Origin: Salinispira pacifica
Lineage (GTDB): Bacteria; Spirochaetota; Spirochaetia; DSM-27196; Salinispiraceae
Assembly: GCF_000507245.1 (NCBI RefSeq)
Contig: NC_023035.1
Location: forward strand, 1,403,501 to 1,467,500
DNA: 64,000 bases
Reading direction: 5' to 3'
The position numbers and the translations under genes were made by a program. The notes beneath the pieces were generated by a model. That model saw only the letters and a program-made list of their open reading frames with translations, was not told the DNA's origin and searched no databases. Numbering within the stretch: position 1 is the stretch's first letter; every line of letters starts with the position of its first letter. Shown in pieces: positions 1 through 64,000 of this stretch.

Positions 1-1
1 G

Positions 2-349
2 CAGCTTCCCGAACATATCAATTCCCTTCCAATCTCCATGCTGAAATTTCATCAGCTCCAGCTCATCCGGCGAAGCCCCTGGGGAGAACTGGCGGCAGCA
101 GGGAAGAAGATATCGTCCCTTCCCCGGAATCCTATGACAGTGGATGAATATACTGATACACTCCTGGATGTGATTGAGAGAATACGTCCGGATATACAAA
201 TAGAACGGCTCTGTGCGGATGCACCCCGGCAGCTGGTGGTTCAGGAGCACGAATCCTGGGAGGGGATGAAGAACTACCGCTTCACCGCCCTTTTTGAATC
301 CGAGTTGGAACGGCGCAACAGCTGGCAGGGGAAAGCATATGAAGGGTGA
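2..349 (+). CDS. TIGR01212-type radical SAM protein (YhcC-like), C-terminal end
   Basis: Only the last 115 codons are present; the reading frame is open from base 2 and the start lies outside the window. The segment carries the family's C-terminal signatures: a SLKFHQLQ-like stretch (here SMLKFHQLQLIR), a DEYTDTLLDVIERIRPDI helix, and a closing MKNYRFTALFE..L..R..WQGK block. The radical SAM CxxxCxxC cluster would be upstream and is not visible. Members of this family (E. coli YhcC) are SPASM-less radical SAM enzymes of uncertain substrate. The stop overlaps the next gene by 11 bases, so the two are probably co-transcribed. Confidence 0.8.
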   Translation, partial: QLPEHINSLPISMLKFHQLQLIRRSPWGELAAAGKKISSLPRNPMTVDEYTDTLLDVIERIRPDIQIERLCADAPRQLVVQEHESWEGMKNYRFTALFESELERRNSWQGKAYEG

Positions 350-1781
350 CCAGTCTCCAGCCGGAGGTTCGCCCCAGGGGTCCGGGAGCGGCGGATCTCT
401 GCCTCATGGACTCCCTCAGGGCCTCATTAAAGGTGAAGCGGAGCGTACCCGCCGCCTGAAATACATTGCCATGTTTGCGGCATTCAGCATGTTTGCCGCC
501 ACTCTGGAATACCTCTTTCCCCGGCCGGTCCCGTTTTTCCGCCTTGGGCTTGCAAATCTGCCCATTCTTCTGGCTTTTCCCCTGCTGGATCTGCCGGGAC
601 TTCTCATGCTCACTCTTTTAAAGGTTTTGGGGCAGGGGCTGGTGAACGGCACCCTGGCAAGTTATGTATTTCTGCTCAGTCTCACCGGAAGTTTTGCTTC
701 GTTCTTTCTGATGTACGGTCTGTATCGCCTCCTCCCCGGCAGATTGAGCTACCTGGGGCTGAGTCTTGCAGGTGCACTGGCCAGCAATACGGTTCAAAGC
801 CTGTTCTCGGTTCTGGTGATATTCGGTCAGCAGGCCTGGGTGATTCTGCCCCTGTTTTACGGTCTGGGCTTCGCTGCGGGTGTGGTGATCGGGGCCCTTG
901 CGGAAGTGGTTTCCCGGCGGTCCCGCTGGTTCTACCTTCAATACGTTCGCCTGGGGGCGGATCAGAATGAGTTGGCCGGACGGTCTGTCCATTCTTCTCC
1001 CTCAATCCCGGCGGACTCGCCGGAGGAGGAAGAGGGGAAGATTCCGGACCTTTCAGAGTATGACGAACGTCAATCCTCTGAAACTCCCCGCCGGCGGAGA
1101 CGACGCGCCCCTCTGCAGCGGCTGTTAAGCACCAATGCCGCATTCATTGCAGGATTAAGCGTACTCCCCATCTATCTTCTCACCACCGATCCCGCAGCCC
1201 GCTTCATTCAGGTGCTGATCCTCGGGATTCTCACCCGTATGGCGGGGAAGAGGCTGTTGTACACCTACTTCATTTTTCTTCTGGCCTCGGTGACTTTTTT
1301 CCACGCTCTGGTTCCTCAGGGACGGGTGCTCACATACATCGGCGGATTTGCCGTTACCCGGGGGGCTCTGCTTTCGGGGTTGGGGAGGGGACTGACCATT
1401 ATCGGCTTTGTGTTTATCTCACTGTTTTCCATCCGGCGGGATCTGAAAATACCCGGCACCCTGGGCAAACTGATTTCCGCCACGCTGAGGTTTTTCGAGC
1501 ATATTTATGAGTTTCGGAAAAAGGCCCGGATCGGCGGCCTGGTGGCCCGGCTGGACAGAGTTCTGTTCGAACTCTCCGCTCTCCCGTTTCAGGAAGATGG
1601 AGAAGCCGCAGAGGCCAGGCCGGGAAGGCAGGCCGAAGACAGTCCTGCATCAGAATCCCCCGCTGCTTCCGGTCCATCCGCTTCCTCCGGTCCATCTCCC
1701 TGGATCCAGGCAGCTATCATTGTGATGATCGATCTGCTCATCGCCCTGCCTCTGGTATTTTCAGATTTCCTTCTTTTCTGA
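339..1781 (+). CDS. Gx transporter / heptaprenyl-diphosphate-synthase component I-like membrane protein with an extra C-terminal membrane domain
   Basis: 480 residues from ATG 339, which has a GGGGAAAG ribosome site; an earlier ATG at 294 has none. Residues about 35-205 form a five- to six-helix membrane domain containing the FFRLGLANLPIL signature of the Gx/Hpre_diP_synt_I family, relatives of ECF-transporter S components. A charged linker (about 210-275, rich in E and R) follows. A second membrane half (about 280-440) has helices ending in an SIRRDLKIPGTL amphipathic segment that looks like an ECF T component (CbiQ/EcfT). The C-terminal tail has a Ser/Pro-rich spacer and one last helix. An S+T fusion would need separate ATPases, and none is encoded nearby. 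The family call for the first half is firm; the T-like call is inference. Confidence 0.72.
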   Translation: MKGDQSPAGGSPQGSGSGGSLPHGLPQGLIKGEAERTRRLKYIAMFAAFSMFAATLEYLFPRPVPFFRLGLANLPILLAFPLLDLPGLLMLTLLKVLGQGLVNGTLASYVFLLSLTGSFASFFLMYGLYRLLPGRLSYLGLSLAGALASNTVQSLFSVLVIFGQQAWVILPLFYGLGFAAGVVIGALAEVVSRRSRWFYLQYVRLGADQNELAGRSVHSSPSIPADSPEEEEGKIPDLSEYDERQSSETPRRRRRRAPLQRLLSTNAAFIAGLSVLPIYLLTTDPAARFIQVLILGILTRMAGKRLLYTYFIFLLASVTFFHALVPQGRVLTYIGGFAVTRGALLSGLGRGLTIIGFVFISLFSIRRDLKIPGTLGKLISATLRFFEHIYEFRKKARIGGLVARLDRVLFELSALPFQEDGEAAEARPGRQAEDSPASESPAASGPSASSGPSPWIQAAIIVMIDLLIALPLVFSDFLLF

Positions 1782-1792
1782 TCCTCTCCCGG

Positions 1793-1801
1793 TGTTATAC
1801 T
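1793..1801 (+). promoter_or_regulatory. Extended -10 promoter candidate for kbl
   Basis: TGTTATACT gives a TG-n-TATACT extended -10 box. There is no convincing -35 box 17 bases upstream. Transcription would begin about 1808, just before the AAGGAG ribosome site at 1811-1816. Confidence 0.4.
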
Positions 1802-1821
1802 GATACATACAAGGAGTGAAC

Positions 1822-3009
1822 ATGAGCACATTTCGTGAAGACTTACGCAATCAGCTGGATGAAATTGAATCCTCCGGCCTATGGAAACATGAATTTACCA
1901 TTACCAGCCCCCAGAATCCCCGCTTTACCCTGCAGGAGGAAGAGGGCGAATATCTGAATTTCTGTGCAAATAATTATCTTGGTTTAAGCGATCATTCCGA
2001 CATTATTCAGGCCGCCGGCGAGAGTCTTGCCCGGAGGGGTTTCGGCATGAGTTCTGTTCGTTTTATCTGCGGAACTCAGGATCAGCACCGTGAGCTGGAA
2101 AAGGAGATATCCCGTATGCTGGGCTGCGACGATACAATTCTGTATTCATCCTGCTTTGATGCCAACGGAGGATTGTTCGAAACGGTAATGGGAAAAGAAG
2201 ATGCCATCATTTCCGACGAGCTGAACCATGCAAGCATCATCGACGGCATACGCCTTTCCAAAGCAGCCCGCTACCGCTATAAAAACCGTGACACCAAAGA
2301 CCTGGAATCAAAGCTTCAGGAGGCCAGGGATGGGGGAGCCCGGCATATCCTCATTGCAACCGACGGCGTCTTCAGCATGGACGGAACCTACGCCCCTCTG
2401 GAGGAAATTTGCCGGGTAGCCGATCGCTTTGACGCCATGGTGATGGTTGATGACAGCCATGCCGTAGGATTTGTGGGAGACAGCGGTGCAGGTACGCCGG
2501 AAATGTTCGGTGTTCAGGACAGGGTGGATATTGTCACCGGTACTCTGGGGAAGGCTCTTGGCGGAGCCAGCGGGGGGTACACCTCCGGCAGGAAGGAAAT
2601 TATCGACCTGCTGCGTCAGAGAAGCCGTCCCTATCTGTTCTCCAACTCCCTTGCCCCTCCCATAGTGGCCGCATCCCTGAAAGCCCTTGAGCTGAGAAAA
2701 CGCCATCCGGAACTGCGCAAAGCAGTGTGGGAGAACACGGCATATTTCCGCGACGGGCTGAAAAAAATGGGATTTGATGTGCCGGAGGCTGAGCATCCCA
2801 TTATTCCCATCATGCTATATGATGAAAAACTGGCTGTTGAGACCGCCGGGAAGCTGTTTGAGCAGAAAATCTATGCCGTGGCCTTCTCGTATCCTGTGGT
2901 TCCCAGGGGAAAGGCACGGGTGAGGGTGCAGATTTCCGCCGCCCACAGCCGTGAGGATCTTGACCGGGCTCTTGCTGCTTTCGCTTCTTCCCGCCGGGAA
3001 TCAGGATGA
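1822..3009 (+). CDS. kbl: 2-amino-3-ketobutyrate CoA ligase (glycine C-acetyltransferase)
   Basis: 395 residues, the usual length. This is a PLP enzyme of the alpha-oxoamine synthase family that cleaves 2-amino-3-oxobutyrate with CoA to glycine and acetyl-CoA in threonine breakdown. The PLP lysine is K244 in GTLGKALGG, the same position as in E. coli. VDDSHAVGF carries the cofactor Asp and His, and the [13 protein letters not shown] segment is typical of Kbl rather than BioF or HemA. ATG 1822 follows AAGGAG; a GTG at 1816 overlaps that site and was rejected. Threonine dehydrogenase (Tdh), the usual partner, is not adjacent. Could be another oxoamine synthase, but similarity to Kbl is strong along the whole length. 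Confidence 0.93.
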
Positions 3010-3087
3010 TGTGCTTGTTGGTGTATATGGAGTTTATAAATAAATAAACGAAAATAGCACTGTATAATTCTTGTTAATACAGAAAGC

Positions 3088-3116
3088 TTGACAAAGCGGG
3101 TTGAATCTCCTAATTT
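3088..3116 (+). promoter_or_regulatory. Promoter for rny
   Basis: TTGACA (3088-3093), a 17-base spacer, then TAATTT (3111-3116). Transcription would start near 3123, about 24 bases before ATG 3147, leaving room for the GGAGGGA ribosome site. The sequence before it (3010-3087) is AT-rich and holds nothing else I can name. Confidence 0.65.
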
Positions 3117-3146
3117 GAATTAGACAACCCTAGAGTGGAGGGAAGT

Positions 3147-4676
3147 ATGAACATCGTACTTTATATAACCCTTCCTCTTGCGGGATTGATTCTAGGTTGG
3201 ACAATACGATGGCTTTATGCCAGATTTCAGCTTACTTCTTCAGAACAGAAGAGTGAGCGGTTAAAACGAGATGCTGTAAAGGAAGCCGATGCCCTGAAAA
3301 GGGAATTGGTATTAGAAACAAAAGATGAACTTCTACGGGAAAGAAATACACAGGAACGTGAGTTTCGAGAACGAAGACAAGAACTCAATAAATTCGAGAA
3401 ACGACTTCTCCAGAAGGAAGAAAACCTAGACGAAAAACTGGCCTATGTCGAACAACAGCATTCGACATTCGCTGACCGCGAGAGGAAAATACAGGACCGC
3501 GAGCAAGAGCTCGGCAGGCAGGAAGATAATTGGCGCAATGAACTAGAGCGCGTTTCCAGTCTCACACGTGATGAGGCGAAGAAAATGATTATCTCATCAC
3601 TGGAGGATGAAGCCCGGCACGACGCCCAGGCTCTCATCCATAAGATCGAACAGGAAGGTCAGATCACAGCTGAGCGTAAGGGACGGGAGATACTCATCTC
3701 CACAATCCAGCGCATGGCCAGTGAGGTGAATGCGGAAGTAACCGTCGCATCAGTGAATCTTCCCAACGATGAAATGAAGGGCCGCATTATCGGCAGGGAA
3801 GGGCGAAACATCAGAACCCTGGAAACCCTGACCGGAGTGGATATCATTATCGATGATACTCCCGAAGCGGTGGTTGTTTCATGTTTCGATCCTGTGCGGA
3901 AAGAGATCGCCCGGCGGAGCCTTGAACGGCTCATCAGCGACGGACGAATCCATCCCACCAGGATTGAAGAAGTGGTTCAGAAGGTAACCCAGGAGATCAG
4001 TCAGTACATCTTTGAAGAAGGTGAAAAGGTTCTGTTTGATCTGGGCATCCATCATATGAAACCCGAAGGTATCCGGGGAATCGGGCGGCTGGTGTTCAGA
4101 ACCAGTTACGGACAGAATGTGCTGGCCCATTCCAAGGAAGTGGCCGTGTTTGCAGGCATGATCGCCGCTGAAGTGGGTGCGGATACTGAAATTGCACGGA
4201 GAGCAGGTTTGCTCCACGACGTGGGCAAAGGAATCGAGTCTGACGGTGATTCCAACCATGTTGAACTGGGTGTTGAGCTTGCCAAGCGCACCGGTGAGGA
4301 TGAGCGGGTCATTAACGCCATCGCATCCCACCACGGAGATGTACCTCACAGCTGCGTAGAGTCGGTGATTGTACAGATTGCGGATGCGCTGAGCGCTTCC
4401 CGCCCCGGTGCACGCCGGGAGACGCTGGATAACTATATTAAGCGTCTTGAGAATCTTGAAAAGATTGCCGAGGATTTTGACGGCGTGGATAAGGCATATG
4501 CCATCCAGGCCGGCCGGGAATTGCGGATCATGGTTGACCATGAAAAGGTCAGCGATAATGAGGCCCGGGAAATTGCCCGTGAAATTGCCAAACGGATTGA
4601 AGCTGAACTTCGCTATCCGGGGCGGATCAAGGTAACAATGATTCGTGAAACCCGAATTGTGGAGTACGCACGCTGA
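3147..4676 (+). CDS. rny: Ribonuclease Y
   Basis: 509 residues. This is a membrane-anchored endoribonuclease that starts mRNA decay. There is an N-terminal membrane helix (about 2-20), a long charged coiled coil (about 30-190), a KH RNA-binding domain with GRIIGREGRNIRTLE (about 215-280), and an HD domain with HSKEVAVFAG and the metal pair H357-D358 in LLHDVGK. A RIKVTMIRE-type C-terminus completes the family pattern. ATG 3147 has a GGAGGGA site; the upstream GTG at 3135 overlaps that site. The gene is monocistronic, from the TTGACA promoter to the hairpin terminator at 4712. In Firmicutes ymdB usually follows rny directly; here ymdB lies 5.2 kb further on. Confidence 0.97.
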   Translation: MNIVLYITLPLAGLILGWTIRWLYARFQLTSSEQKSERLKRDAVKEADALKRELVLETKDELLRERNTQEREFRERRQELNKFEKRLLQKEENLDEKLAYVEQQHSTFADRERKIQDREQELGRQEDNWRNELERVSSLTRDEAKKMIISSLEDEARHDAQALIHKIEQEGQITAERKGREILISTIQRMASEVNAEVTVASVNLPNDEMKGRIIGREGRNIRTLETLTGVDIIIDDTPEAVVVSCFDPVRKEIARRSLERLISDGRIHPTRIEEVVQKVTQEISQYIFEEGEKVLFDLGIHHMKPEGIRGIGRLVFRTSYGQNVLAHSKEVAVFAGMIAAEVGADTEIARRAGLLHDVGKGIESDGDSNHVELGVELAKRTGEDERVINAIASHHGDVPHSCVESVIVQIADALSASRPGARRETLDNYIKRLENLEKIAEDFDGVDKAYAIQAGRELRIMVDHEKVSDNEAREIAREIAKRIEAELRYPGRIKVTMIRETRIVEYAR

Positions 4677-4711
4677 TGCCGCTCACAGAAAATTTGTAAA
4701 TACTGAAGTAC

Positions 4712-4742
4712 GGCTGCACGGAAACCTCCGTGCAGCCTTTTT
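4712..4742 (+). terminator. Rho-independent terminator of rny
   Basis: Perfect 11-bp stem (4712-4722 with 4727-4737), four-base loop AACC, then five T. It lies 35 bases past the rny stop. The group II intron begins at or soon after the T run. Confidence 0.92.
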
Positions 4743-5508
4743 GTATGCCCAGCGAAGCGCAGGCATACCCGACCGGTTGGAAGATACCGGTGTCGCCTCG
4801 TTCAGGAGGAAGACAATCCGAATTGCAAGGGCGCAGCTGGCAACGGTTGGGTCTGAAGGAAGCAATAGGAAGTGAACAGCACATAGCGAAAGCGAACCTG
4901 ATACGGCACAACAGGGGTGGTAAGCGTGCAAAATAGCGCGAAGCCCGAAACCTGAACAGACCTGTAGTGTGTTTGAGGATGGCGTTGTTTACAGGGACTG
5001 CGCACAGTATCTGGGTAAACCTGTTGAAATCCCAGCAAAGGGTAGGGAACGACAAGCAGAAATGCAAGTCAGATCGAAGTTTCAGCAGGTGGCAGATGAG
5101 TCCGTAGTAGTGAGTAAGTTCCGGCCAGTGAAAGCCAGTAATGGTGTGGAGGAGAAAACCGGAATGACCTCGTCCCCGGTGACGAGGACTGCATTCAGGC
5201 CAAAAGCCGGATGCGGATGCGAAGGGACGAAGTTTTTAGTAAATCTTGTTTCGATGAAAAGGCTGGTCGGCAGCTACGCTGCCTGCTCGCCTATGCAACC
5301 GAAGGAGCGTGAAGCCTAAACAGAAAGTTGCTGGAAAGTGAGCAGAGTATGTGGCCACGGCCGACTGGGGAACCAGGAAGCTGAGCCAGAATACCGTTGA
5401 CCTGAGTATCTTTTTGACCAGCTGAATATTGCCGGAAAATGGCTAAGAGACAGCTGCAGAGGAGAGAATGAGCAGGAGTTTCACCGCCGAGGTTTCAAAC
5501 GAAAGAAG

Positions 5509-6798
5509 ATGCAGACACAAGGAAATCGTAAAATCTGGTACAGCCTCTACGGCAGGATGCTCGAGAGACCACGGCTGGAGGCCGCTTTCAGGAAGGTGAA
5601 GGCAGCGAACGGAGCCCCCGGAGTAGACGGAGTGAGCGTCAAAGCCTTTGCCGACCGTCTGGCGGAGCAACTCGATGTACTTGTGAAGGAATTGAAGGAC
5701 AAGAGCTACCGACCGCTTCCAGTCTTGAGGGTGGAAATACCCAAAGACGGGGGAGGAGTAAGGAAACTCGGGATACCTTCGGTTCGCGACCGGGTAGTCC
5801 AGCAAGCCTTACTGGACATTCTAAACCCAATATTTGACCCGGACTTTCATCCGTCCAGTTACGGATACCGACCGGGCAGAAGCGCACATCAGGCAATTGA
5901 TAAGGCATCTACGTTCATGCGCAGGTATGAATTGGAATGGGTAGTGGATATGGACTTGTCGAAGTGTTTTGACACACTGAAGCATGACTTTTTACTGACT
6001 CAAGTACGAAAACGAGTTGCCGATGGAAGCATCTTGAATCTCATACGCCTCTTTCTTGAAAGTGGTGTGATGACGGATGCTGGTGAAGAGAACACTGAAG
6101 AAGGGAGTCCCCAGGGCGGGGTGATTAGTCCGCTTCTCGCGAACATCTACCTCGACTTCTTTGACCAGTGGAGCATGGCACGAGGGTATCGCATAGTTCG
6201 CTATGCCGACGATATCCTCATCTTTGCTTCATCACAAAAAGGTGCGGAACGTCGGCTTGCAGCTGCAACGCATTTTCTGGAAGAAGAAATGGGACTGGCT
6301 GTGAATCGTGAGAAAACTCACATTACAAACCTGTATGAGGGGGTGCGCTACCTTGGAGTAGTAATCTCTCGTCACCACACCCGGATTCAGGAAAAGAAGG
6401 TGAAAGCCTTCAAGGACAAGGTCAGGAAACTGACCCGACGCAACAGCGGGAGACCGCTGGGATCGACAATTTACGAACTCAATCCAGTACTACGCGGGTT
6501 TGCTAACTATTTCAGGATAGCAAATTGTACGAAGGTATTCAGGGAGCTGATGAGCTGGGTACGCAGGCGATTGCGGGCTATTCAGTTGCGACTTTGGAAA
6601 CGCTCTTCCCGGCTGCACCGCCGATTGCGGCAGCTGGGATTTCAAGGCGAATTCAAACACATCAAGATGAGTTCGTGGAGATCGGCTAAAAGTCCGCTTG
6701 CAGCCATGGCGCTGCAAAACAAGCACTTTGAAGAGATGAATCTGTTTTCTCTCGACAAGGTACAGGTCGCAATTTCTGTCCGGCAGCTTGCTGGATAA
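5509..6798 (+). CDS. ltrA: Group II intron reverse transcriptase/maturase
   Basis: 429 residues. Reverse transcriptase blocks run from GAPGVDG (about 23) through VLRVEIPKDGG, GIPSVRDRVVQQAL, SSYGYRPGRSAH and SPQGGVISPLLANIYLD to the catalytic YADD (about residues 230-233). The maturase X domain follows (KLTRRNSG, LRGFANYF, WVRRRLRAIQLRLWKR). There is no HNH endonuclease domain after X, so mobility would rely on existing nicks or replication forks, as known for endonuclease-less classes. The frame is intact and no key residue is missing, so the element may be active. It lies in intron domain IV. The start ATG 5509 has a GAAAGAAG site. Confidence 0.95.
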   Translation: MQTQGNRKIWYSLYGRMLERPRLEAAFRKVKAANGAPGVDGVSVKAFADRLAEQLDVLVKELKDKSYRPLPVLRVEIPKDGGGVRKLGIPSVRDRVVQQALLDILNPIFDPDFHPSSYGYRPGRSAHQAIDKASTFMRRYELEWVVDMDLSKCFDTLKHDFLLTQVRKRVADGSILNLIRLFLESGVMTDAGEENTEEGSPQGGVISPLLANIYLDFFDQWSMARGYRIVRYADDILIFASSQKGAERRLAAATHFLEEEMGLAVNREKTHITNLYEGVRYLGVVISRHHTRIQEKKVKAFKDKVRKLTRRNSGRPLGSTIYELNPVLRGFANYFRIANCTKVFRELMSWVRRRLRAIQLRLWKRSSRLHRRLRQLGFQGEFKHIKMSSWRSAKSPLAAMALQNKHFEEMNLFSLDKVQVAISVRQLAG

Positions 6799-6808
6799 CT
6801 GAAGACAG

Positions 6809-6890
6809 GAGCCGTATACGAGGTCCGTACGTACGGTTCTGTGAGAGGGACAATAAAGGAGGTCATTCCTCCTTTATTGCCCTACTCGAT
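6809..6890 (+). ncRNA. Group II intron domains V and VI
   Basis: Domain V is 6809-6839: GAGCCGTA pairs with TACGGTTC, with an upper TACG/CGTA helix and the two-base CG bulge expected of domain V. At 31 bases it is slightly shorter than the usual 34 because the upper helix is short. Domain VI is the following long hairpin (AGGGACAATAAAGGAGG against CCTCCTTTATTGCCCT) with a bulged branch-point A at 6884 and the intron end at 6890. Confidence 0.88.
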
Positions 6891-6937
6891 TGTGTAAATT
6901 TCCGCACAGCCCGCCTTTTTTCCATTACCATAAAAGT

Positions 6938-8785
6938 ATGAACTCCCGACTTGCTACACGGTTTTGTATCGTACTGTTTCTTCTGCAGCTGCTGAATATC
7001 CGCATTTTTTCCCAGCCATTAATCAGCTATGTCATTCATGCATCGGAAGAGGCAGGGGTGTGGCAGCAGACGTTCAATTCGGTTTTTCTGGATACTCTCC
7101 GGGATATATGGCCCGGCGACGTGAATATGCAGCTCCATTACCTGGATACGGAAAACATCAGAAACCGTGCCGATATGCAGGTGATTTCTGAATATCTGAA
7201 ATGGGATCTGGGCATTGAAAAGCCCGATGTGATTATTGCGGCTCTTCCCGGTGTAATAGATTTTTTTATTGAAAGCGGTCTGTATAATACCATCGACATT
7301 CCCGTTATCTACACTCTTGCCACTCCCGTGCAGCTGACCACTCTCCAGCGCCTGGATGACGGCAGGGGAAAAACGTTCACTTTCCCTTCGGCATTTCGTT
7401 CCGCCACCCGTGCCACCCTGGAGCTGACCCGGCGCCTTCTCCCGGAGAGAGATAAAATCCTGTTCATTTCCGGCAGCCACAGCACAGATGTACGGTTTGC
7501 CGAACTGGTGGAATCCGTGCTGGATGTGCTGCCTGACGAGCGGGAAGTCCAGTGGCTTACAGGACTTCCCCTTCCGCAACTGAAGCAGCGCCTCCGGGAC
7601 GCCGATGACCGTGAACTGGCCATCATGATTTCCTATTCCCAGGATAACGGAGGCAGCAGTTATACCCTTGTACGCGAGCTGCCGGGCATTGTTGAGGAGA
7701 GTTCCATTCCCATATTCGGAATGTACGACAGTCTTGCAGATACCGGTTTAGTAGGCGGAGCCATGACCAGTTCCCGGGGCTACGGAAAGGGAGTGGCGGA
7801 ATTGGCAAGGGATGTGGTTTTCGGTGAAGCTCCCGGTGTGTCGGAAACCGAAATTGCGGTGACGAATATTATTGACCTTCAGGCGGCATCCACCCACGGA
7901 ATTCCGAAAATCCGAATACCCGGAGACAGCCGTCTCATAAACCGCCCCAACACTCTTTTTGCCAGATACGGCCTGTATGTTATTCTCGTGTTCACTGCTC
8001 TGGTTCTGGAAACCTTGCTGATCATCGGTTTGTTCTTTTTCATTCGTCAGCGGAATCTGGAGCGGAGATTGAAGGAGGCCGCCCTCCAGGAGTCCCTTGC
8101 CAACAAGGAATTGCTGATCCGGGAAACCCATCACCGAATTAAAAACAATTTTCAGGTCCTTTCATCACTCATCAGTCTTAAATTCCAGTATCATCAGGAT
8201 CCTGATGTGTATGAGAGCATTAACGATATTATCGCAAAAGTTCAGTCCATCAGCTCCGTTCATGAAATGGCTTCAGAGTATGAAACCCCGGAGGGCATAG
8301 AACTGAAACCCTATCTCCAGCCCCTGATAGCGGATCTTGCCCGGATGTACAACGGCAGTGAAAAAGGAATTTCCATGGATGTCCGTCTTTCGCCCATGCA
8401 GGTCCCCTTTGAGTACGCCAGCATTATCGGATTGGTAACCGTGGAGCTGATTACCAATTCTTTCAAGTATGCCTTTCCTGATACCATGCATTCCGACGGG
8501 GGTTCTCCGGCGCCGGAGACCGGGGGGGCGCCCCACCACATCACAGTTGTTCTTGAACCTTCTGACGGAGGGCTTTCCCTGCAAGTTGCCGACAACGGCA
8601 TTGGTGTGGACGATGGTTTTTCCATTGAAGAGCATGGGGGCACCGGACTTCAGCTTGTAAAATCCATGGTTGAACAGCTTGAGGGTACCCTTACTGTACA
8701 GAACGGCGCAGTACCCGGGGGGGCGGAAAACGTCAAATTCATTTTGTGTATTCCCGGCGATTTCAGCATGGAGCAGGACATCTGA
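6938..8785 (+). CDS. Membrane sensor histidine kinase, HisKA_2 type, with ABC-substrate-binding-like sensor domain
   Basis: 615 residues from ATG 6938. A signal or membrane helix (about 5-27) is followed by an extracytoplasmic region (about 28-345) resembling ABC substrate-binding proteins of the PF04392 type (VIIAALPGVIDFFIE, IPVIYTLATPV, IPIFGMYDSL). A second helix (about 348-371) leads to a short coiled coil and a HisKA_2 box, ETHHRIKNNFQVLSSL, with likely phospho-accepting H399. The ATP-binding part has ELITNSFKYAF (N box), ADNGIGV and GGTGLQLVKSM. No response regulator is adjacent, so it is an orphan. There is no clear Shine-Dalgarno before ATG 6938. It ends at the bidirectional terminator at 8792. 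Confidence 0.88.
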   Translation: MNSRLATRFCIVLFLLQLLNIRIFSQPLISYVIHASEEAGVWQQTFNSVFLDTLRDIWPGDVNMQLHYLDTENIRNRADMQVISEYLKWDLGIEKPDVIIAALPGVIDFFIESGLYNTIDIPVIYTLATPVQLTTLQRLDDGRGKTFTFPSAFRSATRATLELTRRLLPERDKILFISGSHSTDVRFAELVESVLDVLPDEREVQWLTGLPLPQLKQRLRDADDRELAIMISYSQDNGGSSYTLVRELPGIVEESSIPIFGMYDSLADTGLVGGAMTSSRGYGKGVAELARDVVFGEAPGVSETEIAVTNIIDLQAASTHGIPKIRIPGDSRLINRPNTLFARYGLYVILVFTALVLETLLIIGLFFFIRQRNLERRLKEAALQESLANKELLIRETHHRIKNNFQVLSSLISLKFQYHQDPDVYESINDIIAKVQSISSVHEMASEYETPEGIELKPYLQPLIADLARMYNGSEKGISMDVRLSPMQVPFEYASIIGLVTVELITNSFKYAFPDTMHSDGGSPAPETGGAPHHITVVLEPSDGGLSLQVADNGIGVDDGFSIEEHGGTGLQLVKSMVEQLEGTLTVQNGAVPGGAENVKFILCIPGDFSMEQDI

Positions 8786-8791
8786 GAGTAT

Positions 8792-8832
8792 AAAAAAACG
8801 GCCGCCCGGGATTAACCCGGCCGGCCGTTTTT
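8792..8832. terminator. Bidirectional terminator between convergent genes
   Basis: A run of seven A, a GC-rich stem (ACGGCC...GGCCGT with CCCGGG/CCCGG inside) around ATTAA, then a run of five T. It can end both the kinase mRNA (plus) and the lipoprotein mRNA (minus). Confidence 0.88.
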
Positions 8833-8853
8833 GTCACAGATTTGTCCGACTGC

Positions 8854-9633
8854 TTAGCGCTCTGCGCCTTCCAGGGCTGCTGCGGCAAGGTCATAGAATG
8901 TATCCAGGCCGATGGTTGCGCCGGAGATGGAATCGGGGGCATCTACGCTCTGGCTTTCGATGAATGCTTCTTCCACTGCACGGGCCTGTTCCCACCAGGG
9001 AGCCATTGCACCGCCGTTTTCAACCATTCCGTATTCACCGTCCCGTGAACGCTGAGCCTTGTTGGTTCCCTCTTCTTCGGGGATGGCGTCCCAGTGTGCT
9101 GAGGTTACATAACCTGAAATAACGGTGATATCCACGAAATACTTCCAGCCATTGCCGAATTCATCTGCGCTGGCGGTGTAATTGCCGTCTTCGTAGGGGC
9201 CGTATCCTGTGGGACCGTTTTCAAGCGCCTTGTTCACCAGGGCATAGAATTCATCGTAATGAATGGTCGCGGCGCTGATGGCATCGGGTTGCTCTGTGGA
9301 CTGGTTTTCCAGAAAATATTCTTCCACGGCTGCTGACTGTACGTGCCAGTCTGCCATTGCGCCGCCCCGCTCAACCATGGGGTAGCCGCCGTCTTCTGAA
9401 AGAGAAATTTTATCGGTGCCGCCGTTGATATTTGAACCGTTCCAGGTCACATCGGTGAACTCCCCGTCTTCAACCACCAGGGTCACGTTGTAGCGCCAGC
9501 CGCTGTCAGAATAGCCATCTTCCATGGCAAAATATACTCCGTCAGTATATGATGTACTGTTTCCGCATCCGATCAGGGCGATGCTGAAAAGCGCCAGTAC
9601 GGTTACGCTGAGGATTTTGTAAAAAGATCTCAT
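8854..9633 (-). CDS. Lipoprotein with two FMN-binding domains
   Basis: 259 residues. The signal peptide ends in a lipobox, ALIGC, with Cys23 as the lipidated residue. Two tandem repeats of about 110 residues follow (about 30-137 and 147-255), each with DGxY at the start and a [GR]GGAM block in the middle. Repeat 2 ends in DSISGAT (234-240), matching the D-x-x-[ST]-G-A-T motif where ApbE attaches FMN to the Thr. Repeat 1 has DAISAAT (117-123), with Ala in place of Gly. This is the architecture of PplA-like extracellular electron-transfer lipoproteins and of the COG4939 'major membrane immunogen' family. No ApbE or Rnf/Nqr gene is nearby. GGAGG precedes the start. Confidence 0.85.
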   Translation of the reverse strand: MRSFYKILSVTVLALFSIALIGCGNSTSYTDGVYFAMEDGYSDSGWRYNVTLVVEDGEFTDVTWNGSNINGGTDKISLSEDGGYPMVERGGAMADWHVQSAAVEEYFLENQSTEQPDAISAATIHYDEFYALVNKALENGPTGYGPYEDGNYTASADEFGNGWKYFVDITVISGYVTSAHWDAIPEEEGTNKAQRSRDGEYGMVENGGAMAPWWEQARAVEEAFIESQSVDAPDSISGATIGLDTFYDLAAAALEGAER

Positions 9634-9683
9634 TATGAGCCTCCATAAGAAAAAATGTGCACGGGTTTCCGTGTTCAGATGCT

Positions 9684-9712
9684 AGTATATATTCAAAATA
9701 TTAAACAGGCAA
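9684..9712 (-). promoter_or_regulatory. Promoter for the FMN-binding lipoprotein
   Basis: On the minus strand TTGCCT (9712-9707), a 17-base spacer, TATACT (9689-9684). The leader would be about 45 bases. The rest of the AT-rich gap 9713-9868 shows no other clear signal; ymdB must be transcribed from here, but its promoter was not found. Confidence 0.65.
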
Positions 9713-9910
9713 TGAGCTGAAAAGTATTCTATAACATTTTATCCAATATGAAATAAATAAAATATATGGAAATATATATAAAAGTAATGTATTCCGGATG
9801 ATAAAACCAATGCGGTTGGGGTAACATCAGATTCAAGGGCCGCCGGCAGTTGGAGCCCGGAGAGCTTTGTGGTAGATTTGCACATTACCATGCCTTCAGG
9901 AGCTGAATAT

Positions 9911-10702
9911 ATGGAACGCACCATTCTTGCAATAGGCGATATCATCGGGAAACCCGGCATGCGGGCATTGTTTGCCATGCTGCCCAAAATGAAAAAAACC
10001 TACAAGGCCGACCTCACAATTGTAAATGGGGAAAATGCCAGCGACGGATTCGGACTGACACCTGAATTGGCGGATACTATCTTTCAATCCGGGGCGGATG
10101 TAATTACCTCCGGAAACCATATCTGGCAGCAAAGAGAAATCTACCGCTATCTGGATGAACAACCAATGATGCTCCGTCCTGCCAATTATCCCTCCGGGAA
10201 TCCCGGTCATGGAAGCTGTATTTTCAATGCCGGGGGAATCCGGCTGGCGGTATTAAATCTCCAGGGGCGATACGGAATGTGGCCCATAGATTGTCCGTTT
10301 AAAAAAGCCAACGAGCTGCTGAGAAAAGTGAAATCCGAGGCAGATGCGGTAATAGTGGATTTCCATGCCGAAAATCCACAGGAAAAAGAGGCGCTTGCCT
10401 ATCATCTGGATGGAAAAATTACCGCCTTGTTCGGCACCCACACCCATATTCAGACCGCGGATCAGAGAGTCCTTCCCTCGGGGACAGGATTTATTACCGA
10501 CATAGGGTCAACCGGTCCTGATCAGAGCATCATCGGCTTCGACGCCAACATCGGTATTCAGAGACACCTTACCGACCTGCCATTGAGAAATGAAGTAAGC
10601 GAAAATTCTGCGGTGGTGAGTGCCCTGGTGGTGCGCTTTGATGAACAGTCACCCCTTACCACCACGGAAATATTCCCGGTGAGAGAGGCTGCGGGGTTCT
10701 GA
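9911..10702 (+). CDS. ymdB: YmdB-family metallophosphoesterase
   Basis: 263 residues from ATG 9911 (AGGAG at 9898-9902); a longer in-frame start at 9869 lacks a ribosome site and adds a tail not typical of the family. TIGR00282 hallmarks: GDIIGKPG with metal Asp, NGENAS, SGNHIW, DFHAE and GTHTHIQT. Family members have a dinuclear metal centre and hydrolyse 2',3'-cyclic nucleotides; in B. subtilis YmdB affects biofilm and sporulation decisions and associates with RNase Y. It overlaps tlyA by one base (TGATG), so the two are translationally coupled. Confidence 0.93.
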   Translation: MERTILAIGDIIGKPGMRALFAMLPKMKKTYKADLTIVNGENASDGFGLTPELADTIFQSGADVITSGNHIWQQREIYRYLDEQPMMLRPANYPSGNPGHGSCIFNAGGIRLAVLNLQGRYGMWPIDCPFKKANELLRKVKSEADAVIVDFHAENPQEKEALAYHLDGKITALFGTHTHIQTADQRVLPSGTGFITDIGSTGPDQSIIGFDANIGIQRHLTDLPLRNEVSENSAVVSALVVRFDEQSPLTTTEIFPVREAAGF

Positions 10703-11628
10703 TGCCGCCATCCAACAGGAAGCCAGGAAAGAAACGGAAAAAGTTACTGGATCTTCTCGTTCTCCGGTTCCCCGCCAAAAGCAGGGAGTGGCTGTTTGCA
10801 CGGGTGCTCCATGGAGATGTGTGGGTGAACGGTCATCGGGAAAAACAGCCGGGTGCCGTTGTTCCGGCGACCGCAGAGCTGTATGTGGAAGGCCTTTCCG
10901 GCGGGGAGGAATCCGGCGCCGCACTGTCTTCTGTCACCTCTTCTGTCACCTCTTCCGGCACCTCTTCCGGCACTTCTTCCGGCACCGGGCAGCCGGAAGG
11001 GAGAGGAAATGCTGAACGAAGTGTTCAGCCTCCGATAACAGGCTTCGTGAGCAGGGGCGGTGCAAAGCTGGATTCCGTTCTTGAGCTCGCCGCTTCCGAA
11101 GGATTTCTGTATTCCGATGCGGTGATTCTGGACGCCGGTGCCTCCACCGGAGGCTTCAGCGACTGTCTGCTAAAACGGGGAGCCCGGACGATCCATGCCG
11201 TTGATGTGGGGTATAATCAGCTCGATTACCGCCTGCGAATCGACCCCCGGGTTTATGTCCGTGAACGCTGCAATATTCTGTCAATTCCCCGGGGTGAACT
11301 GCGGCCCACTCCGGATCTTGCAGTGGCGGATCTCTCCTTTAGAAGCATGGAGGGGGTGGCCACCCATATTCTCCGCCTTACTTCCAGGGGCCTTCTCCTT
11401 GCCTTGCTGAAACCCCAGTTTGAGCTTGAGCACTCCGATATTCAACTCCCTGGGTTTGACGGGGTGATCTCCGATGAAGAGACCTCATTGCAGATTCTGG
11501 AAAACACCTTTCAACGACTGGCTGCACAGGGGGTGTCTGTGAGGAATTACTGGCCGTCGGCTCTGAAGGGAGGGCAGGGGAATCAGGAATATTTTGCCCT
11601 GTTGTTTCTGAAGCAGGAAAAAGGCTGA
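10702..11628 (+). CDS. tlyA: TlyA-family rRNA 2'-O-methyltransferase / hemolysin
   Basis: 308 residues. An S4 RNA-binding domain (about 10-65) is followed by an FtsJ-type Rossmann methyltransferase (about 110-305) with VSRGGAKLDSVL, the SAM loop DAGASTGGFSDCL, DVGYNQLDYRLR, ADLSF and LLKPQFE. In other bacteria TlyA methylates cytidines in 16S and 23S rRNA and affects capreomycin sensitivity. The linker between the domains is longer than usual (about 66-108) and contains five 12-bp repeats encoding Ser-Ser-Val/Gly-Thr. It shares a start/stop overlap with ymdB. Confidence 0.92.
   Translation: MPPSNRKPGKKRKKLLDLLVLRFPAKSREWLFARVLHGDVWVNGHREKQPGAVVPATAELYVEGLSGGEESGAALSSVTSSVTSSGTSSGTSSGTGQPEGRGNAERSVQPPITGFVSRGGAKLDSVLELAASEGFLYSDAVILDAGASTGGFSDCLLKRGARTIHAVDVGYNQLDYRLRIDPRVYVRERCNILSIPRGELRPTPDLAVADLSFRSMEGVATHILRLTSRGLLLALLKPQFELEHSDIQLPGFDGVISDEETSLQILENTFQRLAAQGVSVRNYWPSALKGGQGNQEYFALLFLKQEKG
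10927..10986 (+). repeat. In-frame 12-bp tandem repeat inside tlyA (5 copies)
   Basis: Five adjacent units of the form TCTTC[TC]G[TG]CAC[CT], codons 76-95, giving SSVT-SSVT-SSGT-SSGT-SSGT. The units lie in the linker between the S4 and methyltransferase domains, where length change would be tolerated. Confidence 0.95.
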
Positions 11629-11649
11629 AACCTGCATCTGCCGATACGG

Positions 11650-12339
11650 CTACCAGGATATTCCCGAGAAAATACGGAATGAAATATGCTGTGCATTCAC
11701 ATCACGGGCGAATAGCAGAGTGTATCCGGGCATCAGCTGGAAAAACCATCCGGGATCATTTTCCTGCCGCCTTCGGGATGAAAATTCCAGGCCCGGTCCG
11801 GCATCAAGGTAGGAGTTTACCATCAAGGTGGTAGCCGGTTCTCCATAGAGCAGGTAGCGGATCTGTCTCAGATATGCGCCTCCCTGTAGATCAACGGTTA
11901 TCCGAAAGCCCTCAAAAGCGTTGAAGCGGAGCTGAACACCGGCCCCGGCTTTCTGGTACGTAATTGACTGTACTGGGTCAGGTTCTGGTAAATGAATGCC
12001 GGCACCCAGATCCAACGGGAGACCCAGGGCAATAACCGGAGAAAATTCCAGGAATTCCGGAACAAAACTGACCCGTGCCCCCATGCCGTAGCTGCCCCTG
12101 CTCAGTTCATTGCTGCTGCCCACAGTCAGGCTGCGTTCAACACCCGCGGAGAGTACCGGCGGCGCTGCGTATGCACGGCTCCCGGCAGCGCTGCATATGA
12201 TCAGGACCGCAGCGGCGAAAATGGCGACTGCCCTTCTGCCGGGCAGGAAAATCCAGGCGCACCGGGCCTTTCGTGTGCGGGGCGCCGCTTGTATGCCCGG
12301 AGCTTTTGGCATGCCTGGTCTCGGGAGCTCTGTGTTCAT
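11650..12339 (-). CDS. Exported protein of unknown function, probable outer-membrane barrel
   Basis: 229 residues from ATG 12339 (ATG 12342 is also possible; neither has a strong ribosome site). The charged, Pro-rich N-terminus runs into a signal peptide (about 30-57, AVAIFAAAVLIICSAAGSRAYA) and then a Gly-rich, alternating polar/apolar region (VLSAGVERSLTVGS, GLPLDLGAGIHL, AGAGVQLRFNAF, VDLQGGAYLRQI) ending in FRIFSGISW. The aromatic C-terminal residue and beta-strand periodicity suggest a small barrel of about eight strands, which is inference. I do not recognise a family. It lies 34 bases after the GerMN gene on the same strand and probably shares its mRNA. Confidence 0.6.
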   Translation of the reverse strand: MNTELPRPGMPKAPGIQAAPRTRKARCAWIFLPGRRAVAIFAAAVLIICSAAGSRAYAAPPVLSAGVERSLTVGSSNELSRGSYGMGARVSFVPEFLEFSPVIALGLPLDLGAGIHLPEPDPVQSITYQKAGAGVQLRFNAFEGFRITVDLQGGAYLRQIRYLLYGEPATTLMVNSYLDAGPGLEFSSRRRQENDPGWFFQLMPGYTLLFARDVNAQHISFRIFSGISW

Positions 12340-12373
12340 CATTCTACATATATATTGCATGGTGGTGGGGAAA

Positions 12374-13312
12374 TCAGGGGTAATCCCCGGGATACAGTGC
12401 TTTCCCGATATACGTTCCCTCTCCCCCCAGAAAGTCGTAGCTCTCTCCGTCAATAAGTATGCGGATGCCGTCTACTGTGGGAAACTGGGTGGCAGTGTTT
12501 ATCAGCTGGGCAAGCTGGAGTCTGTGCCCTTCCATACCAATGGGATTAAAGCGGAACGATTCATTCACATCGATATATGCGATGCCGTCTTCAACCCATA
12601 CCCGGTGAATTCTGCTGCGGGAAGGAATAAGGTTTCGTATCGACCCGCCGGCCTTCTCCTGGGGCTGCTCAAACAGGGTCTCCAGGGTGCGGGTAAGCGG
12701 GCTGGTGGCAAACTCCACCTCCATGTTCTCAGGCTGAACACTGATGTCTCCGGCATCATTTATATGCACCATGAATATGGAGTATTCTCTCACCTTGGTC
12801 TGCACATCCGGCTCGGCTCCATCTTCGGTTTCTCTGTTTTCCCCGTTCTCAGCATTCTCACGGGCACTCTCTTCGCTGCGGTCCGGGGCAGTTTCCCTGT
12901 CCTGTTCCGATTCCGCTCCGGATTCTTTATCCCCGGATTCTTCATTTCCCTGTCCATCAGATTCTGAACCCGATGAGGAATCAGAACCTGCGTCGGAAGA
13001 ATTTTCGGAAGGTGCATCAGATTGGGACGGGCCGTCTTCGGCTGCATCCTGTGAGCTGTTGTCTTCCTGAACGCCTTCCTGTGAAGCCTGTTCATCGGTG
13101 GAATCGGTTTCTTCTTCCCCGAAACTCTCATCAGCAGGAGCATCCCCGTCCATACCAATCCGCTGGTTGATCACTTCCACAAGGCCGGTGCTCTCCATCA
13201 CCTGTTCAATGTTGCTTCGGTTGAAGAGAAAGACCACAAGGATGAGAAGGATGGCGGCGATCCAGAAGAGTACGCCCAGGGATGTTTTGCGTTTTTTATC
13301 TTGTTTTGTCAT
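12374..13312 (-). CDS. Membrane-anchored GerMN-domain protein
   Basis: 312 residues. One membrane helix (about 12-30), a long acidic low-complexity spacer rich in E, D, S, Q and G (about 52-170), then a GerMN domain (about 175-300): MEVEFATSPLTRTLETLF, VWVEDGIAYIDVNESF, LQLAQLINTATQFPTVDGIRILIDG. GerMN occurs in spore GerM and in lipoproteins of non-sporing bacteria, where its role is unsettled but linked to peptidoglycan. The spacer could carry the domain away from the inner membrane towards the wall, which is inference. No spore genes are present in the window. Confidence 0.82.
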   Translation of the reverse strand: MTKQDKKRKTSLGVLFWIAAILLILVVFLFNRSNIEQVMESTGLVEVINQRIGMDGDAPADESFGEEETDSTDEQASQEGVQEDNSSQDAAEDGPSQSDAPSENSSDAGSDSSSGSESDGQGNEESGDKESGAESEQDRETAPDRSEESARENAENGENRETEDGAEPDVQTKVREYSIFMVHINDAGDISVQPENMEVEFATSPLTRTLETLFEQPQEKAGGSIRNLIPSRSRIHRVWVEDGIAYIDVNESFRFNPIGMEGHRLQLAQLINTATQFPTVDGIRILIDGESYDFLGGEGTYIGKALYPGDYP

Positions 13313-13380
13313 GACGTATCTATCTATCGGATAAAAGCGATCCCGGCATTATATATGATATTCGTCTTGTGATCATCAAT

Positions 13381-13410
13381 TTGACAGCTGTGATATTTCT
13401 GCTCTATAGT
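13381..13410 (+). promoter_or_regulatory. Promoter for ptsI, probably giving a leaderless mRNA
   Basis: TTGACA (13381-13386), then CTATAGT at 13404-13410 (TATAGT with an 18-base spacer, or CTATAG with 17). Transcription would begin about 13417, only a few bases before ATG 13421. No Shine-Dalgarno lies upstream of that ATG. Confidence 0.65.
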
Positions 13411-13420
13411 TTGATGTATT

Positions 13421-15166
13421 ATGAAGGAACTCCGGGGAATTTCAGCCAGTCCAGGTATATCTCAATGTTCGGTTCTGGTTCTTCAGGATGATCAAAGTGA
13501 AATTCCCCGCTACGATATCGATGAAGATATGGTCAGCCGGGAGTATGAACGGTTCAGTCAGGCAGTCCAGGCGGCCATTGAAGAAATAGAGCAGATTAAA
13601 AACCAGGGCGATTCACCCCTTCAGCCCAACGAGCGTCAGATGCTGGATACCCACATGCTCATGCTGAACGACCCCGATCTGGGAAACAAGGTTCAGGCGG
13701 GGCTGTATGAACAGCTCACCAACGTGGAGTATGTGCTGTTTGACCTCATGCAGGATCTGGTGAAGAAGCTGGAAGCGGTAAAGGATGACTACATCCGGGA
13801 ACGCACCGCAGACCTCCATGATGTGAGCAAGAGAATCATCAATAATCTCCTTTCAGATGAGCGTATAGATTTATCCACCCTGAATGATGATGTGATTCTG
13901 GTGTGCCATGATCTTATGCCCAGCGATGCCATTGCCATGGACAAGCTGCGGGTGAAAGGCATTGCCATGGACGGAGGCGGAAAAACCTCCCACACCGCCA
14001 TCATCGCCCGGGCTTTTGAGATACCTGCCGTGCTGGGTCTGGGGGATATTACACAGCGGGTGAAAACAGGGGATTTCATTGTAATGGACGGATACAAGGG
14101 GATTGTGTATCTGGAACCTGATGAACAGACCCTGGACAGCTATTCGCGAAAGCAGCAGGCCGTTCAAAAGCGGGAAATTCAGCTCATGCGTCTTAACGAA
14201 CTTCCGGCGGAAACCAGAGACGGAAAGATGCTCAGCCTGAAAGCCAATATTGAAATTCCCGAAGAGGTGGATGCCGTGGAGAGCCATGGTGCGGACGGGA
14301 TCGGTCTCTACCGTTCCGAGTTTCTGTTCATGAAGTCCTCCACTCTGCCGGATGAAGAGGAGCAGTACGACGCCTACAGCAGGGTGATTTCCGCCATGAA
14401 ACGCCGCCCGGTAACCATCAGAACCCTGGATCTTGGGGGCGACAAGCTGATGCACAGCATGAACCTCCACGGAGGGGTGGAGAAAAACCCCATTCTGGGC
14501 TGGCGGGCTATCCGCTTTTGTCTCTCCCACGTGGATATTTTCCGCACCCAGCTGCGGGCTTTGTTGAGAGCCAGCGTACACGGAAATCTGCGGATCATGT
14601 TTCCCCTGATCTCCGGAGTCCAGGAGCTGAAAGAAGCCCTGGCCATTTTTCAGGCGGTCAAGCTTGAACTTCAGCAGGAGAATATTCCCATTGCGGAAAA
14701 TATCCCCGCAGGAATCATGATAGAGGTCCCCAGTGCAGCCATGACCTCGGATTTGCTTGCCAAACGCAGTAATTTTTTCTCCATAGGAACAAATGACCTG
14801 ATTCAGTACACTCTGGCAGTTGACCGGGGTAACGAACATGTGGCATATCTCTATGACCCTCTTCATCCCGGTATTATCCGGAGTTTGAAGATGATCATCG
14901 ACAATGCCCACAAGGCGGGAATTTCCGCCGGCATGTGCGGTGAAATGGCAGGGGATCCCCTCTATACCCTCATTCTTCTCGGTCTCGGACTGGATGAGTT
15001 CAGCATGAGCTCATTCGGCATCCCCCAGATCAAACAGATTATCCGGTCCACATCCATTCTTGAAGCCGAGGAATTTGTAGGGAGGGTACTGGAGATGGAT
15101 TCCCCCGATGCCATCGTGGACTTTGTGTCCACCACCATGGAGGATAAATTTGACATTACAGGATAA
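13421..15166 (+). CDS. ptsI: Phosphoenolpyruvate-protein phosphotransferase, PTS enzyme I
   Basis: 581 residues, normal length. Takes phosphate from PEP and passes it to HPr. The N-terminus MKELRGISASPGI fits the family, fixing ATG 13421. The phosphorylated His is H191 in GGKTSHTAII. The PEP-binding barrel shows GIGLYRSEFLFM, RTLDLGGDK, NPILGWRAIRF, FFSIGTNDLIQYTLAVDRGN and the catalytic Cys (C506) in AGMCGEMAGDP. No ptsH or EII gene is adjacent, so a regulatory role, as in spirochaetes with incomplete PTS, is possible. It heads a probable operon that runs to 27047; der starts inside its last 17 bases. Confidence 0.97.
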   Translation: MKELRGISASPGISQCSVLVLQDDQSEIPRYDIDEDMVSREYERFSQAVQAAIEEIEQIKNQGDSPLQPNERQMLDTHMLMLNDPDLGNKVQAGLYEQLTNVEYVLFDLMQDLVKKLEAVKDDYIRERTADLHDVSKRIINNLLSDERIDLSTLNDDVILVCHDLMPSDAIAMDKLRVKGIAMDGGGKTSHTAIIARAFEIPAVLGLGDITQRVKTGDFIVMDGYKGIVYLEPDEQTLDSYSRKQQAVQKREIQLMRLNELPAETRDGKMLSLKANIEIPEEVDAVESHGADGIGLYRSEFLFMKSSTLPDEEEQYDAYSRVISAMKRRPVTIRTLDLGGDKLMHSMNLHGGVEKNPILGWRAIRFCLSHVDIFRTQLRALLRASVHGNLRIMFPLISGVQELKEALAIFQAVKLELQQENIPIAENIPAGIMIEVPSAAMTSDLLAKRSNFFSIGTNDLIQYTLAVDRGNEHVAYLYDPLHPGIIRSLKMIIDNAHKAGISAGMCGEMAGDPLYTLILLGLGLDEFSMSSFGIPQIKQIIRSTSILEAEEFVGRVLEMDSPDAIVDFVSTTMEDKFDITG

Positions 15167-16673
15167 AGAAGGTCTGATCCGGCGACTGGATGAGGTGGAG
15201 AAGGCGGTGCTGCCCCGTGTGGCAATAGTGGGCAGGCCCAATGTGGGGAAATCCACCCTGTTTAACCGCTTCATCGGCAGCCGGAAAGCAATAACCGATC
15301 CCACCCCCGGAGTCACCCGGGATCCGATTTTCCAGCGGGCTGAATTTGATGAAACTGCATGTATGCTCATCGACACCGGAGGTCTCACAGAGTCCAGGGA
15401 TTATCTGGATACCCTGATCACCAGCAAGAGTCTCTCAACCATCGAACAGGCGGATATTCTGGTGTTTGTACTGGATGTCACCGAAGTGACACCCGAGGAC
15501 GAGGAGTTTATCAACCGTCTGCGCCAACTTTCCAGCCGGATCATTCTTGCGGTGAACAAGGTTGATAATGAGCAGCGTGAACAGATGGTGTGGGAATATT
15601 ACCGGCTGGGCTTCGACACCATTTTCCCCATTTCCGCAACCCACGGTGAAGGGATCGACGAACTGGTGGAAGAATTGAAACTCAGGATCGAAGCCGCCGA
15701 GCACAGGCGGATCAATGAGCACAGTCTCACATCAACGGAAATAGAGGAACTCAGGGCCGAAGTACGGAAACTGCTCCAGCAGGACATTGAGGAAATTCAG
15801 GCCGAAGCCCGGCAGGAGGGGATCACCATCGATGCGGAGAAGCTTCTCCGGCTGGATAAACGGGCCTCCCAGCCCTGGGATATTTCCCTGGCCGTTCTGG
15901 GGCAGCCCAACACCGGGAAAAGTACCCTCTCCAACGCCCTGACGGGAACTGAGAATTCCCTGGTATCCGAAATTGCAGGAACCACCCGGGATGTTCTCGA
16001 GGGGAGTTTCGCATTCAGGGATAAAAAATTCCGCCTGCTGGATACCGCAGGTATCCGGAGAAAAAACCGGGTCCATGAAAACCTGGAGTATTACTCGGTG
16101 ACCCGCGCCATTTCCGCCATTGAACAGGCGGAGGTGGTGGTGCTGATGATCGATGCGGAAAAAGGACTTTCCGAGCAGGATAAGAAGATTTCCGCCCAGG
16201 TGGTAAAGCACGGCCGGGGAATTATTCTGGCGGTGAATAAATGGGATCTTCTGGAAGATATTCCCAACCGCATACAGGCGGTACGGGACCGGATCAATTT
16301 TCTGTTCCCCGTCCTTGAATTTGCTCCCATTCTCCCCATCTCCGCCAAGGAGGGCAGCGGAGTACAGGAACTGCTGGAGACCAGTCTGAAAATACAGCGG
16401 CAGCTCTATACCCGGCTTGGCACAGGAGTACTGAACCAGAAACTGAGGGCCTGGCAGGAGCATACTCCGCCGCCGTCACGGAAGGGGTTCTTCTGGAAGG
16501 CCAAGTATATTACCCAGGTAAGCGTGCTGCCCATGAAATTCATTCTTTTTGTGAACAGAAGGAAGGACTTTCCCGAAAGCTATGTGGGTTTTATTAAAAA
16601 CCGTATCCGAAAGGATTTTGCGCTGGGAAATATACCTATACAGTTTGAGCTCAGGGACTCGCGGAGAACATGA
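15150..16673 (+). CDS. der: Ribosome-assembly GTPase Der (EngA)
   Basis: 507 residues from TTG 15150, chosen because GGAGG at 15139-15143 sits six bases before it; it overlaps ptsI by 17 bases. Two tandem G domains: the first with GRPNVGKST, DTGG and NKVD (about 25-190), the second with GQPNTGKST, DTAG and NKWD (about 245-415), then a KH-like C-terminal domain (KFILFVNRRKDFPESYVGFIKNRIR). The spacer between the G domains, rich in E and R, is longer than usual, which explains the length. Der acts in 50S subunit maturation. Confidence 0.95.
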   Translation: MTLQDKEGLIRRLDEVEKAVLPRVAIVGRPNVGKSTLFNRFIGSRKAITDPTPGVTRDPIFQRAEFDETACMLIDTGGLTESRDYLDTLITSKSLSTIEQADILVFVLDVTEVTPEDEEFINRLRQLSSRIILAVNKVDNEQREQMVWEYYRLGFDTIFPISATHGEGIDELVEELKLRIEAAEHRRINEHSLTSTEIEELRAEVRKLLQQDIEEIQAEARQEGITIDAEKLLRLDKRASQPWDISLAVLGQPNTGKSTLSNALTGTENSLVSEIAGTTRDVLEGSFAFRDKKFRLLDTAGIRRKNRVHENLEYYSVTRAISAIEQAEVVVLMIDAEKGLSEQDKKISAQVVKHGRGIILAVNKWDLLEDIPNRIQAVRDRINFLFPVLEFAPILPISAKEGSGVQELLETSLKIQRQLYTRLGTGVLNQKLRAWQEHTPPPSRKGFFWKAKYITQVSVLPMKFILFVNRRKDFPESYVGFIKNRIRKDFALGNIPIQFELRDSRRT

Positions 16674-18148
16674 AACATCAGGGATTTCTGCTTCCGGAAA
16701 TCTGCCGGGTGCTGGATTGCAAGGTTCACCACATCCGATACATTGAAGAGCACCTCCCCATTATCAGTACATCCTACGACCAGCGGGGCAGGAAGATGTA
16801 CAATCTGAAGGACATCTATCTCTTCTCCCGAATCCTCCGGCTTACCCGGCGGGACGGCCGGTCTCTCCAGCAGGCGGTGCAGATGCTGTTCCGGGAGCTG
16901 GAGGGACCCTCGCTGGACATGACTGCCAGGTTTCTCCAGATCCGGCACGACCTGCTGAAAACCCGCCTCCAGTCGGTGCAGTCCGCCAATCGTCTTGCGT
17001 TAAAATACCGTCTGCCGCCGGCCAGCCATGCTGCGCCTTCCTGGACTGAAAGCCGGGGCGAACCGGTGCATCCTCTCCAGTTTTTCTCCCCCGACGAGCT
17101 TTTTCCCGGTGACAATTATGCGGCTCTGGAATCGGAGCTGGCTTCATTTCTGGAAGACGGAGCCGCCGGCGGGGTTGAGACCGGTTCTCTCCCCGACTCC
17201 GGGGAGTCCAGCGCCTCCGGCCGCGGAGGAAATACACTCCCTGAATCCATTTTAGCCGACGGCCGCTGGCTGGTGCTCACCCCCGACCCCTACCGGTCCA
17301 CCCTGGACGCTTCCTATTCCGGGGGAAAGCTGATAACCCCCCTGCGCCGACTCTCCGCCCTTGAGTATATGGCGGAAAAAATATCCGCCGCAGCAGGCGC
17401 CTACGGCAATTATCCTCTGTGGGTAATAACCGTGCGAAAGCGCCATTTTTATCATCTTTTGGGGCTGATGAACAAACACGACTACTTCGGAATTCCCGGA
17501 AGTTCATTGATTATTCTGCCCCAGCCCGACCATGAAGAACTGAGTACCGGAGACGCCGGAGCCCTCTTTGCCCTGCGCAGACTGATGATGCCGTTTCTCC
17601 TGGAGAATGATTACCGCTTTGGTCAGCTGCTCAGTCTGGAGCATCCGTTTCTCCCCCTGCCCGAGGAATCTGCGGTTGCCAGGCTGTTTGCAGACAGTCA
17701 CCCCGTACTCCGGGGTTACCTGCCCTCAGGGGGGGGAGGGAGAATTCACAGTGAAATGTACTTCAAAATCCGCCCCATGGACCGCCTGCGCCCGGTGCAT
17801 CTATCTGCTTCCCGAGGGTCCGCAGATATCAATGTTCGCCTTCAATACGCCGATACTCTTGCTCAGAAGGGATATTTGATTATCCAATCCCCGGAAACCA
17901 GGGGGCTTCTGCGTCCCAAGCAATGGGAGTATTTTCCGCCGTTTTACGGCAAGGAATGGTACAGCCCGGATGAACTGTCATCCCAGATGAGCAGGATGTA
18001 CCGTTCCTGGCTGAGCAACCCCCCGGGACACGGGGATGTGGAAATAAGCCCCCTCTATGCCAGAAACCGGGAAGAAATGAAACGGCGGGAAAGGGGCGGA
18101 ACCGATGAACCGCCCCGTCCCGGGGGGATCAGGGGTCTGTATACCTGA
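16670..18148 (+). CDS. MerR-like HTH protein fused to a large domain resembling UDP-sugar pyrophosphorylases
   Basis: 492 residues; ATG 16670 overlaps the der stop (ATGA). Residues about 1-70 form a MerR-type winged helix (LPEICRVLDCKVHHIRYIEEHLP, then the RKMYNLKDIYLFSRI wing). Residues about 195-480 contain GGKLITPLRRLSALEYMAEKI, PLWVITVRKRHFYHLLGLMNKHDYFG and SLIILPQPD, which recall the PKG...SL, W.IMTS and YFG...FFQQ blocks of UDPGP-family nucleotidyltransferases. The usual Gly-rich nucleotide loop is not evident, so the domain may bind a sugar nucleotide without acting on it. The MerR call is fairly secure; the second is a weak analogy by eye. Confidence 0.55.
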   Translation: MKHQGFLLPEICRVLDCKVHHIRYIEEHLPIISTSYDQRGRKMYNLKDIYLFSRILRLTRRDGRSLQQAVQMLFRELEGPSLDMTARFLQIRHDLLKTRLQSVQSANRLALKYRLPPASHAAPSWTESRGEPVHPLQFFSPDELFPGDNYAALESELASFLEDGAAGGVETGSLPDSGESSASGRGGNTLPESILADGRWLVLTPDPYRSTLDASYSGGKLITPLRRLSALEYMAEKISAAAGAYGNYPLWVITVRKRHFYHLLGLMNKHDYFGIPGSSLIILPQPDHEELSTGDAGALFALRRLMMPFLLENDYRFGQLLSLEHPFLPLPEESAVARLFADSHPVLRGYLPSGGGGRIHSEMYFKIRPMDRLRPVHLSASRGSADINVRLQYADTLAQKGYLIIQSPETRGLLRPKQWEYFPPFYGKEWYSPDELSSQMSRMYRSWLSNPPGHGDVEISPLYARNREEMKRRERGGTDEPPRPGGIRGLYT

Positions 18149-18191
18149 TGTACCGGGAGACGCCCATTCCCTATCATTCAGGAGAATTTCC

Positions 18192-19532
18192 ATGAAGAAG
18201 GCGTATCCATTCCAATACATCACAAGAGCGCTTCGGGGCTTCATTCCCGGGAGAACTGTGCTCATGCTGCTACTGTTTATCGGGGCGCATCAGCTCCCGG
18301 CCCAGGCTCTCAGTGTACCGGACAGTTCCATGGCCCGGCGATCCCTTATCGATACCATTACCGCTCCTTATACCATGATCTCACCTTCAGACGGCCGGAT
18401 TCTCAGCGATCCGTTCAGCTCTATTCTGGTGAAGTTCGAGGTACGGGAACTGGAAGACCGGCTGTATCTGATTTTCAAACACAGCAGGGAAAACCGCTTT
18501 CCGGATATATCCGCCGGCAACATGATCATCCGCCGAAGCAGAAGTGACGGGAGCATTGATCAGATTAAAATCTTTCTGGATGAGATCGGAGCTCTGGTGG
18601 TTCGAATTCACCCCCGGGGGGGAAGGTCCGAGCTGAGCCTGTCCCTGTTCGGAACCACGCTCTATAACAGAATTCCCATTTTTCTGGACGTCCAGGAAAT
18701 TATTCAAACTGATATTAACCGCATCCTTGAACTGGCTGGCGGACGCATTCCCTGGGAGCAGCTTACTCCGCCGTCCCGGCCGGAGGAGTACCAAAACCTT
18801 CGGCAGATGCTGGATGACCTGCGGACCGTACTTCCATCCCTGCCTGACAGCGAAGACGGAGCCATGGATGCCCGGGGAAACATGATTCGAATTGAAACCC
18901 TGGGGCTTCATGCCCTCCCGGGGTTTAACTGTTCGGGGTTTGCGAAATTTGTGGTTGACGGTATGTATTTTCCCATCACCGATTCCCTCAGTGACGTGGA
19001 GCTTTTGAAAATCCGCCATCCTGAGTACCGGGGAACAGAACTCAGCAGGAAGTTTGAAGAATCCCGGGACCCCTATTTCGGTCTGGACTGGACACGGAAC
19101 CTGGCGGTGGCAATGGATGCCGTCGCCCGGGGAGAAGATGCTTCCCGGCTGGAGGCGATTGTTCGCCGGCGGCCCGAAGCCCTGGATGTGCGCAGCACCC
19201 CGTATATCGAATACCGGGATGACCTTGGGTATCCGGTGGAGAGTCTTGTTCAGGTGCTGTATCTCCAGGCTCTGGAAAACCCCGGAGATTTGTATCTGGG
19301 CAGCATCAACGGCGAATTCGGAAACGACCCGGTGCTCTGGCAGCATTTTCATGTGGTTGTGCTCTTTCCCTATTTTGATGATACGGGCAGGTTCAGGGTC
19401 GCGGTGCTGGAACGGAATGTAGAAAGCTCTCCCGCCTCTCTTCAGCGCCGGTATCCGGGAAATTATGTTCATCTGGTGAGAATTACACCATCAGAAAAGT
19501 ATATTTTGCCGGAAATTCCCGGAGTTAATTGA
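18192..19532 (+). CDS. Exported protein with an NlpC/P60-like Cys motif
   Basis: 446 residues from ATG 18192 (AGGAG at 18180-18184). Signal peptide about 1-42 (VLMLLLFIGAHQLPAQA). No family recognised with certainty. The region GFNCSGFAKFVVDG (about 240-252) resembles the catalytic Cys motif of NlpC/P60 peptidases (DCSGFV). LWQHFHVVVLFPYF (about 390-402) offers a candidate catalytic His on a following strand, with a further polar residue in LERN. The N-terminal half (about 50-200) has beta-rich hairpins. A wall hydrolase or amidase is therefore possible but unproven. It sits between the MerR-like gene and the TPR protein in the long operon. Confidence 0.5.
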   Translation: MKKAYPFQYITRALRGFIPGRTVLMLLLFIGAHQLPAQALSVPDSSMARRSLIDTITAPYTMISPSDGRILSDPFSSILVKFEVRELEDRLYLIFKHSRENRFPDISAGNMIIRRSRSDGSIDQIKIFLDEIGALVVRIHPRGGRSELSLSLFGTTLYNRIPIFLDVQEIIQTDINRILELAGGRIPWEQLTPPSRPEEYQNLRQMLDDLRTVLPSLPDSEDGAMDARGNMIRIETLGLHALPGFNCSGFAKFVVDGMYFPITDSLSDVELLKIRHPEYRGTELSRKFEESRDPYFGLDWTRNLAVAMDAVARGEDASRLEAIVRRRPEALDVRSTPYIEYRDDLGYPVESLVQVLYLQALENPGDLYLGSINGEFGNDPVLWQHFHVVVLFPYFDDTGRFRVAVLERNVESSPASLQRRYPGNYVHLVRITPSEKYILPEIPGVN

Positions 19533-19566
19533 AAAACGGCTTCACTGACTGTATCTTTAGGCAGAT

Positions 19567-22500
19567 ATGAACAAGTTCCTCCGGATTACATGCATGCTTG
19601 TTGCAGGTTTTTCTGCAGTACTGCCCCTTTCCCTCTCCCGGTCATTCGGCCTGTCCGCCCAGGTAATAGCGGATTCTGACCGGGTAGGGTGGCCGCCGGC
19701 ATCGGATCAGCTGGATATCCATTCCATGGCGGATGCGGCTTTTGAAGCCGGGGATTATCCCCGCGCAGTCAGACTGTACCGGCGGCTCCTGCAGAGCGCC
19801 AAGGCGGAGATTTATGTACGGCTGGCTGAAAGTCACCTCCTGGCATCACAGCCCTTGGCGGCTCTCGGGGTACTGAATCAGGCCCGGCGTCAGCCTGGGG
19901 TCTCTGAACCGGAACTTCTGTTTCTCCGGGCCCGTGCCCATGTTCTTCTTGAACAGCCGGAACGGGCAGTTGAGTATGTTGATATGCTTCTGGCAGATTC
20001 CCCGCAACTGTATGCCGAATATCCGGAAATATGGCGCGGCAGTCATAAATTGAGACTGGCTGCAGTGGATAACACCCGTGCCCGGGAACAGTTGTTCACG
20101 GATCTCTCCGCCCCGTGGTATACCCGTGCGGCAACCGAACTTGAACGTACAGCTGCCCGGGCACTCTATGGGGAGCAGCGCTATGAAGAACTTGCCTCCT
20201 GGCTGGATGCCAGGTTCAGCCGGTTCCCCGGCCTGACCGAAGAGCGGGAATTGCAGCTTCTCAGAGCGGAGGCATTGTATTTCCTTTCCTCCGCCGGGGC
20301 CGGGAGCGGGGAACCGGATCCTGGATCAACGGATCCTGTATCACCGGATTCTGTATCACAGGATAGAGAGGACGTGATTGCCGCATATGAAAACTTGAGA
20401 AGCAGGGTGGATGAGTTTACCCCCCAGGTGTATGTCCGGCTCTTCGACCTGTACAGAAACCGAGCAGCGGGGGGAGCACCGCAGGTGAGTGAGCTTCTGG
20501 AGGCTGCACAGCGGGATCTTGAAGCGCATCCTGATATTCTCGGGGCATTTTATGAGCGGATGCTCAGCGAACGCTTCCCCAGCGGAGATGAGGAAGCCGT
20601 CGGGAGGGCAATCACCCGTCTTGACCGTCTGGGAACTGAATTCCAAAGCTATATTACCCCGTATTACAAAGCACTCCGGCTGCTCCGGGACGAAGACCCC
20701 GGGAGCGTGGATGCCGCCCGGCAGGCAATCCGCTCCTACCTGCGTGCAGGGGGTGAGAACGATCCCTGGCTGGATCTGCTGCTTTCCGAACTGGATTACC
20801 GGCAGGGGAATTATTCCGCCGCCTGGCAACGGATAGAGAATCCTCTTCCGCAAGAGAGTGATGCATCGGCAACGGTCTACGGGGAGGATTTTCGCCGTCA
20901 GCGTCTTGAAATTATGCTCTATTCTCTCTATGCCGCAGGAGAATACCAACGAAGTGCCCGGCTGGGAGCTGAGCATGTTGACGAATATCCCCGTATCAGA
21001 CCGGTAACAGCCCGATCTTACGGGGGAATGGGGAATTTCGCCCGGGCTGTGCAGGTGCTCGAGCCGCTCTTCTCCCCAGGCAGCGGCGTTAGCCCCGAAG
21101 ACGGATTGCGTTCCGAATATTATCAGTACCTTGTGAAACTCGGCCGATGGCCGGATATTATCTCGGCGCAGCAAGGGTTTTCCCCCGATCAACCCCGTGA
21201 TTATCCTGCCAGCAGATATCTGTACGGCCTGGCACTGATCCAGACCGGAAATTTCCCTGAGGCGGTTAAGTTGTTCGGGACTCTGATACAGGAGGAACCG
21301 GGAGCGGAGCTGGAGATCTATGCAGATTACTATCTGGGATGGGCTTCCTTCCGGAGTTCCCGGGATGAAACCGCCCTGGAAGCATATGAGCGGCTGGTAA
21401 ACCGTCTGAAGGATGATGTTCAGCAGGGTGAAGATCCTGCAATTCCCTCCGCTGCTCCCGGCGCCCTGGAACTGTTTGTCCGGGGAGCCTATGAGGGAGC
21501 CTGGGCCGCCTTGCGGATGGAGGACTACGAAAGAGGTCTGGACCTGCTGAATACACTCCTGGATTCATCAACTTCCCCCTCCCTGCAGGAAACTCCGGAG
21601 GGAGGGGAAGCCGCTGATATTTTTGCCAGAGCCGTGTATTTGCGGGCCAAACTGCTGATGCTGGACCAAAGAGCAGAAGACGCCGCAGCAGCGTTGATTG
21701 ATTTCAGGGACCGCTATCCCCGGCACGAGCTGGCGGATGAGGCCCTCCTGGATTATGCCAGGGTTCGGGCGTCACAGGGACAGGTGAACAGAGCGGTGCG
21801 CAGCCTCTATGAGCTGATCAGTGCATATCCGGACAATTCCAACGCAGCCCTGGCCGCATACCGCATCGGCGAACTGTACTATCAGAACGACCGCTTCCAG
21901 GAGGCCAGAGAGGCATTCAACAGCTACCGGGACGAATACCCCCGGGACGGCAACATAGATGCGGCTCTCTATTTCAGCGGAAGAGCATCCTGGCAGTCCG
22001 GGGAAACCGCCGCCGCACGTCTCTACTGGAATAATCTGGTGGAAAACTTCCCGGACAGTTATTTCCGGTTGAATACCATGCTTCTGCTGGCTGAACTCTA
22101 TGCGGAACAGGGCAGGGAGTCCGCCGCCGCCGGCCTCTACGACATGATAACTTCGGAGTATCCCGGACAGGCGGAGAACCTGGGTATAGAAGAGCGGAAG
22201 AGCGCACTGTCCCGGTCGGCTCCCGCCGATGATTCCTGGTCCGTTCTGGAATCAGATCCCCGTCTCACAGAACAGGCGGCCAGAGACCGTGTACTGGAGC
22301 TTGGTAAAACACTGATTATCGATCAGGCGGGGATCAGACAGCGCAGTCAGGATCTGGGGCCCTATCTTGAAACCCTCAGTTCCAGCGGGGATGCAAGCCC
22401 CCGGGAGCGTTCCCGCGCACTTTATCTGCTGGGACGGGGAGCTCTGCAGAGGGCGGAGTATTCCCGGGCGGCGGAATATTTCATTGATGCTGCGCTGAGC

Positions 22501-22701
22501 AACAGCAGCGACTGGCAGCGTGCCCCGGAATATCTCTACTTTGCTCTGGAGTCATACAGCCGTCAGGGTGCGGATCAGGAGGCCCTGGCAATTTATCAGC
22601 AGATGAAGGAAATATATCCCGATTCAAGCTGGACACTGGACGGGCGCAGGGCGATCCGCCGTTATATCCCCGGAGCTCTGCCATCAGGAGATGATCTATG
22701 A
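19567..22701 (+). CDS. Large exported TPR-repeat protein
   Basis: 1044 residues. Signal peptide about 1-36 (ending SRSFGLSAQ). The remainder is helical repeats of 34-40 residues in BamD/CpoB style, clearest at about 55-110, 535-590 and 690-880 (ADEALLDYARVRASQGQ, AAYRIGELYYQNDRFQEAREAF, AALYFSGRASWQSGETAAARLYW). A Ser/Asp/Pro insert lies near 245-265 (DPGSTDPVSPDSVSQD, itself repeat-encoded). It is expected to act in the periplasm as a protein scaffold. It overlaps the next gene by four bases (ATGA) and lies upstream of exbB-exbD-tonB-like genes, so I infer it is part of that machine, as CpoB is with Tol. Confidence 0.8.
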   Translation: MNKFLRITCMLVAGFSAVLPLSLSRSFGLSAQVIADSDRVGWPPASDQLDIHSMADAAFEAGDYPRAVRLYRRLLQSAKAEIYVRLAESHLLASQPLAALGVLNQARRQPGVSEPELLFLRARAHVLLEQPERAVEYVDMLLADSPQLYAEYPEIWRGSHKLRLAAVDNTRAREQLFTDLSAPWYTRAATELERTAARALYGEQRYEELASWLDARFSRFPGLTEERELQLLRAEALYFLSSAGAGSGEPDPGSTDPVSPDSVSQDREDVIAAYENLRSRVDEFTPQVYVRLFDLYRNRAAGGAPQVSELLEAAQRDLEAHPDILGAFYERMLSERFPSGDEEAVGRAITRLDRLGTEFQSYITPYYKALRLLRDEDPGSVDAARQAIRSYLRAGGENDPWLDLLLSELDYRQGNYSAAWQRIENPLPQESDASATVYGEDFRRQRLEIMLYSLYAAGEYQRSARLGAEHVDEYPRIRPVTARSYGGMGNFARAVQVLEPLFSPGSGVSPEDGLRSEYYQYLVKLGRWPDIISAQQGFSPDQPRDYPASRYLYGLALIQTGNFPEAVKLFGTLIQEEPGAELEIYADYYLGWASFRSSRDETALEAYERLVNRLKDDVQQGEDPAIPSAAPGALELFVRGAYEGAWAALRMEDYERGLDLLNTLLDSSTSPSLQETPEGGEAADIFARAVYLRAKLLMLDQRAEDAAAALIDFRDRYPRHELADEALLDYARVRASQGQVNRAVRSLYELISAYPDNSNAALAAYRIGELYYQNDRFQEAREAFNSYRDEYPRDGNIDAALYFSGRASWQSGETAAARLYWNNLVENFPDSYFRLNTMLLLAELYAEQGRESAAAGLYDMITSEYPGQAENLGIEERKSALSRSAPADDSWSVLESDPRLTEQAARDRVLELGKTLIIDQAGIRQRSQDLGPYLETLSSSGDASPRERSRALYLLGRGALQRAEYSRAAEYFIDAALSNSSDWQRAPEYLYFALESYSRQGADQEALAIYQQMKEIYPDSSWTLDGRRAIRRYIPGALPSGDDL

Positions 22702-24599
22702 ACCCGCTACACCAACCAATTATTGCGGCTGAACCTTCAGAGCGTCTCCCCGTCCCGGCCCAGCCTGCCCGTACCGGGGGGGCGGCCGTCTCCCGGCACT
22801 ATGCCAATGTGATCACCGGCCCGGCGCCGGTTCTCAGAATCGGCCTCTTCCTGTGCCTGGTCTTCTTCGGGATGCCCGCAGCCGTTTCTTCCCAGGAGGA
22901 GGCGCTGAACGCCCCGGAGTCCACCAGTCTGGTTCTGCCCGACGTGATTGTGGATCTTCCCGAGCCGGATTACGGGGATGTTCAAACTCTCCTGCCCGGT
23001 GACCAGGGAGAGGAGTACAGCTATCGGGCGCTGCCCAGGCCCCGGCAGCTTGCGGATCCCGGTCTTCCCTCCAACGGGGGTGAACCCGCAGCCGGCGACG
23101 GCGAAGACAGCGGCAGGGGAGGGGAAAATCCTGCTCCCCGGATTCAGTTCGGTCTGGGGGGCGGCTATGCCCCCGGAATGAACGGGTATGTGCAGCTGTT
23201 TGACCCCCGAGGCAGCTATCTTCTGGCTGCGGATCATACTCAGTCCTGGGGGGATTTTTCCCGGGGGTACACGCCTCCTGATCAGGGGTTCGCTCTCAGC
23301 AGGTCCCGCATCACCGGAAGGATTGAACCGTTCCATCTTCTTGCCGATTACCAGTTCCGGGGCCTGGGGGCACTGGAATCTTACCGGGCCCAGCATCTTC
23401 TGGATGCAGAGGCAGGTGTGGAATGGGGTATTGCAGGATTCAGCGGTGAATTTAATTCAGGTCAGGACCTGAGACGGATTGTTCCTGCCGTTGAAGCCGA
23501 AGGGGATATACCAAACATCTTTTTGCGCTTTTCTGCAGACAGTTCAAACCGTTACCGGAAGGAGTGGGAACGTTCCGTTCTGGAATTTCCGTTGAACTAC
23601 CGTCTGGAATTGAGTCCCCAGTACGGCCTCTGGCATGATCTGAGTCTGGGCGCAGAGTTCAGACATGCTGCAGGTGAACTCTGGAGCTTCGATCTGGGCT
23701 ACATCCCCGGCATCAGCCGTGGACCGGGGGCAGGTGAACCGGAGCTGAACGACGAAACAGGGGATGCCCCGGGTTTCAGCTATTCCCGTCCCGGATACCG
23801 GGGAATAAACCACAATTTCCATCTGGGACTGGGGTTCAACGGGGAGAAATGGGGTCACGATTTTCGTGGCGGATTCGAGCAGCTGCGGCCTGATGAAACG
23901 GAATTGTGGAGAACTCATCCTCTGTTGTCTCCCTTTTATGTGATCCCGGAAAGCAGCGGGGAGATCGGCGACATCCAGGCAGCCGCCGATGCTGCAGCAC
24001 AGATCGTTCCGGGAGCAGCCCAAAACCGCCCGCTAATCAGAAGATGGTTCTTCTCCACCCTGAGCGAATTTGCACTGACCGATGATCTGCTGCTCAGCGG
24101 GGGAGTTGATACGTATTATTACTACGAACGGCCTGTGGCCGGGGACTGGTCCCAGGCCGTCACATTCGGGGATGACGGCCGGGAATTCCGTAACTGGTAC
24201 GCATCCCGGGGGCTGAATTTTGTCACCACCCTTGGATTTCGTGGGTTATTCTCAGAGAACATCTTCGGCGGAGTAACCTGGGTAGGGAATTTTCTCCTGA
24301 ATGACGGACTTCAGCCCTCTCAGCAGCTTGAGGCAGAGGCGGAGATTCAGAATCAAAATGACCTTCTCAGCGCAGGGGTTCGCATGGAGCTGAATCTGTT
24401 TCGCAGTCTGCAGCCGCCTCTGTTCAGTATTATCGGGGGCTGGAACATCAGCCCGCTCTGGGCTCTCAGTCTGGAGATTTCAGATCCTGTGGCGGCGTTT
24501 CTGTCCCGGGGAAGGTTCCTGCACGATTCCGGGGTCAGTCCGATACAGACCCGGGGGTTCACCGTGGACCTGTTCGTTGAATATAGAAATAGTAAGTGA
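22698..24599 (+). CDS. Outer-membrane beta-barrel protein of unknown family
   Basis: 633 residues from ATG 22698 (AGGAG upstream). A long N-region precedes the hydrophobic signal (about 50-72, IGLFLCLVFFGMPAAVSSQ). A Pro/Glu/Gly-rich segment (about 75-155) follows, then about 470 residues of alternating strands rich in Gly, Tyr and Trp (QFGLGGGYAPGMNGYVQLFD, NHNFHLGLGFNGEKWGHDFRGGF, DDLLLSGGVDTYYYYERP), ending in FTVDLFVEYRNSK. That pattern fits a barrel of about 16-20 strands. There is no TonB-dependent-receptor plug or TonB box that I can see. Its coupling to the TPR gene and the downstream exbB suggests it is the outer-membrane end of the complex. Confidence 0.68.
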   Translation: MNPLHQPIIAAEPSERLPVPAQPARTGGAAVSRHYANVITGPAPVLRIGLFLCLVFFGMPAAVSSQEEALNAPESTSLVLPDVIVDLPEPDYGDVQTLLPGDQGEEYSYRALPRPRQLADPGLPSNGGEPAAGDGEDSGRGGENPAPRIQFGLGGGYAPGMNGYVQLFDPRGSYLLAADHTQSWGDFSRGYTPPDQGFALSRSRITGRIEPFHLLADYQFRGLGALESYRAQHLLDAEAGVEWGIAGFSGEFNSGQDLRRIVPAVEAEGDIPNIFLRFSADSSNRYRKEWERSVLEFPLNYRLELSPQYGLWHDLSLGAEFRHAAGELWSFDLGYIPGISRGPGAGEPELNDETGDAPGFSYSRPGYRGINHNFHLGLGFNGEKWGHDFRGGFEQLRPDETELWRTHPLLSPFYVIPESSGEIGDIQAAADAAAQIVPGAAQNRPLIRRWFFSTLSEFALTDDLLLSGGVDTYYYYERPVAGDWSQAVTFGDDGREFRNWYASRGLNFVTTLGFRGLFSENIFGGVTWVGNFLLNDGLQPSQQLEAEAEIQNQNDLLSAGVRMELNLFRSLQPPLFSIIGGWNISPLWALSLEISDPVAAFLSRGRFLHDSGVSPIQTRGFTVDLFVEYRNSK

Positions 24600-24638
24600 C
24601 GTGGATAAACTGACGTGGATAAACTGACGTGGATAAAC
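24597..24638 (+). repeat. 14-bp tandem repeat (3 copies) at the end of the barrel gene
   Basis: TGACGTGGATAAAC three times. The barrel gene's stop codon TGA is the first three bases of copy 1, so the duplication has not changed the protein. The rest of the gap to exbB (24639-24703) shows only the GGGGAG ribosome site. Confidence 0.95.
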
Positions 24639-24703
24639 TAGTGCCGTATGTACTGTGAAATACCAATATCAGGTAAAAGAATTACGGCCGGGGAGAAAAA
24701 CAC

Positions 24704-25408
24704 ATGAATGAAATAATCAGCAGCGGAACCATAATTCTGGCACTCATCGCTTTGCTGTCGGTAACGGCTGTGGGGATTATCATCGAAAGGATGAGATATT
24801 TCCGGAAAAGCCGTGCGGATGAGGACAGACTTCTTGAACGGATCCGTCACAGCCTTGAGAAAGGCTTCTATGATGAAGCCCTGAGCATCTGTGAACAGAA
24901 TCCCGGACCCCTCAGCGATCTGATGAAAGTGGGGATAGAATACCGCAAATATTCACCCGAGGTGATCCATGATCTCATCTCCGATGCAGCCAATCTGGAA
25001 GTACCCAAAATGGAGCGAAACATTGCCCTGCTGGGAACCATCGCCCATATCACCCCCCTTCTGGGACTGCTGGGTACGGTAACCGGGAACATTCAGGCTT
25101 TCGGAGTGCTCAGCGACTTTGGTGCCGCAGCGGATCCCGGTTTGCTTGCCGGGGGAATCGCCGAAGCGCTGGTAACAACCGCAGCAGGTATCGTTGCGGC
25201 AATTCCTGCAATTGCCTTTTACAACCAGCTTGTGAGCAAGGTGAACCACAACCTCATTCGGCTGGAAAACCGGGTGAGTGAACTGGTGGTACTCCTCAAA
25301 GGGGACGTGGGAAGCAAAACCATGGCTGATCTGGGCACATCCAGTGCCGCCACTGCCTCGTCCCGGGGAACCGGTTCAGGTCTGAAAAGCGGAGGTTCCC
25401 GATCATGA
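24704..25408 (+). CDS. exbB: ExbB/TolQ/MotA-family proton channel subunit
   Basis: 234 residues. Three membrane helices: about 5-27, 100-132 (LLGTIAHITPLLGLLGTVTGNIQAF) and 146-172 (IAEALVTTAAGIVAAIPAIAFYN), with the family's conserved LLGLLGTV and ALVTTAAG pore segments. A cytoplasmic loop lies between helices 1 and 2. The Ser/Gly-rich tail (about 205-234) is low complexity. It forms the proton channel of the inner-membrane motor with the next gene. ExbB and TolQ cannot be told apart by eye. Its stop overlaps exbD by four bases. Confidence 0.93.
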   Translation: MNEIISSGTIILALIALLSVTAVGIIIERMRYFRKSRADEDRLLERIRHSLEKGFYDEALSICEQNPGPLSDLMKVGIEYRKYSPEVIHDLISDAANLEVPKMERNIALLGTIAHITPLLGLLGTVTGNIQAFGVLSDFGAAADPGLLAGGIAEALVTTAAGIVAAIPAIAFYNQLVSKVNHNLIRLENRVSELVVLLKGDVGSKTMADLGTSSAATASSRGTGSGLKSGGSRS

Positions 25409-25944
25409 AATTCCGCCGTCAGCTGAAAGCACAGGTGCAGCCGGATCTCATTCCCATGATCGATATTGTATTCCAGCTTGTGGTGTTTTTTATGGTGTCC
25501 AGCACCTTTGTGGTGGCTCCGGGCATCGGTCTGGATCTCCCGGAATCCTCCACCGAGGAACAGGTGAGCATGGATCTGTATCAGATCAGTCTCAACTCTG
25601 ATGGCCGGATGTTCTTTCAGGACCGGGAAATAACCATGAATCAGCTTCCGGCCCTGTTGAACGACCTTGATACCGATGAAAAGCAGCGGGTGGTAATTCA
25701 GGGAGATGCGGGGGTTCCCCTGCAGCAGCTGGTGAGTCTGCTGGATACCCTTCGCTCCAACGGCGTACGAAATGCCAGCATCCTGGCCAAAAATCCCGCA
25801 CCCGCCTCCAGCCCTGAACGTGGGGATTCTCCCGAGGGTGGTGCGGCCGGCGATGCAGCCGGAAATTCCTCCGGTAATTCCTTCGGGAATACATCCGGGA
25901 ACACATCCGGAAACACATCCGGAAATACAGAGGAGCAGCCTTGA
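25405..25944 (+). CDS. exbD: ExbD/TolR-family motor subunit
   Basis: 179 residues. Short cytoplasmic N-terminus, one membrane helix (about 17-40) with the proton-carrying Asp in PMIDIVFQLVVFF, then the periplasmic ExbD fold (about 45-130; QISLNSDGRMFFQDREI, RVVIQGDAGVPLQQLVSLLDTLRSNGV). The C-terminal tail (about 135-179) is Ser/Gly/Asn-rich and carries six 12-bp repeats encoding GN[ST][SFE] units, an unusual addition for ExbD. It is preceded and followed by four-base overlaps, which implies tight coupling with exbB and the tonB-like gene. Confidence 0.92.
   Translation: MKFRRQLKAQVQPDLIPMIDIVFQLVVFFMVSSTFVVAPGIGLDLPESSTEEQVSMDLYQISLNSDGRMFFQDREITMNQLPALLNDLDTDEKQRVVIQGDAGVPLQQLVSLLDTLRSNGVRNASILAKNPAPASSPERGDSPEGGAAGDAAGNSSGNSFGNTSGNTSGNTSGNTEEQP
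25861..25932 (+). repeat. In-frame 12-bp tandem repeat in the exbD tail (6 copies)
   Basis: Six diverged units (GGNAAYWCMTYC-like) encoding GNSS-GNSF-GNTS-GNTS-GNTS-GNTE. The last three complete copies are nearly identical, so the array grew recently at its 3' side. Confidence 0.92.
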
Positions 25945-27047
25945 AAGAAGGAGCCCGTCTCAGTACATCCATGGTCATCTCTCTTCTGATCCACCTGGTA
26001 CTTATATCTCTGTGGCTGATCATTTCCGCCATCTCTCCCCCGGAGGAACCGGAAACCCTGCAGGTAGTGCTTGCGCCGGCAGCTCCTCCCCCTGCAGTTG
26101 ATGCCTCAGACCCTGAGAACGACACAACCAGGCTCCCTGAAGCTCCGGAGTCCGCAGTAGAAACGCCGGAAGCACCGCCCGAAGCAGCAACAGAATCAGC
26201 GCCGGAATCGGCCCCCGATCCGGCCGCCGATCCAAACCCGGCTGAGAACAGCCGGGGAACCTCAACAGATTCCCGGTCCCAGCCCTCCGGCGGTTCCCGA
26301 CCCCCTGAGACCGCCAGAGCCGATGATGCCGCAGGAAGGACAACTCCTCCGACCATACCCGACGATCCCGATCCCCTGGACTGGCAGGTTCCCAGGGAAA
26401 GGGATGAACGCAGCTCCACCGACCTCAGCGGGTTTCTCAGCGATGATGAACAGTCGGAGCGGGATCGGCAGCTTGAAGAGTGGCGTAACAGCAATTCCGC
26501 CGGCGATACTGGCGGATCCGACAGCACGCCTGGCCGGGATACAGCCCCTCCCCGCTCTGACACCGGTGAAGATGATCCGGGTGAAAGGGGCCCGGACCCT
26601 GAGCTTGCTGAGCGTCTGGCGTGCATCCGGGAAGAGACCCGAAGCAGCGACAACAGTGCTGACTCCGACCGGGCGGACGGCCCATCAGAAAGCCCGGCGG
26701 ATGACCAGACAAGCGATCCGGACAGGGATCCCGGGGACAGCAGCGCAGAATCTCTCCGCCGGCAGGGAATTTCCGGGGAAATCCTCCAGCAGGGCAGGGA
26801 CCTGATCAGCGAAGATCGGCTTGATCTCGGCCGATATCTGGATCAGAGTGATGTGAGCTGGGATTCACGGATTCGAATTAAGTTCACCGTTGACAGTGAT
26901 GGCTTTGTCACCATCTTGAATCCGGAGAGTTACTCGGCCTATAATCAGCTGAGCAGAGCCATTGAGCGCCTTTTTACCGGTCCGGTGTTCGAGCCCGATC
27001 CCGATGCGCCTCCTGTTCGAGGGTCAATCGTATTTCAAATCCGCTGA
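25941..27047 (+). CDS. TonB/TolA-like energy transducer
   Basis: 368 residues from TTG 25941, which overlaps the exbD stop and follows GAGGA. One N-terminal membrane helix (about 11-32, MVISLLIHLVLISLWLII, with the His-containing helix typical of TonB). A long Pro/Glu/Asp/Ser-rich, probably extended, periplasmic spacer (about 35-285). A TonB-like C-terminal domain (about 300-368: IRIKFTVDSDGFVTILNP, LSRAIERLFTGPVFEPD, RGSIVFQIR). It would transmit force from ExbB/ExbD to a partner at the outer membrane, here probably the co-encoded TPR protein or barrel (inference). It is the last gene of the long operon. Confidence 0.85.
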   Translation: MKEGARLSTSMVISLLIHLVLISLWLIISAISPPEEPETLQVVLAPAAPPPAVDASDPENDTTRLPEAPESAVETPEAPPEAATESAPESAPDPAADPNPAENSRGTSTDSRSQPSGGSRPPETARADDAAGRTTPPTIPDDPDPLDWQVPRERDERSSTDLSGFLSDDEQSERDRQLEEWRNSNSAGDTGGSDSTPGRDTAPPRSDTGEDDPGERGPDPELAERLACIREETRSSDNSADSDRADGPSESPADDQTSDPDRDPGDSSAESLRRQGISGEILQQGRDLISEDRLDLGRYLDQSDVSWDSRIRIKFTVDSDGFVTILNPESYSAYNQLSRAIERLFTGPVFEPDPDAPPVRGSIVFQIR

Positions 27048-27066
27048 AATCCGCTGAAATCCGGCG
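27037..27066 (+). repeat. 10-bp tandem repeat across the tonB-like stop codon
   Basis: AAATCCGCTG twice (27037-27056) plus a diverged third copy AAATCCGGCG. The stop TGA (27045-27047) spans the junction of copies 1 and 2, so, as at 24597, the duplicated bases lie at a gene's very end. Confidence 0.9.
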
Positions 27067-27111
27067 ATCTCAGCAACAAGCAGGCGATATTAACAACAAT
27101 CAAAGGAAAAG

Positions 27112-27135
27112 CACTGGTCCATATTCGGACCGGTG
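27112..27135 (+). other. Hairpin in the leader of the HAD gene
   Basis: CACTGGTCC pairs with GGACCGGTG (9 bp, one G-U) around ATATTC. No T run follows, so it is not a standard terminator of the preceding operon. It ends 13 bases before the next start codon and may affect initiation there, or end transcription with Rho. Confidence 0.55.
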
Positions 27136-27148
27136 ATGAGAGTTATAC

Positions 27149-27811
27149 ATGAAACAGATACACGCAGTTGCCTTCGATATAGACGGAACCTTATATCCCA
27201 ACAGGAGAATGTATCTGGCCAGTCTGGGGTTTGCCCTGGGCCATTTCCGGCTGCTGAATGCCTTCAGAAAAGTTCGCAAGGAACTGAGAGATACCCGTCC
27301 GGTGGAGGATTTTTATGAGCTTCAGGCCCGGCTTTTCGGCCGGCGGATCGGTGTGGACACCGACGAAGCCCGGGAAATCATAAACCGCACCTTCTATACC
27401 CGTTGGGAATCGGTACTCCGCAAGGTGAACCTTTATCCCGGAGTATTGGACCTGATCCGGTTGCTCAAGGAAAAAAATATTCCCCTGGCGGTGATGTCCG
27501 ATTTTCCCGTTGTAACCAAGATGAAAATTCTCAACATCGAAAACTATTTCGATGTTGAAATGAGCTCTGAAGAGGTGGGCTATCTGAAGCCTAATCCCGA
27601 GCCTTTCCTGGAAATGGCCCGGCAGCTGAATGTGAAGCCGGAAAATCTTCTCTATGTGGGGAACAGTTTTCACTACGATGTGTTGGGCGCACACTCCCTG
27701 GGAATGATGACTGCACATATCAGCTCCCGAAAACCGGAAAAATCTCCTGCGGATTTTACATTTAAAAGATATTCTTCACTCCGGGACTGGATTCTTCCCC
27801 GGCTTGATTGA
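27149..27811 (+). CDS. HAD-superfamily hydrolase (subfamily IA)
   Basis: 220 residues. Motif I DIDGTLYPN with nucleophile and acid/base Asp near residues 8-10, motif II MSDFP, motif III K in EVGYLKPNPEPF, motif IV YVGNSFHYDVLGAHSLGM. An alpha-helical cap lies between motifs I and II (about 15-90), as in phosphoglycolate phosphatase-like enzymes. Substrate cannot be told. It stands apart from its neighbours. Confidence 0.88.
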   Translation: MKQIHAVAFDIDGTLYPNRRMYLASLGFALGHFRLLNAFRKVRKELRDTRPVEDFYELQARLFGRRIGVDTDEAREIINRTFYTRWESVLRKVNLYPGVLDLIRLLKEKNIPLAVMSDFPVVTKMKILNIENYFDVEMSSEEVGYLKPNPEPFLEMARQLNVKPENLLYVGNSFHYDVLGAHSLGMMTAHISSRKPEKSPADFTFKRYSSLRDWILPRLD

Positions 27812-27867
27812 ACTTGTCTTCCCCTGCCCATCTTACTATCTTTATCGTCATAAAGATTACAAAAAAT

Positions 27868-27883
27868 ATCAGGTAAACCTGAT
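27868..27883. promoter_or_regulatory. Palindromic operator candidate upstream of the pirin gene
   Basis: ATCAGGT-AA-ACCTGAT, a perfect 7-bp inverted repeat with a two-base centre, 20 bases before the pirin start codon. No T run follows, and its size suits a dimeric regulator. The regulator is unknown. Confidence 0.5.
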
Positions 27884-27903
27884 CATTTGAAGATGAGGTA
27901 GAT

Positions 27904-28821
27904 ATGTCCATCCGTCCTGTTACAAAAATATCCCACGCAAGTCCCGCAATAGAGGGTGCCGGTGTGCATCTGCACCGGGCATTCGGTTTCGGAGATACCG
28001 CAGCCAGTGATCCGTTCCTTCTTTTCGATGATTTCCGGAACAACGATCCCCGGCTGTACAGCAAAGGTTTTCCCTGGCATCCCCACCGGGGAATTGAAAC
28101 CATCACCTATGTTCTGGCCGGAGAAGTGGATCACGGCGACAGTCTGGGGAATACGGGAACACTGGGTGCAGGAGATGTTCAGTGGATGACCGCCGGAAGC
28201 GGAATCATTCATCAGGAGATGCCCCGGGGAGATGCTGCAGGTGCCATGCACGGGTTTCAGCTGTGGGCGAACCTGCCTTCATCCAAAAAAATGACCGACC
28301 CCAGGTATCAGGATATCCCCTCCGGAGAAATACCCGAGGTAACCGAGGACGACGGAACCAAGGTGCGCATCATCACCGGAGAGTTCTGGGGAAAGCGGGG
28401 CCCGGTTGAGGGCATTGCGGCAGACCCCCGTTATCTGGATATCTCCGTCCCGCCGGGAAAAGAGCGTTTTTTCAAAATCGATCTGACTCACAACGCCTTT
28501 GCATATGTGTTCGCCGGTTCCGGCAGCTTTCGGGGTGCCTCGGATCCGTTTCTTGCTCCCACCGAGTATGTAAATGCAGAGGGCACCACAGAAGCGCTGC
28601 CCTCACACCCTGTGGAGAACCGCAATCTGGTCTTGTTCGACCGGGGTGATGAAGTTCTGGTGAGAGCGGGGGAGGATGGGATCCGGTTCCTTCTGGTCTC
28701 CGGCCAGCCCCTGAAAGAGCCTGTTGCCTGGCACGGGCCCATTGTAATGAACAGTCAGGGAGAGATCCGTCAGGCTCTCAGTGATCTTCAGACCGGGAAT
28801 TTTCTCAGGACTTCCCAATAA
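27904..28821 (+). CDS. Pirin-family bicupin protein
   Basis: 305 residues. N-terminal cupin with the metal-binding pattern of pirins: HPHRGIETITYVLAGEVDHGDSLGN, with both HxH histidines, and WMTAGSGIIHQEMP with the later His and Glu. DPFLLFDDFR near residue 40 and GFQLWANLPSSKKM are also typical. Some pirins oxidise quercetin; others bind regulators or metabolic enzymes. The role here is unknown. GAGG precedes ATG 27904. A palindrome at 27868 suggests its own control. Confidence 0.92.
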   Translation: MSIRPVTKISHASPAIEGAGVHLHRAFGFGDTAASDPFLLFDDFRNNDPRLYSKGFPWHPHRGIETITYVLAGEVDHGDSLGNTGTLGAGDVQWMTAGSGIIHQEMPRGDAAGAMHGFQLWANLPSSKKMTDPRYQDIPSGEIPEVTEDDGTKVRIITGEFWGKRGPVEGIAADPRYLDISVPPGKERFFKIDLTHNAFAYVFAGSGSFRGASDPFLAPTEYVNAEGTTEALPSHPVENRNLVLFDRGDEVLVRAGEDGIRFLLVSGQPLKEPVAWHGPIVMNSQGEIRQALSDLQTGNFLRTSQ

Positions 28822-28868
28822 ATTCTCCAAAAATACCCCTCAACCCTCGTCAAATTTGATTTTTATTG

Positions 28869-28898
28869 TATAATATATATGACCCTTAATAGGGTCAT
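28869..28898 (+). promoter_or_regulatory. -10 box and inverted repeat before the giant coiled-coil gene
   Basis: TATAAT at 28869-28874 is a perfect -10 box, with no good -35. Five bases later is ATGACCCT-TAAT-AGGGTCAT (28879-28898), an 8-bp inverted repeat placed where transcription would begin. It could be an operator or a 5' hairpin on the mRNA. The ribosome site GAGGGA follows, then ATG 28913. Confidence 0.6.
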
Positions 28899-28912
28899 GG
28901 GAGAGGGAACAA

Positions 28913-31900
28913 ATGATGTTTACGCTGGGAGACCTGCTCATCCTCAGCGTGGCGGTGATAGTTGTATTAATATTCCGCCACCTGGACAGGAATAACAGAT
29001 CCCTGGAGAAGGTTAAGAAGTTCAGTGACCGGATCCAGCAGGAACTTGCAGAAATTGCCGAAGAAAAATCACAACAGCTACAGGATATCTCTATAGGGGT
29101 GGATGTGCATCAGCAATCCGCCCGGAGGGCTATAGAGCGTCTTGAGGCATCCGCCGAAGAGCTGAATGCCAAAGCAGCTCACATCGATGAAATTCAGCAA
29201 CGCATAGACGAGTATGATTTAGCTTTGAAACAGTTGGTGGAAATGACCAATAAGGCTGAAGAGAACATGAAGGGAATCCAGAAGGAATCCGCCTATGTTG
29301 ATACCGTGGGCAGGCGGATCAAGGATGCCCGGAAACAGATGGAGGGAATCGAAAAGCAGATCCCCTCTTTGTTGGAAGATTTCGAGAAGCGGAACTCCCG
29401 CCAGCTGGAACATACCGGTGCACAGGTTCTTAAAGACGGCGAAAAAATGGCCGCCGATCTTCAGCAGAGGGTGGAGGATGCCAGAGCTCAGGCGGCGGAT
29501 ACCCTCAGCGGACTGGAACAGCGGTCACTGGAAGTCCAGGCGGGGATGGATGGTCATTCGGCATCGCTGGTTGAATCTATGGAGGAGCGTTTCGGTGCAT
29601 TCCGGGATGAACTGAACCAGGCCGAAGAGACTTTCCGCAGCAAAATGAATGAGATAGCCACCAAGGCCAGAAACTTTGAACTTCAGGCATTTTCCGAACT
29701 CCAGGAGGAACTGGACGGAAGAAGAAGCGACCTTCGAAGCTCATTAATCGAGAGCATGGAGCAGCAGCAGAGCGAACTTGAGCAGAAGTTCGAAGATGCC
29801 CGGCAGGAGAACAGTTCCAGGCTGGATACTACTCTCGGCGAACTTCAGGAGCAGCTTCGGGAAGACAGCTCTCTGATTAAAACCCAGGCTCAGGAACAGC
29901 AGCAGGAGCTGACCCGGAAATTCAGCGAGCTTGAGTCAGAGCTTGAAGAACAGAGCTCTTCCTACCGGGGGCGGCTGAGCGAACATCAGGAAGAATTCGA
30001 AAACGGGTTCATTCGGATCCAGCAGGAAATTGAAGACAAACTGCAGCAGAGCCGTGAAGAGGGCAGCCTGAAAGCCGACGAGCTGCTGAATCGCATCAGC
30101 ATGGACGTGGAGGCCAGAGGGCAGAGTCTGGAGCAGACAATCGAAAATCAGCTCCAGGACCTGGATGCCCGGGTTCAGCTTTCCCATAATCAGATCGACA
30201 CCCGTTTCTCCGAGCTTCGGGAGCGCCTTGATGACTGGATGGAGCGATCCAACAGCTATATCGGAAATCTGGATACCCGGTTCTCCGAACTGAATGAAAA
30301 GAGCATCAGGCTGGAACAGGATCATACCGCCCGGCTTGAACAGATAGAAGCCGAAATTGTACGCACCGAGGACGATGTAAACACCCGCTTCCAGAGCCTG
30401 AAAAATGCAAGTCAGCAGCTTGTCCACGATGCCGAGGAGTACGTGAACCGGGAAATCCAGGAAAGCAGCGAACGCAATACCCGGAATCTGGAGAACCGCT
30501 TCTCCCAGGTGGACAGTAAGATACAGGAGGCTCAGGACTCGGCCTATCAGCAGGTGGAGCAAATTCGTCAGCGCATAGAGGAATGGCAGGAAGGGTTCCA
30601 GGCTGAGATGGATGCCCACAGCGGTGAAGGAGCAAAGCTCCTCCACCAGGCCAGAGAAGAGTTTATGGAAAAGGCCCGTCGGGTGTATGACGACCAGGAT
30701 GAGCGTTCCAAAGAACTCCAGGAGAACTTCCAGGCCATCATCCGGGAGCAGGATCAGAAACTTCACGAACAGCTGGATTCCAGCGGACATGAGATACAGA
30801 GGATTCAAGGCCTGCAGGAAGATAACCAGCGGAAAATTCAGGAGATAGACGTAAGCCTTCAGAATGCCGTGGATGAGCTGCGCCGGAAGTTAAGCGACAC
30901 TCATGGAAACCTGGAGCAAAGCATTTCTGAAGAAACCCTGCAGATGGAGCAGAAAATTCTGGGGCAGCTTGAAAAGCGTCTCATGGATTACGAGGGCAGC
31001 ATCAACTACCGCCTTTCCCGTCTTGAAAATGTGGGTGCTGAGCTGGAGGAAATGGATTCCAGAATTCACGAATCCATGGAGTTGGTCTCTGCATCTGTAA
31101 ATGACGATATGGAAAAAATGAGTCAGGAGCTGAAGAGTCAGCGGGAAGAGGATCTGGTTCGAGCCCGGGAGGAGATGGAAACCCTGGCGCATCAGATCTC
31201 ATCTCATCAGCAGGAATTGGAAGATCTGAAGGAACAGAGTCATGCCAGCATGTCAAAGCAGCTGGAAGTCCTGGAGCAGGAATTTTTCAATGATCTTCGA
31301 CAGCGCCAGCAGAATCTGGATAAGCGTCTTGAGTCCTGGACTGAAGAATTTGACAGCAACCTGGACAGACTGAGCAGTGAAGCAGAAGAAGAGCGCCTGA
31401 ACCTGGAACGAAAGTACGTGGATGACTTTGCCGGCCGTATCGAGAGTCTTCGCGGCGGACTCGGGGACCGGATTGATGAGCTTCAGAGCGAGTTCAGAGA
31501 CAGGGAAGGCTTGATCCGGGAGGACTTAAATGCTCTCGCCGAAAAGGTAGGCTCGGCAAAGGCGGGGCTTGATGACCAGCTGGGAGTTTTTGAACAGCAG
31601 TCACGCTCAATTATTGATGACCGTTTTCAGGATATCCAGACTTTGCTCAGCAGCAAGCTTACTGAAGCGGAATCTGACATGGATGGTAAACTGTCCCGGC
31701 TTCATCAGAGCATGAGCGAACGGGACGGAGAAATCCGGGAACTTCATGAAACCATTCGCTCAGATGTCACCATCTGGCAGAATCAGATTCTCCAGCGTCT
31801 GAAAGGCTCGGAGAGCGGAATCGAAGAGGAGATGTCCAATTTCAGGGTGAGAATTACCGAAACCCTGACTGCACTGAAAGAAGAATACAGCAGCGAGAAG

Positions 31901-33133
31901 GATGATATTGTCGCCTCCGGGGAGAACGCCCGGGCCCAGCTCCGTAACGGTATCCAGGAAGCATCTGTACAGCTGAATGAACTTCAGTCAAATCTTAACG
32001 ATAAGACCGAAGAGGCTCTGAATCGTTTCAATATGGACTACCAGAGTTTTATCAAAGAGATCGAACAGAAGGGCCGGGAATTCGGTCATGAAGTGGATGA
32101 TTCGGTTCGGGAGTTCAGGGGATTCGTTTCATCCACAAGAGACGAGTTTGAGGCTGCGCAAAAGCGGCTTATGGACCGTCTCAACGAAGATCTCCGTATG
32201 CTTGATGTGAATATCAAACAGATTGAGAAAAAACAGAAAAATTTCCTCCAGCAGACCAAGCTTTTTGAGCGGGCCGATAATCTGAAAAAGAGCCTGATGG
32301 AAGATGTGGCACAGCTGAAATCCGAAATTGATCGGGTGCAGAATGAGCGCAAGCAGGTTGAGGAGCTGGACGGAGAATTTAAGCGGATTCGAAAACTCGG
32401 CGATGAAGCCACCGAAAAAATGAACCGGTTCATCGGTGAACAGCGCAGGCTGGAAGGTATTGAGGATGATTATAAAAAACTGATGACCCTCTCTTCCAAC
32501 GTGGACAGTCAGTTGGATAAGGTTACCAGTAAGCACGACAGTCTCCAGCAGATGCAGCTTGCCATCCGCAATCTGGATGATCTGCAGAAAGAGCTGGATC
32601 AACGCTACGACCGCCTGAGCAAGCGGAAGGAAGTGATCGATACTACCCTGGAAGGGGTGGATAGAAACTTTCATCAGCTTACCGATCTTGAAACGCGAAT
32701 TACCGACCTTCATGGCCATATCAGCGGACTGAACAAGAACGCCGATGATCTGAAGGAACGCCTTGAGAGCCTTGCCATGAATAAAAAGGAATCGGATATG
32801 GCCTTGAGGAATCTCAATAACCTGAACCAGGCCATGGAAGAGATCGATCAGCGTATGTCGGATATGCAGAAGGCCAGAGAATGGCTGGCCCGCACCGAGA
32901 CCCGCCTGGAAGACGTTTCCCAGCAGGCGGATCAGCGGGTTCAACTCCTGGGCAGCATTACCGGGCAGCAGAAAAACGGCGCAGCTGAAGATGACCGCCC
33001 GGCTCCTTCGGTTTCGGTGCGGGATATGGTAATCAAACTGAAACACCAGGGATGGAAAATCGAGGATATCGCCAAATCCTGCAAGGTTTCCCGGGGAGAA
33101 GTTGAGCTGATTCTTGAGATGGCCCACCGCTGA
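28913..33133 (+). CDS. SpiroCoCo-type giant coiled-coil protein with C-terminal helix-turn-helix
   Basis: 1406 residues. A single membrane helix at the N-terminus (about 4-22), then about 1300 residues of nearly unbroken heptad-rich coiled coil, very rich in Glu, Gln, Arg, Ser and Asp and poor in Pro. From about 1360, SVRDMVIKLKHQGWKIEDIAKSCKVSRGEVELILEM forms a helix-turn-helix of the sigma-region-4/DUF6115 style. It matches my memory of the NCBI 'SpiroCoCo family coiled-coil protein'. It is likely a cytoplasmic filament or scaffold attached to the inner membrane; whether the HTH binds DNA is open. Its own promoter and terminator make it monocistronic. Confidence 0.85.
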   Translation: MMFTLGDLLILSVAVIVVLIFRHLDRNNRSLEKVKKFSDRIQQELAEIAEEKSQQLQDISIGVDVHQQSARRAIERLEASAEELNAKAAHIDEIQQRIDEYDLALKQLVEMTNKAEENMKGIQKESAYVDTVGRRIKDARKQMEGIEKQIPSLLEDFEKRNSRQLEHTGAQVLKDGEKMAADLQQRVEDARAQAADTLSGLEQRSLEVQAGMDGHSASLVESMEERFGAFRDELNQAEETFRSKMNEIATKARNFELQAFSELQEELDGRRSDLRSSLIESMEQQQSELEQKFEDARQENSSRLDTTLGELQEQLREDSSLIKTQAQEQQQELTRKFSELESELEEQSSSYRGRLSEHQEEFENGFIRIQQEIEDKLQQSREEGSLKADELLNRISMDVEARGQSLEQTIENQLQDLDARVQLSHNQIDTRFSELRERLDDWMERSNSYIGNLDTRFSELNEKSIRLEQDHTARLEQIEAEIVRTEDDVNTRFQSLKNASQQLVHDAEEYVNREIQESSERNTRNLENRFSQVDSKIQEAQDSAYQQVEQIRQRIEEWQEGFQAEMDAHSGEGAKLLHQAREEFMEKARRVYDDQDERSKELQENFQAIIREQDQKLHEQLDSSGHEIQRIQGLQEDNQRKIQEIDVSLQNAVDELRRKLSDTHGNLEQSISEETLQMEQKILGQLEKRLMDYEGSINYRLSRLENVGAELEEMDSRIHESMELVSASVNDDMEKMSQELKSQREEDLVRAREEMETLAHQISSHQQELEDLKEQSHASMSKQLEVLEQEFFNDLRQRQQNLDKRLESWTEEFDSNLDRLSSEAEEERLNLERKYVDDFAGRIESLRGGLGDRIDELQSEFRDREGLIREDLNALAEKVGSAKAGLDDQLGVFEQQSRSIIDDRFQDIQTLLSSKLTEAESDMDGKLSRLHQSMSERDGEIRELHETIRSDVTIWQNQILQRLKGSESGIEEEMSNFRVRITETLTALKEEYSSEKDDIVASGENARAQLRNGIQEASVQLNELQSNLNDKTEEALNRFNMDYQSFIKEIEQKGREFGHEVDDSVREFRGFVSSTRDEFEAAQKRLMDRLNEDLRMLDVNIKQIEKKQKNFLQQTKLFERADNLKKSLMEDVAQLKSEIDRVQNERKQVEELDGEFKRIRKLGDEATEKMNRFIGEQRRLEGIEDDYKKLMTLSSNVDSQLDKVTSKHDSLQQMQLAIRNLDDLQKELDQRYDRLSKRKEVIDTTLEGVDRNFHQLTDLETRITDLHGHISGLNKNADDLKERLESLAMNKKESDMALRNLNNLNQAMEEIDQRMSDMQKAREWLARTETRLEDVSQQADQRVQLLGSITGQQKNGAAEDDRPAPSVSVRDMVIKLKHQGWKIEDIAKSCKVSRGEVELILEMAHR

Positions 33134-33167
33134 TCTCTGCTCCTCCTGCGAGACCCTGTCCCGATCC

Positions 33168-33207
33168 AATTTCATTGCCGCCAGAATCCGGCGGTAATGA
33201 AATTTTT
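33168..33207 (+). terminator. Terminator of the giant coiled-coil gene
   Basis: A 15-bp stem with a single G-U pair (33168-33182 with 33190-33204), seven-base loop AGAATCC, and a run of T at 33203-33207. Confidence 0.9.
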
Positions 33208-33215
33208 AACATTAC

Positions 33216-33244
33216 TTGACCTTTGCAATAGCTCTGTGTATTTT
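33216..33244 (+). promoter_or_regulatory. Promoter for grpE-dnaK-dnaJ
   Basis: TTGACC (33216-33221), 17-base spacer, TATTTT (33239-33244). I looked for a CIRCE inverted repeat (the HrcA operator) and found none. hrcA is also not in front of grpE, so the heat-shock control of this operon differs from the HrcA model. Confidence 0.6.
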
Positions 33245-33304
33245 CTATTCACCAGAACACATCTAAAGAAAATCTCATTCATTTATAAGGCATAGGAGGA
33301 GTTT

Positions 33305-33958
33305 GTGGCCGTCGAGGATAAGGAGCAGCAGGTGGATGAAGCATCCCCGGAATCCGGCTCTGAAGATGACGCCCAGGCTGAGGCCGGGGAAGGGTCTGAA
33401 CTGAGTACCGATGACGATTTATCCGTAAAGGATAAGGAAATCGAACGTTTACAGCAGGAAAACAGTGATCTGAAGGATCAGTTTTTACGGAAACAAGCCG
33501 ACATGGACAACTTCAGAAAACGTCTGCTGAAAGAAAAAGAAGATGCAATAACCTTCGCAAATAAACAGCTGTTGCTGGATTTAATTACCATCATTGATAA
33601 TTTCGAACGCGCTATTAAAAGTTCTGAGGGTGCAAGGGATTTTGATTCCTTTCATGACGGAATTGTAATGATTGAGAAGGAATTCGTGGGAATGCTCGAG
33701 CGAAAGTGGCATTTAACACGGTTCGAATCAGAAGGCGAAGAGTTCGACCCCATGAAGCATGAAGCTATGATGGTTGAAGAATCCAGTGATCACGATCATC
33801 AGGTGGTGCTTCAGGACTTTCAGAAAGGGTATATGCTGAAGGATCAGGTGCTTCGTGCAGCAAAGGTAAAGGTTTCCCAGCCCGTGTCTGAAGCCCGGCA
33901 AGAAGCGGGAGATCAGGCAAAAGCTGCGGATGAAACTCATGATGATGGCGGGGAATAA
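33305..33958 (+). CDS. grpE: Nucleotide exchange factor GrpE
   Basis: 217 residues from GTG 33305 (AGGAGGA just upstream). An acidic N-terminal tail (about 1-45), a long dimerising helix (about 45-95: KQADMDNFRKRLLKEKEDAITFAN), then the beta-wing domain (about 130-190: HLTRFESEGEEFDPMKHEAMM, GYMLKDQVLRAAKVKVS). It releases ADP from DnaK. First gene of the operon; the acidic C-terminal tail (about 198-217) is also low complexity. The 137-base gap to dnaK holds a small CCCGCA/TGCGGG hairpin (34056-34074) and no clear promoter. Confidence 0.96.
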   Translation: MAVEDKEQQVDEASPESGSEDDAQAEAGEGSELSTDDDLSVKDKEIERLQQENSDLKDQFLRKQADMDNFRKRLLKEKEDAITFANKQLLLDLITIIDNFERAIKSSEGARDFDSFHDGIVMIEKEFVGMLERKWHLTRFESEGEEFDPMKHEAMMVEESSDHDHQVVLQDFQKGYMLKDQVLRAAKVKVSQPVSEARQEAGDQAKAADETHDDGGE

Positions 33959-34095
33959 AAATTCCTCCCCGCTGAGTCTGTTGAATAATTGGATCAGAAA
34001 TGGGGGAACGCCGGATCACCGGGTACTCCCGACTAAATTAATAATTTGACGAAATCCCGCAGAGAGCATGCGGGTGGAAATGCAAGGAGATATGT

Positions 34096-36051
34096 ATGGG
34101 TAGAATAATCGGAATTGACCTCGGCACAACCAATTCCTGTGTAGCCGTAATGGAAAGCGGTGAATCTGTAGTAATTCAGAATGCGGAAGGGCAGCGAACC
34201 ACGCCTTCAATGGTAGCCTACACTGCGAAGAATGAACGGCTGGTGGGACAGCCTGCGAAAAATCAGATGGTAACCAATCCCGACCATACCATCTATTCCA
34301 TTAAGCGTTTCATGGGCCGACGGGGCAACGAAGTTGACCAGGAAGTAACCATGGTTCCCTACAATGTTGATATCTCAGATAAAACCTCTGCAGTAAAAGT
34401 GGTGGTTGGCGACAAAAAGTTCACCCCCCCGGAAATCTCCGCAGCAATTCTGCAGAAGATGAAGGAAACCGCCGAGAGTTATCTGGGTGAAACGGTTACC
34501 GAGGCTGTTATTACCGTTCCTGCCTATTTTAACGATGCCCAGCGTCAGGCCACCAAGGATGCGGGCCGGATTGCAGGTCTGGAAGTAAAACGTATTGTGA
34601 ATGAGCCCACTGCAGCGGCTTTGGCATACGGTTTCGGCAAGGAAGGAAAAGACGAAAAAATCGCCGTATACGACCTGGGCGGCGGTACATTTGATATTTC
34701 CATCCTGGAACTGGGTGACGGTGTTTTCGAAGTAAAATCCACCAATGGAGACACTCACCTGGGCGGTGACAATTTCGACCAGAAAATTATCGACTGGCTG
34801 ATTGAAAATTTCAGAAATGACTACGGCATTGACCTGAGCAAGGATCGGATGGCTCTTCAGAGACTGAAAGAAGCTGCAGAGAAGGCCAAGAAAGAGCTCT
34901 CCTCAACTGCGAGCACAGACATCAATCTGCCGTTTATTACCGCCGATGACTCGGGCCCTAAACATATGCAGTACAATCTCACCCGGAGCAAATTTGAACA
35001 GCTTGCGGATGATCTGATCAAACGCACAGAAGCTCCCTGTAAAGCTGCACTGAAAGATGCCGGACTGAGCGCATCTGATATCGATGAGGTGATTCTGGTG
35101 GGAGGAAGCACCAGAATTCCCGCCGTACAGACACTGGTGAAGGAAATATTCGGCCGGGATCCCCACAAGGGTGTAAACCCTGATGAAGTGGTTGCCCTTG
35201 GTGCCGCAATTCAGGGTGGTATTCTCGGTGGAGATGTGAAGGATGTGCTTCTCCTTGATGTTACGCCCCTTTCTATGGGAATTGAAACCCTGGGCGGAGT
35301 GTTTACCAAACTGATAGAGCGGAACACGACCATTCCCACCCGGAAAACCCAGATATTCTCCACTGCAGCGGATAATCAGACTGCGGTATCCATTCATGTG
35401 CTACAGGGTGAGCGTGAGATGGCTTCCCAGAACCGGACCTTGGGCCGTTTTGATCTGGCTGAAATACCACCTGCACCCAGGGGCGTTCCCCAGATTGAGG
35501 TTACCTTCGATATTGATGCTAACGGTATCGTGCACGTCAGTGCAAAAGACCTGGGAACCGGCAAGGAACAGAAAATCCGCATAGAAAGCAGCTCCGGTCT
35601 GAGTGAAGATGAAATCAACAAGATGGTGAAAGATGCAGAGGTTCATGCGGAAGAAGACAAGAAGCTGAAGGAAGGGGTTGAAACCCGGAATGAAGCGGAC
35701 AGTCTGATATATGCCACTGAAAAATCTGTGAAAGATTACGGCGATAAAATCGGTGACGACGAAAAGAGCAAGATTAATGACGCCATCGCCGATCTGAAAA
35801 AGTCCCTGGAAGGGGACGATCTGGATGATATCAAAGCCAAAACAGAGGCACTCAAGCAGGCAAGCTACAAACTGGCAGAAGAGGTGTACAAGGATCAGGG
35901 CGGCGAACAGGCTCAGCCCGGTTCCGAGGGTGCCGATGCCGGAGCAGCAGGCGGTGAACAGGCCGGCGGTGCCGAGCAATCATCCGGTTCCACTTCCAAG
36001 GACAATGTCGAAGACGTTGACTATGAAGTAGTGGACGAGGATGATAAGTAA
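34096..36051 (+). CDS. dnaK: Chaperone DnaK (Hsp70)
   Basis: 651 residues. ATPase domain with [28 protein letters not shown] and [10 protein letters not shown]; substrate-binding domain with [14 protein letters not shown], then the helical lid, a Gly/Ala/Gln-rich tail (about 600-640) and the [14 protein letters not shown] end that contacts partners. ATG 34096 has AAGGAGA. dnaJ follows two bases after the stop. Full length, no anomalies. Confidence 0.98.
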
Positions 36052-36053
36052 TA

Positions 36054-37187
36054 ATGGCTAAACGAGATTATTACGAAGTCCTTGGAGTCTCCAAAGGAGC
36101 CTCCAAGGACGAAATTAAAAAAGCCTACCGGAAGCTGGCGGTTAAACATCACCCCGACAAAAACCCCGGAGACAAGAAGGCTGAGGAGCTTTTCAAAGAA
36201 GCTTCTGAGGCCTATGAGGTTCTCGCTGACGATAAAAAGCGCCAGACCTATGATCAGTTCGGTTTCGCCGGACTTGAAGGCATGGGCGGCGGAGGCGGCG
36301 GAGCCCAGGATTTCTCCAGCGTCTTCCGGGATTTCGGCGATATTTTCGGTGATTTCGGAATTTTCGACTCGTTCTTCGGCGGTGGCGGCCGGGGAGGGGG
36401 CGGTCAGAGACGTCGCAGCTCCGCCGTGAGAGGTTCGGATCTGCGCTATGATCTGAAAGTTCCCTTTAAAGATGCCGCATTCGGTACAAAGGTTGAGGTC
36501 AGCTATAACCGCAGTGTTCAATGCGAAAGCTGCAGCGGCCATGGCGCAGAACCGGGAACCGGAAAGAAGACCTGTCCAGGCTGCGGCGGAACAGGTCAGG
36601 TGCGCAGATCCTCGGGCTTCTTTTCGATTGCTTCCACCTGTCCCAACTGCAATGGTGACGGAACTATCATAGAGAGCCCGTGCAAGACCTGCCGGGGTGC
36701 CGGGCGTGTTGAAAAGCACACCAGAATCAAGGTTACAATTCCCCCGGGAATTGAAAACGGGAAGCGGATTAATATTCCCGGACAGGGCGATGCCGGCAAA
36801 AACGGCGGTCCTCCAGGTGATCTGTATGTGTTTATCAATGTAGAGCCCCATGAATATTATGAAAGGGACGGGGCTGATCTCTACTGCGTCATACCTGTGG
36901 ACATTGTGCAGGCCAGTCTGGGAACTGAGATTACCGTACCGACTCTGGAAAACAAACGGGTAAAGCTTAAAATTCCTGCGGGAACCCAGAATGGAAAGAT
37001 TCTCAGACTCAGAAACGAAGGAATACCCCATCTGAATAATGCAAACAAGCGTGGGGATCTCTATATCAAGATCAAAGTGGATGTGCCCACCAAGCTGAGC
37101 TCAAAATCCAAGGATCTTCTGAAGGAGCTGGGAGAACTGGAAGGAAGCAATTCTTCTCCCCAGCCTGTTCCTCTCAGGGAACTGTAG
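36054..37187 (+). CDS. dnaJ: Co-chaperone DnaJ (Hsp40)
   Basis: 377 residues. J domain (1-70) with the HPD motif in [10 protein letters not shown]; a Gly/Phe-rich linker (about 75-120) with an [18 protein letters not shown] stretch; four CxxCxGxG zinc repeats ([32 protein letters not shown], about 158-225); then the C-terminal substrate domain ([25 protein letters not shown]). Activates DnaK's ATPase. No terminator is evident after it. Confidence 0.98.
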
Positions 37188-37263
37188 GCCGGTTTTTAAA
37201 TACGGAACGGTCCAACAGCTCCAGCAGGTGCTAAGCGGTTAAGTTTCATTGGACAACTCCCGA

Positions 37264-37296
37264 TGATAAAGCGGGAAGTAGTTTCCCTCTTTATCA
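37264..37296 (+). other. Strong hairpin touching the ribosome site of the next gene
   Basis: TGATAAAG (37264-37271) pairs with CTTTATCA (37289-37296) and, inside a C/T mismatch, GGGAA pairs with TTCCC around a GTAGT loop. The GGAG ribosome site (37297-37300) is the very next base. Given the heat-shock operon upstream, it might act as an RNA switch on translation, which is inference. Confidence 0.65.
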
Positions 37297-37306
37297 GGAG
37301 TGTTCA

Positions 37307-37762
37307 ATGAAATTAATAATACAACGGCGAGGCATATCCGGCCTCTTAATTCTTTTCTTTCTCGTTCTTCCGGTATCTGCATCCTCATCTCAGCCAAGTG
37401 AAGATAACATCGGAGAGTATCATTCCCTGCATGAAGATCTCTCATTCCATCCTTCGGAATACGGTGATGGATGGATTGTGAATGATGAAAATTCCGATGG
37501 AGTGGTCGACTACGCAATATATTTTGATGAAGACGGATATAAAGTCTTTGAGGTAATCGACTTCGACAGAAACGGGAGCATGGATGACTTTTATTTTTAT
37601 TCAAGAGGGGTGCTGGTTCGACAGGAGCTGGATCAGAATGACGATCAGCTCATAGATTTATGGGTATACATAACCGAAGGGGTGTATGTCCAGGGCTACG
37701 AGCGGGACAGCAACTACGACGGAAAAATTGATGTGGTAAAATTATATGGCGAAGACGAATAA
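37307..37762 (+). CDS. Small exported protein with four calcium-loop (DxNxDG-like) repeats
   Basis: 151 residues from ATG 37307 (GGAG upstream). Signal peptide about 1-28 (LLILFFLVLPVSASS). Four Asp-rich loops spaced about 24 residues apart: DENSDGVVD (60-68), DFDRNGSMDD (85-94), DQNDDQLID (109-117) and DSNYDGKID (134-142), each followed by an aromatic beta strand. The pattern DxNxDGxxD is that of calcium-binding EF-hand or dockerin-like loops, so calcium binding in the periplasm is likely but not shown. No known family recognised. The stop lies 17 bases inside rlmB. Confidence 0.7.
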   Translation: MKLIIQRRGISGLLILFFLVLPVSASSSQPSEDNIGEYHSLHEDLSFHPSEYGDGWIVNDENSDGVVDYAIYFDEDGYKVFEVIDFDRNGSMDDFYFYSRGVLVRQELDQNDDQLIDLWVYITEGVYVQGYERDSNYDGKIDVVKLYGEDE

Positions 37763-38537
37763 ATCCGGAGTGCTGTTTGCCCTCCACGATATTGAAGAAT
37801 TTCTCAGAGGCAACAAAGCTCCTTTACGACAGATCACTCTGGATTACTCTCCTGATTTGAACAGGCGGGAAAAAGAGATCCTGGAGTTGTGCAAAAAGAA
37901 GTCGGTAAAACTTCGCCAACTCTCCCAGGATGGCTTCAGCGCAGCGATTTCCGGCATGTTCGGACAGTCCCGCCCAAAGGGACTGAGGCATATTGTCCTT
38001 CATGTTCCGGAATCAATGCTTACTCCCATGCAGCATGCCGGTGAACTTGAGGATCTCATCCACAATTCTGAATCCCCGAATTCCCTCATTCTGGTGCTGG
38101 ACGGAATTACTGATCCCCACAATCTGGGTGCGATTCTGCGCAGTGCTGATATGTTTTCTGTTCATGCCGTAGTGCTCCCAAAGAAGCGCAGTGTTCATGT
38201 GAACGATACCGTACGGCGCATATCCGCCGGTGCAAGCCATCATATGCCGGTTTTCTATGTGAGTAATCTTTCCAGGACTCTTGATATGCTGAAAGAAGAA
38301 GGCTACTGGATCTACGCCGCCGACCTGGATGGAAAATCTCCATCCCGACTCCGCCTATCCGGAAAAACCGTGCTGGTTATGGGCAGTGAGGGCAAGGGCC
38401 TGGGAAACGAAGTGAAAAAGCATGCGGATGATGTTGTAACCATTCCCACATCGGGGAACGTGGACTCCCTGAATGTTTCAGTTGCCGCAGGAATACTCAT
38501 GTATGCAGTGCGGGAACAGATGCCGGTGGAGGATTGA
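37746..38537 (+). CDS. rlmB: SpoU-family rRNA 2'-O-methyltransferase (RlmB-like)
   Basis: 263 residues from ATG 37746, overlapping the previous gene by 17 bases. N-terminal substrate-binding part (about 1-95, FALHDIEEFLRGN), then a knotted SPOUT methyltransferase: LVLDGITDPHNLGAILRSADMF, SAGASHHMPVF, VLVMGSEGKGL, IPTSGNVDSLNVSVAAGILMYA. The pattern is closest to RlmB, which methylates G2251 of 23S rRNA, but tRNA SpoU enzymes are similar. Confidence 0.87.
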   Translation: MAKTNKSGVLFALHDIEEFLRGNKAPLRQITLDYSPDLNRREKEILELCKKKSVKLRQLSQDGFSAAISGMFGQSRPKGLRHIVLHVPESMLTPMQHAGELEDLIHNSESPNSLILVLDGITDPHNLGAILRSADMFSVHAVVLPKKRSVHVNDTVRRISAGASHHMPVFYVSNLSRTLDMLKEEGYWIYAADLDGKSPSRLRLSGKTVLVMGSEGKGLGNEVKKHADDVVTIPTSGNVDSLNVSVAAGILMYAVREQMPVED

Positions 38538-38551
38538 ACCCGGCAGCAGGA

Positions 38552-39808
38552 TCAGTCGGCATCCTCTCCGAATATTCGATTTCCGATATCTTTCCGGTAC
38601 CATGCTCCGGGAAACTTCACCTGGGAGGCCAGTTCGTAACATCGGTTTCTTGCCTTCAGTAATTCGGTACCTTTTCCTACCACAGAGAAGCATCTTCCCC
38701 CGCCTGTTACAAGCTCACCGTCCCGCTCCATTGTGGATGCGTGAAAGAGGTGCTGTCGCTTTTCAAGTCTGATATCAGGAAGTTCAACTTTCAGATTCTT
38801 CCGGTATTCGTCGGGATAGCCGTCTGCAGCCACCACTACGCAAATAGACTGGAGGGGAGAAATACTGAGCTGCTGGGTCTCCAGGGTCTGGTTTGCCACC
38901 GCTTCAAAAAGATTGGCGAAATCAGTTTCCATCAACGGGATTACGGCCTGAGCTTCAGGATCTCCGAAGCGCACGTTGTATTCCAGCACCTTTGGTCCTT
39001 CCGCGGTTATCATCAATCCGAAGTAGAGGATTCCCCGAAAATCGATGCCGTCATTCCGCAGGCCCTGAAAACTGGGGCGGATAATCGTTTCCTCAATCTC
39101 CGGCATAAGAGATGCATCGAACCAGGGGACGGGACAAACCGCTCCCATTCCGCCGGTGTTAGGGCCCTGGTTGCCGTCACCGGCTTTTTTATAGTCTGCT
39201 GCAGGGGGGCAGAGAAGGTAATTTTTTCCGTCGCTGAGTGCAAAAATGGATATCTCATAGCCTTTGAGAAATTCTTCTATTACCACTTCTCCGTCTTTCA
39301 GCTGACTTTCTGCAAACTCCCTTGCCCGGACCAGGTCAGATGTTTCCAGTACGCCCTTTCCGGCTGCCAGGCCGCTCTTTTTGACAACAAGCGGAAGCTG
39401 GAAATCCTTCAAGGCAGCCTCAAGTTCCCCGGAGTTTTTTACGATCCGGGCTTTGGCTGTGGGAATTTGGTGGCGAAGCATGAACTCTTTACTGTACGCC
39501 TTGCTGGACTCGAGCTTTGCGCCGTCAGCTCCCGGGCCTACAGTGGGTATTGAGTTCTTTCGCAGTTCATCCGCCAGACCTCTGGAAAGGGGGACCTCAG
39601 GTCCGATAAAGACAAGTTTTATGCCATATTCATTCACTGCAGACAGAATTGCCCTGGTGTCGCTGACGTCAATGTCCAGATTCACCGCAAATTCCCCGGT
39701 GCCGGCGTTTCCCGGTGCGCAAAAAACTCCGTTATTCCTGGTGCTTGTGTGAAATTTCCAGGCAATGGCGTGTTCACGGGCACCACTGCCCACAACTAAA
39801 ACTTTCAA
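38552..39808 (-). CDS. purD: Phosphoribosylamine-glycine ligase (GAR synthetase)
   Basis: 418 residues from TTG 39808, chosen because GGAGG lies five bases before it and the protein then begins MKVLVVGSGAREHA as expected. An ATP-grasp enzyme of purine synthesis. Visible: SGAREHAIAWK, the GPEVPLSRGLADEL segment, KKSGLAAGKGV, EEFLKGYEISIFAL, GGMGAVCPVPW, and the catalytic ending LEYNVRFGDPEAQAV. Last gene of the purF-M-N-D cluster; 43 bases separate it from purN. It is convergent with rlmB, with only 14 bases between the stops and no terminator seen. Confidence 0.96.
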   Translation of the reverse strand: MKVLVVGSGAREHAIAWKFHTSTRNNGVFCAPGNAGTGEFAVNLDIDVSDTRAILSAVNEYGIKLVFIGPEVPLSRGLADELRKNSIPTVGPGADGAKLESSKAYSKEFMLRHQIPTAKARIVKNSGELEAALKDFQLPLVVKKSGLAAGKGVLETSDLVRAREFAESQLKDGEVVIEEFLKGYEISIFALSDGKNYLLCPPAADYKKAGDGNQGPNTGGMGAVCPVPWFDASLMPEIEETIIRPSFQGLRNDGIDFRGILYFGLMITAEGPKVLEYNVRFGDPEAQAVIPLMETDFANLFEAVANQTLETQQLSISPLQSICVVVAADGYPDEYRKNLKVELPDIRLEKRQHLFHASTMERDGELVTGGGRCFSVVGKGTELLKARNRCYELASQVKFPGAWYRKDIGNRIFGEDAD

Positions 39809-39851
39809 TACGTCCTCCAAACGCTGATATCACCGGATCTGACCATGGGCA

Positions 39852-40433
39852 TCAGTCTCCATTTTCGTTTTCATGGGAATCGAGCAGACTGCGTATGGTT
39901 CTGGGGTACCAATAATGCTCGAGCTGGTGAATATGTTTTTCGGCTTCTTCCAGGCTGGTCACCTCAGAGCGGTGAAATGCCTGCTGCAGGATGATTCGGC
40001 CGGTATCCATGCCCTCATCCACATAATGGATGGATATTCCCAGGTAATCATCTCCGCTCTCCCAGCTTTGCTCAATACCCCGTGTGCCGGGGTGCCGGGG
40101 AAGCAGTGACGGATGAATGTTTATGATTCTGTCAGGATATGCATTGATAATCAAGGGGCTGAGGAGTTTCATGAACCCGGCAAGCACAATGAGCCGGACA
40201 TCACTTCCCGCAAGATATTTCAGAATCTCCTGTTCAGCATCCTGCCGGGATCGGTTTGAGTAGCTGATAAACTCGGCGGGGATTCCGTTCTCTGAGGCGA
40301 ATTTCAGGGCTCCTGAATTCTTCCGATCGCTGATCAGCAGACTGACACGGTGACGGGAATCAGATGTCAGATCCCGGTGGATTGCCTTAAAATTTGTGCC
40401 TGTTCCGGATGCAAAAACTGCAATGTCAGCCAC
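39852..40433 (-). CDS. purN: Phosphoribosylglycinamide formyltransferase (GAR transformylase)
   Basis: 193 residues from GTG 40433, which overlaps purM by eight bases; a TTG at 40439 is possible but too close to the GGGGA site. Uses 10-formyl-THF. Motifs: FASGTGTNFKAI at the N-terminus, LAGFMKLLSPLII, NIHPSLLPRHPGTRG (with the catalytic His) and GISIHYVDEGMDTGRIILQ (with the catalytic Asp in the D-G-M-D-T loop). Complete. Confidence 0.95.
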   Translation of the reverse strand: MADIAVFASGTGTNFKAIHRDLTSDSRHRVSLLISDRKNSGALKFASENGIPAEFISYSNRSRQDAEQEILKYLAGSDVRLIVLAGFMKLLSPLIINAYPDRIINIHPSLLPRHPGTRGIEQSWESGDDYLGISIHYVDEGMDTGRIILQQAFHRSEVTSLEEAEKHIHQLEHYWYPRTIRSLLDSHENENGD

Positions 40434-41388
40434 GGACAATCTTCCCCGCTTCGATCAGCTCTACACCCCGTTGTCGGGCCAGGGAACGGGCCTCATCCAG
40501 GTCTGATGGGGATACCACCATTATAAGACCGAGTCCCATGTTGAAAACTTTGCGCAATTCTGGTTCTGGGGTTTGTTTCAGATTCCTGATCCGGGTGAAA
40601 ATTTCCGGTGCCTCCCAGTCCCAGGTCAGATCGGGAATTGCACCCTGGGGCAGAATTCGCTGAAGATTTCCTTCCACGCCGCCTCCGGTAATGTGGGCGG
40701 CTGCTTTGACCAGTCCTTTTTCATGAAACGGCATGAAATCTTCCACGTATATTCTGGTGGGAGTCAGCAACTGCCGCCAAATTTCATCCCCGGCATCTTC
40801 AAGAAGTTTCCGGGCCAGGGAGAATCCATTGGAATGAACGCCGCTGGAAGGGAAGGCAAGGAGAAGATCTCCCTCCTGAATTTCGCCGGAGCGGGGTAAC
40901 AGCCGGGACTTGTCACCCACACCGCTGCAGAATCCCGCAAGATCAAAGTCGTCGGGACGGTAGACATCCGGCATTTCCGCTGTTTCACCTCCTGCCAGCG
41001 TACAGCCGGCCTGTTCACAGCCGGTGACAATGCCCTTCATCAGTTCTTCAAGAACAGTATTTTGGATTTTACCGCATGCAATGTAGTCCAGAAAAACCTG
41101 GGGGCGTACACCGGCCACCGCAAGATCATTCACACACATGGCGACCAGGTCGATTCCCAGGGTATCATAGGTTTCCAGGCGTCGTGCCACCAGGAGTTTG
41201 GTACCCACCCCGTCGGTGGAACTGAGCATTACCGGATTGCTGATTCCCGTCATATCCAGTTCAATTCCTCCGGCGAATCCTCCGATTCCCCGGGAAACTG
41301 CCGGAGACTGAATTCCTGCAATATGGCGTGCAAAGGCGTCTCCTTTTTCGATATCAACTCCCGCTTCCGCATAATTTTTGGGCTTCAT
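40426..41388 (-). CDS. purM: Phosphoribosylformylglycinamidine cyclo-ligase (AIR synthetase)
   Basis: 320 residues, start ATG 41388 with GGGAGA. The N-terminus YAEAGVDIEKGDAF and the blocks STDGVGTKLLVAR, DLVAMCVNDLAVAGVRPQVFLDY, GGETAEMPDVY, SSGVHSNGFSLAR and HITGGGVEGNLQRILP are all typical. Makes aminoimidazole ribotide. Slightly shorter than E. coli PurM (345) at the C-terminus. 93 bases follow purF with no terminator seen. Confidence 0.96.
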   Translation of the reverse strand: MKPKNYAEAGVDIEKGDAFARHIAGIQSPAVSRGIGGFAGGIELDMTGISNPVMLSSTDGVGTKLLVARRLETYDTLGIDLVAMCVNDLAVAGVRPQVFLDYIACGKIQNTVLEELMKGIVTGCEQAGCTLAGGETAEMPDVYRPDDFDLAGFCSGVGDKSRLLPRSGEIQEGDLLLAFPSSGVHSNGFSLARKLLEDAGDEIWRQLLTPTRIYVEDFMPFHEKGLVKAAAHITGGGVEGNLQRILPQGAIPDLTWDWEAPEIFTRIRNLKQTPEPELRKVFNMGLGLIMVVSPSDLDEARSLARQRGVELIEAGKIVRG

Positions 41389-41481
41389 GTTTTCTCCCTT
41401 CGTGAAAATTCTATTTCAATTTTTTCGGATTCAGCCTGCTTCTGTATGATCTGTCTGTTTTGTTATATGTCTCCCTGAGAA

Positions 41482-42924
41482 TTATCCGCGGTTTTTGTCT
41501 CTGGGGGTTGCCTGTCGTGCTTCAGGGCGGAGTGGAACTTCAAAAGGGTAATCACCGTTAAAGCAGGAAAAGCAGAATTTGCCGGGTGAACCGCTTGCCG
41601 TTTTCAGATCCTCTTCCTGAAGAAATTGCAGGCTGTCGGCGCCAACGTGCTTAGAAAGCTCTTCGGGTGAAAGACTGTTGCTGATCAGTTCCTTCCTGGT
41701 GGGGATATCAATCCCGAAAAAACAGGGCCATCGAATCTCCGGAGCGGAAAGGCGAAGGTGAACTTCTGCTGCACCGGCTTCCTTGATGAGTTTGACCAGA
41801 ATTTTTGCGGTTGTTCCCCGTACAAGGCTGTCATCGATGAGAAAAACCCTGCGACCCTGGATCACAGAACGTACCGGATGAAGTTTGAGCCGTACTGCAA
41901 GCTCCCGTTCTGCGGTGCTGGGGAGAATAAAAGATCTTCCGGTATAGTGATTTCTGGTGAGGCCCATCTCAAAGGGAATTTCCGCATGTTGGGCGTAGCC
42001 CAGAGCGGCAATGGTTCCGCTGTCCGGAACCGGTACGACAATATCTCCGCCGGGGTGGGGGCTGTTCAGCAGTTCCCGATCCTTCTTCGCCAGGGCTGCG
42101 CCGATTCGCTTTCTGAAGTTGTGAACAGAAGAATCGTATATTTCCGAATCAGGCCGGGCGAAGTAGATCATCTCGAAGATGCACTGATGAGTCCCCTCCC
42201 GGGGATTCCTGGGAATAAAATAGGATGATTCACCTTCCTGGTTGATGATAATCACCTCTCCAGGCTGGACGGAGCGGTACTCGGTGACCTGCATCATATC
42301 CAGGGCAACGCTTTCCGATGCAAGGTAGGTTTTTTGGTTCTTCCAACCGATATACAGGGGGCGGAATCCCCATGGGTCCCTGATAGCTATGAGGCTGTCA
42401 TCGTGGAGAGCGACCATGGAAAATGCACCCTTCAGTCTTCCCAGGCTGTGCATGAGGGCCTCATGAAACCCGTCTTTTCTGCATCTGCTAATGAGGTGAA
42501 GTATTACTTCGGTGTCCGAACTGGTTTGAAAGATGGCCCCTTCCTGAAACAGCTCCTCTTTCAATTCCTTGGTATTCGTCAGATTCCCGTTATGAGCTAT
42601 TGCGATTTCGCCCTTGTTGCTGTTCACCACCAGAGGCTGTGCATTTTCTTTTTTATTGCCTCCGTGGGTGGAGTAGCGGACATGTCCGATGCCCGCATGT
42701 GAACTGTGGGGTTTCTCCAGATATTTCCCCAGAACACTGCTCACCATCCCGAGATCCTTGTGAACCACAGTCTGATCATCTTCGCGGTAGGCGATACCGG
42801 CACTTTCCTGGCCCCTGTGCTGGAGCGCGAATAGCGGAAAATACAGATCCTGAGGAATGTTGGAGGGTTCGCGACTGAATAAGCCTACAACCCCGCAGTA
42901 ATGTCCGAGTTTATGATTCTTCAC
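41482..42924 (-). CDS. purF: Amidophosphoribosyltransferase, B. subtilis type
   Basis: 480 residues from GTG 42924. The catalytic Cys of the glutamine amidotransferase is C10 (MKNHKLGHY then CGVVGLF), so a nine-residue propeptide must be cleaved, as in B. subtilis. PRPP-binding part: RRVFLIDDSLVRGTTAKILV. The four Cys expected to hold a [4Fe-4S] cluster can be seen: HQCIFEMIYFARPDS, WPCFFG and FCFSCFNG. Commits PRPP to purine synthesis and heads the purFMND operon. An earlier TTG (42960) overlaps the promoter's -35 box and was rejected. Confidence 0.95.
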   Translation of the reverse strand: MKNHKLGHYCGVVGLFSREPSNIPQDLYFPLFALQHRGQESAGIAYREDDQTVVHKDLGMVSSVLGKYLEKPHSSHAGIGHVRYSTHGGNKKENAQPLVVNSNKGEIAIAHNGNLTNTKELKEELFQEGAIFQTSSDTEVILHLISRCRKDGFHEALMHSLGRLKGAFSMVALHDDSLIAIRDPWGFRPLYIGWKNQKTYLASESVALDMMQVTEYRSVQPGEVIIINQEGESSYFIPRNPREGTHQCIFEMIYFARPDSEIYDSSVHNFRKRIGAALAKKDRELLNSPHPGGDIVVPVPDSGTIAALGYAQHAEIPFEMGLTRNHYTGRSFILPSTAERELAVRLKLHPVRSVIQGRRVFLIDDSLVRGTTAKILVKLIKEAGAAEVHLRLSAPEIRWPCFFGIDIPTRKELISNSLSPEELSKHVGADSLQFLQEEDLKTASGSPGKFCFSCFNGDYPFEVPLRPEARQATPRDKNRG

Positions 42925-42931
42925 GGGTTGA

Positions 42932-42960
42932 TATATATCATCGGGGGGGTGGAGGGTCAA
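42932..42960 (-). promoter_or_regulatory. Promoter for purFMND, probably giving a leaderless mRNA
   Basis: On the minus strand TTGACC (42960-42955), a 17-base spacer, TATATA (42937-42932). Only seven bases separate the -10 box from GTG 42924, and there is no Shine-Dalgarno. The upstream DNA 42961-43130 is GC-rich with partial inverted repeats (CTCTCC/GGGAGAG) that I cannot assign to a known regulator. Confidence 0.65.
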
Positions 42961-43131
42961 GCACTCCCGGCGGGAAACCCGGCTCTCCGGGAATGAGGTC
43001 CGGGAGAGGGGAGTTTCATGTGCCGGGTGAAGTTGGGAGTAGCTGCCGGATGAGGGCCGCTGCCGCCGGGAGCCTGCTGAGATTCTGCTCGGTACCGGTG
43101 GGTGTATTGCTGAACATCCGGTCTATTACTT

Positions 43132-43190
43132 AATAAATATCCTGCTGAATAAATATCCTACTGAATAAATATCCTACTGAATAAATATCC
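43132..43190 (+). repeat. 16-bp tandem repeat (about 3.7 copies) after tatD
   Basis: AATAAATATCCTACTG units at 43132, 43148, 43164 and a partial copy at 43180. The array ends at the stop codon of the minus-strand tatD gene (43194), between that gene and purF. Confidence 0.95.
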
Positions 43191-43193
43191 GGG

Positions 43194-43967
43194 CTATTGC
43201 TGAATATTGAAGAGTCTGCAGGCATTGTCGTAGCTGGTTTGCGAGAAATCCTCTACAGACATATCCCGGAGATCCGCCAGGAATTCGGCGGTGCTGTGCA
43301 GATAGCTTGGCTTATTTCGCTTTCCCCGGTAGGCTGCAGGCACCATAAACGGACTCTCGGATTCGATTACCATTCGGTCCAGAGGAATGTTTTTCGCCGT
43401 TTCATGGAGGTTTCGGGCATTCTTGTAGGTCACATTCCCTGCAAATGAGATATAGAGGTTCAGTTCAAGCGCTTTTTTTGCAAATTCCCAATCCTCACCA
43501 TAGCAATGGAGAATTCCTCCCCGGCTGGGAATCCGCTCACGGAGGATATCCAGAATATCGCTACCCGCATCCCGGTTATGAATGATCACCGGAAGGTCGA
43601 GTTTTTCGGCGATTTCCAGCTGACGGATAAAAAGCTCCACCTGGCTGTCCTTGTCGCCGAATTTTCGGTAATAATCCAGGCCGGTTTCACCGATGGCAAC
43701 CACCTTATCCATGGCTGCACCCTGATCAATCTTTGACTCCCAGTCCAGACCGGGGTTTTGTACTTCGGATGGAGAGACTCCCACCGCATAATATACATTG
43801 TTGGCAGTTTTCAGATTTTCATATACGGCAAAGAAATCATGCAGGTTGTTGCAAATGCTGATAATACCGTCCACATTTGACTGTCGGGCTTCCTGAGTAA
43901 TAATAAGTTGTTCGATCGGGTCTTCATGAATCAACCCGATGTGGGCGTGAGTATCAAATAGCTTCAT
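43194..43967 (-). CDS. tatD: TatD-family metal-dependent hydrolase
   Basis: 257 residues. TIM-barrel hydrolase with the metal ligands DTHAHIG (N-terminus), GETGLDYY, IIHNRDA and HCYG. The final motif, normally ETDSPYL, reads ESESPFM here, with Glu in place of the usual Asp. YRGKRNKP is also conserved. TatD proteins are 3'-5' exonucleases or deoxyribonucleases. It has its own promoter at 44025-44053 and lies upstream of, and on the same strand as, purF, with 269 bases between. Confidence 0.9.
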   Translation of the reverse strand: MKLFDTHAHIGLIHEDPIEQLIITQEARQSNVDGIISICNNLHDFFAVYENLKTANNVYYAVGVSPSEVQNPGLDWESKIDQGAAMDKVVAIGETGLDYYRKFGDKDSQVELFIRQLEIAEKLDLPVIIHNRDAGSDILDILRERIPSRGGILHCYGEDWEFAKKALELNLYISFAGNVTYKNARNLHETAKNIPLDRMVIESESPFMVPAAYRGKRNKPSYLHSTAEFLADLRDMSVEDFSQTSYDNACRLFNIQQ

Positions 43968-44024
43968 AATTGGTTTTTTCCATTGAGAAAAGATATATCT
44001 GCGTTACATTGCAGTCAGATTAAA

Positions 44025-44053
44025 AAAATATCACGCTAAGGGACAAAGGTCAA
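44025..44053 (-). promoter_or_regulatory. Promoter for tatD
   Basis: On the minus strand TTGACC (44053-44048), 17-base spacer, TATTTT (44030-44025); the same boxes as the grpE promoter. The leader is about 50 bases. Confidence 0.65.
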
Positions 44054-44085
44054 CTAATTCTCAATGTTCCTGCGTACTTTACTGT

Positions 44086-44115
44086 TTGACAAAATATGAA
44101 GAAACATGCTATTTT
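44086..44115 (+). promoter_or_regulatory. Promoter for the M23 peptidase-bactofilin operon
   Basis: TTGACA (44086-44091), 18-base spacer, TATTTT (44110-44115) preceded by TGC, an extended -10. It diverges from the tatD promoter, with 32 bases between the two -35 boxes. Confidence 0.65.
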
Positions 44116-44329
44116 TTTAACTGTTAACAAATTGGGGAAAAGCTGTTTATGAATGCCCTGATCCCCAGATTATTGCAGTTTCTTGCGTTCTGGGCAATAT
44201 GCAATCCGGCAGGGGTTAACTTTCGGCACAATACGCCGATATTATTACAGTAACCGTGACAGGGGTATGCCTGAAAAATAACCGGCATGGTTACCCCCTT
44301 TGAGTAATGTGGAGGCAGCAAAGCAAATT
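44116..44329 (+). other. About 200-base untranslated leader of the M23 peptidase gene
   Basis: No gene in this stretch. It starts with a TTAACTGTTAA palindrome and ends with a bulged hairpin (GGGGTATGCC near 44259 with GGCA...TACCCC near 44298) just before the start region. I do not recognise a riboswitch class. Confidence 0.4.
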
Positions 44330-45340
44330 ATGCGCTCGGACAGCAAGAATCGAAAGCCTGTATTTTCAAACATCAAAGCATTTTTCCGTAAATCCTCTGC
44401 ATTCGTCAAATCTCTGGTGAAACAGAAATTCACCGTCATGTTCATCCCTCATTCAGAGAAAAAGGTAGTGAATTTTCAGGTGAGTACCATTCTGCTCGCA
44501 TTTGTAGCTGCGATTCTTCTGGGTATGGTTGGCGGGTTCTTTTATATGACAACCGTGTATGCAGGCTCGGAACAGGTAATCAGTGAGCAGGAAGATGATC
44601 TTGTAGTTACCCAGGGTAACCTGGATACCGTGCTGGATGAAGTGAATGATCTGGTAAAGGTTTACGAAATTTTTGAGAATGCCATGTCGGGAACCCTGAA
44701 TGAACTGGGAGTCTCCAATGTAATGGAAGGCGGCATCAGCGGTTCAGGAGACCTCTCATCAATCAGCGATCTTCAGGAGATCAATAACGGCGAGGTCCGG
44801 GAAATTTACGATCTGCGAAGGCTCAGAGAATCCATCTCTGATGCCGTAGGTCCTCTTGAAAATATTTCCTTCGGTCTGGAAGTGCGAAAAGAAGTTTTAG
44901 CAAATCTGCCCACCCTGTGGCCGGTTGCCGGAGGTCGATCTGCGGTAACCATGGAGTTCGGACCGAATATCCATCCGATTAATGGAAACTGGTATCTCCA
45001 CAAGGGAATCGACATAGCAGGCCCCATGGGACTGCCTATACAGGCTGCGGCCAACGGCAGAGTTGTAGAATCCGGGGTGAACAATATCTCAGGCTACGGA
45101 AACTATGTGGTAATTGAGCATAAATACGGATTTAAAACCCGCTACAGCCATATGGGAAGCCGTCTGGTTGAAGAAGGGGATATTGTATCCCAGGGAGACA
45201 GGATCGGAACCCTGGGCAGCACCGGTAAATCATCGGGGCCTCACCTTGACTTTCAGATTATGCTTGGAACCGAAGTTCTTGACCCCGCAAGCTTCCTGAA
45301 AATTCAGAATACATTTGAACGCTGGGAAGGTAACCGCTGA
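44330..45340 (+). CDS. Membrane-bound M23 (LytM-type) peptidase paired with a bactofilin
   Basis: 336 residues from ATG 44330 (GGAGG at 44311 is rather far, 14 bases; TTG 44300 is the alternative). Cytoplasmic N-terminus (about 1-52) with QKFTVMFIPHSEKKVVNFQ, a motif known from bactofilin-binding peptidases; membrane helix about 55-76; coiled region about 85-185; M23 domain about 200-325. Zinc and catalytic residues: H224 and D228 (HKGID), H274 (YSHM), H305 in GPHLDFQI. The second His of HxH is Asp307. It may still bind zinc or be a non-catalytic activator. Its stop overlaps the bactofilin start. Confidence 0.88.
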   Translation: MRSDSKNRKPVFSNIKAFFRKSSAFVKSLVKQKFTVMFIPHSEKKVVNFQVSTILLAFVAAILLGMVGGFFYMTTVYAGSEQVISEQEDDLVVTQGNLDTVLDEVNDLVKVYEIFENAMSGTLNELGVSNVMEGGISGSGDLSSISDLQEINNGEVREIYDLRRLRESISDAVGPLENISFGLEVRKEVLANLPTLWPVAGGRSAVTMEFGPNIHPINGNWYLHKGIDIAGPMGLPIQAAANGRVVESGVNNISGYGNYVVIEHKYGFKTRYSHMGSRLVEEGDIVSQGDRIGTLGSTGKSSGPHLDFQIMLGTEVLDPASFLKIQNTFERWEGNR

Positions 45341-45867
45341 TGGAGCGGTTTCCCGAAGAACAATACGTAAACTCTCTCATCGGTTTCGGCAGCAGGTTTA
45401 AAGGCGACATTGAAATAGACGGGCTGTTCAGGATCGACGGTGATTTTTCCGGTTCTGTTAAAACCGAGGGAAAGGTGCTTATCGGCAGTCGGGGCAGGGC
45501 GGACTGCAGCATTAATGCCAGAGTTGTTGTCATCGGCGGAATTTTCCGGGGCACGGTGTATGCCCAGGAAAAAATTATCGTTCTCGCTTCGGCTGTTGTT
45601 ATCGGAAATCTCTATACGCCACGGCTGATCGCCGAGGAAGGGGTGCTGATTAACGGGTCACTGGTGGTAACCGGGAAGAAAGCCGGCCGGAAAAACGTGG
45701 TTCAGCCCCGAAGTAACGGTCTTGATTCCTCTGAAGGATCAGATTCTCCAGGAAAAGAGCAGACCAGGGGTATTGAAGCGGCACGGCCCGGGGGACTTTT
45801 CCGCATCGGCAGAAAGCGCAGGCAGCCATCCGCCTCCGAAGAAAACACAGGCTCCAGAACTTCCTGA
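45340..45867 (+). CDS. Bactofilin (first copy)
   Basis: 175 residues. The central beta-helix (about 10-115) has bactofilin repeats: GSRFKGDIEIDGLFRIDGDFSG, GKVLIGSRGRADCSINARVVVIGGIFRGTVYAQEKI, VVIGNLYTPRLIAEEGVLING. It is flanked by a short N-terminal tail and a basic Ser/Arg-rich C-terminal tail (about 120-175). Bactofilins polymerise without nucleotide into filaments that place wall enzymes. It overlaps the M23 gene by one base (TGATG), so co-assembly is likely. Confidence 0.93.
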   Translation: MERFPEEQYVNSLIGFGSRFKGDIEIDGLFRIDGDFSGSVKTEGKVLIGSRGRADCSINARVVVIGGIFRGTVYAQEKIIVLASAVVIGNLYTPRLIAEEGVLINGSLVVTGKKAGRKNVVQPRSNGLDSSEGSDSPGKEQTRGIEAARPGGLFRIGRKRRQPSASEENTGSRTS

Positions 45868-45880
45868 TCAGGGGGTATCA

Positions 45881-46387
45881 ATGGATCGCATAGATGGAAC
45901 CGGAGGGTTCCTGTTTCGTCCGGATCATCCTCTTCCGGAAAAGAAGAAAAAAACCAATTCCGCCAAAAAACCATCCAGAGGCATGTTCGGTAAGTTGCTT
46001 TCCAAAACCGAAGTGAGCGAATCCGAGTTTTCAACACTTCCCGGTACTCCAATTGAGAGTGACGATCAGTTGCGGGAAATAATTGACACCATTCACAGCA
46101 CAGGTGAACAGATTCTGAAATATCCCGGTCCGGATACCCTGGCGCGCTACCGCCAGGCGGTGGGAGATTTTATCCGACATGTGAGTAGCAATGCCTATCA
46201 GGTGGATGAGCAGATTTCCCGCCGGGATGTTCTGAACCAGAAAAAATACAGCATCATTCGAATAGTGAACGAGAAGCTGGAGAAGCTTTCCCGCTCTGTT
46301 CTCTCATCTCAAAACAGGCAGATGGATATGCTTGGCGGGATGGAGGAAATTCAGGGACTCCTGGTGGATCTGCTCCACGTAAGCTGA
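45881..46387 (+). CDS. yaaR: YaaR-family protein (DUF327)
   Basis: 168 residues from ATG 45881 (AGGGGG site). A basic, Lys-rich N-terminal tail (about 15-45), then the helical YaaR core: DQLREIIDTIHSTGEQILKYPGPDTLARYRQAVGDFIRHVSSNAYQ (written here as a motif region, about 67-110) and KKYSIIRIVNEKLEKL. Function unknown; found beside yaaT in Firmicutes and with bactofilin genes in spirochaetes. It follows the bactofilin by 13 bases. Confidence 0.82.
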   Translation: MDRIDGTGGFLFRPDHPLPEKKKKTNSAKKPSRGMFGKLLSKTEVSESEFSTLPGTPIESDDQLREIIDTIHSTGEQILKYPGPDTLARYRQAVGDFIRHVSSNAYQVDEQISRRDVLNQKKYSIIRIVNEKLEKLSRSVLSSQNRQMDMLGGMEEIQGLLVDLLHVS

Positions 46388-46559
46388 CTAAATAACTCAT
46401 AAAAAACTCCAAAAGAAAAGCTGTTACAAAAACCTTCATATTTTTTCCAAATTGGGGTAGTATGGTAGTTGGAACGAGATATTCTGCTCCGGTACCTGAA
46501 ATAATTCGGAGCATTCATTGTCTCATGAAACCAGACTAACCCCGTACGGGAGAAAATAT

Positions 46560-47504
46560 ATGAGTTGTACACCCTCTCAGGAATTTACGGACAACGAAAA
46601 GCTGTTGTCGGAGAATAGATACGAATATGTTGCATTGAAGGTCCTTCATACCAATGATGTACAGTATTGCAGGAATAGCGCTGAGGTCAAAACCGGATCC
46701 CATTACATAATACCCACCAAATATGGCCCGGACCTGGCCCTTGCCATCGGCTCCACCGACAGCTGTGTTAACTGCAGTCTGAACGGTTCCAAGGAAAACG
46801 GCGAGAACGGCGACGGACCCCGGCTTATAGAAATTATAGAAGAAGCAGGACCTGAGGATATGGAAGCATATTCCCAAAACCTGGAACGGTCCAAAGAAGC
46901 GTTTCAGATTACCCAGGAACTTATCGGGCATCATAATCTCAACATGAAGCTTGTACGGATACACTTTGTGCTCCGTGAGAGCAGAATTGTATTTTTCTTC
47001 ACTTCCGAGAAGAGGGTTGATTTTCGTGCTCTGGTGAGGGACTTGGTAAGTCATTTTCGTGCCCGCATAGAGTTGAGGCAGATCGGAGTCAGGGACGAAG
47101 CCCGAATGGTTGGCGGCCGGGGAGTATGCGGCCGGGCTCTGTGCTGTAACGCCATCGGGGAAAATCTTGAACCTGTCTCAATAAAAATGGCGAAGACCCA
47201 GAAGCTCAGCCTCAATTCCCAGAAAATATCCGGACCCTGCGGACGACTGCTTTGCTGTCTTGCATTCGAGTACAAAACCTATCAGAAAGAGCAGGAAGGA
47301 TTTCCCAGGGAAGGGCAGTGGCTTGAGCTGAAGCCTGGAGAGAAGGTAAGAATCTCAGAGGTAAACATCCTCAGCAAAAAGGTCTGCGCATACTCAAAAG
47401 ACGGGGTTCGAATGGAATTTCCCGGGGAAGATATACAGTATACCAGAGGGGAAAACCTCTGGCGCTATCATGCCCCGGAAATAGAACCTGAAGATCTTTT
47501 GTAA
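46560..47504 (+). CDS. yaaT: PSP1/YaaT-family protein
   Basis: 315 residues from ATG 46560 (GGGAGA); an upstream in-frame start at 46518 lacks a ribosome site. PSP1 domain (about 90-200) with RIVFFFTSEKRVDFRALVRDL. Cys-rich: CVNCS (about 74-78), GVCGRALCC and GPCGRLLCC (about 195-235), matching the iron-sulfur-binding Cys of B. subtilis YaaT. There, YaaT with YlbF and YmcA steers RNase Y in mRNA processing; those partners are not in this window but rny is. It is 172 bases past yaaR. Confidence 0.88.
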   Translation: MSCTPSQEFTDNEKLLSENRYEYVALKVLHTNDVQYCRNSAEVKTGSHYIIPTKYGPDLALAIGSTDSCVNCSLNGSKENGENGDGPRLIEIIEEAGPEDMEAYSQNLERSKEAFQITQELIGHHNLNMKLVRIHFVLRESRIVFFFTSEKRVDFRALVRDLVSHFRARIELRQIGVRDEARMVGGRGVCGRALCCNAIGENLEPVSIKMAKTQKLSLNSQKISGPCGRLLCCLAFEYKTYQKEQEGFPREGQWLELKPGEKVRISEVNILSKKVCAYSKDGVRMEFPGEDIQYTRGENLWRYHAPEIEPEDLL

Positions 47505-47511
47505 ACCTCAG

Positions 47512-47646
47512 ACAGTGCACGGAAGCTTGTGAAAAATATATCTTTCGAAAAATTCGACCGTACTGATGGTGTCGAGTATTTTTCAGGCACCAAATGTGTT
47601 GGTTTTTATTGGAAAAAATGGTGCTTCACAAGCTTTGGTGCACTGT
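47512..47646. repeat. 135-bp nested inverted repeat with internal terminator between convergent genes
   Basis: Outer arms of 22 bases (47512-47533 and 47625-47646) pair with two mismatches. Inside, TCGAC (47554-47558) pairs with GTCGA (47571-47575), with an A run before and a T run after, which makes a terminator usable from both strands. No target-site duplication is seen at the edges. It may be a small non-autonomous element or a two-way terminator. Confidence 0.75.
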
Positions 47647-47653
47647 ATTAACG

Positions 47654-49846
47654 TCACGAAGCCGGTGTACCGTCACGTTTGAATTGAAGCTGCTGCAGGT
47701 TGAAATACAACCCGTTTTTCTTCATCAACTGTTCATGGGTGCCGGATTCAGCCACTTTTCCCTGGTGCAGAACCACGATGTTATCCGCATCCATGATTGT
47801 TGAAAGGCGGTGGGCAATGACAATGGAGGTTCTGCCTGTCATCAGCGTTTCCATTGCATGCTGGATTTTCCGCTCTGTTTCTGTATCAATATTCGCCGTA
47901 GCCTCATCCATAATAATAATTTTCGGATCCTGAAGCAGCAGTCTGGCAAAAGACAAGAGCTGCAGCTGACCGCTGGAAAAATTCTCCCCGCTCTCTGACA
48001 CCATGGTATCCAGCCCCTTGGGCAGTCGCCGAATAAAATCGCCGGCCTGTACCGTATCCAGTACTTCAAAAACCCGTTCATCCGGGAGTTTTTTTCCCAG
48101 CAGCAGATTCTCCCGGAGACTCATGTGAAACAGGGTGACATCCTGCTGAACCGGCTGAACAATGGTCCGCAGACGATGGAGGGGAATTTGTTTTACATCC
48201 ATGCCGTCGATGTATATTGTTCCCTTCTGGATCTCCCAGAGTCGGGAGAGCACATTGGCGATGGTGGTTTTCCCTGAACCGGTATACCCCACCAGTGCAA
48301 TTCGCTGCCCCGGCGACCCGCTGAAGCTGATTCCTTGTAAAACCGGTTCTCCGGGATTGTATGAGAAATGCACATCCCTGAACTCTATTGAACCCTTTAC
48401 CTGTTCCTTTTCTGGAACCTGGAAGCTTCCATCGTTTTCTTCAATGGTCTGCTGCTCAAGGTGTTTCTCATCCAGCAAAGAAAATACCCGTTCGCTCCCT
48501 GCCATGGCAGATTGGATGAGGGTGAATTTCTCAGCCATATCCCGTACCGGCTGATAAAAGCGCTGTATCAAATTGATAAATGCAATGAGAACTCCCAGGC
48601 TCACCAGCCCTGAAAGCAGCTGATGAGCGCCGGCGAACAGCACCAGAGCAATGGACATGGTGGAGAGAAAGTCCACTACCGGCCGAAACACTGTGAAAAC
48701 GTACAGTTCGCTGAGATTCGCCTTGAAAAGCTGGTAATTTCGCCTGGTAAATTCCCTGATAGTCTCTGTTTCCCGGGCAAATACCTGCACCAGACTCACC
48801 CCTCCCAGATGTTCGGAGATATAGGCGTTTACCGAGCTGACCCACTTTCTGACCTTCCGGTAGGCACTTCGTGCTTTGTGTCTGAAGAATAGAAGCAGGA
48901 GGGCCACCGGCGGCAGTATGGCCAGGGATATCAGTCCCAGTTGAACATCCAGGAGAAAGAGAGTGATCATCACCCCAGCCATCATAATCACATCGGAAAT
49001 AATGGAGGTGAGAACATTGGTGAACAGCTCATTAATGGTTTCAACATCGCTGGAAACCCTGGTTACCAGTTTTCCCACCTGCTGATTCTGCAGGAAGCGG
49101 AGATCCTGATGAATGGTCTGATGATACAGCTGTACGCGCAAGTCCTTCATCACATTCTGACCTGCCAGAGCCATGAAAAAGATCTGCAGAAAACTGGAAA
49201 TCAGAACAAGGATCAGAATTCCCAGGTACAGCAGCGCCTTGTTCCGAATCCCTCTCCAGTCAGCCGCCCGCAGTTCCCGTTTGAGTTCCCGGTCCAGCTC
49301 ACGGTATGCCGAATCCTGAATTGCCGCATATTGATCATTATACAATAGACGCGGGTATTCGGTATTTGGCGCGTCAGGAAGACTTCTCTCTATCTTTTGC
49401 AGCAGCGAGTCAGCCGGTACTGGAGCACCCGGAGAGGAAGGGTCCGGAGACGGAACGGACAATGACCGAGGGGCAGCTGCTTCCTGTGTCCTGGATATAA
49501 GATAATAGGCCGGAGGATTCGTATCTTTTCCCCGGAAGTATCTGCCGGCGTAGCGCTGTGAGTAAAATCGGAGTCCATTCAGTTCAACCCAGTTATCATC
49601 AATTCTGGGATCCACTTCCCGGATTCCCTCCAGATCGGAGGCTTCCCCGGGCAGCCATCCGGGCTGAAGGTTATTGTCCACCGCCCGTTGAATAATCACC
49701 GGCATGCTGAGCTGGCCCAGGGTGGTCAGCACAATAAAAAACATGCTCAGATAGGTCTGCCAGCTGTACCGTCGCATGTATTGAAAAAGACGCAGTACCA
49801 AACCCTTCTGAAAACCGGTAAACTCCATTTCTTCGTGGCTGATCAT
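47654..49846 (-). CDS. ABC exporter half-transporter (canonical ATP site)
   Basis: 730 residues. An exporter membrane domain (about 20-470), then the nucleotide-binding domain (about 495-725): Walker A GYTGSGKTT, signature FSSGQLQLLSFARLL (SSGQ rather than SGGQ), Walker B IIMDEATANID with the catalytic Glu, and H-loop AHRLST. The loop between helices 1 and 2 (about 55-195) is unusually long, about 140 residues, Pro/Ser-rich and probably extracytoplasmic. It overlaps its partner by four bases and has GGAGG. Substrate unknown; lipids or drugs are typical. Confidence 0.92.
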   Translation of the reverse strand: MISHEEMEFTGFQKGLVLRLFQYMRRYSWQTYLSMFFIVLTTLGQLSMPVIIQRAVDNNLQPGWLPGEASDLEGIREVDPRIDDNWVELNGLRFYSQRYAGRYFRGKDTNPPAYYLISRTQEAAAPRSLSVPSPDPSSPGAPVPADSLLQKIERSLPDAPNTEYPRLLYNDQYAAIQDSAYRELDRELKRELRAADWRGIRNKALLYLGILILVLISSFLQIFFMALAGQNVMKDLRVQLYHQTIHQDLRFLQNQQVGKLVTRVSSDVETINELFTNVLTSIISDVIMMAGVMITLFLLDVQLGLISLAILPPVALLLLFFRHKARSAYRKVRKWVSSVNAYISEHLGGVSLVQVFARETETIREFTRRNYQLFKANLSELYVFTVFRPVVDFLSTMSIALVLFAGAHQLLSGLVSLGVLIAFINLIQRFYQPVRDMAEKFTLIQSAMAGSERVFSLLDEKHLEQQTIEENDGSFQVPEKEQVKGSIEFRDVHFSYNPGEPVLQGISFSGSPGQRIALVGYTGSGKTTIANVLSRLWEIQKGTIYIDGMDVKQIPLHRLRTIVQPVQQDVTLFHMSLRENLLLGKKLPDERVFEVLDTVQAGDFIRRLPKGLDTMVSESGENFSSGQLQLLSFARLLLQDPKIIIMDEATANIDTETERKIQHAMETLMTGRTSIVIAHRLSTIMDADNIVVLHQGKVAESGTHEQLMKKNGLYFNLQQLQFKRDGTPAS

Positions 49847-51579
49847 GCTGATACCTCCGGGCTGAGCTGCTGGATTCTGGCAATGTTCCGGTAGTATCCC
49901 GGTTGTGCGGCAAGTGTCTCGTGAGTCCCCTCCTGGCTCACCGTTCCGTTCTCCAGAACAATGATATGATCGCAGTGCTTCAAGGTGGAAATTCGGTTGC
50001 TTGCAATCACTGCACTCCGGGATTTTATCTGCTCCAGAAGGGAGGTGAGAATTCGCTCTTCCGTTTCTGCGTCCACTGCACTCAGGGGGTCATCAAGCAG
50101 AAGCATGGGAGGGGAGAGGGCCAGGGCCCGGGCCAGGCTGGTGCGCTGTTTCTGTCCGCCTGATATGGTAATGCCCTTTTCCCCCACCACGGTATCCCAG
50201 CCCTGGGGGAACTGGGGCAGATCCCGGTCCAGGCTGGATGCCCGGACCAGTTCCTCAAGCCGCCGGTCTTCCAGGGACTCCACGCCGAAGGCAAGATTGT
50301 CCCGTATGCTGGCGGAAAACAGGAAGCTTCGTTGGGGTACAAATCCAAAATACTTTCGCAGATGTCCCAGATCAATATTTCGGATATCGTTTCCGTTGAT
50401 CAGAATACGTCCGTGGTCAAACTCGGTGAGCCGGGGCAATAAATGAATGAGGGTGGTTTTCCCGCTGCCAACCGGTCCGGTTATTCCCACCAGACTCCCG
50501 GGTTTCAGGCTGATATTAATGTCAGAGAGAATGTCTCCCTGTTCCCTGCGGACGCTCACATGTTCGAACCTGATTTCTCCGTTAAGATCTGGCGAAGGGC
50601 GGCTGATTGCAGGATCTATCCGGGGCTTTTTTGCCATGACGGTATTGATGCGTCCGAGACTTGCCGCCCCCCGCTGTATGAGGTTCACCGTAAAGCCCGC
50701 CCCAAGCATGGGCCATATCAGCATCTGCAGATAGCTGAGGGTGGCAACCAGTTGACCGTGGGTGATATCAGTCTGAATCACCTGCTGCCCGCCCACCAGC
50801 AGGAGAATCATAATGGTCAGCCCGGAAAGAAACATCACAATCGGGAAAAATATACCATTCACCGACACAAGACGCATGTTTCTGCTGCGGTAATCATCGT
50901 TCAGCACGGCGAACTTCCGCAGGAAAAACCGCTCCTTCACAAAGGACTTGATAACCCGTATTCCGGTAAAGGTCGCCTGGCTGTGTCCGCTCATATTTGA
51001 GAATCCTTCCTGCACCTTTTTGAACAACGGACCGATCAGCCGTCCGAAAAATATAAGAAGAATAGTGATGGCCGGAAGGGGAATGATGGTATATGCGGCA
51101 AGTTCAGGCGTCTGGCTGAACATTATTATGAGAATGGATACGGTCAGGAAAATTCCGTCGAAGGCTGCAACCAGAGCCATGCTTGCAGCCCGCCTGATAG
51201 TTTGCATATCGTTAGTGGCCCGGGCCATCAGATCCCCGATGCCATACTCCTCATAGAACGCTGTATCCAGATTCATGAGGTGGGTGAACAAATCCCTCCG
51301 CAGGTCGGTCTCGATTTTTCTGGCCGGGGTACCCAGAAAGTATCTCCATCCCAGTCTTCCGGCTGCGATCACCAGGGATGTAAGGAACATATGGAAAATA
51401 ATCCGGCCGATATCCTCCATCACGAAATTCATGTCAGCAAAACTGTCCACAGCCTGTCGGATGAACTGGGGGATCAGCAGCTGAAATCCGCTGGTGATCA
51501 CCAGGCTGATGATGCCCAGGAGATACCAATGGCGGAAGGGTTTCATATATTTAAACAGTGTACGGTATTCCTTCAGCAA
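49843..51579 (-). CDS. ABC exporter half-transporter (degenerate ATP site)
   Basis: 578 residues from TTG 51579 (AAGGA upstream). Six-helix exporter domain (about 15-310) and nucleotide-binding domain (about 335-570): Walker A GPVGSGKTT, signature ISGGQKQRTSLARAL, Walker B LLLDDPLSAVD with Asp in place of the catalytic Glu, and SNRIST in place of the H-loop's AHRxST, so the switch His is Asn. Both changes mark the degenerate partner of heterodimeric exporters such as TM287/288. First gene of the pair. Confidence 0.92.
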   Translation of the reverse strand: MLKEYRTLFKYMKPFRHWYLLGIISLVITSGFQLLIPQFIRQAVDSFADMNFVMEDIGRIIFHMFLTSLVIAAGRLGWRYFLGTPARKIETDLRRDLFTHLMNLDTAFYEEYGIGDLMARATNDMQTIRRAASMALVAAFDGIFLTVSILIIMFSQTPELAAYTIIPLPAITILLIFFGRLIGPLFKKVQEGFSNMSGHSQATFTGIRVIKSFVKERFFLRKFAVLNDDYRSRNMRLVSVNGIFFPIVMFLSGLTIMILLLVGGQQVIQTDITHGQLVATLSYLQMLIWPMLGAGFTVNLIQRGAASLGRINTVMAKKPRIDPAISRPSPDLNGEIRFEHVSVRREQGDILSDINISLKPGSLVGITGPVGSGKTTLIHLLPRLTEFDHGRILINGNDIRNIDLGHLRKYFGFVPQRSFLFSASIRDNLAFGVESLEDRRLEELVRASSLDRDLPQFPQGWDTVVGEKGITISGGQKQRTSLARALALSPPMLLLDDPLSAVDAETEERILTSLLEQIKSRSAVIASNRISTLKHCDHIIVLENGTVSQEGTHETLAAQPGYYRNIARIQQLSPEVSA

Positions 51580-51678
51580 TGTATGTCCTTATATTAAGTT
51601 GGATATTGTACATCAGCGGTGAAACAGGCGGTCTTCACCGGGATGATGTCGAATTTGCAGATGTAGCCTGCCCTGAAT

Positions 51679-52434
51679 TTACCGGGCGGATGATGGGGAA
51701 CGCCAGATCTCTAATTGCCCGGCGATCATTTCCCTGGCCCGTTCCAGATCTTTTTTTATTTCATCCTTGGATTCCGGAGCGGGAATTACACCCAGAATCC
51801 TGGTGCGGTAAAGATAATCATTTTTCCGCAAAAAGTCTGTAAAATGACTGTATTTTGATCCACCGTCTATTGCCAGCACCACCGTTGGAAGCATGGTTCT
51901 GGTTTGAATGATTCGGTACGCCCCGGGATTGAATTTCTTCAGACTGCCGTCCCGGCTTCTGGTTCCTTCAGGAAATACTGCAGGATTGAAACCCCTTCGT
52001 TTGGCCAGCCGGGAAAACGAGCTGAGAATATCGGCTGTTTCCCGGAAATTTGTGTAGCGGTTTATGAGGGGGTGTCTGCCGTAGCGAAGCACTCTGGATG
52101 CTCCCGGAACATGCCGGCCAAGCTCCCGTTTTGCAACGAATCTCAGGCCCTTGCCGGGAAAACTGTGAAGTGCTGCTAAAATATCAAGAAGGCTCTGATG
52201 GTTTGCAACCACAATGAATTGATCAGGAAGATTAATGTGATCAGGTTCCTGGCGGATATCCAGTCCGATCAGTTTTCTGCCCCAGCGGAGAATAAATTCC
52301 GTTGCACTCTCCGCAATCCGCTCAACCATTCTCATGGCCCTGTCCCGGGGGAGTAACAATTTGGCCCATGCTATCCTGATATCCACCGAAATGAGATGAA
52401 CAAGTACCATTGAGAGATAGAAGATTAAAATCAT
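51679..52434 (-). CDS. plsC: 1-acylglycerol-3-phosphate acyltransferase
   Basis: 251 residues from ATG 52434 (GAGG four bases before); ATG 52446 is also possible. N-terminal membrane helix (about 1-20), then the PlsC acyltransferase with catalytic NHQSLLD (NHxxxxD), GLRFVAKRELGRHVP, FPEGTRSRDGSLKKF and LPTVVLAIDG. Adds the second acyl chain to make phosphatidic acid. It lies 99 bases upstream of the ABC exporter genes on the same strand and may share a transcript with them. Confidence 0.92.
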   Translation of the reverse strand: MILIFYLSMVLVHLISVDIRIAWAKLLLPRDRAMRMVERIAESATEFILRWGRKLIGLDIRQEPDHINLPDQFIVVANHQSLLDILAALHSFPGKGLRFVAKRELGRHVPGASRVLRYGRHPLINRYTNFRETADILSSFSRLAKRRGFNPAVFPEGTRSRDGSLKKFNPGAYRIIQTRTMLPTVVLAIDGGSKYSHFTDFLRKNDYLYRTRILGVIPAPESKDEIKKDLERAREMIAGQLEIWRSPSSAR

Positions 52435-52452
52435 AACACCTCGCATATTGTA

Positions 52453-52481
52453 TTGACAGCTAAAGATTTATCTGATAGCTT
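52453..52481 (+). promoter_or_regulatory. Promoter candidate for rpsT
   Basis: TTGACA (52453-52458), 17-base spacer, then only a weak -10 TAGCTT (52476-52481). The leader would be about 110 bases and includes a small ATTGC/GCAAT hairpin (near 52549-52563). No known S20-leader motif recognised. Confidence 0.4.
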
Positions 52482-52595
52482 TTCCGCCTGTTATATGGCT
52501 GTGAGCCGTATTACGACACTCCGGACTCTTGTGAGCCCGGTGTCAATTCGATTGCTTACAGCAATTGTAACCGAAAATTCAACGGAGGTTAATCC

Positions 52596-52859
52596 TTGGC
52601 GAATTCAAAAACAGCTGAAAAGCGTCACCGACAAAGCGTGGGTCGCCGGATGCGGAACCGGACTGCAAAGAGTGAAATCCGCACAGCAATGAGAAGATTC
52701 CTTGTGGCCGTCAAAGACGAAAACAAAGAAGCTGCAGAAGAGCAGTTTAATACTATCAGGAAACTTCTTGATACTGCTGTCAGCAGGGGCATCATGCACA
52801 AAAATACCGTTGCACGTAAGAAGTCCCGCCTGGCCAAACATCTCAATAACTTAAAGTAA
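52596..52859 (+). CDS. rpsT: 30S ribosomal protein S20
   Basis: 87 residues from TTG 52596 with GGAGG at 52584-52588. All-helical, basic: ANSKTAEKRHRQSVGRRMRNR at the start (shown only as a region), SRGIMHKNTVARKKSRLAKHL at the end. The TTG start matches E. coli rpsT, where a UUG start is part of autoregulation. Followed at 112 bases by the HU gene. Confidence 0.97.
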   Translation: MANSKTAEKRHRQSVGRRMRNRTAKSEIRTAMRRFLVAVKDENKEAAEEQFNTIRKLLDTAVSRGIMHKNTVARKKSRLAKHLNNLK

Positions 52860-52971
52860 CGGCGGAATCTTCGCCCCTCATTTTGGGGGGCTGAAGGCTT
52901 CTGACGCCGTCCATCCCGCAATACACTTCAATTCATCATACCGCATGAATAGGGGATGAGAAGGAGTATCT

Positions 52972-53274
52972 GTGTCTAAAGTAAAAATGACCAAAGCAGA
53001 AATAGTTGATAATATTTCCGATTCAACAGGTATGCCGAAAAAAAACGTGCACAACATTATAGATCTGATGCTTTCCCAGGTAAAAGACGCATTATCTGAA
53101 GACCGTATCATCGAGTTGAGAGGCTTCGGCACCTTTGAGATCCGAACCCGGAAGGGCAGGGAAAAGGCGCGAAATCCGAAAACAGGCCAGACTGTCAAAG
53201 TTGAAGATCATGGTGTTGTGAATTTCCGTCCCGGCAAGGAACTGAAAGACAGTGCCTGGCCATTGAGGAAATAG
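52972..53274 (+). CDS. HU/IHF-family DNA-bending protein
   Basis: 100 residues from GTG 52972 (AAGGAG at 52961-52966). Helical dimer part (KAEIVDNISDSTGMPKKNVHNIIDLML), then ELRGFGTFEIRTRKGREKARNPKTGQTVKV with the DNA-intercalating R-N-P-K-T-G loop, and VNFRPGKELKD. A short extra N-terminus (SKVKM) and a C-terminal LRK tail are present. Nucleoid organisation. HU versus IHF cannot be settled by eye, and no symbol is given. Confidence 0.95.
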   Translation: MSKVKMTKAEIVDNISDSTGMPKKNVHNIIDLMLSQVKDALSEDRIIELRGFGTFEIRTRKGREKARNPKTGQTVKVEDHGVVNFRPGKELKDSAWPLRK

Positions 53275-53450
53275 TATTTTGAACTCTCAGTCGGATTCTT
53301 CCACGGCAGTGTCTCGAAGGGTTCTCAACCGGACGCTTTTCTTTCAGGAGATGCAATGTCATCAGGCAGCATGAAAGTTTCCCGAAATAATGGACAGGGC
53401 AGCCACGGGTTGCCCGAAGTACACGGACAAGGTTCCGGAAGCCATGGGGG

Positions 53451-55088
53451 TTGGCCCCGGGGTTCCGGGCAGTTTTTCAGGAACTGGCAGGTATTATTCT
53501 GTCGGTTCTTTTATTTTATCTGGCCAATCCCAACGATATTTCCCACGACGGGTTCGGCCTGCTGGGCTTTTTCGCCCTCCTTCCATTGATGTGGACCATC
53601 CACCGGGCTCCTTTCTGGAGACTTGCCCTGTACGGTCCGTTCGTCGGTTTTATCACCTATGCCCTGTTTAATATCTGGCTTGTCAACTTTCATCCCATGG
53701 CCATATTTATCGTGCCGGTAATTTACGCGGCATATTATATGCTGCTCATACCTCTGTTAAAGCTGCCGGTTCTCACCATGGGCTCTTATGCCTGGATTGC
53801 CCAGCTGTTTATCTGGCTGGGGTATGAGTATTTGCGCACCCGGGGGTTCCTGGGGTATGCATACGGAATTGTGGGGTACACCCAGTATCTCAATATTCCC
53901 CTGGTGAATGTCGCGTCCCTCACCGGTGTGTGGGGGGTGAGTCTGCTGGTAATACTGCCGCAGTTTTTCGCCGCACAGGTTCTCGCGTCGCCATCAGAGT
54001 GGAATGTGAAAAGCCGGCGCTTCATTATCCCCGCATCATCCATTCTTATTCTTCATGCGCTGGCAGTGACCTACGGCGTTGCAAGTCAGGTGGATTACAG
54101 CGGGGCCCCTGAAGTAAAAATGGCTCTTGTTCAGCAGAATGTGGATCCGAAAATCGGAGGCACCCGGGCATACCGAAACTCCATGGATGCCAGCATCCGC
54201 CAGACCCGGCTGGCCCTTGAAGAAGCCCCGGATACCGAACTGGTGGTGTGGTCTGAAACCAGTTTTATTCCTGCCATTGATTTTCACAGCAGATACAGAA
54301 CCCAGCCCGAACGCTATGAATTGGTGGATGAACTTCTTGAGTATATCGATTCTACCAATATCCCGGTGCTTCTGGGAAACGGCGACGGGCAGCTTCAGCT
54401 GAACGATGACGGGGAGTATATCCGGAACGATTACAATGCCGTCTATTTGTACAGGGACAGGGATGACAGCGAGATTTACCGGAAACTTCACCTGGTTCCC
54501 TTCACCGAACATTTTCCTTACGAGAAGCAATTTCCCTGGCTCCATCGCCTCCTTGTGGAAAATGACACCAGTTTCTGGGAGAAGGGGGAAGAATGGACTA
54601 TCTTCCGCCTGGAAAACGGACTGGAAGAGATGGAATCCCTGGAATTCGCCACCCCGATCTGTTTCGAGGATACCTTCGGGTACCTCAGCAGAGGTTTTGT
54701 TCAACGGGGAGCACAGCTGATCATAAATCTGACCAACGATTCATGGGCGGAGTCGGTTCCTTCGGCCACCCAGCATCTGGCCATGGCTGTTTTCCGGACA
54801 ACGGAAAACCGCAGGAGCATGGTGCGCTCCACAAACGGCGGAATGACCGCAGTGATTGATCCAAATGGACGGATTATAGACAGCAATGAGCCGTTCACTG
54901 AGAGCTACATTATCAGTGATGTTCCCGTATACACCGCTTCCAATGGGCTGTATACCCGCATCGGTGATCTATTTGCCTATCTGTCTCTATCTGCAGGAAT
55001 TATTTCAGTGATCGCTTCATGTGTGCTTTTGATTTTCCGGCCGGGGAAACGATCCGGCACAGAGCAGAATACGCAAACTACCACGTGA
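53451..55088 (+). CDS. lnt: Apolipoprotein N-acyltransferase, first copy (start uncertain, possible frameshift)
   Basis: 545 residues from TTG 53451, the first start codon in frame but without a ribosome site. About six to seven membrane helices (15-210, plus one at the C-terminus about 500-525), and a nitrilase-type domain between. The catalytic triad is complete: E in WSETSF, K in YRKLHLVPFTEHF and C in ICFEDTFGY. Adds the third acyl chain to lipoproteins. A good ATG (53356) with AGGAG lies upstream in another frame; one more G in the five-G run at 53446-53450 would join it to this gene. Confidence 0.88.
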   Translation: MAPGFRAVFQELAGIILSVLLFYLANPNDISHDGFGLLGFFALLPLMWTIHRAPFWRLALYGPFVGFITYALFNIWLVNFHPMAIFIVPVIYAAYYMLLIPLLKLPVLTMGSYAWIAQLFIWLGYEYLRTRGFLGYAYGIVGYTQYLNIPLVNVASLTGVWGVSLLVILPQFFAAQVLASPSEWNVKSRRFIIPASSILILHALAVTYGVASQVDYSGAPEVKMALVQQNVDPKIGGTRAYRNSMDASIRQTRLALEEAPDTELVVWSETSFIPAIDFHSRYRTQPERYELVDELLEYIDSTNIPVLLGNGDGQLQLNDDGEYIRNDYNAVYLYRDRDDSEIYRKLHLVPFTEHFPYEKQFPWLHRLLVENDTSFWEKGEEWTIFRLENGLEEMESLEFATPICFEDTFGYLSRGFVQRGAQLIINLTNDSWAESVPSATQHLAMAVFRTTENRRSMVRSTNGGMTAVIDPNGRIIDSNEPFTESYIISDVPVYTASNGLYTRIGDLFAYLSLSAGIISVIASCVLLIFRPGKRSGTEQNTQTTT

Positions 55089-55167
55089 TCGGGGTTCGGG
55101 GGCTTTCTCAATTGACAGAAACCCCGTTTCCTGTGAAAATATTAATAACCTTTGGGGGTATTTGATA

Positions 55168-55896
55168 ATGCAGAAAGAGAAAATTCTCATAGTTGACGAC
55201 GAACAAATTAACCTCGATTTCTTTGAGGTAATGCTCTCCAAATTAGGTTTTACCGTTGAAAAAGCTGAAGACGGTGAGCGTGCACTTCAGAAAGTCAAAG
55301 AGTGCAACCCTGATCTGATAATTCTCGACAATATTATGCCAAGGCTTTCCGGCTGGGAAGTTACAAAGATCCTGAAAAATGACGAAGAATATGCTGAGTA
55401 TTCCAATATACCGGTAGTCATGTTTTCGGCCATGGATGATGTAAAGGACAAGATTGAGGGTTTTGAGTTGGGAGTGGAGGATTACATCACCAAGCCCTTC
55501 AATTTCTCAGAGGTTCTGGCCAGGATTAAGGCCGTACTCAGGGGCAGGGACCTGACCCAGCAGATACTTCAAAGGGAAAAACGGCTGGCTCTCACGGAAA
55601 GCCTCAACAACAGCCTGCTCTATTTTACCAACCATGTGAAGAAGCCCACATCAGATCTACTGCAGATGGCCCAGAACCTGGATGCAGATGATGCGGGGGC
55701 GGTAAAAAAGTTCGTTCAGAGCGTAATTGCGGAAACCGAGGAAACTCTTGCCACACTCAGCGGTCTTGAAGACAAAGTTCAGGATCTGAAAGTACAGGGT
55801 GACAAGCTGAAAGAAGACGAAGTAAGTCTGGAAAGTCTTGAACTTAAGTATCAAAAGCATTTTAATAACTACAGGGCAAAGAACGTAAACATGTGA
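55168..55896 (+). CDS. Response regulator without DNA-binding domain
   Basis: 242 residues from ATG 55168. Receiver domain about 1-120: VDDEQIN acidic pocket, phosphorylation Asp in LIILDNIMPRLSG, T/S switch in VMFSAMDD and the K in DYITKPF. The C-terminal 120 residues are helical and charged (SLNNSLLYFTNHVKKPTSDLLQM, ETLATLSGLEDKVQDLKVQ), suggesting a coiled dimer or protein-binding output rather than DNA binding. A TTGACA at 55112-55117 may be its -35. Together with the TPR and bactofilin genes downstream it suggests control of a shape or signalling complex (inference). Confidence 0.88.
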   Translation: MQKEKILIVDDEQINLDFFEVMLSKLGFTVEKAEDGERALQKVKECNPDLIILDNIMPRLSGWEVTKILKNDEEYAEYSNIPVVMFSAMDDVKDKIEGFELGVEDYITKPFNFSEVLARIKAVLRGRDLTQQILQREKRLALTESLNNSLLYFTNHVKKPTSDLLQMAQNLDADDAGAVKKFVQSVIAETEETLATLSGLEDKVQDLKVQGDKLKEDEVSLESLELKYQKHFNNYRAKNVNM

Positions 55897-55945
55897 ACCT
55901 GCCCAGCCCAGGGCGGTGCGGTGGTGCGAATACCCGGAGTAGACC

Positions 55946-56167
55946 ATGATAAGCGAAGAAAAACAGCAGCTTCTTGAGCTTTTCGCCCAGGGGCGAAAAT
56001 ATTACAAACTCATGAACTTTGAGGAAGCACTGAAAACCTTCCAGAAGGCTCGGGAAATAGATCCCAGCGACGGTCCAAGCAGAGTGTATGAACTGCGCTG
56101 CAAGCATTATTTGAAGAATCCCCCGGAAGACGACTGGGACGGAGTCTTCACCATGAAAACAAAATAA
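55946..56167 (+). CDS. Small TPR protein with PPxxWDG ending
   Basis: 73 residues. One to one-and-a-half TPR units (LLELFAQGRKYYKLMNFEEALKTFQKAREIDP as a region) and the ending LKNPPEDDWDGVFTMKTK. That PP..WDGV..MK ending is familiar from the C-termini of spirochaete and leptospiral class III adenylate cyclases, so this may be a free-standing version of that module. It lies between the response regulator (49 bases) and the second bactofilin (56 bases). Confidence 0.78.
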   Translation: MISEEKQQLLELFAQGRKYYKLMNFEEALKTFQKAREIDPSDGPSRVYELRCKHYLKNPPEDDWDGVFTMKTK

Positions 56168-56223
56168 CCCGGCAATGCATCCTTTGAGATATTCCTGCAG
56201 GGCAGTAATCATACGGAGAATAC

Positions 56224-56640
56224 ATGTCATCCTCATTCGATAAGAGCGTACTGGAACATACACGGACCCGACTGGGGTCCCAGACTTTTTTGAAAGGTGA
56301 GCTGAAATTCGACAGCTCCATGCGGATAAGCGGACGTTTTCAGGGAAAGATTTCATCCGGCGGATTCCTTTACATAGAAGAGGGCGCAGAAATTGAAGCA
56401 GACCTTTTCGTGCAGGATGTGGTTGTGGGCGGAACTGTGCGGGGTAATATCGAAGCCCAGGGAATGGTTGAAATGCTGGACAGTGCCAAAATATATGGAA
56501 ATGTCCGGTCTGCCAAGCTGAGAATCGCCGACGGAGTAATTTTCGAGGGACGCTGCGAAATGATCCGGAAAGCCGAAAGTGTTGATATTTTTTCTTCTCC
56601 GGTAAAAGAACTCCGGGAAAATATCCAGAACGGCGATTGA
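56224..56640 (+). CDS. Bactofilin (second copy)
   Basis: 138 residues. Bactofilin beta-helix about 15-115 (TFLKGELKFDSSMRISGRFQGKI, GAEIEADLFVQDVVVGGTVRGNIEAQG, IYGNVRSAKLRIADGVIFEGRCEM). Shorter tails than the first copy and no M23 gene beside it; it follows a response regulator and TPR protein instead. The two copies differ in sequence, so they probably build different structures. Confidence 0.92.
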   Translation: MSSSFDKSVLEHTRTRLGSQTFLKGELKFDSSMRISGRFQGKISSGGFLYIEEGAEIEADLFVQDVVVGGTVRGNIEAQGMVEMLDSAKIYGNVRSAKLRIADGVIFEGRCEMIRKAESVDIFSSPVKELRENIQNGD

Positions 56641-56665
56641 CCCCATCGGAGGAAACAAACCCTTC

Positions 56666-57328
56666 ATGCGACTGTTTCTGACCAACGAGAGCTTCAGCAG
56701 CACTATTGTTGAGGTGGAGTACGAAAGGCACTGTTCCGAGCCGGCTTCAATTGAAACCGCTGAAGGAATTCAGCTGTCCGTACCCGATCATCTTCTTTCC
56801 GCCGAGCTGCTGCCCGAACATCTGCGTACAGAAAACGAGGCAGATCTGTCGGTGATCAGCGCATGTATATTGCTGAAGCTGTGTGAATCCAGGGAGCAGA
56901 GGCTGTCACTGGCGGAAAGCTGTACGGGAGGGGCCATGGCTTCCCGGCTGACCGCTTTTCCGGGAAGCAGCCGTGTATTTGATTTTTCAGCGGTGACCTA
57001 CAGTAATTCAATGAAACACAGGGTGCTGTCCGTACCCTGGGAAATACTGGACGAATATGGAGCCGTTTCACCCCGGACTGTTGAAATGATGTACCGGGGT
57101 GTACTGAATATCAATCCTGGAACCGGCGCCTGCGCCGTAAGCGGAATTGCCGGACCCGGCGGAGGCAGCACGGAAAAGCCGGTGGGACTTGTGTACATTG
57201 CCACCGGCTGGAATGACCGGTCTCCGGACATACGGAAACGGCTGTTCAGCGGAGACAGAGGTGCAATTCAGCATAAGGCGGTGGTATCCGCCAATGTGCA
57301 ACTGATCCATGGGCTGTTGAACTGTTGA
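56666..57328 (+). CDS. CinA C-terminal (PncC) family nicotinamide-nucleotide amidase
   Basis: 220 residues. The catalytic domain (about 65-215) shows LAESCTGGAMASRL, GSSRVFDFSAVTYSNSMKHRVL, AVSPRTVEMM and GIAGPGGGSTEKPVGLVYIA, the standard PncC blocks including the active-site Ser in SCTGG. It converts NMN to NaMN in NAD recycling. The N-terminal 60 residues are unlike CinA's molybdopterin-like domain and unrecognised. The rho promoter's -35 overlaps its stop codon. Confidence 0.85.
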   Translation: MRLFLTNESFSSTIVEVEYERHCSEPASIETAEGIQLSVPDHLLSAELLPEHLRTENEADLSVISACILLKLCESREQRLSLAESCTGGAMASRLTAFPGSSRVFDFSAVTYSNSMKHRVLSVPWEILDEYGAVSPRTVEMMYRGVLNINPGTGACAVSGIAGPGGGSTEKPVGLVYIATGWNDRSPDIRKRLFSGDRGAIQHKAVVSANVQLIHGLLNC

Positions 57329-57354
57329 CAGTTTCGAAGAGGGCATACTATAGT
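57325..57354 (+). promoter_or_regulatory. Promoter for rho
   Basis: TTGACA (57325-57330), then CTATAGT (57348-57354; 17-18 base spacing), the same boxes as ptsI. The leader of about 80 bases precedes ATG 57442. Confidence 0.7.
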
Positions 57355-57441
57355 GAACCACAATCCGATTAATAGACGTTCCTTTCAAAAATCAGCATAC
57401 GTAAGTATATAGCCAACCCCCACTACCTATCTGGAGAATTT

Positions 57442-59364
57442 ATGCCAATTATCAGAAGAAAAAGAAACGAAGATCACTCCGAAGAAGAATCCTCAAAGGA
57501 AGACTCCTTGAAAGAAGACAGCTCTCCGTCCAATACGGCGGATCATGATACACAAACAGACTCAGGAAATCATACATCCCGGGATAATTCCGGATCCCCG
57601 GGAGACAGTGGTGATTCCTCAAGCGGAACATCCGGACCCGCCGGCGATGAGAGTAATTCAGGCCGCAATTCGGATAATTCCGCCGATTCGGAAGCTGAAC
57701 ACTCCAATAATTCCGGAAGTTCCGATTCTTCCCGGAGTGAATCCCGGAAGGGCGGCGAAGTAGGTTTCCAGAACAAAGACGGCGGGGAACAGGGAACTCA
57801 AAACGGATCATCCTCCCAGGAAAGTGGCGGAGATGCCGGAAGCGGTTCTCAGCGCAAAAATTCCCGTGGTCAAAACTCATCCCGAAACGGGAGCTCCTCC
57901 GGCAGCGGTTCCGGATCATCCTCACGAAATTCCGGCGGAAACGGAAAAGGTAAGGGATCGAATAAAGGAAAAAAGCGAAAGGTCAGAGTGGAAGTGAAAA
58001 AAGACAACGGCGATTCAGCCGGTTATCAGTCAGCTCCCGGCGGCCAGGACCATGAGGGCGGTGCTTCCGGCCCCCCCAAGCCCATGAGCAAAAGCCTGAG
58101 CATCAATGATCTCATTACAACCCATATGCAGGGACTTCGGGATTTCGCCGCACAGATGGGAATCAGCAAGGAAAACATGCTCTCTTTGAAAAAACAGGAG
58201 ATCATATTTGCCATCCTGAAAGCCCACACCGATCGGAACGGAACCATTTATGCATACGGAAGTCTTGAAATCCTTCCCGACGGCTACGGATTCCTCCGTT
58301 CTCCCCAGAACTCATATCTTCCCGGCCCCGACGATATTTATATATCACCCAGCCAGATCAGACTGTTCAATCTGAAGACCGGAGACACCGTATACGGACA
58401 GATCCGTCCTCCCAAGGATGGAGAACGCTTTTTCGCAATGCTCAGGGTTGAGTCGGTGAACTTCGACAACCCGTCGGTAGCCCAGACCCGAATTCCTTTT
58501 GACAACCTTACTCCGCTCTATCCCAATGAACGGCTGAATATGGAAACCAAAAACGGAGAGGTGAGCACTCGGATGATCAACCTCTTCTGCCCCATCGGAA
58601 AAGGGCAGCGGGGACTGCTGGTTGCTCCTCCCAGAACCGGAAAAACCATTCTTCTCCAGCGTATTGCAAACGCAATCACGGAGAATAATCCCGACGTGTA
58701 TCTTATAGTTCTGCTCATTGATGAACGTCCGGAAGAAGTTACCGACATGCAGCGGAATGTGAAAGCCGAGGTTATCAGCTCCACCTTTGACGAACAGGCA
58801 ACCCGGCATGTACAGGTTGCGGAGATGGTGCTGGAAAAAGCCCGGCGCATGGTGGAGCATGGCAAGGATGTGGTTATTCTCCTGGACTCCATCACCCGGC
58901 TTGCCCGTGCCTACAACCAGACGGTCCCCACATCCGGTAAAATACTCTCAGGGGGTGTGGATTCCAACGCCCTTCACAAGCCCAAGCGATTTTTCGGCGC
59001 AGCCCGGAACATTGAAGGCGGGGGAAGCCTCACCATTGTAGCAACCGCCCTTATCGAAACCGGAAGCCGCATGGATGAGGTGATCTTCGAAGAGTTCAAG
59101 GGAACCGGTAACATGGAAGTGAACCTGGACCGGAAAATGGCCGACCGCCGTCTGTATCCTGCAATAAATATCAAACGATCGGGAACCAGGAAGGAAGATC
59201 TGCTTCTGGACGAGAAAGAACTGCAGAAAATGTGGGTGCTCCGGAAGGTGATTAACCCTATGGAAGATAACGAGGTACTGGAACTGCTTATTGACAGGAT
59301 GCGCAAAACTAAGAATAATGAGGCCTTCCTGCGGTCGATGAATACCTCGCCGGCCGGTGAATAA
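57442..59364 (+). CDS. rho: Transcription termination factor Rho with a long disordered N-terminal extension
   Basis: 640 residues, about 220 more than E. coli Rho. Residues about 1-215 are low complexity, dominated by Ser, Gly, Asn, Asp and Glu (many SSGS, NSGS and GSGS blocks, then a basic [13 protein letters not shown] patch). From about 217 the normal protein begins: N-terminal [17 protein letters not shown] helices, cold-shock-like RNA-binding domain with [16 protein letters not shown], and the RecA-type motor with Walker A APPRTGKT (395-402), LIDERPEEV and Q-loop [12 protein letters not shown]. All catalytic elements are present. rpmE follows 78 bases later. Confidence 0.97.
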
Positions 59365-59442
59365 TAATCCTCTTTCCCGGGGAGTTCGGCTGAAACACTG
59401 CCTGCTCGCACGGAGGGGAGGACATATACGAGAGGTGACATT

Positions 59443-59688
59443 ATGAAAAAAGATATTCATCCAGAATATCGAACCGTTGCATTCAAGGATATAGCCAGCG
59501 GAACCGTGTTTCTTACCCGGTCCACTGTTGAAACCAAAAAGACCTTGAAACATGATGATGGAAACGAGTACCCGCTCTATGAGCTGGAAATTTCCTCAGC
59601 ATCCCATCCCTTCTTTACCGGCAAGCAGCAGCTTGTTGATACAGCCGGTCGGGTTGAACGGTTCAAGAAAAAGTACAACATCAAATAA
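59443..59688 (+). CDS. rpmE: 50S ribosomal protein L31, type B
   Basis: 81 residues. Begins [20 protein letters not shown] and has [24 protein letters not shown]. The four zinc Cys of type A are absent, so this is the zinc-free form that replaces L31 when zinc is scarce; whether another copy exists elsewhere cannot be seen. The rho-rpmE order is common. Confidence 0.96.
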
Positions 59689-59731
59689 TTGTACACATTC
59701 TGAAAGACAGCTGTGCTGTCTGCGGATTATA

Positions 59732-59761
59732 GGCATACCGGCGACGGTATGCCTTTTTTTT
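59732..59761 (+). terminator. Terminator after rho-rpmE
   Basis: GGCATACCG (59732-59740), loop GCGA, CGGTATGCC (59745-59753), then eight T. A perfect 9-bp stem. Confidence 0.93.
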
Positions 59762-59830
59762 GTAATCTTGACCGGGCAGCCGGGCAGCCGGGGAGGGAAC
59801 GGGGCTGTCAGTCGGGTAGATATTCCAGAG

Positions 59831-61546
59831 TTATTCCCGGTCAAGTATCAGTGGTGAAATAACCTCCGGTGCCGCTCCGCCGGAGAACAACCGGCGATAC
59901 CCCAGTACCAGAGCGCCAAGAAGCCCGGCAGTCACCACCCAGGCAAGCCAGTCTCCGAAGCGGGTGTACACTGTTTCGGGCATGCTTCGTGCAACGGGAA
60001 TTTCTGCCAGAAGATAATCTGCCCTGAACATGGGAATTTCAGCTGCAATTTCTCCGCTGGGAAGAATGATGCTGGTAACCCCGCCGTTGGTGGCCCTCAG
60101 CAGAGGGCGCCGGTTTTCTATTGCACGATAACGGGCGGATACCAGATGCTGCATTTGGGCTGAATAGGTCTGACTCCATGCGTTATTTGTAAGGTTCAAC
60201 AGTGCATCGGCCCCGGCTTTCACGAAAAATCTGCTGTTATATGCAAAGGAATCCTCAAAACACACCGGAGTACCGATGTGAAGGTCCTGCCGGGGAAAAT
60301 CGAAGAGAGTCACCGACTCTCCCGGCGTCCATCCGCTTGCCGGGATACCGATTACATCTTCCAGAAAGGTACTGATAAAGGGAAAATCGGTGAGGGGAAC
60401 ATGCTCGGCGAATGGAATGAGATGAATCTTGCCGTAGTCCTGAAGGATCTCTCCTTCCGGACTGATCTGTATTACCCCGTTCATTGCAATAAACGGATCC
60501 CTGCTTCTCAGCAGAGGTGCTCCGGTGATTAAAGAACCTTCCAGTTCCGGCAGAAAGTCTCTGAAGGACAGATCCCGGGGGAAATTTCGGTAAAAGCTGC
60601 TCTCCGGAGTGTAGGGATAACTCAGGCTGGTTTCGCTCCAGCTGATAATATCCGGCTGCCGTCCGTACTGATCCAGGGCCTCAGCTATCCCCTCACGGGT
60701 CAGCTCCATGGCGATCGACATACCTGTTGAAGGATCGGATTCAGCCCAGCTGTCCACATTCTGTTGAATGAGAAGTACCAGTTCAGTTCTCTCAGCGTTC
60801 TGCTCCATCCGGGAAATCTGTCCGTGGCGGATCACTCCGTATGCCGAAAAACAAAGGGTGATTAGAAGCGCAGCGGCAACTGATCGCAGTCCGGACGGGA
60901 ACCGCCCCAAACCTGTGAAGCGGGCGTTGGCTGGCTGAACCTCGAATCCACCCCTGCCCCGGAGCAGGATCTGTGCAAGGCCGGCCTGGAAAAACAAAAC
61001 GGTGAAACTGAGAGCCCAAATGCCGGTGAGTTCGCTGATCTGGTTGATGAAGATGAAGTTGTGAAAGGGAAAGGCTGCGAGATTCCAGGGAAACGCAAGA
61101 TATCCCCGGCTTTTAAAAAACTCGAATGCAGTCCAGGCCAGTGCAAACAGCAGCGGCCGGAAGGGATGGCTTTTAGGTGTGTGATTCCCAGGTGCCAGGA
61201 GGAAATACAGCAGCCGGAAAAACCCCAGATGATAGACTATGTACACCACCGTTACTCCGCCGATGGTCCACAGGGAATACTCACCGAAGTTTGTCAGCCA
61301 GAAATAACTGGAAAGGGTGAAACTCAGGGCATATATGAGTGCCGAGAGACGAAGCTGATTGCGGGTCAGCCCGGCTGTTGTGACCAGAAAATAGAGGGGG
61401 ATATAAGAAATCAATCCGAACAGCCAGTTCCCCTGAAGGAACAGTTCATTGGGCTGGGCAAGCCAGTTCAAAAGAGCCGCCAGCAGGGGAAAAAGAAGAA
61501 TTTTGTGGTAATGGGATCGGGGTACGTTCATAATACAGGAGAGCAT
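59831..61546 (-). CDS. Apolipoprotein N-acyltransferase, second copy
   Basis: 571 residues (ATG 61546; ATG 61531 is an alternative, neither with a good ribosome site). Membrane helices in the first 220 residues, nitrilase-type domain about 250-510, and a C-terminal helix. The catalytic triad is complete: E in SWSETSL, K in YGKIHLIPFAEHV and C in VCFEDSFAY. So two potentially active Lnt enzymes are encoded 6 kb apart. They differ enough (for instance LANP versus LAQP near the N-terminus) that the duplication is not recent. It is divergent from the galactokinase-like gene. Confidence 0.9.
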   Translation of the reverse strand: MLSCIMNVPRSHYHKILLFPLLAALLNWLAQPNELFLQGNWLFGLISYIPLYFLVTTAGLTRNQLRLSALIYALSFTLSSYFWLTNFGEYSLWTIGGVTVVYIVYHLGFFRLLYFLLAPGNHTPKSHPFRPLLFALAWTAFEFFKSRGYLAFPWNLAAFPFHNFIFINQISELTGIWALSFTVLFFQAGLAQILLRGRGGFEVQPANARFTGLGRFPSGLRSVAAALLITLCFSAYGVIRHGQISRMEQNAERTELVLLIQQNVDSWAESDPSTGMSIAMELTREGIAEALDQYGRQPDIISWSETSLSYPYTPESSFYRNFPRDLSFRDFLPELEGSLITGAPLLRSRDPFIAMNGVIQISPEGEILQDYGKIHLIPFAEHVPLTDFPFISTFLEDVIGIPASGWTPGESVTLFDFPRQDLHIGTPVCFEDSFAYNSRFFVKAGADALLNLTNNAWSQTYSAQMQHLVSARYRAIENRRPLLRATNGGVTSIILPSGEIAAEIPMFRADYLLAEIPVARSMPETVYTRFGDWLAWVVTAGLLGALVLGYRRLFSGGAAPEVISPLILDRE

Positions 61547-61565
61547 ATCAGAAAAATCCTTTTTG

Positions 61566-61594
61566 TTGATACGTTTCTGATAATCAGGTACTAT
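61566..61594 (+). promoter_or_regulatory. Promoter for the galactokinase-like gene
   Basis: TTGATA (61566-61571), 17-base spacer, TACTAT (61589-61594). The ribosome site GGGAGG follows before TTG 61620. Confidence 0.55.
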
Positions 61595-61619
61595 TATTTC
61601 AAAGTCCAGGGAGGGCTGT

Positions 61620-62768
61620 TTGGACCGGGATTACGTTGAACTTCATACAACAGAATATCACCACAAGCCTGATGTCATGGTTTCCGCCCCGGGAGTTGCC
61701 AATCTCATGGGTGAACATACAGAATTTGCCGAGGGCCATGCCCTGAGCTTTGCCCTTCCTTTCAGAATGTATGTGGCGGTTTCCCCCCGGGACGATCACA
61801 GTTTCAAGTTTTATGCCGCAGATCTGGATGAGCGAAAGAAATGCAGCCTCTCAAATCTCAAGTATAAGCGGGAAGACCGCTGGGCGAACTTCATAAAAGG
61901 TTCCATTTACGGCCTGCAGAACATGGGCTGCACCATTGAAGGGCTGAATGTGACCGTAGGCGGCGATGTACCAAGCGGTATCGGTCTGGGCAGTTCAGCA
62001 GCCATCGTGGTGGCCGCCACCCGAGCCATTGCCGGACTTCAGAATTTTCCCCTCAGCGAACTGCAGCTGCTGCAATGCGCCCACCAGGCGGAGACGGCAT
62101 TTCTCCATGAAGATACCGGTTTTCTGCCCCATCTGGCCTGCCATCATGCTCTGCCCGGCAAAATCAGCCTTATCGATACCCACAGCCTCAGCGTCGAACA
62201 TATGGATTATTCACCGGGAAATGTACGAATGGTACTCCTGGACTCCAAGGTTCCGCCCCAGGAGTTTGAGGAAGACAGGGTTGAGCGTCATCAGCTCACC
62301 GATGACTGCATGAATCAGCTGAAAGAAAAACTGGGCGGCAGGGATTATCGGAACCTGACCATCAGGGAAATCCGCCAAAGTCTCGGCATCCTTTCCGAAT
62401 CCAGACGGCGTGTATGCATTCATGTTGCCCAGGAATATCAGAGAGTATCAGAAGTCTACGGCTATCTGCAGGAAGGCAACTACGCTGAAGCGGGGAAAGA
62501 GATGTTCCGCAGCCATGAGGGTCTGAGAGATCTCATGGAATTATCGGTACCGGAAATCGACTGGGTGGTAAAACGGAGCATGGAGATGGACGGCGTATAC
62601 GGTGCCCGTCTCACCGGCCGGGGGTTCGGCGGATGCGTGCTTCTGCTTATCGATAAAGAACATATGGATACATACCGTGAACGCATGGATGAATACGAAC
62701 GGATTTTCGGGTTTCACCCGGAGATGATCGAGGTAAGCCCCGGTGAGGGAACCCGAAAGGAATTATAG
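61620..62768 (+). CDS. Galactokinase-like GHMP-family protein lacking the usual catalytic Asp
   Basis: 382 residues from TTG 61620 (GGGAGG site). GHMP-kinase layout: APGVANLMGEHTEFAEGHAL (galactokinases have R in place of V and D in place of E), the ATP loop GGDVPSGIGLGSSAA (about 115-129) and RLTGRGFGGCVL near the end. The galactokinase block CGIMDQ, which supplies the catalytic Asp, reads TGFLPH here (166-171). So it can probably bind ATP but may not phosphorylate galactose; it may act on another sugar or be a sensor like yeast Gal3. No galT or galE is nearby. Confidence 0.78.
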   Translation: MDRDYVELHTTEYHHKPDVMVSAPGVANLMGEHTEFAEGHALSFALPFRMYVAVSPRDDHSFKFYAADLDERKKCSLSNLKYKREDRWANFIKGSIYGLQNMGCTIEGLNVTVGGDVPSGIGLGSSAAIVVAATRAIAGLQNFPLSELQLLQCAHQAETAFLHEDTGFLPHLACHHALPGKISLIDTHSLSVEHMDYSPGNVRMVLLDSKVPPQEFEEDRVERHQLTDDCMNQLKEKLGGRDYRNLTIREIRQSLGILSESRRRVCIHVAQEYQRVSEVYGYLQEGNYAEAGKEMFRSHEGLRDLMELSVPEIDWVVKRSMEMDGVYGARLTGRGFGGCVLLLIDKEHMDTYRERMDEYERIFGFHPEMIEVSPGEGTRKEL

Positions 62769-62829
62769 ATTTCGCCCATACGGCGGAATCTGTAACGGCT
62801 GATATCTGCACTGCAAAAGCTGATACAAT

Positions 62830-62896
62830 GGACAAGCGGTGCCAATGAAAAACCGGTGCCATTGGACAAGCGGTGCCAATGGACAACCGATGATAG
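62830..62896 (+). repeat. 17-bp tandem repeat (about 4 copies) before surE
   Basis: GGACAAGCGGTGCCAAT at 62830 and 62864, a diverged copy between them at 62847 and a decayed one at 62881. The array fills much of the gap between the galactokinase-like gene and surE. The rest of the gap shows no clear promoter. Confidence 0.9.
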
Positions 62897-62923
62897 ATAC
62901 GGCATGAAGGAATTACTCTGGAA

Positions 62924-63676
62924 ATGAAAATACTTCTGAGCAATGACGACGGAATAGACAGCGAGGGAATCCGAATTCTCAAAACAGTGGTTCAGCAATA
63001 TCATCCCGATGCGGAAATCTGGATTGTTGCTCCCGACGGAGAGCGCAGCGGCATGTCCCACTCAATTACCCTCAGGGATTCCATCCGTGCAAGAAAAATC
63101 GCAGAACATGAGTATCAGACCAGCGGGTCTCCTGCGGACTGTGTGATGACTGCGGTAATGGGAATAATGGATTCACGTCCCGATGTGATTATCTCGGGGA
63201 TCAACAGAGGGCCCAATCTGGGAACGGATATTACCTATTCCGGCACCGCAGCCGCAGCCCGGCAGGGTGCGTATATGAATATTCCATCCATTGCCGTAAG
63301 CCTGAATGGATTTCATCCTCCGCTTCACTATGCTCCCCTGGCGGAAACGGTTGCAAAAAACCTTGAGGCATTCATCCGTCTCTGGGATGAGCATCATTTT
63401 ATCAATATTAATGGACCGAACATTCCCGGCGGAGGGAAGGATGTCCGGATAACCTATCCCGGCAGGCGATTGTACAAGGATGTTCTGGAGTGGTTTGATG
63501 CTCCGTCCGGTGACCGCTACTGGTTTCTTGCCGGAGAACCGGTTGATAACAGCGACGAACCCGGTTCGGACTGGGAAGCGGTAAGTCAGAATCTGGTTTC
63601 CATCAGTCCCGTGCATTTGCACCCGCTGAATAACGAAATTGATTCCGAATACGAACAGACGGATTTTGTCATATAG
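62924..63676 (+). CDS. surE: 5'/3'-nucleotidase SurE
   Basis: 250 residues. N-terminal MKILLSNDDGIDSEGI with the two metal Asp, VAPDGERSGMSHSITL, GSPADCVMTAV and SGINRGPNLGTDITYSGTAAAARQGA with the metal Asn. Acts on nucleoside monophosphates and short polyphosphates in stationary phase or stress. The C-terminal arm is present (DYxNNEIDSEYEQTDFVI-like ending). The ribosome site is weak (AAGGA 11 bases upstream). The next gene begins 43 bases later. Confidence 0.95.
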   Translation: MKILLSNDDGIDSEGIRILKTVVQQYHPDAEIWIVAPDGERSGMSHSITLRDSIRARKIAEHEYQTSGSPADCVMTAVMGIMDSRPDVIISGINRGPNLGTDITYSGTAAAARQGAYMNIPSIAVSLNGFHPPLHYAPLAETVAKNLEAFIRLWDEHHFININGPNIPGGGKDVRITYPGRRLYKDVLEWFDAPSGDRYWFLAGEPVDNSDEPGSDWEAVSQNLVSISPVHLHPLNNEIDSEYEQTDFVI

Positions 63677-63718
63677 GGTGCTTCAGCCATGCTGGAGCAA
63701 TAACAGGGAGTACGGACT

Positions 63719-64000
63719 GTGCAAAAAGGCATACACCTATACAAGGAAGGCAAGTTTCAGGAGGCCCTGAGGTTTTTCCGGAGCATAGATGTTGAGGAAG
63801 ATCAGTATTCCCAGGTCTCATACTACCTCGGTCTGTGCTACACCCGGCTGGAGCAGTACGATGAGGCCCTGATTTACCTTGACCAGGTAATCGCCTCCTC
63901 AGATGATTTCGCTCAGGCGTATCAGAGCAGAATGGTGATCGGATACATATATGCTGAGACCGGCCGGTACCGGCTGGCGGAGTTCGAATTTCAGCATCTT
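63719..64000 (+). CDS. TPR protein, N-terminal part (runs off the window)
   Basis: The first 94 codons from GTG 63719 (GGGAG at 63706-63710). Two to three TPR units are visible: GIHLYKEGKFQEALRFFRSID, SYYLGLCYTRLEQYDEALIYLDQVI and GYIYAETGRYRLAEFEFQHL. No signal peptide, so probably cytoplasmic. Function unknown. It is only 42 bases after surE and likely co-transcribed. Confidence 0.75.
   Translation, partial: MQKGIHLYKEGKFQEALRFFRSIDVEEDQYSQVSYYLGLCYTRLEQYDEALIYLDQVIASSDDFAQAYQSRMVIGYIYAETGRYRLAEFEFQHL

Follow-up and report, generated by a model that had tools for sequence, protein, structure and literature searches.

In polar gamma-proteobacteria, the GTPase FlhF is recruited by FipA, a protein of 163 residues in which an N-terminal membrane helix and a coil precede a C-terminal domain of the DUF2802 type. 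In Vibrio FipA this domain spans residues 68-135, and it has been demonstrated that the substitutions G110A or L129A abolish FlhF binding whereas E126A does not (PMC11620751). Spirochaetes are listed in that study as lacking FipA, and the positioning of FlhF in bacteria without the landmarks HubP, FimV or FipA has been described as unclear (PMC12826062). A flagellar "TM + HTH" protein has also been named in work on FlgV (PMC11607428). A further single-pass membrane flagellar factor is SwrB of Bacillus subtilis, which activates flagellar secretion and has no long rod. SwrB is small and is encoded in the fla/che operon. Long helical rods also occur among bacterial coiled coils such as crescentin and CfpA; these are heptad-based, and none of them is known to be membrane-anchored with an HTH tail.

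The protein described here resembles each of these systems in one part or another. Its gene lies in a window of 64,000 nucleotides from Salinispira pacifica (NC_023035.1, positions 1,403,501 to 1,467,500), whose relevant features are the following:

27149..27811, plus strand: gene of a HAD-family phosphatase, a conserved upstream neighbour
27904..28821, plus strand: pirin gene, separating the HAD gene from the SpiroCoCo gene, not conserved at this place
28913..33133, plus strand: gene of the SpiroCoCo-family protein, 1406 residues, ATG start, both end domains over the NCBIfam cut-off
28919..28975, plus strand: N-terminal membrane helix, residues 3-21, mean hydropathy 2.70
28934..29692, plus strand: SpiroCoCo_N domain, residues 8-260, the part that aflagellate relatives also retain
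29000..32176, plus strand: middle rod, approximately residues 30-1088, period about 3.64, variable in length within the family
32177..32953, plus strand: conserved C-terminal rod, residues 1089-1347, period 3.45, containing REWLARTETRL
32942..33001, plus strand: disordered linker, residues 1344-1363, AlphaFold2 pLDDT below 50
33011..33127, plus strand: tail, residues 1367-1405, a three-helix HTH-fold domain of the DUF6115/DUF2802 (FipA-like) type
33050..33109, plus strand: key tail residues G1380, E1396 and L1399 (codons at 33050, 33098 and 33107)
33305..37187, plus strand: grpE, dnaK and dnaJ, conserved downstream neighbours

Membership of the SpiroCoCo family (NCBIfam NF047514/NF047515) is established by both ends of the protein, as SpiroCoCo_N scores 208.5 bits against a cut-off of 75 and SpiroCoCo_C scores 339.5 bits against 125, the latter over residues 1089-1401 and the entire profile (1-313 of 313). 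The window protein shows no essential difference from other members, and the LA_3659 family (NF047516) has the same N-terminal profile. Homologues range from 275 to 7,832 residues. The best 80 relatives in the GTDB collection (about 85,000 species) are spirochaetes in every case and none of 14 control genomes exceeds the SpiroCoCo cut-off; the family is specific to Spirochaetota and its function is undescribed. No paper using the name SpiroCoCo was found in a search of the open-access literature, which also gave nothing informative on family members, and searches for related loci with one protein, and then with an alignment of 52 sequences, returned nothing. Nothing supports the long antisense open reading frames, such as one of 348 codons at 32129..33175 on the minus strand. 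The gene is present in a single copy in the complete 3.78-Mb genome. Tandem SpiroCoCo genes with unequal rods are found at G001:C28:13900-26210 (open frames of 2786 and 1304 residues) and G014:C8:82000-95200 (3014 and 1377 residues).

Throughout the Spirochaetia the gene usually lies 3' of the HAD phosphatase gene and often 5' of grpE-dnaK-dnaJ. It stands outside flagellar operons, and no flagellar gene adjoins it in the neighbourhoods examined. Upstream of it, positions 19567-27047 of the window hold a cluster of large open reading frames, ExbB, ExbD and a 368-residue protein; in Spirochaetia such an ExbB/ExbD cluster repeatedly precedes the pair of HAD and SpiroCoCo genes, and similar clusters elsewhere start with a TPR protein.

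The membrane helix that the original prediction placed at the N-terminus was borne out, and a comparable hydrophobic helix occurs in nearly all full-length homologues examined. Since the helix is followed by RHLDRNNR, the anchor is predicted to adopt an N-out/C-in topology.

The approximately 1300 residues that follow had been read as one coiled coil. The long helical region stands, with a single proline in residues 30-1345 and a windowed power of hydrophobic periodicity of 1.49 against a maximum of 0.36 in shuffled sequences, but no single heptad coil runs along its whole length. In the middle part, about 1,060 residues, the hydrophobic period is 3.635-3.645, and only the last 250 residues or so are heptad-like (3.45). 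Autocorrelation peaks at 11, 22, 29, 7, 18 and 51 reveal that spacings of 11 and of 7 residues are mixed in the middle rod, with no internal sequence repeat unit behind them, the hydrophobic periodicity being all that recurs. As judged from this period, which is near the pitch of a straight alpha helix, the middle rod is predicted to be essentially straight, a mixture of hendecads and heptads. The similarity found to proteins of the crescentin/CfpA type is one of coil type only. Both periods were found in every one of 40 homologues, which are 713-2,162 residues long and come from more than 25 families, and a Brachyspira-like homologue of 7,832 residues keeps both end domains and a period of 3.60-3.65 throughout. 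In this last protein (G058:C1:1402000-1426000) the rod periodicity extends over about 7,400 residues. Constancy of the period across homologues of differing length indicates that rod length is free while geometry is fixed; simple arithmetic at 0.15 nm per residue puts the rod lengths, if fully extended, between about 100 nm and 1.1 micrometres. This two-geometry rod is new in this analysis. The rod may form oligomers. An amphipathic helix lying on the membrane, considered on account of a Pfam apolipoprotein match, is disfavoured by the acidic character of the rod (22% D+E against 14% K+R) and by its content of some 26% hydrophobic residues.

At the C-terminus, AlphaFold2 lays out one long helix, the disordered linker and a domain of three helices (residues 1367-1378, 1383-1390 and 1394-1405) with pLDDT of about 75-87. 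The HTH fold foreseen in the original prediction was thus recovered, and Foldseek matches of the tail include Pax, resolvase and Tc3 HTHs. These DNA-binding domains, which also appear among the phmmer matches, are what speaks for the DNA tether proposed earlier, in which the tail would hold the nucleoid at the membrane by binding DNA. Nevertheless, a basic or polar recognition helix is missing: the net charge of the third helix is zero or negative in 52 of 52 homologues (mean -2.1), with acidic residues at +16, +18 and +22 and a hydrophobic one at +19, and 90% of members have a hydrophobic residue where Pax has lysine. Both features favour docking on a protein over binding to DNA. In addition, by sequence the closest relatives of the tail are not DNA-binding regulators but membrane-anchored flagellar proteins, as DUF2802 and DUF6115 rank above generic HTHs in profile comparisons. 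The HTH residues, whose lack of conservation had been named beforehand as one way to refute the DNA-binding proposal, are conserved throughout the phylum as far as the C-terminus (G in 47 of 52 homologues, W in 50 and I in all 52), but in the FipA-like pattern of a protein-binding domain. A nucleoid tether is consequently not supported, and we consider it clearly unlikely; tethering of another filament, or rather of another partner, is possible.

The assignment of the tail to the FipA class draws on several comparisons. DUF6115 matches 39 and DUF2802 23 of the 52 homologues. DUF6115 exceeds the Pfam gathering score (29.9-32.4 bits against 27), a margin that is weak alone because a generic HTH reaches about 27, and DUF2802 gives 26.9 bits on the window protein, under its gathering score of 33.5. 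If the 68-position profile is taken as gapless, G110, L129 and E126 of FipA correspond to its positions 43, 62 and 59 and hence to G1380, L1399 and E1396 of the window protein, which are conserved in 47, 40 and 39 of the 52 homologues, respectively. SpiroCoCo would thereby share with FipA the order of membrane helix, coil and C-terminal domain with matching G, E and L residues. A DUF6115 match was also obtained in the B. subtilis control genome, which we take to be SwrB. A similar short helical end with a weak DUF2802 match (E 0.003) is carried by the product of G000:C1:1045171-1045344, which from its open reading frame appears to be Rpn/PD-(D/E)XK-like, so the tail motif alone is not diagnostic.

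A closer relative of the tail is encoded in the same genome. The flagellar superoperon contains, after flhA, flhF, flhG, a gene for a sigma-28-type factor and fapA, the gene of a 223-residue protein with a membrane helix, a coil and the same tail (L116:10609-11280; G000:C1:1278608-1279279), and genes of this type recur downstream of flhF in many spirochaetes across the phylum. This paralogue corresponds to the "TM + HTH" protein of the FlgV study. Proteins of this type (DUF6115) share with SpiroCoCo the membrane helix, coil, linker and homologous tail, and differ from it in their size (about 165-290 residues) and in being encoded in the flagellar superoperon. The two tails are related with a profile-profile probability of 98.9% and cross-HMM E values of about 1e-13 to 1e-14. 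A common origin of the N-terminal parts was rejected (hhalign 7%, controls up to 15%), leaving the tail as the only shared segment. Profile evidence thus points to homology of the SpiroCoCo tail with the flagellar TM+HTH/FipA class, a relationship that is new here. The presence of such a FipA/SwrB-like protein in the spirochaete superoperon, despite the listing in the FipA study, is an observation in its own right. Two membrane proteins of one genome carrying the same domain might also mean that the SpiroCoCo tail is a decoy or regulator that competes with the flagellar protein for its partner, in which case the rod would serve as a passive spacer. The freely variable rod length would suit this idea, but a geometry that is invariant in all 40 homologues argues against an unconstrained spacer, and we regard it as very improbable.

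The distribution of the tail was surveyed in 392 Spirochaetota genomes, with FlhA, FliP and FliF as markers of the flagellum; the FlhF score was discarded for this purpose because cross-matches to FtsY and Ffh confuse it. The full C-terminal module is present in 326 of the 334 genomes with FlhA, the other eight being fragmented MAGs, and in one of the 58 without it. This lone exception (G279) has FliP and FliF, which indicates that its missing FlhA is an assembly gap. The association (Fisher p 1e-58) ignores kinship, and few independent losses underlie it. SpiroCoCo_C is thus nearly universal outside aflagellate lineages. Loss of the whole gene along with flagella would be a wrong description, as SpiroCoCo_N persists in aflagellate genomes: among 15 aflagellate orthologues, of 275-655 residues and mostly at the same HAD/GrpE-DnaK locus, the anchor is kept in all and the tail is lost in 13, with no hidden tail detected in the tail-less ones by six-frame searches. 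Retention of the anchor by these relatives suggests that it may serve an additional, flagellum-independent role. In the aflagellate family f13, which by inference is Sphaerochaetaceae, the tail is replaced in all 11 inspected genera, usually by acidic sequence. In f14 the tail is gone from aflagellate genera and present in flagellate ones. This pattern of tail loss is new in this analysis.

FlhF follows a related pattern. It is absent from the aflagellate f14 genomes, and f13 keeps a divergent copy (29-36% identity) without the tail. Two families represented by single MAGs, f22 and f23, lack FlhA, FliP and FliF and keep both the tail and FlhF (40-43% identity), with FlhG adjoining FlhF in f23. 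The tail therefore never occurs without FlhF in this sample, while FlhF without the tail does occur.

These distributions bear on whether SpiroCoCo is a general envelope or cell-shape rod, part of a membrane-anchored cytoskeleton in helical cells. Its tail would then bind another copy of itself or an envelope partner unrelated to flagella, and the disappearance of the tail together with flagella would reflect the loss of the spiral body plan. Non-spiral spirochaetes have lost shape and motility together (PMC12236494), and the persistence of the anchor with a short coil in aflagellate genomes, the two tail-bearing MAGs devoid of the flagellar markers and the location of the gene outside flagellar operons would all agree with such a role. 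Homology of the tail specifically to a protein of the flagellar operon, together with the occurrence of FlhF in all tail-bearing genomes where it was tested, weighs against it, and we hold it to be possible though doubtful. OG9070 / LEPBI_a2229, which in the study of non-spiral spirochaetes (PMC12236494) is shared by spiral species, missing from non-spiral ones and apparently essential, is a candidate that may belong to the SpiroCoCo family.

The best reading, unproven and put forward tentatively, is that SpiroCoCo is a membrane-anchored rod that docks on FlhF or on flagellar assembly. The N-terminal helix would anchor the protein in the inner membrane with the remainder in the cytoplasm, and the long, essentially straight rod of freely variable length would carry the C-terminus outward from the membrane or along it. 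The tail would then dock a protein, most likely the FlhF(-FlhG) placement machinery or another flagellar assembly factor, so that SpiroCoCo may tie the assembly site of the periplasmic flagella to membrane or envelope some distance off. Our confidence stays limited because the dedicated TM+HTH paralogue, which stands beside the flhA-flhF-flhG operon while the SpiroCoCo gene does not, may be the real partner of FlhF, and because the loss of flagella went along with that of helical shape and of rod length, in few independent events. The retention of a divergent FlhF without the tail in f13 and the DUF2802 score below the Pfam cut-off also count against this reading. A bolder version, which we consider rather unlikely, is that SpiroCoCo is the missing FlhF landmark of spirochaetes, its tail capturing FlhF-FlhG and setting the site of the periplasmic flagella or their distance from the pole. 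In spirochaetes a defined number of flagella is set close to each end of the cell, and the landmark would in that case be a straight rod that measures, if fully extended, about 100 nm to more than 1 micrometre. As a membrane rod that occurs throughout the phylum and carries a FipA-like tail, SpiroCoCo would be a concrete candidate for FlhF positioning, and the family, named but uncharacterised so far, thereby receives its first functional hypothesis.

Two minor observations concern the aflagellate lineages. The families f13, f22 and f23 keep an FlhF-like GTPase in genomes without FlhA, FliP or FliF, and the replacement sequence in f13, mostly acidic, ends in a GEEEIxLD-like motif that is possibly a new docking peptide.
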